The notes beneath the pieces were generated by a model, which saw only the letters and a list, made by a program, of their open reading frames with translations, was not told the DNA's origin and made no database searches. DNA of 64,000 bases, from positions 1-64,000 of the forward strand of contig JACCGJ010000296.1 of NCBI GenBank assembly GCA_013407085.1. The letters run 5' to 3'. Below, piece by piece: positions 1-64,000 of the stretch. This DNA is from Atriophallophorus winterbourni (lineage: Eukaryota; Platyhelminthes; Trematoda; Plagiorchiida; Microphallidae). The position numbers were made by a program, and so were the translations under genes. Numbering within the stretch: position 1 is the first letter of the stretch; every line of letters begins with the position of its first letter.

Positions 1-96
1 TGACATTCAACATACGGAAAAGTAAGATGCTTCACCTTGGCAAGAAGGTTCATTGGACATATCGATTGGTGAACTGAAAACTGGGCATGTAACTCG

Positions 97-660
97 TTGG
101 AAAACGATCTTGGAGTATGGATTGGGGGAAACTTGGAGAGCACGGTTCACTTCCAAAATATATATCGACAGGCCAGCAGATTGTTATGCATCGTTCGAAG
201 AATATTTGGAAGATTCTTGCTGGTAACGTTACCAAGGTTAGTGAACGTCTACATTCGTCCTACGATGGAGTATGTGGTAGAGGTCTGGGCTCATTGGCTG
301 CGAAAAGATATTGCACTCTTTGATAAAATCTATCACAGAGCAACAAAGTTAGTGATGGGTTTCGTACACCGAAAGATTACGACGTCTGGGTCTATGGGAC
401 TTTACCAAACGGAGGATACGTTGCGTTATTATTATGAAGTGTAGAATTATGTCTACCGAAGGACATCCACTAAATCTCTTGCTTGATGTGTGTGATGTGA
501 AAGTGACACGTGGACATACCTTATCCCTTTACGTCCCAAGTTCCTGTATTGATTGTAGGCGTCATTTTTTCTTTGGAATTCCTTACCCCAACATGTGGTG
601 GACTCTCCTTCCCTAGCGATATTTAAAGCGAAATTGGAATTATATATGCAATAGAACATC
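97..660 (+). pseudogene. LINE reverse-transcriptase C-terminal remnant
   Basis: The frame starting at 97 reads the region after the RT catalytic core of a CR1-like LINE: an RPTMEY-type motif near residue 50, then a KIYHRATKLV block, the same block found in the LINE pieces at 26317-26673, 27371-27733 and 28280-28645. The frame breaks at 444, and a W-N-S-L-P motif typical of the extreme C-terminus of these ORF2 proteins follows in another phase near 580. The fragment therefore carries at least one frameshift. The upstream part lies outside the window. LINE identity is strong; the clade is inferred. Confidence 0.7.
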
Positions 661-2058
661 ATTCGTGACCCTTACATTTGATATAATCTACTCCTTTCAT
701 ATTATTTTATTTTTCATATTTTCATTCATACCGTAATTTTGTGGTGATGCAAAGCATTAACCTGTTAAACATAAATCCTTGAATATGTCGAACGATTTTT
801 ATGTTATCACGAATGATTACCCATCCTGATCTAAAGTTGCTCTACGTTTTCATGTGTTTTTAAATAACGTATAGTTTATTTTTCAAAACGTACCAATACA
901 AATAATTACAGTAGTCCATCCGAGCTGGACACTTATTATTCATTTCTGGGCGACAACCAGAGTTAAACACTGTTGGACGAAAGAAATATTCTGCCCGAAT
1001 AATCGGAGGCTAGGTACACATGAATGGTAGCATGCCTAAATAGGTGAGTTGCAAACTTGATTGCCGGTGGTCTAATTGCTGCCCGACGTCTGAGTGTGCT
1101 TTCACACCCAGTCCTTAGAGGTCTTTTTATTGGTTTCTTTACATATTTTCCTGTAAGAATGTTTTTCAAAAGCCATTGTGATCTTAATTAGGACAAATGG
1201 CTCACAATCGATAATGTAAATAAGTTATAGACGTTGATTTGATCAATCGACATAGGTTCACAGTGTGGATCGGTCATTCTAAGTTTGAATGTGCCAATTT
1301 AATTTTCAATGTGTCCGGGCTTACTGAGCCTCATCATACAGCCACTGATCGATGACGGTCCACATTCAGATGGGAGTTGTGGAGTGTAAGTCCTGAAGTA
1401 TAAGCACTTCGAAGACTAGTTGTTTTAATCAATTGGTTTGGGTTGCGAGGGAGAATAAATCAAGGGTTTTTATTGACGCTGGCAATGCTTGTGCCGAAAA
1501 TATATCCAGAGCGCTCACTGAAGGCACGCTTCAATGGATTAGGAGTTTTTCCTTCAATATTAGAGCTTTCGAGGCTGTTCTCGCCGTGTTCAGAACAAAA
1601 CTATTTAACGAATAAATTGCCATTATACAATAATGATATTAGCGCTTAATTTGCAATAAGTAATCTACTCTCTGGTCTATCCCAACAGTTGTATTGGTTT
1701 TATCGGGGAGAGGCTAATGCTATATGTGTGGTGTTCAGTGATTGCTTCATATTTAAATATTGTGATTATTACAAGTGAAGTAACATCTATTCGGTGTTTG
1801 CAAATAACAAAACCAAGCTTCTTCGATTAAGCCCACGACCAATCAATAAACTGTTTCGATCTATCTACCTTTTAGTGACATTTTGATTCTAGCACAGAAG
1901 CTTCGTCAGATGAGGTAATTCAGTAAAGATTCATGGTTAAATTACATTAACGTGCCCAATTTTCAATCATCTTAGCATAGATCGATAAGATTATTATCAA
2001 TTGATGCACTCCCATTCATATTGCACTTGCTAAAGCCAAATGGCCTTACTCGAACACG
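661..2058. other. AT-rich stretch, no gene recognised
   Basis: I see no supported coding region or RNA gene here. Short frames at 1433-1649 and on the minus strand at 963-1169 show no recognisable motif. A diverged piece resembling the hairpin repeat at 12648-12684 lies around 1870-1915, seen as the string CTGACGAAGCTTCTGTG on the minus strand. Confidence 0.5.
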
Positions 2059-2338
2059 AAAACATCCAAAGGCATTCCGCATTATCGATTGGATATTCGC
2101 GAAATTTTTTCTCGGTAAGAATTTGTTTCACTAGGAACCTTTTGTCTGAAGAAATCACACGCTCGAAATCTGTTGCTGTTTGCACTTCCGAGCTGGATGA
2201 GTATATGACGAACCATGTGATATGTGACTGTCCCTATTGATTTTTGTGAGATTTTGTAATTTTACTTCATATACCAGTCATCCTATGGTTATTGTTGAGC
2301 TTACTGCTTTTTCTACCATAAAACATTCTGAGTTCTGC
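2059..2338 (+). mobile_element. LINE 3' end, left arm of a tail-to-tail inverted pair
   Basis: The frame at 2040-2240 ends in a LINE C-terminal motif (RNLLSEEI, then a LDEYM block), followed by a short 3' UTR ending in TCATCCTATGGTTATTGTTG. The same terminal word, as CAACAACCATAGGATGA on the opposite strand, ends the LINEs at 26204 and 28167, so it marks the element 3' end. The segment is repeated in inverted orientation at 2626-2918. Confidence 0.65.
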
Positions 2339-2625
2339 GGATGCAATCAACGTCCGCTGACCTGTCACCCTGCATGTTAAATCTATTTGAAAACTGTGGG
2401 TCATGCAAAATCCGCACTATCCAATTTGTGGACAAAATTCTTACCAGCGTTTGTGATTTCAACCGCAACAGCCTGAAAGATATTTCTATAAGTTATAACA
2501 CCCCGCGTAATCAATTCCACGTTATCAATCTTCACGCTGTAAACTGTTCCCTGAACGTTTTCGGTTAGGCTTGAATTCCGGATTAGTGACTGAAAATGTA
2601 GGGTTGCTTCTCAATTCGCAATCCA
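2339..2625. other. Spacer between the inverted LINE ends
   Basis: About 290 bases separate the two inverted LINE 3' ends. A 75-codon open frame (2341-2568) fills most of it but shows no recognisable motif. The spacer edges carry a short related word, TTCTGAGTTCTG, on both sides. Confidence 0.4.
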
Positions 2626-2918
2626 GAACTCAGAACTCAGAATATTTTATAGTAGGAAAAGAAGTAAGCTTAAAAACAACCATAGGATGACAAGTATGTA
2701 GAGTAAAATTACAAAATATCTCAAAAATCAATAAGGACAGTCATATACCGCATGGTTCGTCATATACTCATCCAGTTTGGAAGCGTGAACCGCGACAGAT
2801 TCCGAGCGTTTGATTTCTTCCGGCAAATAGTTCCTAGTGAAACAAATTCTTACCGAGAAAAAAATCCGACGAACATCCAATCAAGAATGCGGAATGCTTA
2901 GAATGCCTTTGGGTGTTT
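2626..2918 (-). mobile_element. LINE 3' end, right arm of the inverted pair
   Basis: On the minus strand this reads the same LINE C-terminus as 2059-2338 (the SRNYLPEEI-like segment and LDEYMTNHA block) and the same CATCCTATGGTTG terminal word near 2690. The two arms are clearly homologous by eye over about 280 bases, with scattered substitutions and small indels. Tail-to-tail LINE ends can arise from two insertions or by inversion; the sequence does not decide. Confidence 0.65.
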
Positions 2919-3125
2919 CAGTGTTAGTTTATCTTTCTACAGAGTTCTTTCAATGTTTTTCGAAATAAATACCGCCAACACTTGCACTTTAATTTGTGGA
3001 CAGTTTGTCACGCTGTCAGTTGTTAGTTCCACGAGGTTACGTACTTGTAAACGGAGCAATTATAAGTTACTATTATAGGTTACTCATATTCATCAAGATT
3101 TTCTTTCTACGAACACGTTATCTGC

Positions 3126-3975
3126 ATGCCGTTGTTGTTGTTGTTGTTGTTGGTTTCCTTCTGCCAGTGTCGATCACGAGTGCACATCACAAACGCCTGA
3201 TGGTTTCAAGCTTCACAGCTTTTTGAATGACTAAACAATATCTCCCGTAGTACTCGGACGATCAGCGGCACTCGCACGCTGATGGCGTGATCTACGTTCA
3301 CCAGCGAGAGCAGTATCTGCAGTGAACGGCCATGAGCAAGTTCTTCCCAACTCGCGGGGTCAATGCTGAAACATTTCGTGTCACTTTTGCAAACCTCTTT
3401 GTACCGTATGTACAAAGGTCGACTTCCTGATTTCAACTCACCATGAAGTAGATCTTTTGGAATACGACAATTTCCTATTCTCTACACATGACCTAGTCAT
3501 TGTAGACGGCGCGGTCGTAGTGAGGCGAAATCGGGTGTGTATATAAGCTCTAGAAAAACACTTATGGATTTGTTATTTTTCCATCCACGATATGTTCAGG
3601 CTGCAAGGAATGCTCCGTAAACAGGAAGCATTCAGCTTCCGTTCATTTCGTGCTTGGATGGTTCAGGCTTGGCTACCGTAAAGTTTACCATTTAGTATGC
3701 TCACGTTACATACTCTCATTTTTTCTTCATGGTCAGCTTTCCTTTGCTCCAGAGACGAGTTTTCATACGAGACGAGATGGCAGTTGCTCCATCAATCTTG
3801 GTTTTAGTCTTTATGTCTAGCGAGAGGTCATGTGCAACAGTTGAACCAAGAAAAGTGAAGTGATGTACTGTTTAAGGCTGACAAATTTCAGCGATGATGA
3901 TAGAGTGTGTTACAGTCACTTTACCAAGGAATTCGGGCTTATTCACTGACTCTAACAACGATATTCATTAGAACC
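3126..3975 (-). mobile_element. LINE family A, decayed 3' part
   Basis: The minus strand matches the 3' portion of the family A element at 5590-7628. The frame at 3206-3436 repeats the SRPL-x-R-Y-K-x-V-C-K and I-D-P-A-S-W-E-E-L-A blocks, and the non-coding tail ends in (GTT)n at about 3131-3152 on the plus strand. Short tandem-repeat tails instead of poly(A) are typical of RTE-clade LINEs. The copy is 5'-truncated near 3975 and contains several disruptions. Confidence 0.75.
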
Positions 3976-4705
3976 GGTTGGGTCTGAGTCACAACGAAAA
4001 AAGTTCAATATTTTCAAACTCCTTTCTCATACATATCCCATAAAAGTTTCCGTGCAAAATACACTAAATAGCTAGAGCCAATACAAACAGGATTCCCATG
4101 AAATCTACAAGTGTAACTTAGACACATTCGGAACTTCAAAAGTGATGCTAAAAATGTGCGAAACAAGCCTATCAAATCGCAAGGGTAAAATGCACCAACG
4201 GATGTAAGCAGTATGTGTGTACAAAGGATATTTTGTTTATGCAAATGTGCCTAACAGGTTTGTACACGTACATTGCGTGTTCATGCGATCGAAATGGTTA
4301 ACCACTCCAACCTTATAGAAAGGTATCTTCAAATTTCAACTTTTGTTAATTTGAAACGCAATCTTTTCGTGAGGTTATCCCAATGTTTTATAGTAATTTC
4401 GATAGATGAACATTTATGTCCAAAGGTTGTTGAATATTCTAAAGTTCTACGACTGCACTGCGTCTGCAAACTTTTTAGCATAAAGTGATTTACTACGCGC
4501 ATGCCATAAAATTATGAAATCAAAAATGTCAGTCACAAAAATTTGAATTATTTTAACCCAAAAATTATCGTTAAATTAAACGAAACCATCACATTTATGT
4601 CACATCTACTGAGCCTTATATTCTCACGAGCTACCTACACCAACATTATGGTAACTCCGCAAAACGTAAAAGCGCAGGAACACAAGCTGTATAATATAAA
4701 ACATA
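3976..4705. other. No gene recognised
   Basis: AT-rich sequence with short random frames on both strands. I find no motif, repeat or RNA signature that I can support. Confidence 0.5.
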
Positions 4706-4729
4706 AATTACTGAAGTGAAACACAATGT

Positions 4730-5056
4730 TTAACTGCTTTCCATCTGAATTGATTTTCTTTTGATCTTCTTCCCTTGACATTTTCCAGATTCCGTAGACC
4801 GCTTATGAGAGCTGATGCTACTGTCATTTGAGCTAAAGGAATATTGGGAAGAAGTTGATTGATCACTGGTGATGGGATAAATATTTTGATATTCACGGGG
4901 TGCCCAATTTTGCAGCCAATTAATAAGATCCCCATGTGATTTTGGGAGCGGTTCTATCTCAGAAAATTTTGTGCCTCCCGTCACGTAATCCACGAGTTCA
5001 TTATTCTGTGAAACGGTATAGTTGATGTAATTTGCTAGCGAACGACGGTATATCAT
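4730..5056 (-). CDS. Hypothetical protein or terminal exon, unrecognised
   Basis: A 108-codon open frame runs from ATG at 5056 to TAA at 4730. Its composition looks coding: a tidy N-terminal half with Y-V-T-G-G-T-K-F and a D-L-I-N-W-L-Q-N-W motif, then a Ser-rich stretch (residues about 66-88), then a Lys/Arg-rich tail (G-K-K-I-K-R-K) that could be a nuclear-localisation signal. A splice-acceptor-like TTTCACAG lies about 15 codons into the frame, so it may be the last exon of a host gene rather than a complete gene. I do not recognise the family and see no transposon motif. Confidence 0.35.
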   Translation of the reverse strand: MIYRRSLANYINYTVSQNNELVDYVTGGTKFSEIEPLPKSHGDLINWLQNWAPREYQNIYPITSDQSTSSQYSFSSNDSSISSHKRSTESGKCQGKKIKRKSIQMESS

Positions 5057-5589
5057 GTTTGTTCGACGCTTCTGTGGTTAATCGATTAGGTGATTCAAAT
5101 TGTCAAGGTCATTTGAAGAAATAGTGTGTCGAAGGTTAAGCCTCAGAACGATTCAAAGAAATGTGTACATTTTAAATGATTGCATTTGTATAACACTGAG
5201 TGGTGTTTGACGGAGATCCGATCGATTTTTACTCTTCACATTTTCTTGTGTAAAGGTTTTCACTGAATTAAACCAGAAGGATGTCATTGATATTTTTTAC
5301 CATTCGTTTCGCATCTATCTCTGACGCTCTAATTCGTTCGTATTCCGAGACTATCGTGAGCGGATACTTCTGTAAAATTCAGTTAAAGCCAAAATGACAC
5401 AAAGTAATTGTAGTGTTTGTGTGTGAGTAAGAGTAATAAAGTATCGCATACATCGGAAAGTATAGAACTCTTGCTTTTGGTACATCCAGAATTCAAGATT
5501 ATATGGTGCATAAAGTAAGTGTAATGCTAACATTATAATGGGAAAATTCTCAGCTAAACTGATCGAATGGGTTCTACGTTCAAAATTAC
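5057..5589. other. No gene recognised
   Basis: AT-rich sequence between the hypothetical frame and the 3' tail of a family A LINE. The minus frame at 5351-5617 overlaps the LINE tail and shows no motif. Confidence 0.5.
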
Positions 5590-5724
5590 AAAATTTGTTA
5601 TTGTTGTTGTTAGCCAACTTCGGTCTATGTCAAACATGGATGTACATCACAATAGAAGCTTTTTGAATGACTAAACAGCTTGATTCGGGAGGAACAATCT
5701 CTCCCGCAGCGCTTGCAACGATAG

Positions 5725-6027
5725 TCAGAACTCTGTTGTATTGGCATTAGTTGCACGCCGGCGGCGTGATCTGCGTTCAGCAGCCAAGAGCTGTATCTGC
5801 TCCTCCCCAGCTTGCAGACAACGCTTTACACAATGCCTCCAAAGTGAGCGGTCAAGAGCAAGTTCTTCCCAGCTCGCGGGGTCAATGCCAAGAGCTTTCA
5901 TATCTCTTTTGCAAACGTCTTTGTACCGCAAGTGCGGTCTGCCCAATGGTCGACTTCCTAATTGCAACTCACCATAGAGTAGATCGTTCGGAATACGACC
6001 ATTTTCCATTCTGTAGACATGAGCCAA
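5725..6027 (-). pseudogene. Family A LINE ORF2 C-terminal segment
   Basis: This 100-codon frame carries G-R-P-H-L-R-Y-K-D-V-C-K and I-D-P-A-S-W-E-E-L-A blocks, ending in an Arg-rich tail. The same blocks recur at 3206-3436 and 60102-60329, which defines the family. It lies downstream of the RT frame in the same element. The link between the two passes through stops, so this copy is not intact. Confidence 0.7.
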
Positions 6028-6280
6028 GCCACCGCAGGCAGCGCTGTCACAATAGCGTGAACATGCTCTGTAGACCAGCTTTTGAAAGCAACTTCAGCAT
6101 TAGTCACTCTGTCCATCCACGATATGTTCAAGATACGACGGATGCTTCGCAGATGGAAAGCATTCAGCTTCCGTTCGTGTTTGCGTGGGTGGTCCAGGTT
6201 TCACTGCCGTACAGTACAGCATTTAGTACGCATGCGCAATATTCCATCATCTTTGTCTTTACAGTCAGCTTGCGGTTACC

Positions 6281-7207
6281 TCAAACACGAGAGTTTAATC
6301 CGGACAGAATGACAGCTGCTCTGCCAATCCGCTTATCAATCTCCGTGTCTAGCGAGAGGTTATCTGCTATAGTTGAACCAAGGTAAGTGAAATGATATAC
6401 TGATTCAAGCTGACAGTTTCCAACAGTGATGATTGGAGGCGATACAGTCCCTTGACCAAGGACTTTGGTCTTGCTCATGCTGATTATTAGCCCAAAGTCT
6501 TTGCATGCCGACGAAAAACAGTCCATTAGAGACTGAAGGTGCTCTTCGGTGTGAGCAATAAAGGCTGCATCGTCGGCAAACAGGAGGTCACGGATTAGCA
6601 CATTTCGTGTCATGGTTTGTGCTCTCAACCGGTTGAGGTTGAAAAGCTTGCCATCACTCCGCGTGAGTAGGTAAATGCCTTTTGTTCTCGTCCTGAAAGC
6701 GTGCTTCAGAATCAGAGCAAAGAAAACTCCGAACAGCGTGGGAGCAAGAACACACCCTTGTTTGTCGCTTCGGCGAATTTCGAAGGCTTCTGAGCTGAAA
6801 CCGTTAAAATGGACTGAGCCCTTTATGCCTGAGTAGAACGAAAAAAAGATTTTGAGCAGTCTTTGGGGGCAGTCTATCAAATCAAGCATTTTGAAAAGAC
6901 CCTCCCTGCTGACGTAGTTGAATGCCTTAGTTAAATCAATAAAAACAGCGTATAATGGCATACGCTGTCCCCGATACTTTCCTTGAAGTTGCCTCAGGGA
7001 GAAGATCATGTCAACGGTTGATCTTCCCTTGCGGAAGCCACATTGAGATTCTGTGTAAATTCTATCAGCTAAAACTTGCGACCGGATCTGTAAGACTTTA
7101 GAAAACAATTTGCCTACAACATTCAGAAGGGAGATTCCTCTGTAATTGTCGCAGTCGCCTTTATATCCCTTATTCTTAAATAGTGAGATGATCTTTGTGT
7201 CTCGCAT
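6281..7207 (-). pseudogene. Reverse transcriptase core of LINE family A
   Basis: A 308-codon open frame contains the LINE RT landmarks in order: N-Y-R-G-I-S-L-L-N near residue 22, S-Q-C-G-F-R-K-G-R-S near 55, the first catalytic block F-I-D-L-T-K-A-F near 90, a K-Q-G-C-V-L-A-P block near 150, the catalytic F-A-D-D box near 215, and a thumb segment F-T-Y-L-G-S near 272. Several canonical positions differ (for example S-D-K-Q in place of G-V-K-Q), which suggests decay. Without the endonuclease and N-terminus the protein is incomplete. RT identity is certain; activity is unlikely. Confidence 0.88.
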
Positions 7208-7231
7208 CTCTTGTGGGGCACACGCCTCCTG

Positions 7232-7620
7232 TCAGCACTGAAGAAGCAAATGGTGAAGACATTGTAATAATGCTTCTCTATAGCATTTGATGTGCTCAGG
7301 CGGAATTCCGTCGTTACCAGGTTCCTTCCCATTCGCTAAGCGGTCGATTGCCCTATTGAGCTCATCAATAGTAGGGGGAGTATCTAGATATTCAATGGTC
7401 GGCAACCGCTCGACATTTTCAAGTACATGCAGTAAAACCGTACTGTTCATAGATTAGAGAGTGGAGAAGTGCTCTGCCCATCTTTCCATCTGCTGAGTTT
7501 TGTTCACAATCGGGTCACCAGATACAGACTTAATGGGAGCCGTTTTAAATTTGTTTGGACCAATGACTCGCTTGATCCCGTCATATATACCGTGAAATTT
7601 TCCAGTATCCGCAGATTTTG
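7232..7620 (-). pseudogene. N-terminal RT region of family A LINE
   Basis: The frame at 7232-7450 carries the D-x-L-N-R-A-I-D-R-L-A-N-G-K and G-N-D-G-I-P-P-E segments that precede the first RT block. The sequence from 7450 to about 7620 continues the same protein (K-T-Q-Q-M-E-R-W-A-E-H-F) across a stop. It matches the homologous part of the copy at 22082-22963. A frameshift near 7210-7232 separates it from the RT core. Confidence 0.75.
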
Positions 7621-7628
7621 AATACTAA

Positions 7629-8228
7629 GCCTATTGCTATTGCTATTTGCTATTGTAAATATCATTAATAATAACTAATTTTCTATCGTGATTAGAAGAA
7701 AAATAGATATCAAATAACGATACATACAAAGATAACGAGAGTATTCAATCATTACTATACGTTAATCAGTTAAATGATCAAAGCGTGAAAAATTGGTTTA
7801 CTTCGAGAACGCTTACAGCCATCAGCTCGTTAACGTCATCTTAAAGAACACTTGAATTCTCAGTTACTCATAAGCAGTCACGCACATAAAACGAAACATA
7901 CATCGAGCTTCATTTGAGAAACCAGAATCAAAACCATGCCCATTTTATTCTATCATTATTTTACAGGTCAAAATGTAATGAGACAACAGTTTATTTCAAT
8001 ATATGTTGGCTTTTACATTATAAATAAATGCCACAAACGTTGTCTTTGAATTTTAGTTTAGGTTAACAACGGAATATCCTAAAGTTTTTATGCACGGGTG
8101 ACATAAAACGCTCAATGCAGCGATCAGTTTGTCACGAAGGAATGAATTACTTGAGTTTCGATTATTTAAATCGGGAAACGAAAGCCATCATACTGAATAT
8201 TTTTCGTGCATGATCGTATTTCGATGTC
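7629..8228. other. No gene recognised
   Basis: AT-rich sequence between two LINEs on opposite strands. I see no coding region, RNA gene or repeat I can name. Confidence 0.5.
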
Positions 8229-9266
8229 TTGCAAGAATTATATCGGATTAATCTAGAAGGCCGACATCCCTCAACCGCCGACATCCCTCATTCCACCTTG
8301 CAGTGGACCGTGTCGCTAGCCCCGTCCAGTGTCAAAGAAATACGAATAGAGATCCACATACTAAAGCGACACAAGGCGCCGGGCTTGGACGAGCTACACC
8401 AGGTATTCTTCAAGGAAGGTGGCGAGTCAGTCGTAGCAGAATTGCGCGAGGTGTTCTCAAAGGTTCGGGCGGATGAGAGGGTACCTACCTCCTGGGGTGA
8501 ATTGCTAGTAATATCAGTGCATAAAAAAGGAGCGCGGAACCAATGCTGCAACTATCGCGGAATTTCGCTTATTTTGGTGGTAGCTAAGATATTGGTCGCT
8601 ATCCTCCTTCGCAGACTTACCCAGACTCGAGAGGACACTTCTCGCAAAGAGCAAGCTGGATTTCGACCAAGGCGCGGCTGTATAGACCAGATCTTCGTTC
8701 TGCGACAGTTGCTAGAACACCATCACCTGTATCAGCGACCTACCATTGTGTTGTTTCTGGATATCAGAGCTGTCTTTGACTCGGTTGACAGATCCACCTT
8801 ATGGAAATGCTTACTTTTCAATGGAATTCCATTGAAGTACGTCGCTATCCTAAAGGACCTATACGCACACTCGATAGGGAGGGTGAAGGCGTACGATAGC
8901 CTTTCAATGCCATCCAGCACCACTACAGGTGTAAGACAAGCCTGTCCAATCTCCCCGTTCTTGTTCAATTTCGCCATCGAGAACGTCCTCCAGATTGCTC
9001 TCAGTAGTTTCTCCACGGGTGGCGTTGAGCTCCTACCAGGTGAGCGGGTTATGGACCTGGAATATGCTGATGATATTGCCTTATTGGGCGAAGACCCAAC
9101 ATTTATCCAACAAGCTTTGGATGTGATGGCAATGGAGGCATCTAAGTATGGGCTGTTCTTCGCGCCAAGCAAGAGTAAAGTGCTCCTTCAGGACTGGTCT
9201 GGTGAACTGCCAAATTTTGCTATAAATGATCTGATTCTCGATCATGTTGACAGTTCAAATACCTAG
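8229..9266 (+). pseudogene. Reverse transcriptase of LINE family B
   Basis: A 345-codon open frame contains K-A-P-G-L-D-E-L near residue 48, a K-E-G-G-E block, N-Y-R-G-I-S-L near 110, E-Q-A-G-F-R-P-R-R-G near 140, the first catalytic aspartate in L-F-L-D-I-R-A-V-F-D near 180, a G-V-R-Q-A-C-P-I block near 230 and the Y-A-D-D-I-A box near 280. The Y-A-D-D box distinguishes it from the F-A-D-D of family A. Endonuclease and start of ORF2 are missing, and the frame ends in a stop just before the thumb. The RT core itself is unusually well kept. Confidence 0.88.
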
Positions 9267-9424
9267 GAAGTCTGGTGGTTGCTGGGTCGGATAGAGAAGG
9301 AAATCACGTCCAGAATTGCTGAGGCCAGACTTGCATTTCTAAACTTAAGTGCCTCTGGAAGAGACGTGATTTGAGCTTGGGAATTAAAGGAAGGATATAT
9401 TCCACCTCGGTAAGGACAGTATTG

Positions 9425-9425
<1 letters not shown>

Positions 9426-9502
<77 letters not shown>
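9426..9502. repeat. (TA)n(GA)n microsatellite
   Basis: About 20 TA dinucleotides (9426-9466) pass directly into about 17 GA dinucleotides (9467-9500). It sits exactly where the family B reading frame is interrupted. Confidence 0.97.
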
Positions 9503-9504
<2 letters not shown>

Positions 9505-9835
9505 CAATACGTGTGCATTGCAATTGAAATTGTTAAAAAAAATTCAGCTGCAGTTGGCAGCTGCTTGTTCCGTCAAATTTTACCTTCCATTCTATCGGAT
9601 GAATTACACACTTTCAATGAATGGGATATTGCTACGTCTCTATCAATAAAGTTTGCTAAATCCGTTTCGTCTAACGGAACACTCATCACATTGCCTTTCT
9701 AGCCATATTGCGCGAAAATCCACGGGTAATCCAAACGCGATTCAACCAAATTAATAATGAATTATTTTATTTTCATGAACGAATGCTTTTTGTCATCAAA
9801 AATTTAGAAATAATTTTTGATAGGACGGTGACACT
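9503..9835. other. Unidentified insertion inside LINE family B
   Basis: This segment separates the thumb of family B RT (ending near 9425) from its C-terminus (resuming near 9836). It has no recognisable coding content; short frames at 9371-9649 and 9502-9702 run out of the microsatellite. Together with the microsatellite it looks like a roughly 410-bp insertion, but I cannot identify target-site duplications or a family. Confidence 0.45.
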
Positions 9836-10166
9836 GTCTATATTGGACTCGGATTCGATATTGCGACAACACCGACTGAGATGGTTCGGCCACATCCTGA
9901 GACACTCGGACGCTGAACTAATCAGGGTGACACTATCGCCAACACCCTGCGTGGAATTGCGTTGTTGTCGCGTAGGACAAGTGAAGACTTGGCTCGCCAC
10001 CGTGAGATCGGACGTGGAGCTGCTTGGTCTACGATCGGCTTACGGATGGCGCACATGGGACCGGACCTGGCTTACAATCTGCGCGGATCTCGCTTCTAAC
10101 CGCCGAGCGTGGGTGGCTGCAATCCGTGACGTCAACGAAGCCGACTCATCCTCCAGGAGGAGATAG
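9836..10166 (+). pseudogene. Family B ORF2 C-terminus
   Basis: The frame reads L-R-Q-H-R-L-R-W-F-G-H-I-L-R, the R-L-R-W-x-G-H-x-x-R motif that marks the C-terminal region of many RTE-like ORF2 proteins. A Trp/Arg-rich segment follows, ending in S-S-S-R-R-R and a stop near 10166. It is the downstream half of the element at 8229. Confidence 0.75.
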
Positions 10167-10190
10167 TCGCACAAAAGTAAAGTAAAGTAA

Positions 10191-10750
10191 GTAATGGCGG
10201 TGTTTGATTTACCATGCCTCATTTTCAAACAATGAAATTTATTTTATCAACCTGTTAATTAAATAGCATGCCGAGAGCGACCAACCAAAACATCACTTAG
10301 AAATTTTGAATTTACGATTTGTGGTTTGGCAGTAATTCTGGGTAACGAAGCTTGTTAACATGCTATGGTTTTCAATATAAGTGAAATTGTAATGAAAGCT
10401 TATTTAATTGTTAAGAATAATGTTTTGATCGATCTTTCATTCATAACGGAAAGAAAGTTGTATCCACTTGGAACAGTCTTTGGGTAACGTTGCGCTTCTG
10501 ACATAGAATAATATTCACACTAATGGTAATAGTCAGAACAGGGGACATGAGTAAGTAACACTCTACTTATGACCTCTGTTTTGACTTTACCATGAGGCAA
10601 CCTATAATTATTCTGTTTGAGAGTTGAAAGCGAATCTTTACCCAAAACCTTCACTAACAGCCTATATAGTAACATAGATTTTTCATGACAAAAGGCTTTG
10701 AAGGGTTTTTTATAACGAATTTAGCAAAAGTAGATATAATAAACAAGTTG
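10191..10750. other. No gene recognised; degenerate hairpin-repeat piece
   Basis: No coding region is supported. Around 10484-10512 the plus strand reads GGTAACGTTGCGCTTCTGAC, a shortened relative of the GAAACGTTACC hairpin repeat found on the minus strand at 12648-12684. Confidence 0.45.
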
Positions 10751-10754
10751 CGCT

Positions 10755-10942
10755 TGTATGCCACTGTTGGGTAAGGTTGGTACGACCAACCTCTTCAATC
10801 ACATAAGCCCCCACTCATGTAGACTGGGTTTAAAACCCATGACCATAAATATCAAACACATTTGCATGCATCTCCTTCACGCAAAACACATATTTATATT
10901 GAACAGGTTGTTCATACCAACCTTACCTAACAGTAGCATACA
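10755..10942. repeat. Diverged inverted repeat related to unit U
   Basis: The left arm (about 10755-10795) holds GTATGCCACTGTTGGGTAAG and a GTTGGTACGACCAAC mini-palindrome. The right arm (about 10904-10942) reads its reverse complement with several changes. The arm sequence is a diverged version of unit U at 11655, 12323, 63108 and 63774. A 25-base segment at 10857-10885 is also inverted relative to 11056-11080, just downstream of the hammerhead motif. Confidence 0.6.
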
Positions 10943-11003
10943 AGCTGAACTTGTTTACTATTCTTCCAATGTTTAAAGCGTAGGCGGATTCTGATCCTAC
11001 TGT

Positions 11004-11045
11004 TCATACCTGATGAGTGCAAGCAGCACGAAACCGGTCGTGGGG
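11004..11045 (+). ncRNA. Hammerhead-ribozyme-like core, subfamily copy
   Basis: The core CTGATGA (11010-11016) is followed by stem II GTGC/GCAC with loop AAGCA (11017-11029), then GAAA (11030-11033) and CCGGTC (11034-11039). The C-U-G-A-N-G-A and G-A-A-A boxes, the four-pair stem II and a GUC cleavage triplet are all present. Stem III could be only the self-complementary ACCGGT, as in dimer-acting hammerheads of metazoan retroelements. Stem I is weak here (three inner pairs including a wobble, then a mismatch), so activity is doubtful for this copy. Confidence 0.6.
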
Positions 11046-11099
11046 TGTGTGTGTATGTGATGGAAATGCATGCAAAATGAGTTTTTATACATATAATAA

Positions 11100-11654
11100 A
11101 ATTTAAATAACGGAACAAGACGCGGGAAAATTCAGGATGTTTGGTGAATCCAGCATATAGACACGGCCGAAAGTATTGAGTTCTCTGAGGATCTTTGCAT
11201 ACACCATTTCTCTTCGGGCTGTATATAAATAAACATTTTGGGAATAACAGCCCTAAGTTGATGCACGCTGCTGCTGAAATAAACTTTCTGGAACGTTTGC
11301 GGTCCCGTGAAGACTGCGTCGCATTTCAACGAGGGATATAAACACTTTATCTTTGTTGCCGGTAATTTATTCTCATTTCAATCCCAGAAATACAGCATCT
11401 TGAGTCAAGGATAATCACCGGATCAAAATTTTACGCTTGATATACTTTGTCTACTACCGAAACGAAATCCAATTCAGCACTGCCATACGGTTTATAATGA
11501 AGTATGCCGTCTTATTTTTTCTATTAAGATATGTTTTACTTTGAACTCTACTAAAAGTAATAATACTTTCGAATGTAATATTGTGTCCACCTCCAAATAT
11601 ATTGGTAGATATATTGTGTTGCTCACCTTCCCAGCACTTATACTCCACAAACAA
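11100..11654. other. No gene recognised
   Basis: AT-rich sequence between hammerhead-repeat pieces. Minus-strand frames at 11132-11329 and 11454-11654 carry no recognisable motif. Confidence 0.45.
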
Positions 11655-11840
11655 AGTTAGACTTGCACACCACTGTTAAATAGGGTTCGTACGACGAACC
11701 ACGATGTTCAAATAAAGAATCACAGAGTGAGGTGGAGACAGTTAGCTTATGTTCAGTGAGCCTTTAAACAGCGGTAGAGTGGTAAACAATGTTTTACTTG
11801 CATGCCACTGTTTTGTCAAACGATACCAACAGCCATGAGA
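11655..11840 (+). repeat. Unit U / hammerhead-flank / unit U tandem piece
   Basis: A copy of unit U (11655-11735, containing TAGGGTTCGTACGACGAACC) is followed directly by the sequence that normally flanks the hammerhead (GTGGAGACAGTTAG, then CAGTGAGCCTTTAAACAG), and then by the start of another U at 11792 (TTACTTGCATGCCACTGTT). The CTGATGA core is missing at the junction. The order U, hammerhead region, U implies a tandemly organised repeat whose catalytic part was deleted here. Confidence 0.6.
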
Positions 11841-12179
11841 TGTCATCGATTGCCGTAATGCGAAATACCATTTAATAGTTGCCTTATTATCTACCAGCTA
11901 AAATTCTCATGCAGAGTGAATAATTTCTTTCTCAGTAAATGACAAGAACTACATTTTTTAAGAAAACTAAGTTGTGTAGGTATTTGATAATGCCATATTT
12001 TGATATCACGCAGATAAGATGCATTTCAGATTTCGAGATAGAATTTCGACCAACGGAATACAGAAGGGTTCGCGCTGGAGAATTCAGCTGTTTTTGGATA
12101 ATAATGGAGGAAACCAATAAGTTGAAAATACCTTCTAAAGTATTTATTTTTCTATGTGCTCATTGTTTAAGTGTGGTAA

Positions 12180-12360
12180 TAACAGCAAATCTAAGTGATG
12201 TGTTGCTCACATCCCCCGAAATTACACTCCATTACCGGTTTCTGGCTGCTTGCCGTCATCAGGTGGAGACAGTAAGATTAGGTTCAGTGAGCCTTGAAAC
12301 AGTGGATAAATAATAGATAAGGTTATACTTGAATGCCACTGTTGCATAGGGTTTGTACAA
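12180..12360 (-). repeat. Hammerhead-bearing repeat with start of unit U
   Basis: The segment GTGTTGCTCACATCCCC (12198-12214) through the hammerhead (12226-12267), CAGTGAGCCTTGAAACAGTG and TTATACTTGAATGCCACTG (12323 on) is repeated almost word for word at 63655-63800. The strand given is that of the ribozyme. The repeat breaks off at about 12360. Confidence 0.7.
12226..12267 (-). ncRNA. Type I hammerhead ribozyme motif
   Basis: Reading the minus strand: stem I 5' arm CTCCAC, core CTGATGA (12261-12255), stem II CGGC/GCCA with loop AAGCA (three pairs and a terminal C-A mismatch), GAAA (12241-12238), stem III/cleavage CCGGTA, and stem I 3' arm ATGGAG. Stem I gives five Watson-Crick pairs next to one mismatch. 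Both ends lie in stem I, so it is type I. Hammerheads of this type are known from schistosome Sm-alpha SINE-like repeats, Penelope-like elements and metazoan retrozymes. Cleavage has not been tested. Confidence 0.65.
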
Positions 12361-12647
12361 ATCTAAGTATTGTACGATAATGGAATCAGTAAAATTACTA
12401 CTCTCAAGTAGATGTAAAAATATTTTTCATACGGTGGATAGTTTTGAACTTATAATAAATGAAATTTTTATTCTTCTCCTAAATCGCCAAAATCGCAAAC
12501 TAACATGCCTTCGGACGCAATTTTATCGACAAACGAAAGAAGGTTCGATTGTGTCAACAGGGAATGACAAATTTACAGCGGAATCGAAACATGTTAGTTA
12601 TGCTCATGAAAATAAAGTTTGCAATTAATCGGTTATCGCACGTTTTT

Positions 12648-12684
12648 GGTAACGTTTCGCTTCTGAACACAGAAGCTTCGTCAC
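12648..12684 (-). ncRNA. Hammerhead-like hairpin variant
   Basis: The minus strand has GTGACGA, one extra A, a perfect seven-pair hairpin GCTTCTG/CAGAAGC with loop TGTT, then GAAACGTTAC. It resembles a hammerhead core (box, stem II, GAAA) but has G for the first conserved C and a one-base bulge before stem II. Related copies occur at 15200-15234 (+) and 17880-17920 (+). I call it hammerhead-like only. Confidence 0.35.
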
Positions 12685-12699
12685 GCCGAGGGTGTCTTT

Positions 12700-13235
12700 A
12701 CGAACATTGTTCAGGTTTAAATGTCATTTTTTTTACCCATCCTGAGTTCTCTAAGATAAACAGGCGAGATCAAGACAATTGATCATACCCCCTAAATGCG
12801 TCTTAAAGATATGACTCATTTAGGTTGTGCGACAAACTGCAGCTGCAAAATCAAATACCATGTTATCTATGCTATTAACACAATCACAAATTCAAATGTT
12901 TTATTCCTAAAACATTAATGGAATTTTTTAAAATCCACTTTCCGCCATCCTTTGGTCGTCATGATATAGCGAACAGTTTTCGACAGTGTTCGGACAAATT
13001 TGAGGTGATTTTATTGCATAAATGCATTCCAGCAATTCGGACGAGCCATTATCAATTGACAACGATATATCAGGTTTTCCGATAATGTTGAACAGATTAC
13101 AAGGTTAATTTATCATTTTATCAAATCACATAATTACATTTGTGGTGACGGTTCAAATATTTAATCTATAGTAATCAATAATTCTGTAATTCAAATTTTC
13201 TTGTTGTTAACCTTACATTAATTACAATACACTCT
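12700..13235. other. No gene recognised
   Basis: AT-rich sequence upstream of the Gypsy gag frame. If an LTR or primer-binding site of the Gypsy element was present I cannot recognise it. Confidence 0.4.
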
Positions 13236-14162
13236 TTGTCTACGCACGGTTTTCGTTCTTCTGTGGTTGTCTGGGAGTCAAAATTGTATGTGGATATAAC
13301 TGGAATACATGCAGCCTCAGAATCCATTCCTCGCTATCCACTACAAATTGGTGAGCCCGAACACGCATTCAATACGATTAACGCAATGAACCATAATACA
13401 AATAACGAAGACAAGATGGAAGATGATTTTATCAATCAATTCACATTTCCCGTCTTCGACAAGACAGATCCACGTCTATGGTTTGCACAAATCGAAGCTC
13501 TATTCGAGTTATACCGTGTTCGAACGCAACGCACACGCTACAACCGTGTTGTTGGAATGCTCCCAACCTCCATTGCCAGAGAAGTTGCCGATTTAATTTA
13601 TGATCAACCTGCCACATATCCTTATGATAAGCTCAAATCTGCGATTATTTCTCGAATTGGTTCCACCGATGAGCAAAACTTGCGAAAACTCCTATCCAGC
13701 TCTGAGCTAGAAGATCGTACACCTTCACAACACTTACGCCATTTGTTACAGTTACATGGCATACAGAAGGTTGACGAACGAATAATACAACATATCTGGT
13801 TCCAGACTTTGGTTATCATGAAAAACGACAGTAACCTATACAAGCTTGCTCAAGTTGCAGATGAAGTCTACGACAGCTCTCGTAACACATCAATCTGCAC
13901 GGTCAGCCAACCAATTTCCACTGCTCACACTTTCTGCGCAGATTTGAACGAGGATATATGTGATTTGAAATCCCAGATCAGCAATTTGACTTCACAAATA
14001 CAGCTGAAGCTGAGTAATGCGAGGACGCTATTTACGCGGGTGGTAAACGTTTGGAACTCACTATCGAAAGGGCTCCTGTCTCTACCATCTGAACAGCAAT
14101 TCAAAAGCGCGTTGGATCAGCATTTGTTGAGACGGATGGACTTGATCTCCGGAGTGATATAG
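13236..14162 (+). pseudogene. CsRn1-type Gypsy gag fused in frame to a LINE 3' end
   Basis: A 308-codon frame. Residues about 50-250 are a Ty3/Gypsy gag of the CsRn1/Kabuki group: the F-P-V-F-D-K-T-D-P-R-L-W-F-A-Q-I-E motif near 70, followed by helices ending in a Q-H-L-R-H-L-L-Q-L segment. From about residue 260 the frame turns into the C-terminus of a CR1-like LINE (R-V-V-N-V-W-N-S-L and L-D-Q-H-L-L-R-R). The LINE piece also occurs at 32692-33000 on the minus strand, so the chimera results from an insertion into gag. True gag may start at an internal ATG (13387 or 13416) rather than 13236. Confidence 0.75.
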
Positions 14163-14290
14163 TGGTGTTCCTCTACTCTCAGGGTTTGCCTTGTCAACAG
14201 AAGTCACCCATGTCTATTACTGTGATGAAGCTTAAACGGAATTTTATCCCTTCTGCTTTCGATTTAGAAGAAGAAGCACTTAAACAGAAG
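14003..14290 (+). mobile_element. CR1-like LINE 3' end inserted in Gypsy element
   Basis: This starts in the C-terminal coding part (G-N-A-R-T-L-F-T-R-V-V) and runs through a 3' segment shared with the minus strand of 32700-32980 (TTGTCAACAGAAGTCACCCATG and GAAGCTTAAAC words). Gypsy sequence resumes afterwards with the protease, so this is a 5'-truncated LINE insertion of about 290 bases. Confidence 0.65.
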
Positions 14291-14319
14291 TCGAAGCCGT
14301 CATCGTAGTGGAAAGAACC

Positions 14320-14665
14320 CCATGCTACTTCGAAACACAAAACCAAAATCAGGGAAGCCACGAAGCCAGGCAGCTCTGTCTGGCAATAACACCAGCCGCT
14401 TATTCTACGTCACTGATGGTTCAACAAAGATGCGTTTTCTGATCGACACGGGAACCGAACTGAGCTTCATCCCACCCACAAACTCATAACGCAGAAACCA
14501 CTCTTCATTGACCCTACAAGCGGTGAACGGTACTCGATTAAGCACATACGGCCAACGATCACTTTCCATCGACCTCGGTCTGTGACGTAACTTTCGATCG
14601 ATTTTCACTGTGCCGACGTCAAAAACCCATATCCTAAGAGCCGATTTCCTCTCACTTTAATCTTA
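14320..14665 (+). pseudogene. Gypsy aspartic protease remnant
   Basis: In one phase the sequence reads a retropepsin start: R-L-F-Y-V-T-D-G-S, then F-L-I-D-T-G-T-E-L-S-F-I-P-P with the catalytic D-T-G, then an N-G-T-R-L-S-T-Y-G-Q-R segment and an I-L-R-A-D-F-L motif. This order matches CsRn1-type Gypsy Pol. Stops at about 14488 and 14587 interrupt it, and RT, RNase H and integrase do not follow, so the element is a fragment. The zinc knuckle expected between gag and protease is not visible. Confidence 0.75.
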
Positions 14666-14679
14666 CAGTAAAAGAGTAC

Positions 14680-15190
14680 ACGAAAATCATTGACAATGTC
14701 ACAAAGATTAACGTCATCGCGATTTGTCTTATTACCCCTGATTAGACAATGTGGAAATTAAGACGCGGATATTCAAACCGTTTATAGCGAACTCCCACAT
14801 GCGGGCGGTCAAATTGCGAAGGCAGGGTCGATGGCAGTCAATAAGGTGGACGGGTAGAAATCTCCACAATCTGGCGCCCGGCAGTGCGCTGACGGTAAAT
14901 AGTTATTATTCACCTTATACCTACTAGTTAAATTATTATTTTTCTTCGAAAATAGGTTAACATAACCCCTTAGTTATGTACTTTTACGCATGTGGACGCC
15001 GTGTCAATTGACCTGACCGTTTTCACTTGTATCAGATTGCTATGGATACACACTAGTAGGAAAATCGACCACTGATCTGGTCATTCCACGAGACGTGACA
15101 CACGTAGCGTACTATAGGCTGTTTAGCGGTAAGGTCAAATAAGTGGTGGTGGGTTGACGTACTTAATCATGTTCCCTGTACTGACTATCA
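14680..15190. other. No gene recognised
   Basis: No coding region, RNA or repeat is supported downstream of the protease remnant. Confidence 0.45.
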
Positions 15191-15194
15191 CCCT

Positions 15195-15310
15195 TAGTCT
15201 GACGAAGCACCTGTGTCAGAAGTGAAACGTTACCAAAAACTACTCTAACCGATTGCACTCGAATTTCCTCGCATTATGAATACACGATCGGTCCCAAACA
15301 TATTCCAATC
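15195..15310 (+). repeat. Dispersed repeat with hammerhead-like hairpin
   Basis: CTGACGAAGC at 15200 is followed by a shortened hairpin, then GAAACGTTACCAAAAACT and CTAACCGATTGCACTC, ending near AATACACGATCGGTC. The same string recurs at 17880-17990 (+). The CCGATTGCACTC part recurs inverted at about 49712. The CTGACGA box is intact here, but stem II has decayed. Confidence 0.5.
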
Positions 15311-15329
15311 GATTGCGGTCAGTTCACAT

Positions 15330-16270
15330 GGTTGCTCACATATGCAAGGTACACTAAAAATGACCGATTGCTGTTTAAGGTTTATATCAACAATCTCCTC
15401 GCTGTAATCAACAGTAACTGCTTACTTTTTGGCGTTGGCCTAACAGTGAGGCGCAGTTGGTGCAATTTAGAATGAGAAAGACCTGCAAAGAAAGCTGAAT
15501 CAGTGAAGTGACTGATCCATCAGGTGGGAACTTCCAAACTATCAAGTGTGAATCAACACACATGGTTCTCGGGTGCTGTTATCAAGTCTGTATACAGTGA
15601 AAGAGATCTTGAGTACTGGTCCATGTCTCAATACAGACTATATTAGCATCCTACGTACTCGTCATTACTTAGATGATATTAGTATTTCAGCTATCCATCT
15701 AGTGCTCATACATGGGGTATTTTCTTGTCTGATGCCGATTATGGAAATATTGAGCTATCATCAAGAAAGTTCAGCGTAAATTGACCTAGATTGTGAATAG
15801 TTTCCATTTGATTACTTATGAGAAAAAATTTGAGAAGTTGCGTCTTTATCTACTGAACTATCGACGTAGACGCCTTAACTTACTCGTTACACAAGCAGGT
15901 CGAATTCAGAGGAATTCATGCCTTTGACAGAATATCAGTTAACTCGTGGTAATATCTCAAGATAAAAATGTGTATGAAGTCGGGGCTTCTTGTGTAATTC
16001 ACATTTTCTACAATGAGTGGTGTATTAGTGGACTGCATTGCTGTAAGTTGATGTACTATTACAATCAGAAGTAAAGTAAAAGGAATATTTGGACTCCCGT
16101 TAGATAAATGAAAAGTGTGAGCCAATATTGTTGTCACCACTGAGGCTCCATTTTATGTTGGATCCTTCGTTCCGGAGAAGTCAGTTATGAAGCTTCTTTG
16201 ATTCTATCAAGAAGAAGCTGAGCTCGACTTGGTTGTCAGAGGCTTTCCGAGACACTTCATATTGTAACAT
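15330..16270 (+). pseudogene. CR1-like LINE RT and C-terminus, heavily decayed
   Basis: Pieces in shifting phases read L-L-F-K-V-Y-I-N-N-L-L then N-S-N-C-L-L-F (the area of the catalytic A-D-D box, here lost) at 15370-15450. About 15740-15900 holds a R-K-F-S then L-R-S-C-V-F-I-Y segment of the C-terminal region. Many stops and frameshifts show an old copy. The limits are approximate. Confidence 0.5.
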
Positions 16271-17300
16271 TTGATAGATAGTAGGGCTTAGTGCCACAAA
16301 ACACAGGTTCTAGCAACAATGGATGTAAACTTAACGGCACCGTACAAAACTGAACCGATTCGTGGATGACATAACTTGAAGAAAGTGATGGAGCAATCAA
16401 AATCGCTGCAGCATTGGCCTAAACGCCTGGCTGACTATGTGACCTCATGTACATTTCAAACGTATGTTATCCTCGCTTCAAGACTAACTAACGCTCTGTA
16501 GTGAACGATATTGTATCTTCGTATTTTGTACCTAAACGTTTTGACCTTATGTGCTTCATTCGAAATGTAAAATGCAGTTTTTGGTGGTTAATATAATTTC
16601 CAACCATCGAACTTTGCTTTCTTCCCTGGTTGCAGAGTTTGTGCATGTCGCTTCGAGTGTGAATTGTGATTAACGGATACTCCAAAATTTTAGCGCATTC
16701 TGCACCTTGGATTCCATCTCTTGGATTTTCATTTGTGGATTATTTCGCTATTGTTGGACTTCGCTGGATCTTTCTTTGGATCATTGCTTTTTTGTTGTTT
16801 TAGTGATTACATTTCATTTTTGTTCAATTTGAGTAATGCAGGCCTTCGGGATCACGTGATGTATATGCTCGTTGAATGTAAGCGATATATAGGATACTGC
16901 TGTGCGGTCGCATTTTTCTTTACTCTGACACCTTTGGTCACATCTTCGCCGAATGTGCTCGGATTTATCCCATTCCAAGAAATCTGTGCTACTTTCGATC
17001 ATATCTATCGGAATTTATTCGTTTTGCTCTTGTCAACTGATTCACAGGAAAGTTATCGTATCGGCATAATTATCTCACATTGCGCACGCGCGCAAACATT
17101 TTCTCATCGATAACCAGTCTACGGTTTTTGCTATTATCGCAAAGATCGCGTTGAGATACCTGTTCTATATTCTACCTTGTGTGGTTAACGCGTTATAGTT
17201 AATAATTTGTCAAATATCGCAATCACGAGTTTTAAAGCAGCCCCAAAGACCAGTCGACCGTGCGCCTATCACTCAGCCGAACAACCCACTTCAGGCTACT
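16271..17300. other. No gene recognised; hydrophobic open frame
   Basis: A 130-codon plus-strand frame (16721-17113) encodes several Phe/Leu-rich hydrophobic stretches and no recognisable motif. I see no splice context. It precedes a CR1-like element and may belong to its 5' region. Confidence 0.35.
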
Positions 17301-17330
17301 AACGTGTGACCGCATCACAAGATCCAACAT

Positions 17331-17720
17331 ATGGACAAAAAATCGATCAATAAAGCTGTGACAGCAAGGATTGTTTACCCGACAGCGACATGGAACCAAC
17401 TTGACCTCTGTGCCAAGTGTCTGGATCCGCCGAACGAAACAATAATCACGACCGTCCCAGCTAGTATGACGCATCTCACCATGCAGAATTGTCCCGTGGT
17501 CACGTGCAAAGCGTGTGATCAGCCGGTGAGTCCCAAAGCGAGTAAAGTCATAACGTGTTTTCTGTGTATGGGTAGGATCCATGGTAAATGTGACCGTATT
17601 TTAGCCCCTGAATCCATAGCGTTAATAAATAATGAAAGGATTCCAGGCGCCTGCTTTGTCTGTGTTCGTTGCAAAGCTAAATCCTTTTGCAAGATGTCGA
17701 TAATTTTGAAGCCAAAATAG
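17331..17720 (+). pseudogene. CR1 ORF1 zinc-finger (PHD-like) segment
   Basis: A 129-codon frame with a cysteine-rich domain in residues about 27-115: C-A-K-C, C-K-A-C, C-F-L-C, a G-x-x-H-G-K-C-D segment and C-V-R-C. The C2-C2-C2-H-C-C2 order is PHD/RING-like, and such domains begin ORF1 of CR1-group LINEs. No other protein-coding context is present and the rest of ORF1 follows in pieces, so I read it as retrotransposon rather than host. Function in the family: probably RNA/DNA binding of the ORF1 protein. Confidence 0.65.
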
Positions 17721-17869
17721 AAAATAGAATAGCTAGCAACGACTCAGGCCTTTAGCGGGTGGTGGAAATATTGGTAAATCATGTAAGTACGCAAGTGATC
17801 ACTGATGTAAACCATCTTATCAATACAACAATTTCGGAACTATCACTGACGAAATCTGAGACTAAGGGT

Positions 17870-17998
17870 ATTGGTGTGACAAAAAAGCTTTTGTGTCAGA
17901 CGTGAAACGCTACACAAAACTGCTCTAACAGATTGCACTCACATTTCTTTGCATTATGAATACACGATCGGTCTTAAACACATTCCAATCAATTGCAG
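17870..17998 (+). repeat. Dispersed hairpin repeat inside CR1 ORF1
   Basis: The string from AAAAGCTTTTGTGTCAGACG through GTGAAACGCTACACAAAACT to CAATTGCAGG matches 15200-15310. It separates the zinc-finger part of ORF1 from the later part and so appears inserted. Confidence 0.5.
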
Positions 17999-18000
17999 GG

Positions 18001-18666
18001 TTAAACCCGTTTTGGAATCATCTAGTAAAACGAATACGCCTTTAGAAAAATCTTACAAAGATGTGCTGTTACGGTTAATCTCAGCTTTGCACTCTAAATC
18101 TGCTGTACCCGACTCACAAAGTCAAGCCAAATATGCTTTAAATTCTAATACGTCTGACTTTCCGATACGCAAAAAGAACTCCGCATACGCACTGAGCGTG
18201 ATATGTACGAACTGTAGCGAGTCCTAAGAAAGCCCGTTTGATAGCTATCAGAGATACGACCTCGACAAAATTGTCTCAACTTCGCCACCTAATGTAAATA
18301 AAACATGTAATTCCACTTAACTTCAGCTAATATTGGTCAACCTCACTTGCTGAAAGTCACACTGAAATGCAAGACTGATATCGAAAACGCACTGCTGAAT
18401 GCGTGCCAGATTAAGACAGATCACGATGTCCCATTGTGGGAAAGGAAGGATTGCTTGAACGCCAGGGAAAATCGGTATCACAAATTATAGTTCTACTTGG
18501 TGCACCAGAAAATACCTCTCGCTCATCGATTCACGAAATCTTTGAGCACAACGTCAAGCAGTGGCGCTACATTGCGTGTTCTTTTGATATTTCTAATTTC
18601 TTTGTTGTGACACCTTTCGAGTTACTTTTTCGCCAAAATATAAATGGGATGGACCAAACCCCCTGA
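18001..18666 (+). pseudogene. CR1 ORF1 middle and C-terminal pieces
   Basis: Residues read from 18001 (SKTNTPLEKSYKDVLLRL, then S-V-I-C-T-N-C-S-E-S) and from 18436 (I-V-L-L-G-A-P-E-N, then V-K-Q-W-R-Y-I) parallel two regions of the minus-strand ORF1 at 20924-21760 (S-L-I-C-T-N-V-P-E-S and L-I-L-L-N-V-P-E-D, then L-Q-Q-W-R-F-I). Both look like RNA-recognition folds starting with a beta strand. Stops separate them. Confidence 0.6.
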
Positions 18667-19129
18667 AGATGACGTCCTTGACCAGCCCTCCGAAGTAGTA
18701 AGGGCGGAATGAAAAAAGGATAACTAACATTAAACAAGACTATTAGATTTAGCCCACTCAAACCCAATGCCATAAGTCAAACACTTCCTCGTCTGGAGAC
18801 AGCGGATAGCAGCGTTTCCATCCAACTGTTTAATATCTGTGTGGACAATTCCCATGATTATTTTGCTGTGACTAAAACTTGGTATCAACCGAGGATGACC
18901 GACAGTGAACTTTCTATTCACCACTCATACGCCGTGACGTAGGGGAGTTAGAGGAGGGCGGCGTTGTATTGTCACAATCGACTAAAGATAAAAATAATAT
19001 CAGATATTGATCTTTCACGCACTGACACACTGTGATGCTCACTTGACTTGGAATCTAGTGAGAGCTGTACAATCGGGATCATATAACGCTCACTAACATC
19101 GACCGCAGAACACAACGATATGCTAGTTG

Positions 19130-19743
19130 AAAGACTTTAGCGCCTCAAAGCTCGACGACAAGTTCAAATACTGATCGTCGGGGACTTCGACATTCCGCGG
19201 CTATACTCAAGAGGCCAGCATCCAACGAACTCACTGAAGCACAAAGTTCGCGAAGTATTTGACGTAGTACCCTTGTAAAACCACGTCTTTAACCATATAC
19301 GAATGAAAGGAACAGATCGGCCAACTATTCTGCACCTTGTTTTGAATTCTAACGCATCGGCTATCTAATCAATCGCCAACGAAGCTCCACTGGGTTTGAC
19401 TGAACGTGTCGTGCTTGTATTCGATTATGTCTGCAGTTCTTTGAGACACAACGACGAGAAGAAAGTCATCCTTAAATTCGACTTTTGGAGACTCAGAGAA
19501 GCACTCTGTGAACAAAACGCTGTTCAACTTGATTTCGATGAATCAAATATACTTTATAACTCATTTTTGAACTACGTTCAGATGCTTTACCCTGGCCTTT
19601 CTATTCACGATCTGGAAAAGGAGCTTCGGATTTCGTTCAATTGTATCCAGCAGATTGATTTGATACTTTTCTTTATCCTCCTGGACAACTTTAGTAACGT
19701 TGTTTCTCTACAAACGGTAAGATTCCCAAGATTCAGGTGTTGA
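19130..19743 (+). pseudogene. CR1 endonuclease piece and following linker
   Basis: I-L-I-V-G-D-F-D-I-P near 19165 corresponds to the G-D-F-N motif of the LINE endonuclease/exonuclease/phosphatase fold (catalytic N replaced by D). It is followed by M-K-G-T-D-R-P-T-I-L-H-L-V-L-N-S. The frame at 19396-19743 continues past the S-D-H position (lost) into the linker. It decays at about 19743, just before the oppositely oriented element. Confidence 0.55.
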
Positions 19744-19862
19744 CTGTCGTTTGTGGCTTCTCCACGCACAGTTTCTCACCTTTATCCATTTCCGTGTTCG
19801 ACTCCGGATGACGAATTTGAATCATTTTTTCAGTTGTTTTGAAACATATTTTGAGTGGATTT

Positions 19863-20276
19863 CTATTTTTCTGTTGATTTTCTGAAGTATCGATGACCAG
19901 CATTGTTGGACATCAGTGCTAATCGGTGCCCAGTCAGTAACTTCTTGAAGAGACATGATAATGCAACCGTATCGATTTTTCTTATCAATTTCTGAGCACC
20001 ACTTGCTCTTTCCGCTTCAGATATATAGTCGAAAACAATGACTACGTGATCACTCTTTCCAAGAGGTGCTTCATAGCGGATATTCTTCAGGACATTTTTC
20101 TCGCTTGTCAGAACAAGATCGAGAATGGAAGGTGTGTTTGTGCCTCTGAAGCGAGTGCTGCTTGAGATGTTGTTGAATAAAGGAATTTCGTTGAACATTT
20201 TGTAGAATAGATTATCAAGAGAGTTCACCGGTGGAATCTCGCTTTTTAGTAAATTCGGGAGATTAAAGTCACCCAT
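19863..20276 (-). pseudogene. CR1 endonuclease C-terminal half
   Basis: The frame starts with M-G-D-F-N-L-P-N-L-L (the metal/phosphate-binding G-D-F-N motif) and continues through S-I-L-D-L-V-L-T-S to G-K-S-D-H-V-V-I with the catalytic S-D-H. These are the last two conserved blocks of the apurinic-like endonuclease of CR1/Jockey LINEs. About 30 linker residues follow. The N-terminal half is in a separate frame at 20391-20681. Confidence 0.8.
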
Positions 20277-20390
20277 GATCAGGACGTTGTTTTGATATCT
20301 GGAAACAACCAGCTGAGTTTTTTCTATTAAACTAGCATTGTATGCTTCGTCTGCTGACGTTGGTCAGTAACTCACATCAACAACACAGTT

Positions 20391-20681
20391 TTAACCTGTT
20401 TCTAATTCAAGTGAACACCAAAGTGTATCTTCCAGTATCAAATAATTATCCGTGATTTCTCTGAATGTGAGGTGTTGATCATAGTAAATAGCAACACCTC
20501 CTCCTCCAAGGTCCATTCGAGTACGATGAAAAAGAAACATGTTTGGAATGGAAATTTCCTCCACAACTAATTGCTGATTGAACCAGGATTCTGTTACGGC
20601 TTTTAGGTGTGGTGAATGTTGTCGTCGAAGCTCGATTAGTTCAGGTAACTTATTTATCAAGCATTGTGCGTTGGTGTACAA
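20391..20681 (-). pseudogene. CR1 endonuclease N-terminal half
   Basis: The frame reads Y-T-N-A-Q-C-L-I-N-K-L, E-L (the start of the fold), V-T-E-S-W-F-N (the catalytic glutamate block, normally T-E-T-W) and G-G-G-V-A-I-Y-Y. The order and spacing match the CR1 endonuclease. A stop and frameshift around 20380 separate it from the C-terminal half. Confidence 0.78.
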
Positions 20682-20923
20682 ACATTTGATGTTTGATGTT
20701 GATAAAAATGTTGGATGATAAGTATTTCAGCAGGTAATTTGAGTACGTGTCAAAAATGGTGGGTAAATTACATCACCGACTCCGATAGAGTCTGTCGACA
20801 TCCGTTTTTTGGAGCAGGAGTCCCGGCATCACTGTGCTCAGTACCAACAGGTCCGGCAACTTCCACATCAGAGTCGGTTTTCAGGTGTTTACTGATACTT
20901 TTGATCTCTTGTGGAACTTTTTA

Positions 20924-21760
20924 TCAATACTGGTTCCAATTGTTAAGCACAGTGTTCACCATAGTGGTGGTCAAATGTGACAGTTTAAGGGGTCGTGGAC
21001 CATTGCCTTCGTAATTTGATGACTTCGGGATTTGGAACCTATCGATAACCGCTACATTGGTGGTTTGGAAAGTATTACTGATAAATCTCCACTGTTGTAG
21101 GTCGTGGTTGGATTTACACTTTGTATCTAAACAGGTGGCATCTTCTGGGACATTTAAGAGAATAAGTGTGCGCTTATTGCTATCGTTTGTTATCTTATGG
21201 TTACTTTCCGGTGGGGATTTTGCCCGCTCCGACCAGGGCACATCAACAAATACACTAGATATATTCACCTTGCCGTCCCGTAGCAAGTATTTCGACAGAA
21301 GTACATCTTCTAAATCCTTCTCATTTTGCACTAATACCTTGAGCAACCGCCGCTTATCTTGGAGTAGCGATTTGGGAGGACGACTCAAGCGTATCAACGA
21401 AACCGAGTGGATCGCTTTGAGATTCATGCGAGTGCACAGTTTCAACCTTTCAGCCAAATCATTCTGGTGTCTATTCGGCAATAACGTCTCAGTCGATTCT
21501 GGCACGTTGGTGCAGATAAGACTAAGAGAAATTTCTTTCGAGGCAACTTTTGCTAATTGGGCATTCGATGTGAACGGTTTCGGCTTTAAGACGTTTTTAG
21601 CACTCTCCTGTGTGCTGTGCTGCAATAATTCAACGTTTTTCAGAGATTGGTTCGGTGGTGGTAAAGCTGAACGTATTTGTTTGTTCAGTTTACATGTTTT
21701 AGGCTTGATTATTGGCTCTACAACATTTTTCACTCGTGCAAGCTCCTCTTCCAGTTGCAA
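20924..21760 (-). pseudogene. CR1 ORF1 nucleic-acid-binding protein
   Basis: A 278-codon frame carries two similar segments: S-L-I-C-T-N-V-P-E-S near residue 80 and L-I-L-L-N-V-P-E-D near 203. Each begins an RNA-recognition-like fold, and each is followed by an S-V-x-R-x-x-R or D-R-F-Q-I-P segment. No zinc finger is present at the N-terminus in this frame. Such ORF1 proteins bind the retrotransposon RNA. The 278 residues are the longest intact ORF1 in the window. Confidence 0.65.
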
Positions 21761-22081
21761 GCTCCTCTTTCAGTTAGTTAATCTTAGTAAATCTATTGGT
21801 TTGATAAAAGATTTATAGCAAATGTTATGTGGTGTAAAGATGCTTCTATATGTTGTTGGCCTCCTTCGGTCGATGTCGACCATGGATGTACATCACAAAC
21901 GCGTGAATTTTCAAGTTTTGCAGCTTTTTGAGTGACTAAACACTCCGATTCGGGAGAAACAATCTCTCCCGCAGCGCTGGCAACGATAGTCTGTCGGTTG
22001 TATTGCGTCAGTTGCACGTCGACGGCGTGATCTGCGTTCAGCTGCCAAGAGCTGTATCTGTTCTCGTCTTGAAATCGTGCT

Positions 22082-22963
22082 TCAGAAGCAGAGCAAAAAA
22101 ATGCCGAACAGCGTGGGAGCAAGAACACACCCTTGTTTGACGCCTCGGCGAATTTCAAAGGCTTCTGAGCTAAAACCGTTAAAATGGACGGAGCTCTTCA
22201 TGCCTGAGTGGAACGAAATAACTAGTTTTAGCAGTCTTGGGGGGCAGCCTATCAAATCAAGCATTTTGAACAGACCCTCCCTGCTGACGTAGTCGAATGC
22301 CTTCGTTAAATCAATAGAAACAGCGTATAATGGCAAACACTGTTCCCGACACTTTTCTTGAAGTTGTCTCAGGGAGAAGATCATGCCAACGGTTGATCTT
22401 CCATTGCGGAGGCCACATTGAGATTCGGAGTAAATTCTATCAGCTAAAACTTGTAGCCGGATCTGTAAGACTTTAGCAAACAATTTGCCTACAACATTCA
22501 GAAGGGAGATTCCTCTGTAATTGTTGCAGTCGCCTCTATCACCCTTATTCTTAAATAGTGAAATGATCTTTGTTTCTCGCATCTCTTGTGGGACACACTC
22601 CTCTTGCCAGCACTGAAGAATCAAATGGTGAATCAGTTGTAATAATGCTGCTCTACCGCATTTGATGAGCTCAGGTGGAATTCCGTCGTCACCAGGGGCC
22701 TTCCCATTCGCTAAGCGGTCAATTGCTCTATTGAGCTTATCAAGAGTAGGGGGAGTATCTAGATATTCAATAGTCGGCAACCACTCGACATTTTCAAATA
22801 CATGTGGTAAAACTGTACTGTCCCTAGAGTAGAGAGAGGAGAAGTGCTCTACCCATCTTTCCATCTGCTGAGTTTTGTCCACAATCGGGTCACCAAATAC
22901 AGACTTAATGGGAGCCGTTTTAAGTTTGTTTGGACCAATGGCTCTCTTGATCACATCATACAT
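22082..22963 (-). pseudogene. Reverse transcriptase N-terminal two thirds, family A
   Basis: A 293-codon frame reads K-T-Q-Q-M-E-R-W-V-E-H-F, then G-D-D-G-I-P-P-E, N-Y-R-G-I-S-L-L-N, S-Q-C-G-L-R-N-G-R-S, S-I-D-L-T-K-A-F-D and G-V-K-Q-G-C-V-L-A-P-T-L-F. It aligns with 6281-7450. The frame ends at the deletion junction before the catalytic F-A-D-D, so it cannot be active. Confidence 0.88.
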
Positions 22964-23074
22964 GCTGTGAAAATTTCCAGTATCCGCAGCTTTTTGGATA
23001 CTAAGGCTAATTTCTTTCCAGTTGTCATTTGCACATCGCCTTGCAGTCTGTTGGACCTTATTTCTGGCTGCTCT

Positions 23075-23344
23075 TTAAAGTCGTAAGTTTTCATCTGTTG
23101 GCATACCTTTGAACCTCAAGATTGCTGACCGTTTCTCATCCAACACAGCAGTCATCTCAGAAGCTTTTGCTTCAAACCAGTCGCTCGTTCGAGCTTTTTT
23201 CGGACCGAAAGTGGAGAGTGCGACTCGGCATATGCAGCTTTTAATCGATTTCCAGTTTTCTAAAGCCGATTCAAGTGGGGTTGTCTTGCTGAACTCGGCT
23301 GTGAAAGCTTTTGCAAATCGCGCAGTTAGATTAGGTTCGCACAT
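23075..23344 (-). pseudogene. Family A linker between endonuclease and RT
   Basis: An 89-codon frame with a D-W-F-E-A-K-A-S-E segment followed by L-D-E-K-R. This D-W-F...K-R pattern is typical of the region between endonuclease and RT in RTE-like ORF2 proteins. It is separated by stops from both neighbours. Confidence 0.7.
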
Positions 23345-23618
23345 GCGGGTGACGTCAATCCTAGGCTTACCAGACAGTTTGGTGCGGTGAAATCTCGTGT
23401 CTGAAAGCTTTAGTTTGCACAGACCAGTGAATGATCAGTGTCACATTCTGCGTTTTGATATGATCTGGTGAGAAGTTCGCTTCCTATATTACGCGCCTAA
23501 CAAGAATAAGATCAAGTTGGTGCCAGTGCTTAGAGCGAGGATGTTTCCAAGAGAAGTTATGCAGTGGTTTTGTTTGAAAGAAAGTGTCACTAACACAGAG
23601 ACTGAACTGTGTGCATAA

Positions 23619-24188
23619 TTATAATAGGCGTAGTCCATTTTCATTGGTTTTAACTACACCGAATCTCCCAAAACAGTTTTGCCAAGATTCGTAATCCGCA
23701 CCAACTCTAGCATTGAAATCACCCAAGACCACTACACAGTTTCCTTGTGGCACGTTTTTCGGGACTGTTGCGAGGTTGTAATAAAAAGCGTCTTTTTCAG
23801 CAGTCGTCGCAGAGAGCGTCGGCGCACGAACGTTTACCAACGTAATGGCACCAGTAGTGCACCTCAGATTTAGAGTCCAAATCCGTTCGCTCCCGCTGCT
23901 GCTCGGTTCTGTTGCTTTTAGAAGGTCGTTTCGAACGACAAACCTAACTCCATTCAGTCGAGGCTCATCAGAACCCCTTCCTTTCCAAAAAAACGTGTAA
24001 TCTCTTTCTGTTAGCTTACCAGTGTCTGGTAATCGCGTCTCTTGTAGGGCTGCCACGTCGACATTTAGTCTCTTTAACTCATTGTTAATCACAGCAGATT
24101 TTCTTACGCCTCTGATATTAGAGACGTCGTCATGAAATCCAGGAAGCATGGACCGGACGTTCCAGGTTCCCAGTTTCAGAAATGACAT
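23619..24188 (-). pseudogene. Family A apurinic-like endonuclease
   Basis: A 189-codon frame starts at L-G-T-W-N-V-R-S-M (fold start, catalytic N), continues through A-A-L-Q-E-T-R-L-P (catalytic E), G-V-R-F-V-V-R-N, I-T-L-V-N-V-R-A-P-T and V-V-L-G-D-F-N-A-R-V-G (catalytic D and N). The final S-D-H block falls after the frame. The W-N-V-R-S, Q-E-T-R and G-D-F-N-A-R-V-G signatures are those of RTE-clade endonucleases. It nicks target DNA to prime reverse transcription in active elements. Confidence 0.88.
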
Positions 24189-24189
24189 T

Positions 24190-25010
24190 TGTTTTTTAGT
24201 AGTTGGTTTCGCTGGTGCGGAAATAACAGTCTGCTTGTCGGTTGATTCCTAATCCCCATGCACCTAATGAGGATAGCAGACCGTGGCGAGACGGCACCAT
24301 ATTGGCTGGGGGCTGCCCAGCTTGAGGCGGGCGGTAGCCGTCCAATGAGACCTGAAAGTCTCTCCCACCGTCGGAAGTAGCCCCAGGCGCTGAGCTCTAC
24401 GCCAATCAAGCCATAGCTTTTAACCGGTATCTGCTGCTTCCCGTGTTATTATCCGCAGAAGCGGAATGAAGTGTCCTCTCCATTGGTGCGTTGTGATGTA
24501 CGCCAGGGCAGTTCAAAGTGGAGAATTAGCTGTTGCCCATGCAGCAAGTGCTCCCGCTCCACGGCACCACCGGAACCAAAGGAACAGCTAGGCTGATACG
24601 TTTGGACAACGATGCCGTCGCAGAAGTTGGCAGGGCGAAGTTGTAAAGAACTTCGGACTGCCTAACGGGACTCCGGCTCCGGATTTTTCCTCGAGGTTGA
24701 CTGCTGAAGCCTTTGCCATGATTGAATGTAGCCACAAGGCAGTGGAGGTTTGAGATAAGGGTTTTCTTTCCCCCAGGTGGACCGCCTTCATGGACTTACG
24801 AGCTCTACCTGCCCGAAGCATGCTGGTTTTGAGGCGCCAGTCAGCCGCCTTCGCCCTTTCTCCTGTCAGTAGAAGCAGTTCCGCCAGGTCACACAGGACC
24901 ACGCGTGCAGGCCAGAAGCTGGACTTGGTTCATAGAGGCTATATGAGACGTGTGCCATTGGAGCATTTTTGGAATTGGGAGCTTATCCTCAAAACCGCCC
25001 CGGCTTTGAC
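24190..25010 (-). promoter_or_regulatory. Family A LINE 5' leader
   Basis: This GC-richer segment upstream of the endonuclease has no long frame. On the minus strand it holds TTCTGGCCTGCACG, AACTGCTTCTACTGACAGG, GACTGGCGCC and GAAAACCCTTATCTCAAACC words. These are shared with 61250-61640 (a separate leader copy, plus strand) and with the head of element C at 35334, 47612 and 53172. LINE leaders usually carry the internal promoter; that role is inferred here. Confidence 0.65.
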
Positions 25011-25098
25011 AACCTTGGAACCGATGCTTCTATAAACGCATGTTATAAAGAAGCTATTCTAGCGATAGTTGAAGAATGTTGATAATAAATGCAGCCTA

Positions 25099-26195
25099 TC
25101 AGATATCTAAATACGGGAATACAATCAATGTTGAGACTTCTAGTTTTGATAGACTAACTGATGTAAAGGTATAAGCTGTGAACCTGGAATGAACATATAT
25201 AAGAGTACCGCCACCACGTTTCGAAGTTCGATTATTTCTGAATATCTGGTAGCTAGGTACCATAAGCGTTGGATCAGGCTGGTCCAATCGTGTCGATGTT
25301 TCAGTTATAAGAATAATGTCTGCTGAGTTCAAATTTAGAAAGGACTTCGGCATTTGGATTTTAAGTGTAATTAATCTTGCGGTAATGAGTGAGATACTAA
25401 CACGAGAAAGAGCAAAGTTAAGAGAAGTGAAGGTAGATATAGGCATAAATTTCGGGCAATTAATACTTAATTCATTATTTTTGGCATGGTCATAAAACGG
25501 CGTGTGTGTTATGAATTGGGGTGTGTATCGATTCTAAAATAAGGGTTTGTAGTCATGTAATCAGAATAGTAAGGTGGTTGACCACAATGACCAGGTGGGT
25601 AAGCAGAGGATCTATGAAGACAGTTTCAGTCAATGTAGGACCGGTTATACTGCATAGGGCGGTATGGAAGTTGAGTATGGTTACTGACATCGTGTGTGCG
25701 CCTAGTATTTTTATTGACCAACGTTAACTGTTGGTCTAGTTATTTCCTGACTACTGTGTTTCTAAATGAGCTAGGGTTTGTAAGAATATCTCGCGTCTGT
25801 CTAAATGTAGGTAAACTAAATGAACGCTCAGAAGCCGGCGTTGTTTTGTGCACCATGTCGTTGTTTGCAGAAGGTTTTAAAGCTTGACTTCTTACAGCTG
25901 TACTAACTACGGATGAATCACACTGCATATTCTCAGTTGCATCAGAAGTTGAGTAGTTTAGAGGTATAATGGTAATTTTGCGCTTCTTACGACTGAAACG
26001 ATTGTGCATTTTGGTGAAGACAGGTTTCATAGTAACATTGGAAAAAACTGGATGTGGATTTCGAAATATTTTTATTCTATAATAAATATGACACGAAATA
26101 TTTGTCAATGAATTTATAAAAATTGGTGTTAGAGGTTTCATGCTGGTAATTGCGTAGTTTAAAGTAATTTAAAGGTTTTAATGGTCTAAAAAGCA
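25099..26195 (-). pseudogene. CR1-like LINE: ORF1 end and endonuclease start
   Basis: The minus frame 25740-26141 (133 codons, Lys/Arg-rich, no recognised domain) precedes a frame at 25099-25446. The latter carries S-A-D-I-I-L-I-T-E-T-S (catalytic glutamate block) and K-R-G-G-G-T-L-I-Y-V-H of a LINE endonuclease. The element breaks off at about 25090 next to the family A leader. ORF1 identity of the first frame is inferred from position only. Confidence 0.6.
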
Positions 26196-26203
26196 ACAAT
26201 CTT

Positions 26204-27010
26204 AACAACAACCATAGGATGATAAAAATTGAAATGTAAGTGTATGAACAAGATGAAGAATTTGATCAAGCAACATATATAAGTATTCGGGAAACGAAAA
26301 ATTCAATAAAATTGTCTTATTTCGTTTTAAATTCATGCAAGCTAGTAGAGTGAGCAACGGTTGAAGATAAACTGTTCCAAGTAAAACAGACACCGACAGA
26401 GTAAAAATACCTTCTACAGTTCAGGTGGGAATCGGGTACCGCCAGCACAAATTCATGGGTCCGATAATTTCTAGTATCCCTTCGCGTGAATAAATCCTGT
26501 GAGGGATGGTTTCGGGTATGGGATGTCTTGTCGCGTAAGATAAGGTCTCCTATGATTCGTCGATGTGGAAAGTCGAACACTTTTAGTTGAGCTATCCTTT
26601 CTTTATATGATTTGTTTCGGATGCTGAGAACTAGTTTTGTTGAGCGGTGATAGATTCGCCGCATAAGTTCCACATCCCTCTTGAGCCACGGAGACGATGA
26701 CTACACACCGTATTCCATGACTGTTCTCTAGTATGTATTCATGAATCTGGGAATATCTTAAGCGAAAATTTCTCAAATACCCGTTTAAGTAGATTTAGAA
26801 CACGTGTTGCTTTTTTAAAGGCAAATCTTTTTCTTCACTGCAATTTTCAAGGGCATGCGAACCAATGTGATATGTGAACTCTACTCGATTCCCCACGTTC
26901 ATGATCCTGCATTTGTTTAAGCTAAACGGCAGTTTGTTCTTTAACGACTAGCTGTGATGCGTATCAAGATCGTTTTGTAATAGCAGGCAGTCTTCTGGAC
27001 TACGAATGCT
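26204..27010 (-). mobile_element. CR1-like LINE 3' part, copy 1
   Basis: The minus strand holds the ORF2 C-terminus (frame 26317-26673: I-Y-H-R-S-T-K-L-V-L, D-F-P-H-R-R-I-I-G-D-L-I-L, W-N-S-L-S-S-T-V) and a short 3' UTR ending in TCATCCTATGGTTGTTG at 26204. Decayed upstream RT sequence extends to about 27010. The last 222 bases match copy 2 (28167-28388) with one visible difference. Confidence 0.8.
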
Positions 27011-27319
27011 GCGGCAACTCTTTATGAGACACGTGTACATCACGTAATATATGATTTATTACGAATGTTTACACTACGGTTGACCAAAATCAAAATCTCG
27101 ACATTTCCGCATTATACACCCACGATTCAAAAAGTTTGTAAACAATCATGAACGCTCTCGATGTTGAACGCACGTAGTAAGATAAATTTCTCTTTTAACC
27201 GACAGATCTTGAGATATCTTGAAACGACTGCACGCTTTGTGTATGCTTCATTCTAGATTAGACGAATAATATTTGATGAATTAAGCATTGGTTTACTTAT
27301 TTAAGCGCAGAAACTTTGA

Positions 27320-28160
27320 ATCTCTGTTATCACAACAGCGATTGTAGAATTCGAGATCTGAGCTTCTATTATGGGCGCACGCGATCAATATGCTGGGAAT
27401 CGTAGAATTTTAAGTTGGTCTCAGAAATTGCAACTCCTAAAGAGAATTTTCTGTAGGTTCACAAAACAGACAATTCTTTGCATTATAAATATGTTCTTAC
27501 GGCCTACTATGGAATGTGCAGTTAAAGCATGGTGGCCATGGCTTAAAAAAGATGTTGCGACTTTGCAAAGAATATATCATCGTTCTACGAATCTTGTCAC
27601 CGGACTCAGCCGGAAACCATACAACGAGCGAATCAAAACTCTCAATTTATTCGATTATCCTCGTCGTCATCTCCGGGGCGATTTGATTTTGGTTTACAAT
27701 AATTTGAATACCGCAAATCACCCTCTACAATGACTGTTTGATCTACGGGGCCTGCATAAGACAAGAGCTCACACATTTATTCTAACTGACACCCACTCGC
27801 GACTCAACTGTAGACGACATTTTTTGCCGTGCGAGTTTGATTTACTTTTAACAATCTACCAGATTATGTTGTAAACTCCCCAAATCAGCAGATTTCCAAG
27901 AAAAGTCTTGATACTTTTTAACACTAAACCCGTATATCGAAGAAAATTATACATCTTAACACCATACATCTACATTTGTCATCCCATTATTAGAAAACAA
28001 TTTCTGCCCTTTAGATTTTTAGCTGATTCTTGATTTGCTCAGGGAGCAACCGAATCCCATTTTTGCTTGTTATATTATTCGTTGCTGTCATATTATTCTG
28101 TGTTTTTTGTAAAGCTATATGCTTTTTAGACCATTAAAATCGAATTGAATTTAATTTAAT
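27320..28160 (+). mobile_element. CR1-like LINE 3' part, plus strand
   Basis: The frame 27371-27733 carries L-R-P-T-M-E-C-A-V, I-Y-H-R-S-T-N-L-V and F-D-Y-P-R-R-H-L-R-G-D-L-I-L, the same C-terminal blocks as its minus-strand neighbours but more diverged. Stops follow, then a 3' UTR and an AATTGAATTTAATTTAATT tail ending at 28160, directly against the 3' end of copy 2. It sits between two minus-strand copies of the related family. Confidence 0.75.
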
Positions 28161-29369
28161 TGAGACAACAACAACCATAGGATGATAAAAATTGAAATGT
28201 AAGTGTATGAACAAGATGAAGAATTTGATCAAGCAGCATATATAAGTATTCGGGAAACGAAAAATTCAATAAAATTGTCTTATTTCGTTTTAAATTCATG
28301 CAAGCTAGTAGAGTGAGCAACGGTTGAAGATAAACTGTTCCAAGTAAAACAGACACCGACAGAGTAAAAATACCTTCTACAGTTCAGGCGGGAATGGGGT
28401 ACGACCAGCACATATTCATGGGTCCGATAATTCATCGTATCCTTTCGCGTGAATAAATCCTGTAAGGGATGGTTCCGGGTCTGGATTGTTTTGTGAAGTA
28501 AGATAAAATCTCCTCTGATTCGTCGATAGGGAAAATCGAACAGCTTCAGTTGAGCTATCCTTTCTTTATATGGTTTGTTTCGGATAATGAGAACTAGTTT
28601 TGTTGAGCGGTGATAGATTAGCTGCATAATGTCAACATCCTTCATGAGCTACGGAAACCATTACTAAAAACCGTATTCTATGTCCAGTCTCAAGTATGTT
28701 ATCATGATCCTTGGAATTATCTCGAGCGAAAATTTTCTAAATACCTTTTTGAGTAGATTTGTGACAAATGTTTCTCTTTTAAAGGCACTGTTAGTTTGAA
28801 GTAGGGGTTTTTAAACTAGAGCATATACAGACATCCAAATCTTTTTATTCACTGCAATTTTCAAGGATACGCGAACTTATATGATACATGAACTCTACCC
28901 GATTCCCCACATTCATGAGCCTGCATTTGTTGAAGTTAAACGGCAGTTTGTTCTTTAACGACCTGCTGTGAAATGTATCAAAATCATTCTGTAATAACAG
29001 ACAGTCTTCTGGGCTACGGATGTAATCCATATCTTGATATAGTCCGCGAATAACGAATTGTTACAGCGAACAAGTTTCCGTATTTCATTGACGTAAAACA
29101 GAAAGAAATCGGACCAACAACTGTACTATGGGGAAATCCGCAAGTTGCTGCAATTGGTTTTTATATTGCACTGTCAACTCGTGCCCGATTACTGCGGTTA
29201 GTTAGTTTGTCATTTATCCAATTCAACAACTTTCCAGTGACACCAAGCCTTTCCAACTTCTGCAGTAGTATGGTATGGTCAACTCGATCAAATGCTTTTG
29301 AGATATATAAGTAGCAGGCGTGTATTGCTTGCCCCGTATCTTATGATTTTGTCCAATTATCCAGCGTTA

Positions 29370-29921
29370 TCAGTAAATTAGGTAAACAGGATTAATTACG
29401 TCTAAATCCATGCTGTTTACTCCAAAAAACTGATCATTTTCGAAATGTTTCATTAGAACTTCAACGATGAGGCGCACGAGTAATTTTGAAATCACAGGTA
29501 ACAGAGTAACGGATCGGTAATTAGAAACACCGGAACGATTTCTACCTTTATAAATAGGAGAAATTATTCCGCGTTTCCAATCTGTAAGTATTACTACATT
29601 TGCCAGTATTTGTTTGAACACGTATTTGAATGGTTTGTATAACAAATTCACACATTGCTTCAATATTAGCGGGTTAATTTCATCGGCCCCGAGAAACCTT
29701 GCGGTTTTAAGATTGAATAAACCATTAAGGACGCGTTTAGAAGTGACATTGATTTCACTCATGGCTACTTCATTATTTGTTAAAGTTGGATGAAACCATG
29801 TATCAGTTACGGCAATCACGTCTAGCGAGTTTGTGGTAGTTAGTTCAGTCAATTCGTGTAGTTTGTTTGTCAAGCATTGGGCATTCTTATACAAAAATTT
29901 GACAGTCAATGTTGACAGCAA
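29370..29921 (-). pseudogene. Internally deleted ORF2: endonuclease start joined to RT
   Basis: A 183-codon frame. Residues 1-50 are the start of a CR1 endonuclease (Y-K-N-A-Q-C-L-T-N-K-L, V-I-A-V-T-D-T-W-F). From about residue 62 it reads RT N-terminal sequence (L-G-A-D-E-I-N-P-L-I-L, I-S-P-I-Y-K-G, N-Y-R-S-V-T-L-L-P-V-I-S-K). Roughly 200 residues of endonuclease and linker are missing, yet the frame stays open. The D-T-W replaces the usual E-T-W. Confidence 0.78.
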
Positions 29922-29928
29922 AGACGGT

Positions 29929-30198
29929 TCATGAGATAAAATTATTGGGACGTCTCGTCTTAAGTCGGCGGGTAGTTAATTTTCTTCGCCGACTCCAGGT
30001 GAGTCGGCCGAATTCCGTTTTTTCACCAGTTTTGGATTTTTCACTCTGTTCAGTATTTAGACTTTCGGTGTCATCCTTATTATCAGTGGTTTTGAGGCAT
30101 CTAGGAATAATTTTAATCTCTCGGTGCAATTTGTATTGAAATTGCTTCCAATTTTTAAGAACGCTGCTGAATACCGCTGGTAGTATTATTCTCAACAA
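29929..30198 (-). pseudogene. CR1-like ORF1 C-terminal end
   Basis: The frame holds L-K-N-W-K-Q-F-Q-Y-K-L-H-R-E-I-K-I-I-P, matching the end of the ORF1 at 20924-21760 (L-N-N-W-N-Q-Y, then P-Q-E-I-K-S-I-S-K in its read-through). This links the two elements to one family. Confidence 0.6.
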
Positions 30199-30374
30199 TA
30201 CAACACTCGCGTCCTCTAAAGAAACCTAAAAACTAGGATTTAGACATTCTTCATCTCTTAATTTCAACGAACATGTAAGATTTATCATAGCAAGAGCTAA
30301 ACAGAATTTTGGTTTGATCAATCAAACATTTCTCTTACGTGAAACTAGACTAAATTATATATAATAAAAGTATT

Positions 30375-31175
30375 ACCCAAGATCCAATCCTGGGGCCACT
30401 ACTCTTCCTTATTTTTGTAAACGAGCTGGCAGCCTGCTTGAGTTCACGCAGATACCTTTGTCTGGCGATAATCAGATCCTAGTATCCGACAGATGTGATA
30501 CGCTCATATCGCATTTAGACTAAGTTATCGAATAAACAGAAACATGGGACTTGGCACTAAACTCGAAGAATAGCTGCATCCTAAAAACTGACTCGACAAT
30601 GACGCAGCTAGAAGTCGGCGACATTAATATGAGAACAGCTGCGGCTCAGAAAATGAAACATATTATCAGTACCATTACAGGTGATTTCAAGTGATCTACT
30701 CAATGTGCCGTAGCAGTAAACAATGCTTGCATGGAACTGTTCAGATTGCGCTCAGAATTGTCAGAACGAAAACCTTTTAGATTCATTCACCATATACAAG
30801 GCAGTCATGCGACATAGAATAACGTGTTCAAACATGGGCAGCATTCTTGAAAAAAGATATAGAGTGTCTCAAAAAGATCCTGCGCCTTGCAACAAGATTG
30901 GTTAAGGGTAAACAAATTTAACCAATTGAACAAGACTTGATGACCTGGATCTGTTCGTACTTAAGAGGCGGCAGATGCGATGTTACCTATTATAAGCGTT
31001 TAACATTCTAGTTATCCCGGTAAAAGAATTACTGAAATTACCCATAAAACAAATACAAGGGGTAATTCTATAGAACCTTTTAAAGCTAGAACCGGGATGC
31101 CGATATGCCTTCACGTTTTTAGCAACCGTGTGGTAAACCACTGGAATATGTTCAAGTTAGTATTATAAATTTCCT
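30375..31175 (+). pseudogene. CR1-like RT and C-terminus, heavily decayed
   Basis: Shifting phases read P-L-L-F-L-I-F-V-N-E-L and C-L-A-D-N-Q-I (remnant of the A-D-D box) near 30400-30470, then L-A-L-N-S-K-N and C-I-L-K near 30555. W-A-A-F-L-K-K-D-I-E and A-T-R-L-V-K-G lie near 30835-30905, and V-N-H-W-N-M-F near 31140. Order and spacing match CR1 ORF2; many stops are present. Confidence 0.6.
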
Positions 31176-31281
31176 AATGTGTTAGACTTTAATATGAAAT
31201 TACACGCTAACTGGCATTCCTAATTTCCAAATATTGTGTAATACAAAAAAACTATTAAAAACAAATAAACATATATTTGTA

Positions 31282-31515
31282 GTGTTCACGCATTTTTTGT
31301 AATGTTTCCTGAATCGATGACCTCCATCTGAGAAGGTTAAGAGTACAACCTACCTTACATTCGGGATTTTCGGAAACAAAAGCATGTGAGCCATATGACC
31401 TAAAATACACAATATCGAAGGACCGATTGCCAAACCGCATATGTTGAATGAAATCTGGGCGGGTGATATGCTATTAGCCACCTTTAACCCTGTGGAACTT
31501 TAACTTGAACAGCAA
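31282..31515 (+). repeat. Dispersed repeat R5, copy 1
   Basis: About 230 bases from GTTCACGCAT through TGTTTCCTGA and TTAGCCACCT to AACTTTAACTTGAAC match 32297-32530. A third partial copy of its early part (GCTGACTTCTAACCGTACTG) is at 31709-31745. No coding content or terminal structure identifies the family. Confidence 0.6.
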
Positions 31516-31771
31516 CCGGCTTCCAGAAGAACTTATATCCTGCTGCTCTGTCGCGAGTTATAAGAACGGTTTGGACCGCAACTGTGGTAAGCTTTTTACT
31601 GAATTCTTCCCCCAATTTCTATGCAAGATTAGGTAGTTCACCATTTTTAGCGTTGTCAGGTAAGTAAATAAATGCGAGAGTTCTATTTTTTTTAAATACA
31701 CAACTCTTCTTTAGCTGACTTCTAACCGTACTGGTGAAGAGAAATTTATTTTTAATTCTTCAGCTCCATTC

Positions 31772-32085
31772 ATAACGAGCTGCTTCCTAAATACAACCCG
31801 GATAATCCCTTGGCGTCGCAATCGTCGAGGATATCCAAATCACAATAAGATAAATACGCTTTGGCAGTGGTGGTTGCTTCTCTGCAGCTTTCCACCGAAA
31901 GAAATTCTGGACTCTCAATTGGCTATAACGCTGTTCTTTCTAAATACAATCCGGATAATCTCTTGGCGTTGTGATCGTCGAAGATTTCAAATAGACAAAA
32001 AGAAAAAAACGTTTTGGCAGTGGTGGGTGCTTCTCTGCAGCTTTCCACCGAAAGAAATTCTGGACGCTCGATTAGCTCGTTAGCC
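31772..32085 (+). repeat. Tandem duplication, period about 153 bp
   Basis: Two copies in direct succession share GGATAATC.CTTGGCGT, TTGGCAGTGGTGG and GCAGCTTTCCACCGAAAGAA. TTGGCAGTGG starts at 31861 and again at 32014. Confidence 0.85.
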
Positions 32086-32296
32086 ACATACTGTCCTGTT
32101 CAAACCGAACTGAACTGAGCTGGTCTATCATATTTCCGCACATTGTCTAATATAAACTATAAAAAAACAAAAAAAACAGTTTCATTTTTATCATATCTAT
32201 CAAGGCCTGGGCACCCTGACAACAAATTAGCCCACATGTAGTTTATGACTCGGTTTTACTTTGCCTCGACTAGGCTAGTGATTTCATACACTATAC

Positions 32297-32530
32297 ATTG
32301 TTCACGCATATTATTGCATTGTTTCCTGAACAGCTGACCTCTCACCGTGCTGGTGAAGAGAAACCGTACCTTACTTTCCAGATATCCGTAAACAAGAACG
32401 TGTGAAAAGTACGAACTGTATACTCAATAACGAGGTGCCGGGTACTCAACCGCATACCGTCGAAGGAAATCTGAGTGAGTGATTGGCTTTTAGCCACCTG
32501 AGCCCTGTGCAACTTGAACTTGAACCGAAC
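32297..32530 (+). repeat. Dispersed repeat R5, copy 2
   Basis: This matches 31282-31515, ending in a run of TGAACT-like words (32505-32560) that extend it as a degenerate simple repeat. Confidence 0.6.
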
Positions 32531-32689
32531 TTAAACTGAAACTGAACTAAACTTGAACTTGAAATTTTGGAGCGGGATACAAATCTCCAATTACAACTCA
32601 TCTTCGCGCCATATGATAACCTTTGGATGAAACATTCTAGAATGATCGGTACTAAAAGTCTAAGTGTTCAAAATGTCATAAATTTAAAA

Positions 32690-33100
32690 GCTCAATTTTT
32701 ATTATCGTATAAAAATGAAATATTTTGTATGAATGTGAAGATTTCCATCTGTACTTCTTCTTCCTCTGATTCGAAAACAGAAGGGATAAAATCCTGTTTA
32801 AGCTTCACCACAGCAATAAACATGGGTGACTTCTGCTGACAAGGCAAGTCCCGAGAGTAGAGGAACACCACTATATTTCTCCGGGGATCAAGTTTATTCG
32901 TCTCAACAAATGCTGATCCAACGCGCTTTTGAATAGCTGTTCTGATGCTAGAGACAGGAGCCTTTTCGGTAGATAGTTCCAAGTTTTAACCACCCGCGTA
33001 GATAGCGTGTTCGCATTACTCAGCTTTAGCCTTCTAGGCTTCTGCAATTTAAGGTCATGTCCACGAGTCCTCGACTCACCTACTAATCGGAAGTACCGGA
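32690..33100 (-). mobile_element. CR1-like LINE 3' end
   Basis: Minus-strand reading gives R-L-K-L-S-N-A-N-T-L-S-T-R-V-V-K-T-W-N and L-D-Q-H-L type segments in shifted phases. The 3' UTR words that follow (TTGCCTTGTCAGCAGAAGTC, GTGAAGCTTAAACAGG) match the insertion at 14003-14290. It is 5'-truncated near 33100. Confidence 0.65.
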
Positions 33101-33328
33101 GGACAGAGTGTCAAGCCCTTGTGAAACGCATCTCTTTTTATCAGCAACATAGTCCAGGAGAACTTCAGTTGAAGAAATCCTGTCCAGTGTTGTACAGGTT
33201 ACCAGTGATTACATGAAGTACATTATCCACTAGTTGCTTGAACTTTTCTTCAGATCTTGCTGCAATAACGACTTTCGCAAGCGCTTTCCACAAATTAACA
33301 ATTCTTTTTGTGAGTGTGAGTCCTTGTG

Positions 33329-33562
33329 TTAGGCGTAGTTTTCCTCGCTTTTGAAGGTATGGTCACAGGTTCTTGAGCCCACCACGAGGTGGAAAATCTC
33401 GCGCAGTTCGTCACCATAGTCTCCCAGTAATATGCGAAGAGTTAGCAGCACGTCGTAGCGTACACGCCGAATACTGAGCGATATGAGGTTAAGGCGTTTA
33501 ACTGTATCCACATAGGAAATTGATTTCAAACCTTGTACTCTTTTCGTCGCCTGCCGTTGCAC
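33329..33562 (-). pseudogene. CR1-like ORF2 C-terminal piece
   Basis: The frame reads M-Q-R-Q-A-T-K-R-V-Q-G-L, V-K-R-L-N-L-I-S-L and R-R-V-R-Y-D-V-L-L-T-L-R-I-L, the standard C-terminal Q-R-x-A-T-K...L...R-R-x-R-x-D pattern of CR1 ORF2. It abuts an oppositely oriented LINE piece at 33563. Confidence 0.75.
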
Positions 33563-34345
33563 TTTTTCCAGCTGGTAACTTTTGTAAGTATCTAAAAGAG
33601 TTACAAGACAACCACGCTCCGCCGCAAGTCCTGAAAAAGCATCAAAGACCGCCCTTGCGGACTCATCGAGTTCGTCGGTCTACTCGTAAACGGGATCATT
33701 TATGGCGGCAATATTAGCTATATCTCACTTCTGTTTCTTGGGCCCGCTACAAAACCGCTCGGAACGCTTGTGTTAAAATACAGTGTTTGCTCAAACAGGA
33801 GTTTGAGTTATCCTTAGCTACTGATGCTAAATCCAATCCGAAAATTTATTATAGCTGCGGTTAACCAAAATGCAAAACCAGGGAAAGCATTGGAGATCTG
33901 AAACTGGATGATACCGCTGATACCGACCTGTCTAAGGGGACTGCTTTCTCCAGGTTCTTCAGTGGCGTTCAGAGACGTGATTAATCTTTAAATGTTCCTT
34001 CTAGGTCGTTTAATCTACCTGGTGCCCCTACACTAGATGAGTTGTCCTTCAATGAAACCGAGGTGCATGACGCAATTATCCGTGTTCGCGTCCTCAAAGC
34101 TGAGGGACCAGATAGTATCCACTCAATTATGCTAAAGAATCTCGCCCCATTGCTTACAGAACCTTTATGCGAGCTTTTCAATTCATGCTTGAAACTAGGA
34201 GTGATTCCTAATCAGTGGAAAGAAGCCATAATAGTACCAATGCTCAAGGTTGGTTGCAGGTCAACTCTTGGTAACTATAAGACCTGTCAGCCTGACTACC
34301 ATTGTCTCGAAATTATTGGAAAAACTACTGCTTGACAAAATCATT
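33563..34345 (+). pseudogene. CR1-like linker and RT N-terminus
   Basis: The linker from about 33563 contains R-S-T-R-K-R-D-H-L-W-R and A-R-N-A-C-V-K-I-Q segments. From 34042 a frame reads L-S-F-N-E-T-E-V, V-L-K-A-E-G-P-D-S-I-H-S (the R-T block before domain 1), W-K-E-A-I-I-V-P-M and a N-Y-K remnant of N-Y-R-P-I-S. It breaks off at about 34345. Head-to-head contact with the preceding minus-strand fragment shows a rearranged junction. Confidence 0.72.
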
Positions 34346-34610
34346 CAGCCTGCCAGACCAACCATAGTTTTCTCAATACTGCCACTAAAAGGTTCATCAT
34401 CATACTCATGAAGCATAAGTCTGGAGCCAGAGAAAGTGCCGAGCATTATGAAGCGATTTTGTGATTTTTTTTATAAAATAATACCGGATTAAAAAAAATA
34501 TGACAATAAAATACACTGCCGCCACTGACATCGGTTTGCAGCCATATCTCGTTAGGTTTCCAGCCAACTATTAGGTGGGGCTTTTGGACCCCACCCAGAC
34601 AAACAAATGA

Positions 34611-34848
34611 TATGATATGGTATGAAAGCACAAGCCTGATCCAGGCAAAGTGTCACACAGTCAGAGACTGCACGTGGGCGAAGATACTGTCAGGTTGCCC
34701 AGGCCTAGGCAGATATGAGGAAAAAAAGAACAGGAAATGGTAGTGAGACTCCAGCCTGTTTCAGCATGCAGCTCACTACCTCTGGACAATCAATTTAGCA
34801 CGGCGTTAGCCGCACAGCACAACGTACTGCACGATTGCACATCTGTGC
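34611..34848 (-). repeat. SINE-like repeat S, copy 1
   Basis: This roughly 235-bp repeat reads on the plus strand from TGGTATGAAAGCACAAGCC through CAGAGACTGCACGTGGGC, GCCCAGGCCTA and GCATGCAGCTCACTACC to GATTGCACATC. I set the true strand as minus because the variable CATA/CATAC repeat sits at the other end and behaves as a 3' tail. Confidence 0.8.
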
Positions 34849-34854
34849 AACAGG

Positions 34855-34945
34855 CAAACGAATACGCCCAACTGAGCCTAGCGCTACGGTGAGATTTTAA
34901 TCCCAACGCGCCACGTCATTGACTGGCCACCTGATCGTTTCTCTC
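34855..34945 (-). mobile_element. RTE-like LINE C-terminal scrap
   Basis: About 90 bases (AACGAATACGCCCAACTGAG to TCGTTTCTC) match part of 57945-58035, a LINE ORF2 C-terminus. It lies directly next to repeat S copy 1. Confidence 0.5.
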
Positions 34946-34948
34946 AGC

Positions 34949-35075
34949 TTCTGCATACTGAAATGCGCTGGAGTCTCACTACCACCTCTCTGTTTCCTTT
35001 CTCATATCTGTCTAGGCCTGGGCAACCTAACCGTATCTTAGTCCATGTGCACTCTCTGACTACTGCACTTTACGT
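34949..35075 (+). repeat. Repeat S, partial copy
   Basis: This matches the 3' half of S (GGAGTCTCACTACC, TCATATCTGTCTAGGCCTGG, GCAACCTAAC), lacking the 5' part and tail. Confidence 0.7.
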
Positions 35076-35149
35076 TCATCATCATGTTCAGTCGAACCTC
35101 TCATAGATCTTGAGCAAGGTACCCGTTAAGAAGCTTTAGTGCTACTTCT

Positions 35150-35345
35150 AGTGTACGCAAACAACCCTTTTGGCATCCAATTGGCATCGTCCACGAAACG
35201 AGGTGCATTTGCTGCGGATAACATTGTAGACTTCATAGTCATCGGTGCATCCACTGGAAGAGAACTTCCGCCATAACCGCTTTCTTTTCTTCATGTATTT
35301 ACGAATAATGCTATCAAACCATGGCACCTTGCCAAAGGTTGTCAT
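35150..35345 (-). pseudogene. LINE endonuclease-RT linker piece
   Basis: A 65-codon minus-strand frame reads G-K-V-P-W-F-D-S-I-I-R-K-Y-M-K-K-R-K-R-L-W and Y-E-V-Y-N-V-I-R-S-K-C. The P-W-F-D...K-R-K pattern is typical of the CR1-type linker. Confidence 0.55.
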
Positions 35346-35582
35346 AGCCGGGGGTAGCAGTGGGGATAAGCTCCCATTGTCTATGAAATGCTCCCATATG
35401 GTGCGCGTCTCAAATAGCCTCTGACAACTAAGTCTAGATTCTGTCCCGCACGAGTGGCTCCCCGAGCTGGCGGAACTTCTTCTACCAACAGGAGAAGGGG
35501 CGGGGGCAAGTGACTGGCGCTTGAAAACCAGTTTGCTTCGGGCAGATGTAGCTCGTTAGTCTGGGAGGGCATTTCATCTAGG
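35346..35582 (+). mobile_element. Composite element C, first half of copy 1
   Basis: The head of element C runs from GATAAGCTCCCATTG to GGGCATTTCATCTAGG, matching the family A leader in opposite orientation (24750-25000). It is interrupted at 35582 by a 659-base insertion and continues at 36242. TCATCTAGG is duplicated at the two edges. Confidence 0.7.
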
Positions 35583-36241
35583 CTGGCTTGCCGAAATACC
35601 TCCACGTGGTGCCAGCTGGGTGGGCTCGGTTCTCCGAGCTCAGCGAAAGGTTCGGCGGTGGTGTCTGAGGGTGTGGTGGGTTTTCGCCTGGCAAGCGTTC
35701 TCCCTATAAAAAGCCACAAAAATCCAATGATGACATCACGACGCGGCGGATGTGATTCGCCGCTCCAAAAGTCACTGCCCCTTGTCCCCCTTGTCCTATC
35801 CAAGGACATTGTATGGTTCACAGGCAAAAACTGAAGTCACCAACCTATCAACGGGGTTATCGGGCTCCGAACTGGAAATTCCCAGAAAAGGGCGTATGAA
35901 CCGCTTCGTCGGTCACCGGCCACCGATAGGTGCGAACCTCTCTCGCTCCACTGCCTTGTGGGTAAAGGCTCGGGGTGGGACCCCCCGGGTGTGCAATCGT
36001 GCAGTACTTTGTGCTGTGCTGCTAATACCGTGCTAAATTGATTGGCCATCGGTGATGAGCTGCATGCTGAAACAGGCTAGAGTCTCACTACCATTTCTAT
36101 TTTCTTTCTCATATCTGTCTAGGCCTGGGCAACCTGACAGTATATTAGCCCACGTGCAGTCTCTGACTGTGCGGTACTTTGCCTGGATCAGGCTTGTGCT
36201 TTCATACATCAGATTGTGCAAATATGATAATATAATAATAA
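35583..36241 (+). mobile_element. Insertion in element C: GC-rich leader plus repeat S
   Basis: A 659-base insertion has a GC-rich first part (35583-35987, no long frame, containing GGGTGGGACCCCCCGGG), a full repeat S (35988-36210) and an ATA-rich tail. It is bounded by TCATCTAGG at 35574-35582 and 36242-36250, a 9-base target-site duplication. Repeat S may here be the 3' part of a longer element rather than an independent SINE. Confidence 0.65.
35988..36210 (+). repeat. Repeat S, full copy within insertion
   Basis: This runs from GTGCAATCGTGCAGTAC through CTGCATGCTGAAACAGGC, CCTGGGCAACCTGACAG and GTGCAGTCTCTGACTGTGCG to GCTTGTGCTTTCATAC. The order of words is constant among all copies. Confidence 0.85.
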
Positions 36242-36555
36242 TCATCTAGGGGAAGGAAAACCCTGATTTTAAAACCTCTGCTGGTTTTCGGGATACCGAA
36301 CGCGGGAAAGGCTTCGGGACAAAACCCTAAGGAAAAATCTGCAGCAGTCTCGTAGACGGTTAGTTGGTGCACACCACCTCTATCTGGCAACTCCCTGCTG
36401 CCTTGCAGGTCGCACTTGGTTGTGCAAAGGCTAGAGAAGCTGACTCGAACAAACGCTGAGTGGTGCTGGGGACGCCGCTTTGTATTCAAATTCCCAAGAC
36501 TCTTCATCGAAGTCGACTCATCCACCAGGAGGAGATAGTCGCACAAAAGCAAAAG
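36242..36555 (+). mobile_element. Composite element C, second half of copy 1
   Basis: This continues from GGGGAAGGAAAACCCTG through GGTCGCACTTGGTTGTGC to GGAGATAGTCGCACAAAAG and an AAAAGC tail. The end matches the 3' end of family B LINE (10130-10190), and the earlier part matches the family A leader. Confidence 0.75.
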
Positions 36556-36759
36556 CAAGCCTAACCGGATGTTCTTCAATTAGTCAATGGGGCATGACTT
36601 TCAAGTGATTTGATTTTACTCAAAAAGTCCAACCAACAGCTATCAACATTTTGAGATGGAGGGAGTGACGAAGCAATCGAGTCTGCAGACGTGATTAGAC
36701 TCTTTGTGTTTAATTTCGATTATTTTCTCCGGTCATTCGTTCGCATTCTCGATTGAAGA

Positions 36760-38112
36760 TCACTATTCCAAACGAACTATAAAAAACAGTGATCGCTGCA
36801 ACGAACAAGAGTCTCGATCGATGGATTCGTAAAATCGGAAAATCTGGATGTGACCACCAAATCCATTATCGAAGGAGTTTGTCCGACACATGCTCGAGGG
36901 ATCGTTTACATTCTGCACGAAATTTAGTTCCAAAATCCTATATAGGAGTTCTTGTTGGAAAGGTTCATCCCTCGAAACTAAATCCACCCAGTTTTTAGCT
37001 AGAGAATTCGGATGATACAGTCGCATGTGATACCAGGAACGTAAGCGCCAGCTGAACGGTAAATGACCCCAAGTGCTGCAGCCCCAGAACTAGACTTCAC
37101 CGTACACCAAATGCTTTTAGCATTTCCCGCATCACGTTGAATCCTTTCCAATACTTCTTCAATCAGGTGCACTTTAAAATATACAGCAACGCCACCGGCA
37201 GGTCTCGAAGCTTCTCTGTCACTCCAGAAAATCGTATAGTGTGGTAGCGCGCACCTTATATCAGATATCAGTTGTAAACCAGGATGCCGTAACAGCAATA
37301 ATATTTATCTTTCGCCGACAGGCAATTTCACTAACCTCGTCAAGTTTATTTCGAAAATCCCTACATGCTTGCAATTCTTGGGTGGCTGTTTTCATTTTAA
37401 TTCTATCCTCAAGATACAGATCACGCGCTATCTTGAACGGCTCTCCCTTAAATCGATGAACGCAGCTTGTTCGTCCGAAGCTAAAACAATTTTCAGTGTC
37501 CGCGGTTTATCCTCCTCATTTTTTCGGCCAAGTCGGAATGCAGAAGTAATGGTAACTCCTTCCTACCCTGGATTAGATAGCTTTGAAAAATGGATTGTAG
37601 GAAAGTACGCTCTTGCTGCAAATGAATCTCGGCCGTGTCCCCAGTTTGTTCGCGAGCATTCACCATAATCAGGGATCGCTTCCGAAAATCAAAATATGGC
37701 TCTCTTGAGACCGGAGATCCAACAGCATTTTTAAGTGTAGGCACTTGTTTCACTACATGACGCTGAGCCTCTATTTTATTAAATTTTTGGGCCAAGATTG
37801 CATAACCCGGATCACTAGGTAGACCCCTAGACGTCACGTCTGCATAAGTTTTATTCATTCCAGACGGTTGAGCAATAGGTGTTGAAGGCGAACAAACGGT
37901 GAGTTCATACACGTTCGATGCTTTATCCGTACTAATGCTATTTTGTAGTCAAGGAAGCTACGTCAGCAATCGTGCGCAAGGATGCGAATGGCATGCAAGC
38001 ATCCTCCACAAATAGTTGGCGTTTGTCCTCAGCTGAGGTCGAGTCACTATTTAAGTCTCCTAAATCGAGCCCTTTCAGCAGATTTATTAGATGCAGCTGC
38101 GATTTTATTCTG
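36760..38112 (-). pseudogene. CR1-like LINE: ORF1 and endonuclease pieces
   Basis: Minus strand: ORF1-like sequence (37493-38112, with S-Q-L-H-L-I-N-L-L and P-G-Y-A-I-L-A-Q-K-F-N-K-I-E), then the endonuclease start (A-V-T-A-S-W-F near 37270; P-A-G-G-V-A-V-Y-F-K in frame 36999-37298; G-V-I-Y-R-S-A-G-A-Y). The later endonuclease (L-E-L-N-F-V-Q-N-V-N-D-P-S) follows near 36930. No RT follows. Stops and frameshifts are frequent. Confidence 0.65.
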
Positions 38113-38130
38113 ACTACCTCCGTGCGTGCA

Positions 38131-38280
38131 TGCATGAAATCACAAGCCTTATTCGGGCAAAGTACCGCACAGTCAGAGACTGCACGTGTCAAGTTGCCCA
38201 AGCCTAGACAGATATGAAAAAGAAAATAGAAATGGTAATGTGACTTTGGCATGTTTCCGCATGCAGCTCACTACCGGTGG
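38131..38280 (-). repeat. Repeat S, partial diverged copy
   Basis: The plus strand reads GAAATCACAAGCC, CAGAGACTGCACGTG, GCCTAGACAGATATG and GCATGCAGCTCACTACCGG. A 15-base segment is missing around the ACGTGGGCTAAGATACTGTC part. Confidence 0.7.
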
Positions 38281-38282
38281 CA

Positions 38283-38770
38283 CTGGATCTTCGAGGCTAG
38301 CCTTCGATTACTAAATGAAAAGCGAATAATTCCTTCTGGTTCGCAATATAATGCAGAACGAAGTCAGATCAGAAATAAGCTCAAACGTAGCTTTCGAGCA
38401 GGCAGGGAAGTGGTGTGGCTGCATTAAGTTGAGGAAATTGAGGTAGCCAGAAATTCGGGTAACGTCCGAAATCTGTTTCAGCTAATTCGATTTACAGATT
38501 TTAAAACCATTAGAGTTAGCGAGTCAGTCACAGAGAACGATGTCGCCAGCCAGCTGCAGAGGGTCCATTGCCTTCTATTTCGTGTTGTGAACCCTGATTA
38601 GTTGATTTAACGCCTCCGAGCAAAGCCGAAATCAAGCTGGAAAATATTCAAGACTGCTGCTCCCGATGGACTGACCCCTGTTCTGTTCATGGAAGGTTGC
38701 GATATTCTATTAAGCACTCCAGTTGACCTTTTTCGTCAGGTATGGGACACAAACTATTCCCAAGTGTTGG
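38283..38770 (+). pseudogene. LINE family B linker and RT N-terminus
   Basis: Reads L-L-N-E-K-R-I-I-P-S-G, R-S-Q-I-R-N-K-L-K-R-S, V-E-E-I-E-V-A-R, N-L-F-Q-L-I-R and then A-A-P-D-G-L-T-P-V-L-F-M-E-G-C. These are the linker and first RT block of family B, upstream of where 8229 begins. It stops about 270 bases before the TMEM184 start. Confidence 0.7.
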
Positions 38771-39038
38771 GGTGGATCTATAATCATAGCTATTTTTAGT
38801 CAGTCTTTCAGTGTGTCTAGCGGTTTTAACGTTATTGTTTTTTCATTTCATCTTTTCTTGGTTTAGATTCGCATGCTAAGAATAATCCGCTGTCAATTAT
38901 CATTAATTTTCCCCTCACCTTTATAATACGAAAGCAATGTGTATTCCCTTTCGCTTTCCTTTTTCCACAGCACTTTTTATTTCGTACTGAACACTTGATG
39001 CCTATTTCGACCGGACTGTTATTTTCTCGGCTCTACTA

Positions 39039-56657
<17,619 letters not shown>

Positions 56658-57177
56658 TGTTCACGCCTCCGTGTCATCCAGTGGTTACCACGATGCTGTG
56701 ATTCATCTACGTCGTGCTTTACTCCCATCCCCCACGACATGTTTCACGCCATACACATCACTTGTTTCGTTTTATTTTATCACACCTTTCTTGCTGTAGG
56801 CACCAACAAACATCCCTTAACTGTCGGTCTTTCAATTCCTTGTTTTGCACCTTTTTCCAACCTTTCGATCAATACATTTTTATTGTGCTTGTGGCGTAAA
56901 AATCGATACCCGTTCGCGCAACAATTTTATGTTAATTTTATTTGATTTTGCTCGCATTTTATATTCGGGCTTGGTGTGACGGTCACGCCCCGCTGTATAT
57001 GTCCGTTCTAAACTGGCTCGAAGATCCATACTATAGAAGTGGGGGTCAAGGTCAAATCACGTTTTCTTTCGCCACTGACACTCGATGTGTACGGTCAACC
57101 ACCCGAGATCGGCTTTTCCGACGACAGATGTATTCATCGGTATTCGCCGGTTGGTCTTTTAATCCATCACCTTCATA
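56658..57177 (+). other. Downstream of TMEM184; unidentified open frames
   Basis: This probably contains the 3' UTR. The frame at 56942-57178 (78 codons, ending before repeat R3) has no recognised motif. I see no clear AATAAA close to the stop. Confidence 0.4.
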
Positions 57178-57345
57178 AGGGGACAGTATTACACCGGTAG
57201 AAGTAATGATGCTGAACTCCACACAACCGTGGTGATGAAGGGTGGGACTTAGTAGCTACGGAATCTACAGACAAGCAAGCATAAACAAACTAGGATGACT
57301 GGCCTACACTTAGAATAGAATGGACATTCAATCGGGTTTCGTGAG
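57178..57345 (+). repeat. Repeat R3, copy 3
   Basis: GGGGACAGTATTACACCGG, GTGGGACTTAGTAGCTACGG, CAAGCAAGCATAAACAAAC and TTCGTGAGCGAGTAG follow the order of 55838-56025. Confidence 0.68.
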
Positions 57346-57685
57346 CGAGTAGAAGAAGAAGAAATTGGCTTTATTCATATAAACGAATTTTCAGCAGTTA
57401 CAAAAATTTCACCAAATAATTTAAAACAAATTGACCGACAGGTCCCGATATCAATTTGTCGACTGATCAATGTTTCTTTTCCGTCTTGATTGATAATTTC
57501 CAGATGTGATCCAGTTTATTAACAAATGGTGTAACCAAAAGTTTTGAGACAAGTGTCACAACAATTCCCGGTATCGTCTCGTAATTCGTTCAAAATTGCG
57601 CGTCGAAAATTGAGCTCAGTTGCTACGAAAAAATGATGCATTTTGCCCACAGTGAGCGTTGACATTAAACAAAAAATGTTGAAAA
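57346..57685. other. No gene recognised
   Basis: Sequence starting GAAGAAGAAGAAATTGGC and running through AT-rich DNA, with no motif I can name. Confidence 0.4.
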
Positions 57686-57689
57686 AACC

Positions 57690-57880
57690 TGCGGAGCGAT
57701 ATCAGCATGACCATTTCTTGCGGGTCTCACTGCCGTTGTTCATAACAAGCTTAACGACATACCAGTTTAATCAAACGATTCTAGATGCTTACTGCAAGAC
57801 TGCCATTTAACACGATTTCGATACTTATTTTGAAGTATAACTAGACACTGTGATATGTGATCACATAATAAGCTATATTG
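57690..57880 (-). mobile_element. RTE-like LINE 3' UTR, copy 1
   Basis: The plus strand reads TTTCTTGCGGGTCTCACTGC, TTCATAACAAGCTTAACGAC and CACTGTGATATGTGA, repeated at 58150-58310 and, more distantly, at 56050-56180, where it lies behind an ORF2 C-terminus. Confidence 0.6.
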
Positions 57881-57889
57881 GCGCCACTG

Positions 57890-58145
57890 AATTCGATGTA
57901 CAGTCATATCGCGTAAGGCATTCAATCAACCAGTGCCAACCCAGTCAAACGAATACGCCTCGCTGAGCCTAGCGCTACGGCGAGTTTCTTCATCCCAACT
58001 GGACAGGTCACCCAATCGTTTCTCCCAAACTCTTCGAATAAGGCGCGGTATGGTAAACGGCGAGGAGGCATTCTTAAAACATGTCCCAACCATAGCAAAC
58101 AAGGACGCATTTCTCTCAGTCTGGCTTATTGATCCTAACACCCGT
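57890..58145 (-). pseudogene. RTE-like ORF2 C-terminus, copy of 59090-59365
   Basis: Minus strand reads L-W-L-G-H-V-L-R-M-P-P-R-R-L-P-Y-R-A-L-F, then W, C-P-V-G-M-K-K-L-A. The G-H-V-L-R-M-P block is typical. It is followed at 58146 by a copy of the same 3' UTR as at 57690. A twin copy is at 59090-59365. Confidence 0.72.
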
Positions 58146-58149
58146 TTTA

Positions 58150-58310
58150 GGGCAAGAACAATTTCTTGCGGATCTCACTGCCGTTAATCATAACAAGCTT
58201 CACGACACCAGTTTAATCAAACAACTCTGGATGCTTACTGCAAGACTGCCACTGAACACGATTTCGATACTTATTTTGAATGATAACTAGACACGGTGAT
58301 ATGTGAAAAG
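58150..58310 (-). mobile_element. RTE-like LINE 3' UTR, copy 2
   Basis: ATTTCTTGCGGATCTCACTG, ATCATAACAAGCTTCACGAC and ACGGTGATATGTGA match 57710-57870. It directly precedes (plus direction) the ORF2 fragment at 58315-58865, whose 3' end it forms. Confidence 0.65.
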
Positions 58311-58314
58311 AAAA

Positions 58315-58865
58315 CGGGCTGCGTGGACTTCAGAAAGATTAATAGTTAGAGTCTTCAGCTGTCCATGTTATGTGACGGTTTGGCCCCCACGAGATCTACG
58401 CCAATCGGGATGTGGCGTTGCAAAAAGTCCTTTTCGAAGTTAGTGGTCCGGCATCCGTAAACAATCACCGTAGCATGTCCAGGTTATTCTGGTTCTCTAT
58501 ATCAACATTACTGCCGAAGAGTTTACGGAGAGCATCGTTATGTATGTGGCGGTAACAGTTAACTCTTAAAATGCTGCAGAGACAACGGTTGTCTAATACT
58601 CCGAGACGCTAAATATGCTCTTCCCGCAAGGTCCAAGTTTCTCCCAGAGGTGACCTAGATTGCGGAATGCCATGGTCGCCTTAGAAATACGTGCTGAAAC
58701 CTCGCCGTCTAACGATGCAGAATTATTGATAAAACCACCGAGTTGCGTAAAACAATCAACAGTTTCAAGAGCTTGGTTGTCAAGTAATAAAGTGCTGTTT
58801 AATGTACTTTTAATTATTGACGTTTGGTCGTTAAGCTAAACGACAGCAGCGAAATCCTCTTGCGA
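58315..58865 (-). pseudogene. RTE-like LINE RT thumb and C-terminus
   Basis: Minus strand reads D-C-F-T-Q-L-G-G-F-I-N-N-S-A-S-L-D-G-E, R-I-S-K-A-T-M-A-F-R-N-L, L-W-E-K-L-G, then after stops an R-I-T-W-T-C-Y and C-L-R-M-P-D-H and F-A-T-P-H-P-D-W-R-R-S-R-G-G-Q. These are the blocks after the Y-A-D-D box. With 58150-58310 as 3' UTR this makes a roughly 700-base truncated LINE. Confidence 0.78.
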
Positions 58866-59085
58866 AGCGCTCTTAGTTGTCGCTTCGCAGCTCTCTGAGT
58901 TTATAGACCCGTCATTGGTTGATCTGATCACCACATTGCGCGTGACGCTATTTCTCACGTCATCATCAAAAAGCGGAATATTCAAAAAGCAACCTTATTT
59001 TTAGTATCACTGCATACGATTTAGTGATTTGTTTTGCATCATATATGATACAAGGATGTAGAATAAAAAATAATAAGCTACATTG
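58866..59085. other. No gene recognised
   Basis: Short spacer between two LINE fragments, with no motif. Confidence 0.4.
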
Positions 59086-59089
59086 GCGC

Positions 59090-59365
59090 CAGTGAATTCG
59101 ATGTACAGCCACATCGCGTAAGGCTTTCAATCAACTATTATGTGTATATTTTGGAGCCAACCCAGTCAAATGAATACGTCCTACCGGAGCCTAGATCTAT
59201 GGTGAGTTTCTTCATCCCAGCGATCCGTGTCACGGACTGGACGCTAGGTTATTTCTCCCAGCCTCTGTGAATAAGGAGCGGTATGGTAAACGGTGAGGAG
59301 GCATAATTAAAAGGTGTCCCAACCATAGCAAACAAAGACGCATTTCTCACAGTTCGTGGCTTATT
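59090..59365 (-). pseudogene. RTE-like ORF2 C-terminus, second copy
   Basis: This repeats 57890-58145 in the same orientation (ATTCGATGTACAGCCACATC, AACCCAGTCAAATGAATACG, GGTATGGTAAACGGTGAGG). It abuts a family A LINE piece in the opposite orientation at 59383. Confidence 0.68.
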
Positions 59366-59382
59366 GCTCCTAACACCCATTT

Positions 59383-60450
59383 TAGGACGAGAACAAGGTA
59401 TTTGCCTACGCACGCGAAGTGATAGCAAGCTTTTCATCCTGAACTGGTTGAGAGCACAAACCAAGACACGGGTTGTGCTAATCCGTGACCTGCTGTTTGC
59501 TGACGATGTAGCCATTAGTACTCACTGCTAAAAACATCCAATCGTGAATGTAATGTTTTTCGTCGCCATGCAAAGACCTTGGGCTAACAATCAGCATGAG
59601 CAAGACCAAAGTCATTAGTCAAGGGACTGTATCGCCTCCAATCATCACCGAAAACTGTCATCTTGAACCAGTACATCATTTCATATATCTTGGTGCAACC
59701 ATTACGGATAACCACTAGCTAGTCACGGGGATCGATAAGCGGATTGATAGAGCAGCTGACATTTTATCCCGATTGAACTCGTTTCTGGAGCAACCGCAAG
59801 TTGACTGTAAATACAAAGATGATGGCATACAGCGCGTGCGTACTAAATGCTTTCCTATACGGCGGTGAAACCTGGACCACCCACGCAACACACCAACGGA
59901 ATCTGAACGCTTTCCGTTTAAGAAGCATACGCTGTTTTGAACATATCGTGCATTGACAATGTAACGATTGCTAAAATGCTTTCTAAAGCTGGTCTACGGT
60001 GCATGTTCACCCTATTACGAAAGTGCCTTGTGTAAAGAATGCAAAATGGTCAAATACCAAATAATATACTCTATAGTGAGTTGAAATCATGAATTCAACC
60101 ATTGGGCAGACCGCACTTGCGGTACAATGAAGTTTTCATGAGAGATATGACGTCTCTCGGCATTGACCTTACGAGTGAGGAAGAACTTACTCTTGATCGC
60201 TCAATTCTGAGGCACCGTGTAAAGCGTCGTATGCAAGCTCGGGAAGAGCAAATATTGCCCTTGGATGCCAATCGTAGATCACTGACATCATTCGTCCAAA
60301 TACTATCTATCGTTGTGAGCGTTGCGTGAGAGATTGTTCCTTCCGAATCGGACTCTAGTCATTCTAGAATCTGTGGATCATGAAAAACTCATGCAACTAT
60401 GATGTACATCCATGGCCGACATCGACAGAAGTATGTCAACAACAACAACA
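59383..60450 (+). mobile_element. LINE family A, 5'-truncated decayed copy
   Basis: Plus strand reads R-D-L-L-F-A-D-D-V-A-I (59500-59515, catalytic F-A-D-D kept), a M-S-K-T-K-V segment near 59600, F-I-Y-L-G-A near 59685, then G-R-P-H-L-R-Y-N-E-V and L-T-S-E-E-E-L in frame 60102-60329. The tail has GATGTACATCCATGGCC and (AAC)n at about 60440. Many frameshifts. It starts at the same GGACGAGAACAA word where the copy at 21853-25010 is deleted. Confidence 0.8.
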
Positions 60451-61245
60451 TCCTCTTTGCGTACATGATGTGAGATCTCTTCCTCGACATAACTGCCGAG
60501 GTAAACTAAGCAATCGACTAGTTCTAGATTGACGTCACACTGTTCGATTTGGTGGTGCATTTGTGTTTCAGGTTGGGAACATGACATTGATTCCTTTTTG
60601 CCTCTCTATGGGATTTTAAATCTGGATGGATTCTTCCATTCATATTCTATTTAAAATTCCACGCAACGCGATTCAGCCTACCGTCTTGACGTTTTTGTGA
60701 ATCTGGTAAGCAGTAATAATACCTACAGTTTTAAGCACAGACGTGATATTTCGGCCTTGGCTTTTGACACTGCGAATCCGCCAATAGGCGAGACAATAAA
60801 ATCATCGTTCATCCCCAGTTGCAGTTTATTGCAGAAAATGTTTCAACCACCGTTTTTATTTCAATTCATTTTACGTGCAAAGCATTCTTATGTAAACATT
60901 CATAAAGCCAACATTGCAGGAACACTTTTATTTCTGGAAAATTTACGATTCATATACACGTGGGAATATTGCAGTTCATTCACGTTCAACCTGAAATAGA
61001 GCAAAGATAAATCTCGAGTCAATTTGCTTAAATAAACTCTCAATCTTGTCAAATTATCTCATTTAATTTCGACCCAGGCATAACGTGCTTTTCGCTGAAC
61101 GGGACGCCTGCTATGATGCCATCGTGTTAATTTCTATCTGAATCTGTCTGCAGTTCCATGGTTTGTACAACGCAGGTATCAGATTCGTATCCCACAGTGG
61201 TTTTACATTTCTGGAACACTGTTTAGCCTAGATCCCCAACAAACC
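60451..61245. other. No gene recognised
   Basis: The frames 60378-60587 (-) and 60697-60999 (+) have no recognised motif. No repeat is identified. Confidence 0.4.
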
Positions 61246-61249
61246 CAAA

Positions 61250-61640
61250 ATGAGTAGCAATCCTCAAAACCAGCTTACTTCGAGCAGGTGGAGCTCGTTA
61301 GTCCAGGGAAGGAAAACCCTTATCTCAAACCTCAATTGCCTTGTGGCTACATCGAATCATGAAAAGGCTTCAGGAGTCATCCACAAGGAAAAATCCGTAG
61401 TTGGAGTCCCGTTAGGCAGTCGAAGTTGTATTCAACCTCGTCCTGCCAACTCCTGCGACAGCACCGTTGTCCAAACGTATCAGCCTAGCTGTTCCTTTAG
61501 TTCCAGCGGTGTCATGAAAAGGGAGCACTTGCTGCATGGGCAAAAGCTAGTTCTCCGTATTGAACTGCCCTGGAGTACATACCAACGCACCAATGGAGAG
61601 GACACTTCATTCCGCTTCTATGGATAATAGCGGCAGATAC
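61250..61640 (+). mobile_element. Family A LINE leader, isolated copy
   Basis: AAACCAGCTTACTTCGAGCA, GGAAGGAAAACCCTTATCTC, CAGCACCGTTGTCCAAACG, TCAGCCTAGCTGTTCC and AATGGAGAGGACACTTCATT follow the minus strand of 24470-24830 in order. No endonuclease follows. It carries a 125-codon open frame by chance. Confidence 0.72.
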
Positions 61641-61964
61641 ACGTTGAAAGCTGTGGCTCGACTAGCGTAGAGCTGATCGACCGGGGCTGCTTCCGACTGC
61701 TGTACAAACATATTTGTGGCTTGAACGTCTTGATTGGTTGTGTAAAGTTCACCAACTGGTATAATCAATGCTAAGTGTGGTAAAGTATGAAACGTTATGT
61801 TTTATAATAAATAGCAATGAGTTTCCAAAATACTCATATGTTTCTCGCTTACAAAACATAGCATTAATTTGATCGGTTAATTTAGATCCATTGTGTGAAT
61901 CGTCGATCCAAACGTTGGCTCTGTTAATGCGATTAACATTGGCTTCCGAGTATGATTCTGTTTG

Positions 61965-62045
61965 ATACTTTTCCACCGTTTCAAGGCTCACTAAACCTGA
62001 TCTTACGGCAAACAAACAGAAACCGGTTGCAGTGTGCAAGGTACG
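61965..62045 (+). repeat. Hammerhead-repeat copy with catalytic box deleted
   Basis: TTTCAAGGCTCACTAAACC, GATCTTAC, then directly CGGCAAACAAACAGAAACCGG. Compared with the minus strand of 12226-12300, the 16 bases with stem I 5' arm and CTGATGA are missing while stem II and GAAACCGGT remain. Confidence 0.65.
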
Positions 62046-62049
62046 TGAG

Positions 62050-62520
62050 CACTCCTAGAATTGATCATTTTCAATTGATTTGATCGGCTGGATTAGATCC
62101 GCCGTGTGGATCAGTCATCAAAACGTTACATGGGTCGATCTGATTAACAGCGAATATAATCATATTGTTTCCACTTGACGCTGGAAAAGAGCCAGAATCA
62201 GATTGTGGTGTGCAAGTGCAGGGAATGCAAGCACTTCGAATAAGAGTAAGCTAAAAAATGCTATAAGTGCGACACCAGTTGCAGAGTGAGTTTCTCAAAT
62301 GAGTTAACTACATCGGCTGCTGAGAACAGAAATACCTGTCGTCTTCTATGACCTATATCGTGTTGAAAATTTTCTGATCAACGTTATGTAAAATGCCCAA
62401 CTAAGAGAATTTCACACGCCACGCGGAAGAAAGTAAAAAATTAATCAAAATTGAAAGCTGCAACATAAATACTGAGCGTTCCGAAACGGGTAGTTTCAGT
62501 TCAGAGAGACACTGGTTACC
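62050..62520. other. No gene recognised
   Basis: Diverged traces of the same repeat (GATCGGCTGGATTAGATCC, GTGTGGATCAGTC) are possible at 62085-62130; nothing else is supported. Confidence 0.35.
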
Positions 62521-62910
62521 TTAATCGATAGCCCGGTCACTGTTCATTTGTATCGATCGTCTTCCAAAGATTCCTGATTCGAGCGTCGAATTCCTGGGTT
62601 TATGGAAATCGTGGAAGCTTGGCGCCAATTCATCGAAAAATGCTCCCAGTGACTCGGCAGATTTTGCTCGTCTGAACGTTTTCAATGTTTGTCCGGCATA
62701 CAGCGTGCCAAGTCGATGTTTTTCTTGCAGTCCTGTCATCTCCGGAGCCCCTGATTGATAGCCAGCAGTGTATATGCTATTCCTTTCCGGTTTACTTGGT
62801 TTCTTTCTAGAATTCTGCCGCAGGTATGACCACAGTCTTGTAGCTGCGTTTCTTTTTGGGGTTGGATCATCTTTATCACATTTGTTGGAACGCTGCTGAG
62901 ATAAGCACAT
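62521..62910 (-). CDS. Hypothetical protein or terminal exon, unrecognised
   Basis: A 129-codon frame, rich in Ser, Arg and Lys, with no long hydrophobic stretch. Segments include R-L-W-S-Y-L-R-Q-N, K-P-E-R-N-S-I-Y-T-A-G, K-T-F-R-R-A-K-S-A-E-S-L and L-A-P-S-F-H-D-F. An acceptor-like TTATCTCAGCAG overlaps its start, so it may be an exon of a host gene on the minus strand. I know no family with these motifs. Its length without stops in AT-rich DNA, and the absence of any repeat match in the window, are the only support. Confidence 0.33.
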   Translation of the reverse strand: MCLSQQRSNKCDKDDPTPKRNAATRLWSYLRQNSRKKPSKPERNSIYTAGYQSGAPEMTGLQEKHRLGTLYAGQTLKTFRRAKSAESLGAFFDELAPSFHDFHKPRNSTLESGIFGRRSIQMNSDRAID

Positions 62911-63107
62911 AATCGACGATTTTTGCTATTATCGAATATCTCCCATATCAATTCAAAAATGATTAAGTTTTAAATAACCGAATACGGAAACTTATTTCTT
63001 CTATCAGATCAAATAGGTGTATTATCGCGTTCGTTTGTTCTTTAGACATCTGTTCCATCAATTTGGAATCACAACTCAAGCTTTTTTAAGAATATGAATT
63101 CAAAAGT

Positions 63108-63205
63108 TTTACTTGAATGCTACTGTTACATAGGGTTCGTACAACGAACTACGATGTTCAAACACAGAATCACATAGTGATTCTTGGTCAAGCACATGAA
63201 GCGCT
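63108..63205 (+). repeat. Unit U, full copy
   Basis: TTACTTGAATGCTACTGTTA, TAGGGTTCGTACAACGAAC, GATGTTCAAACACAGAATCA and GTGATTCTTGGTCAAGCAC. The same unit is present in inverted form at 63833-63926. Confidence 0.75.
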
Positions 63206-63650
63206 CATGAGTGGTCAATGTAATATCCGTCACGCTTATCGCTACGCAAATTAGTGGACACCAGCTTTACTCATTTTTCATCCTTTTTATTATTCCATCA
63301 TTGGAACATTATGGTTTAAAATGGAATATTGTGGACCGATGGATTTACGGTGGCATTTTAATTGGGGATCTCGTTCGAAAGGTTACCTTCGGGCAACAAA
63401 CTTGTAAAATGCTAATACACTACACCACAATCATATAATATGTGCAACCTTTACGCCTCGGTATTTACTCCATACATAGGAATACCGTTAACATAGTCGG
63501 ATGTTAGCAGTGGAAATTTGAGTCGATTGCCACAATGTGGGCGCAAAGGGGATCGTTCCATACATTTTCGTGAAATTCATAAAAAAAATAGGTTTCGTTC
63601 ATGCAACGGTTTAAAACGAGTGTATAATTAGAGTCGAATACCAAAGTAAA
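63206..63650. other. No gene recognised between repeats
   Basis: The short frames 63211-63438 (+) and 63504-63710 (-) show no motif; the second overlaps the hammerhead repeat. Confidence 0.4.
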
Positions 63651-63654
63651 GTGT

Positions 63655-63773
63655 TGCTCACATTCCCCGAAATTACACTCCACTACCCGTTTCTGGCTAT
63701 TTACCGTCATCAGGTGGAGACAGTAAGATTACGTTCTGTGAGCCTTGAAACAGTGGATAAATGGTAAACAAGG
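63655..63773 (-). repeat. Hammerhead-bearing repeat
   Basis: Matches 12198-12322 nearly word for word (GTTGCTCACAT, GAAATTACACTCCA, GTGGAGACAGTAAGATTA, GTGAGCCTTGAAACAGTGG). It is followed directly by unit U. Confidence 0.72.
63678..63719 (-). ncRNA. Type I hammerhead ribozyme motif, best copy
   Basis: Minus strand: stem I CTCCAC (63719-63714) pairs perfectly with GTGGAG (63683-63678), six Watson-Crick pairs. Core CTGATGA lies at 63713-63707. Stem II is CGGT/GCCA around AAATA (two GC pairs, a wobble, and a terminal C-A mismatch). GAAA is at 63693-63690, and CGGGTA precedes the predicted cut after A at 63684 (GUA triplet). The outer stem I pair, mismatched at 12226-12267, is intact here. Stem III is at most a couple of pairs, as in retroelement hammerheads thought to act as dimers. 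Confidence 0.7.
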
Positions 63774-63926
63774 TTATACTTGAATGCCACTGTTGCATAG
63801 GGTTCCTACAACGAACCACAATGTTTAAACGCCTTGAGTGCTTGACCAAGAATCACTATGTGATTCTGTGTTTGAACATTGTAGTTCGTTGTACGAACCC
63901 TATGTAACAGTGGCATTCAAGTATAA
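63774..63926. repeat. Palindrome of unit U with 57-bp arms
   Basis: Arms 63774-63830 and 63870-63926 match at 53 of 57 positions around a 39-base loop, which itself holds the small hairpin AGAATCAC/GTGATTCT. The arms are two inverted unit U pieces. It directly follows the hammerhead repeat. Confidence 0.92.
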
Positions 63927-64000
63927 AAGCTGAATACATTTTGCCATCTTGACCCCATTTATCTCGAGATATCGTAACACATGAAGAAGTTGAGATTCGT

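What the first reader, a model, noticed from the sequence alone, without database searches (positions are those of the whole stretch)
63655..63926. Hammerhead ribozyme next to a long palindrome: retrozyme or Penelope pseudo-LTR candidate
A type I hammerhead core with a perfect six-pair stem I lies 55 bases from a palindrome made of two inverted unit U copies. Established: such minimal-stem-III hammerheads occur in Penelope-like elements, schistosome Sm-alpha repeats and metazoan retrozymes. Inference: unit U plus the hammerhead segment forms one mobile repeat. The unit composition and the inverted join are not something I can match to a described family.
Basis: partly seen in the sequence, partly recalled or inferred. 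Interest (0 to 1): 0.75.

Follow-up and report, generated by a model that had tools for sequence, protein, structure and literature searches.

The report
Hammerhead repeat with Penelope-style inverted tail
This is one worn copy of a short, non-coding mobile repeat carrying a self-cutting RNA motif in what is probably a fluke genome, and the way its copies are inserted suggests that the machinery of another mobile element, Penelope, copies it.

Summary
On the minus strand, 63678-63719 carries a type I hammerhead core with a six-pair stem I; 54 bases away lies a palindrome with 57-base arms, 93% complementary. The copy is worn, and no Rfam hammerhead model recognises it.

It belongs to an interspersed family of 241-bp head-to-tail units (a non-LTR retrozyme) with a 233-bp sister family. 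One sister copy scores 32.9 bits as Rfam Hammerhead_1 (E 1.8e-4, cut-off 34). The window's family has a C.A mismatch at pair 10.1-11.1 in 52 of 57 copies.

The palindrome is explained. RNA-3' ends of family-1 copies cluster about 42 and about 156 nt after the ribozyme cut. In 15 of 23 inverted copies both outer ends lie at these sites, and 9 of the 23 are bounded by target-site repeats. 'Unit U' is the stretch between the two sites, inverted at the 5' end.

Penelope-like elements in the same genome also end at two sites (6 and 11 of 20 sampled) and make the same inverted inserts. Best reading: a retrozyme mobilised by Penelope-type machinery, with cDNA primed on both target strands. That link is proposed in print; in what I read it was not shown. 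The evidence is structural only.

The parts
63642..63927 (-). Whole retrozyme insert (head-to-head): inverted tail plus one partial sense unit
   Evidence: outer ends at u44 (site A) and u151 (site B); exact limits set by the candidate target-site repeat
63640..63833 (-). Sense cDNA piece, unit positions u93 to u44 through the ribozyme; RNA 3' end at the low coordinate (site A)
   Evidence: 92% to unit
63678..63719 (-). Type I hammerhead ribozyme motif; predicted cut between 63684 and 63683; C.A mismatch at 10.1-11.1
   Evidence: 60.2 bits with own model R1, which was built with this copy; no Rfam hammerhead hit
63827..63926 (+).
63774..63830 (+). Left arm of palindrome
63870..63926 (+). Right arm of palindrome
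   Evidence: 93% complementary, 39 nt between arms
63632..63641 (.). Candidate target-site repeat, left (AGTCGAATAC)
   Evidence: 8 of 10 identical to 63928-63937, 6 in a row; below the 7-base criterion
63928..63937 (.). Candidate target-site repeat, right (AGCTGAATAC)
63106..63193 (-). Separate solo tail piece of the same family (u65-u152, ends at site B)
12193..12360 (-). Second family-1 copy; ribozyme 12227-12268; ends at u40 (site A); 8-base flank repeat ACTTAGAT
   Evidence: 62.3 bits with R1, built with this copy
10740..11049 (+). Family-2 (233-bp unit) copy with inverted piece ending at v151 (site B); ribozyme 11004-11045
11649..11811 (-). Worn family-1 fragments, one ending at u159 (site B)
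14743..15316 (+). Fragment of the Penelope-like element ending at p434 (its site B)
17871..17996 (+). Penelope-like fragment ending at p434 (its site B)

Best explanation
The feature is one old copy of a non-autonomous, non-LTR retrozyme: a 241-bp tandem-unit, non-coding repeat with a type I hammerhead ribozyme, in what is probably a digenean fluke genome. Proposed mechanism. (1) A multi-unit transcript is cut by the hammerhead, at least at some units (inferred). (2) The reverse transcriptase/GIY-YIG endonuclease of a Penelope-like element uses it in trans (inferred). (3) The enzyme cuts both target strands, and each strand primes a cDNA starting at one of two internal sites, A (about 42 nt after the ribozyme cut) or B (about 156 nt after it). 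The end clusters are shown; that they are start sites is inferred from published Penelope biochemistry. (4) When both strands are extended, two cDNAs are laid down head-to-head and joined over a short overlap or a short filler, giving an insert with both RNA-3' ends outward, bounded in the better-kept cases by a short target repeat (structure shown). Where one cDNA starts at A and the other at B, the stretch between A and B (unit U) appears inverted next to itself: that is the palindrome. In the window's family the ribozyme carries a C.A at 10.1-11.1 and may cleave poorly.
For: Tandem units of 241 bp and 233 bp, interspersed, GC 45-46%, longest open frame 98 and 118 aa in four tandem units. 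Hammerhead: of copies within 8 mismatches of a family pattern, core plus GAA is intact in 43 of 57 family-1 and 14 of 23 family-2; 86.5% of cells paired against 28-52% for slid versions, and 30 cells changed on both sides against 10.5 shuffled (0 of 500, 57 of the 80 copies given); Rfam Hammerhead_1 E 1.8e-4 for a family-2 copy. Two end sites: of 67 family-1 RNA-3' ends, 34 in u34-51 and 20 in u138-164 (uniform expectation 5.0 and 7.5), against 1 and 4 of 27 5' ends; family 2: 7 and 4 of 19 (expectation 1.5 and 2.2). With windows chosen on half of the loci, held-out family-1 ends fall in them 73% of the time on average (lowest split 57%) against 18% (highest 34%) for random ends. Inverted inserts: 23 of 23 have RNA-3' ends outward; 15 have both outer ends at the sites (12 A+B, 3 A+A), 7 one, 1 none. 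Flank repeats of 7 bases or more: 13 of 63 inserts against a mean of 0.84 (maximum 3) in 200 shuffles; 9 of the 23 inverted inserts, for example 14 bases around L029:4686-5135. Same genome: Penelope-like element with RT domain and a GIY-YIG-type C-terminus, frames up to 825 aa, 14,935 first-look candidates, found in a 2.84-kb tandem; its 3' ends fall at p383-394 (6 of 20) and p430-437 (11 of 20); one inverted copy ends at p430 on one side and p394 on the other, with the same 12 bases (CATCTGAATACT) flanking both (L055/L056); L029 has a Penelope copy with its tail inverted. Site A lies 35-46 nt after the Penelope ribozyme cut as I place it, u34-51 in the retrozyme. In one locus (L043) an inverted Penelope-like tail piece (p423-345, 71%, E 3e-9) directly abuts the 5' end of a retrozyme insert, as if both RNAs had been used in one event (one case, found late). 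Print: Penelope inserts with an inverted pLTR, a 31-bp tail and an 8-10 bp target repeat (PMC3846280, passages); the Anolis Penelope protein cuts and extends both strands and starts cDNA at two internal sites that bound the tail (PMC11167929, first part and passages).
Against: No significant sequence similarity between retrozyme and Penelope start sites: the best site-A pair is equalled by 132 of 2,840 Penelope windows; site-B pairs show nothing. The A-to-B distance is about 114 nt in the retrozyme and about 40 nt in Penelope. The end bins were drawn from the same data (answers this in part), and family 2's site B alone is not significant (4 of 19, P 0.17). The 40 loci were chosen by a query that is itself a head-to-head palindrome, so neither 23 of 63 nor 23 of 23 outward is a genome-wide rate (3 of the 23 are family-2 inserts, not what the query matched). 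50 of 63 inserts show no exact flank repeat of 7 bases, the window copy among them (6 exact, 8 of 10 with mismatches), and the repeats counted may include a few bases of the insert. Two covariation measures do not exceed shuffles (pairs with a double change 3 against 3.7; pair types 13 against 13.0). Apart from L043, retrozyme flanks are not enriched in Penelope: 3 of 126 flanks (L043 included) against 17 of 378 random pieces. The rotifer paper prefers self-priming on an antisense template, not two-strand priming, for Penelope's inverted junctions and reports an insert without target repeat. In published in vitro tests point mutants of the Penelope hammerhead did not affect insertion, so the ribozyme's role is unproven. 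The Penelope hammerhead here was assigned by eye; Rfam finds none in L049 at E<=5. No transcripts were examined.
Confidence: 0.7

Rival explanations
1. The 241-bp units are pseudo-LTRs, or decayed internal parts, of a second autonomous Penelope family not met here, so the element is a Penelope rather than a separate retrozyme.
For: Penelope pseudo-LTRs carry hammerheads and form tandems and inverted joins; insertion grammar is the same.
Against: No blastn similarity to the Penelope unit; arrays run H-U-H-U without a long ORF. The Penelope pieces that lie in fetched retrozyme loci (for example L023, L026, L029, L033) match the L049 family and, except in L043, were not seen to abut a unit. A search for other Penelope families did not complete.
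Confidence: 0.15
2. A LINE (RTE or CR1 type, present in the window) mobilises the repeat, and the inverted copies are ordinary twin-priming products.
For: Frames that look like LINE reverse transcriptases lie in the window and flanks (by eye); junctions with short overlaps or fillers resemble twin priming.
Against: In LINE twin priming (recalled) the second primer site varies, yet the outer end of the inverted piece mostly sits at the same two sites (15 of 23 with both ends there); I saw no regular poly(A) or simple-repeat 3' tail (by inspection).
Confidence: 0.12
3. A satellite or foldback/MITE-like DNA element, with palindromes made by DNA rearrangement.
For: Tandem arrays and palindromes exist.
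Against: In A+B inserts the outer ends differ, so there are no terminal inverted repeats; flank repeats of varied length around whole palindromes; 5' ends vary while 3' ends cluster.
Confidence: 0.03

Closest known systems
Metazoan non-LTR retrozymes (Cervera and de la Pena 2020, PMC7229834; coral, mussel, axolotl)
   Same: Type I hammerhead in short tandem units (RNAs of about 170-400 nt) from dimers upward, low GC, no LTR, target repeats over 4 bp when present.
   Different: No inverted inserts or tail in the parts I saw ('inverted' occurs 0 times in its main text); mobilisation by Penelope is only suggested. Family 1 here has a C.A at 10.1-11.1. Circular RNA not tested here.
Schistosoma hammerhead repeats: W-elements (PMC8490949), Sm-alpha (recalled), Sj-alpha (seen as a reference title)
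   Same: Fluke short repeats with type I hammerheads; hammerhead function, a possible target-site duplication and intra-element inverted repeats are mentioned for W-elements (passages).
   Different: No sequence comparison was made; two end sites or a Penelope-like tail were not in the passages seen.
Penelope-like elements (PMC3846280, PMC11167929)
   Same: Inverted 5' piece, optional tail between two start sites, 8-10 bp target repeats in some inserts, hammerhead upstream of the start sites.
   Different: They encode RT and GIY-YIG endonuclease; the repeat does not. Tail 30-40 nt there, about 114 nt here.

Membership tests
Metazoan non-LTR retrozyme | Type I hammerhead motif in the unit | tested here: met
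   but family 1 (window) is not recognised by Rfam
Metazoan non-LTR retrozyme | Short tandem units (150-450 bp), dimers to multimers, interspersed | tested here: met
   241 and 233 bp; up to 790-794 bp in one run
Metazoan non-LTR retrozyme | Low GC (text: below 50%; figure legend: below 45%), no LTR or ORF | tested here: met
   GC 0.45 and 0.46 in the two units, just above the legend's 45%; longest frame 98 and 118 aa in four tandem units
Metazoan non-LTR retrozyme | Target-site repeats longer than 4 bp | tested here: met
   13 of 63 at 7 bases or more; shuffled mean 0.84, maximum 3
Metazoan non-LTR retrozyme | Self-cleavage and circular RNA | not testable with these tools
   needs RNA work; 6 of 27 family-1 5' ends within 15 nt after the cut (P 0.006, post hoc) hints at past cleavage
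Penelope-like element | ORF with RT and GIY-YIG endonuclease | tested here: not met
   unit without such an ORF; an unseen autonomous parent is not excluded
Penelope-like element | Sequence of the local Penelope pseudo-LTR | tested here: not met
   no blastn match to L049
Penelope insertion grammar (works like) | Two clustered RNA-3' ends bounding a tail | tested here: met
   family 1; family 2: only site A significant; Penelope in the same genome:
Penelope insertion grammar (works like) | Inverted 5' piece within one target-repeat-bounded insert | tested here: met
   9 of 23 inverted inserts with a flank repeat of 7 or more; Penelope pair L055/L056
Penelope insertion grammar (works like) | Shared sequence at the start sites | tested here: not met
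Penelope insertion grammar (works like) | Penelope protein uses the repeat RNA | not testable with these tools
   biochemistry needed; the L043 chimera is only a hint

The most novel reading that the evidence does not exclude
Animal retrozymes are parasites of Penelope machinery that mimic the hammerhead-plus-tail region of Penelope RNA: the hammerhead fold sets where the Penelope reverse transcriptase starts (about 40 nt downstream in both), which would explain why a hammerhead is kept even in a family whose ribozyme is likely weak.
Probability: 0.3. Interest if true: 0.8.

Novelty: new variant of a known kind. Interest (0 to 1): 0.56.

Why it matters
Which enzyme copies animal retrozymes was left open in the papers that I saw: two from 2020 name Penelope-like elements as likely candidates because both have type I hammerheads, both occur in tandem and they co-occur. 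Insertion scars of the Penelope type in retrozyme copies are more direct evidence and give a test that can be run on any genome. They also show that retrozyme palindromes need not be assembly faults. If the hammerhead positions the reverse transcriptase, that would give the ribozyme a role beyond cutting.

Tried and rejected
Rfam on the window: no hammerhead; the microRNA-precursor matches over the palindrome lie far below their cut-offs and are taken as hairpin chance. Sequence homology between retrozyme and Penelope start sites: not significant. Within-insert unit identity as a test of a circular RNA template: 27 of 34 family-1 and 4 of 6 family-2 comparisons exceed the mean of other inserts, but rows are not independent and a multi-unit DNA source would do the same; inconclusive. 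Retrozyme flanks searched for Penelope: no general enrichment. One search counted ribozyme copies with a search option that skipped copies and with stem II and III pairs misindexed; replaced. Searches failed on script errors. An arbitrary 7-kb stretch held no copy.

Rows dropped before counts: loci L011, L015, L019, L034, L036, L040 (taken as the same insertions as other loci), inserts under 82% identity, under 60 bp, or within 40 bp of a locus end. One search dropped the same six loci and L049, and kept only copies within 8 mismatches of 42. One search took 57 of those 80. In one search all 20 rows were counted, although L067 shares its flank with L056 and L063 with L058; without those two the counts are 5 and 10 of 18.

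Not obtained: genome-wide copy number, a genome-wide end census, a search for other Penelope families, the species.

Full report
What is there. The minus strand of 63678-63719 carries a type I hammerhead core (CTGATGA ... GAA) closed by six pairs of stem I, predicted to cut between 63684 and 63683. Fifty-four bases away lies a palindrome with 57-nt arms, 93% complementary. No Rfam family reaches its gathering score in the window, and no hammerhead appears in 63601-64000 at E<=10.

The genome. The window is part of an unnamed 537-Mb assembly of 15,840 contigs. Of 902 proteins matching the Penelope reverse transcriptase of this genome, 120 were listed. The best carry no name; among those with a name, flukes rank high (Dicrocoelium dendriticum 56% identity, Clonorchis 50%, Opisthorchis 48%), with one bacterial-bin record (48%), corals and fishes also present. 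A digenean fluke is likely. The species was not identified.

The family. A search of the assembly with 63655-63926 scored 40 of 3,595 first-look candidates and returned 108 matching pieces. I fetched stretches around all 40 loci. Copies form head-to-tail arrays of 241 bp: hammerhead segment (119 bp), U (101 bp) and about 21 bp more. A sister family of 233 bp, represented by L029, shares the hammerhead and the stretch upstream of it but little else. I number units along the ribozyme strand from the predicted cut (u1, v1).

The ribozyme. In 57 family-1 and 23 family-2 copies (all within 8 mismatches of a family pattern) the core plus GAA is intact in 43 and 14. Across 57 distinct sequences, 86.5% of cells pair, against 28-52% when partners are slid; 30 cells changed on both sides, against 10.5 in shuffles. 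These come almost wholly from two pairs, one in stem I (U-A to C-G) and one in stem II (G-C to U-A), that differ between the families, so there is about one event each; the number of pairs with a double change (3) and of pair types (13) does not exceed shuffles. The support for the fold is real but modest. Of 7 loci given to Rfam, family 2 was found in three: L029:5057-5098 as Hammerhead_1 at 32.9 bits, E 1.8e-4, just below the cut-off of 34, and five more copies at 25-27 bits. No family-1 copy was found there. Family 1 has C.A at pair 10.1-11.1 in 52 of 57 copies, which may explain that. G10.1-C11.1 is usual in hammerheads (recalled), so family 1 may cut poorly.

Where copies end. From the 40 loci and the window's contig I took 63 inserts after dropping duplicates, worn copies and edge cases. 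Their RNA-3' ends cluster: of 67 family-1 ends, 34 lie in u34-51 (median about 42) and 20 in u138-164 (median about 156), with 5.0 and 7.5 expected if uniform. Of 19 family-2 ends, 7 and 4 lie in the same bins (1.5 and 2.2 expected; the second is not significant, P 0.17). Of 27 family-1 and 13 family-2 5' ends, 1 and 4, and 1 and 2, lie there. Because the bins were drawn from these data, I chose windows on random halves of the loci and scored the other half: 73% of held-out family-1 ends fell inside on average (lowest 57%), against 18% (highest 34%) for random ends.

The palindrome. All 23 inverted inserts kept point their RNA-3' ends outward. In 15 both outer ends lie at the two sites (12 A+B, 3 A+A), in 7 one does, in 1 none. 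The query was itself such a palindrome, so the share of inverted inserts and their orientation are biased by the choice of loci; 3 of the 23 belong to family 2. Unit U (about u51-u151) is the stretch between sites A and B. When one cDNA starts at A and the other at B, U meets its own inverse; the window copy (u44 and u151) is of this kind. Junctions range from 4-base overlaps to 23-base fillers. Flank repeats of 7 or more bases are found at 13 of 63 inserts (shuffled flanks: mean 0.84, maximum 3), 9 of them around whole palindromes. The clearest is L029:4686-5135, 99% identical to the family-2 unit taken from that same locus, with a 14-base repeat, 3 bases of which lie in the insert end. So the palindrome can be made in one insertion. 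The window copy has only a worn candidate repeat (AGTCGAATAC/AGCTGAATAC).

Penelope in the same genome. A Penelope-like element is abundant (14,935 first-look candidates, 150 scored, frames up to 825 aa) and occurs in a 2.84-kb tandem (L049). Pfam finds an RT domain in it. The GIY-YIG domain was recognised by eye; Pfam did not report it in the L049 frame but does in some homologues, such as the Dicrocoelium one. I fetched the 3' flanks of 20 of the 150 copies: ends fall at p383-394 in 6 and at p430-437 in 11; 3 lie elsewhere (two of the 20 look like duplicates). L055 and L056, the two ends of one inverted copy, end at p430 and p394 and share a 12-base flank repeat, CATCTGAATACT. L029 has a Penelope copy with its tail inverted, and two Penelope fragments in the window end at p434. 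By eye, the pseudo-LTR has a minimal hammerhead (CTGACGA ... GAA, cut near p348; Rfam does not find it), which puts site A 35-46 nt after the cut, as in the retrozyme (u34-51), and site B 82-89 nt after it. In the anole element the cut is 26 and cDNA starts 111-118 nt into the ORF, about 85-92 nt apart (and my arithmetic).

A possible chimera. In L043 an inverted, 71%-identical Penelope tail piece (p423-345, E 3e-9) directly abuts a retrozyme insert that starts at u12 and ends at site A (u39). If one protein complex had used both RNAs, this is what would be left. It is one case, found late, from a diverged Penelope; otherwise retrozyme flanks are not enriched in Penelope (3 of 126, L043 included, against 17 of 378 random pieces).

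Comparison with print. Penelope inserts with an inverted pseudo-LTR, an optional 31-bp tail and 8-10 bp target repeats are described in a rotifer; the authors also report an insert without target repeat and favour self-priming on an antisense template for the inverted junctions (PMC3846280, passages). The anole protein cuts and extends both target strands and starts cDNA at two adjacent internal sites bounding the tail; point mutants of its hammerhead did not change insertion (PMC11167929, first of four parts and passages). Animal retrozymes are defined in PMC7229834 (first two of six parts and passages); it and PMC7761336 (passages) name Penelope as a likely mobiliser. My literature searches listed no paper that I recognised as reporting Penelope-type tails or inverted joins in retrozymes; most listed papers were not read, and most subscription journals are not held.

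Mechanism and limits. Best reading: retrozyme RNA, partly cut by its hammerhead, is taken by a Penelope protein; both target strands are cut and each primes a cDNA from site A or B; the two are joined head-to-head. The end sites, inversion and flank repeats are shown here; the enzyme, the RNA and any role of cutting are inferred. Two-strand priming rather than self-priming is also inferred; in L029:4686-5135 the two arms differ more (95.4% over 65 nt) than the tandem units (98.2% over 113 nt), which fits two templates but is one case. Against the reading: no sequence similarity at the start sites, a longer tail (about 114 against about 40 nt), most inserts without a detectable target repeat, and the biased sample. 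A census and a search for other Penelope families did not complete.

Noticed in passing
window 61991-62032 (+) and 62169-62210 (+): Two degenerate hammerhead-like matches to the family model (17.0 and 18.7 bits), probably old retrozyme remains.
   Followed up: no
window 6281-7231 (-), 8214-9266 (+), 22082-23074 (-): Long frames that look like LINE reverse transcriptases (recognised by eye).
   Followed up: no
L043:2591-2939: Inverted, diverged Penelope-like tail piece joined directly to the 5' end of a retrozyme insert; possible chimeric insertion.
   Followed up: partly
L033, L034, L036: What looks like the same retrozyme insertion (u6-u34, same flanks) occurs three times beside Penelope pieces, so it was probably carried along by later duplication.
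   Followed up: partly
L029:4686-5135: Young-looking family-2 insertion whose two cDNA arms differ (95.4% over 65 nt) more than its tandem units (98.2% over 113 nt): perhaps two different RNA templates.
   Followed up: partly
L010, L014, L022, L029, L031 and others: Flank repeats often run 1-6 bases into the RNA-3' end of the insert, as if the cut DNA end annealed to the RNA at the start site; a search for the longest match favours this and no control was done.
   Followed up: no
window 63802-63898: Weak MIR2600 and mir-4 precursor matches (32.4 and 24.2 bits, cut-offs 98 and 70) produced by the palindrome.
   Followed up: yes
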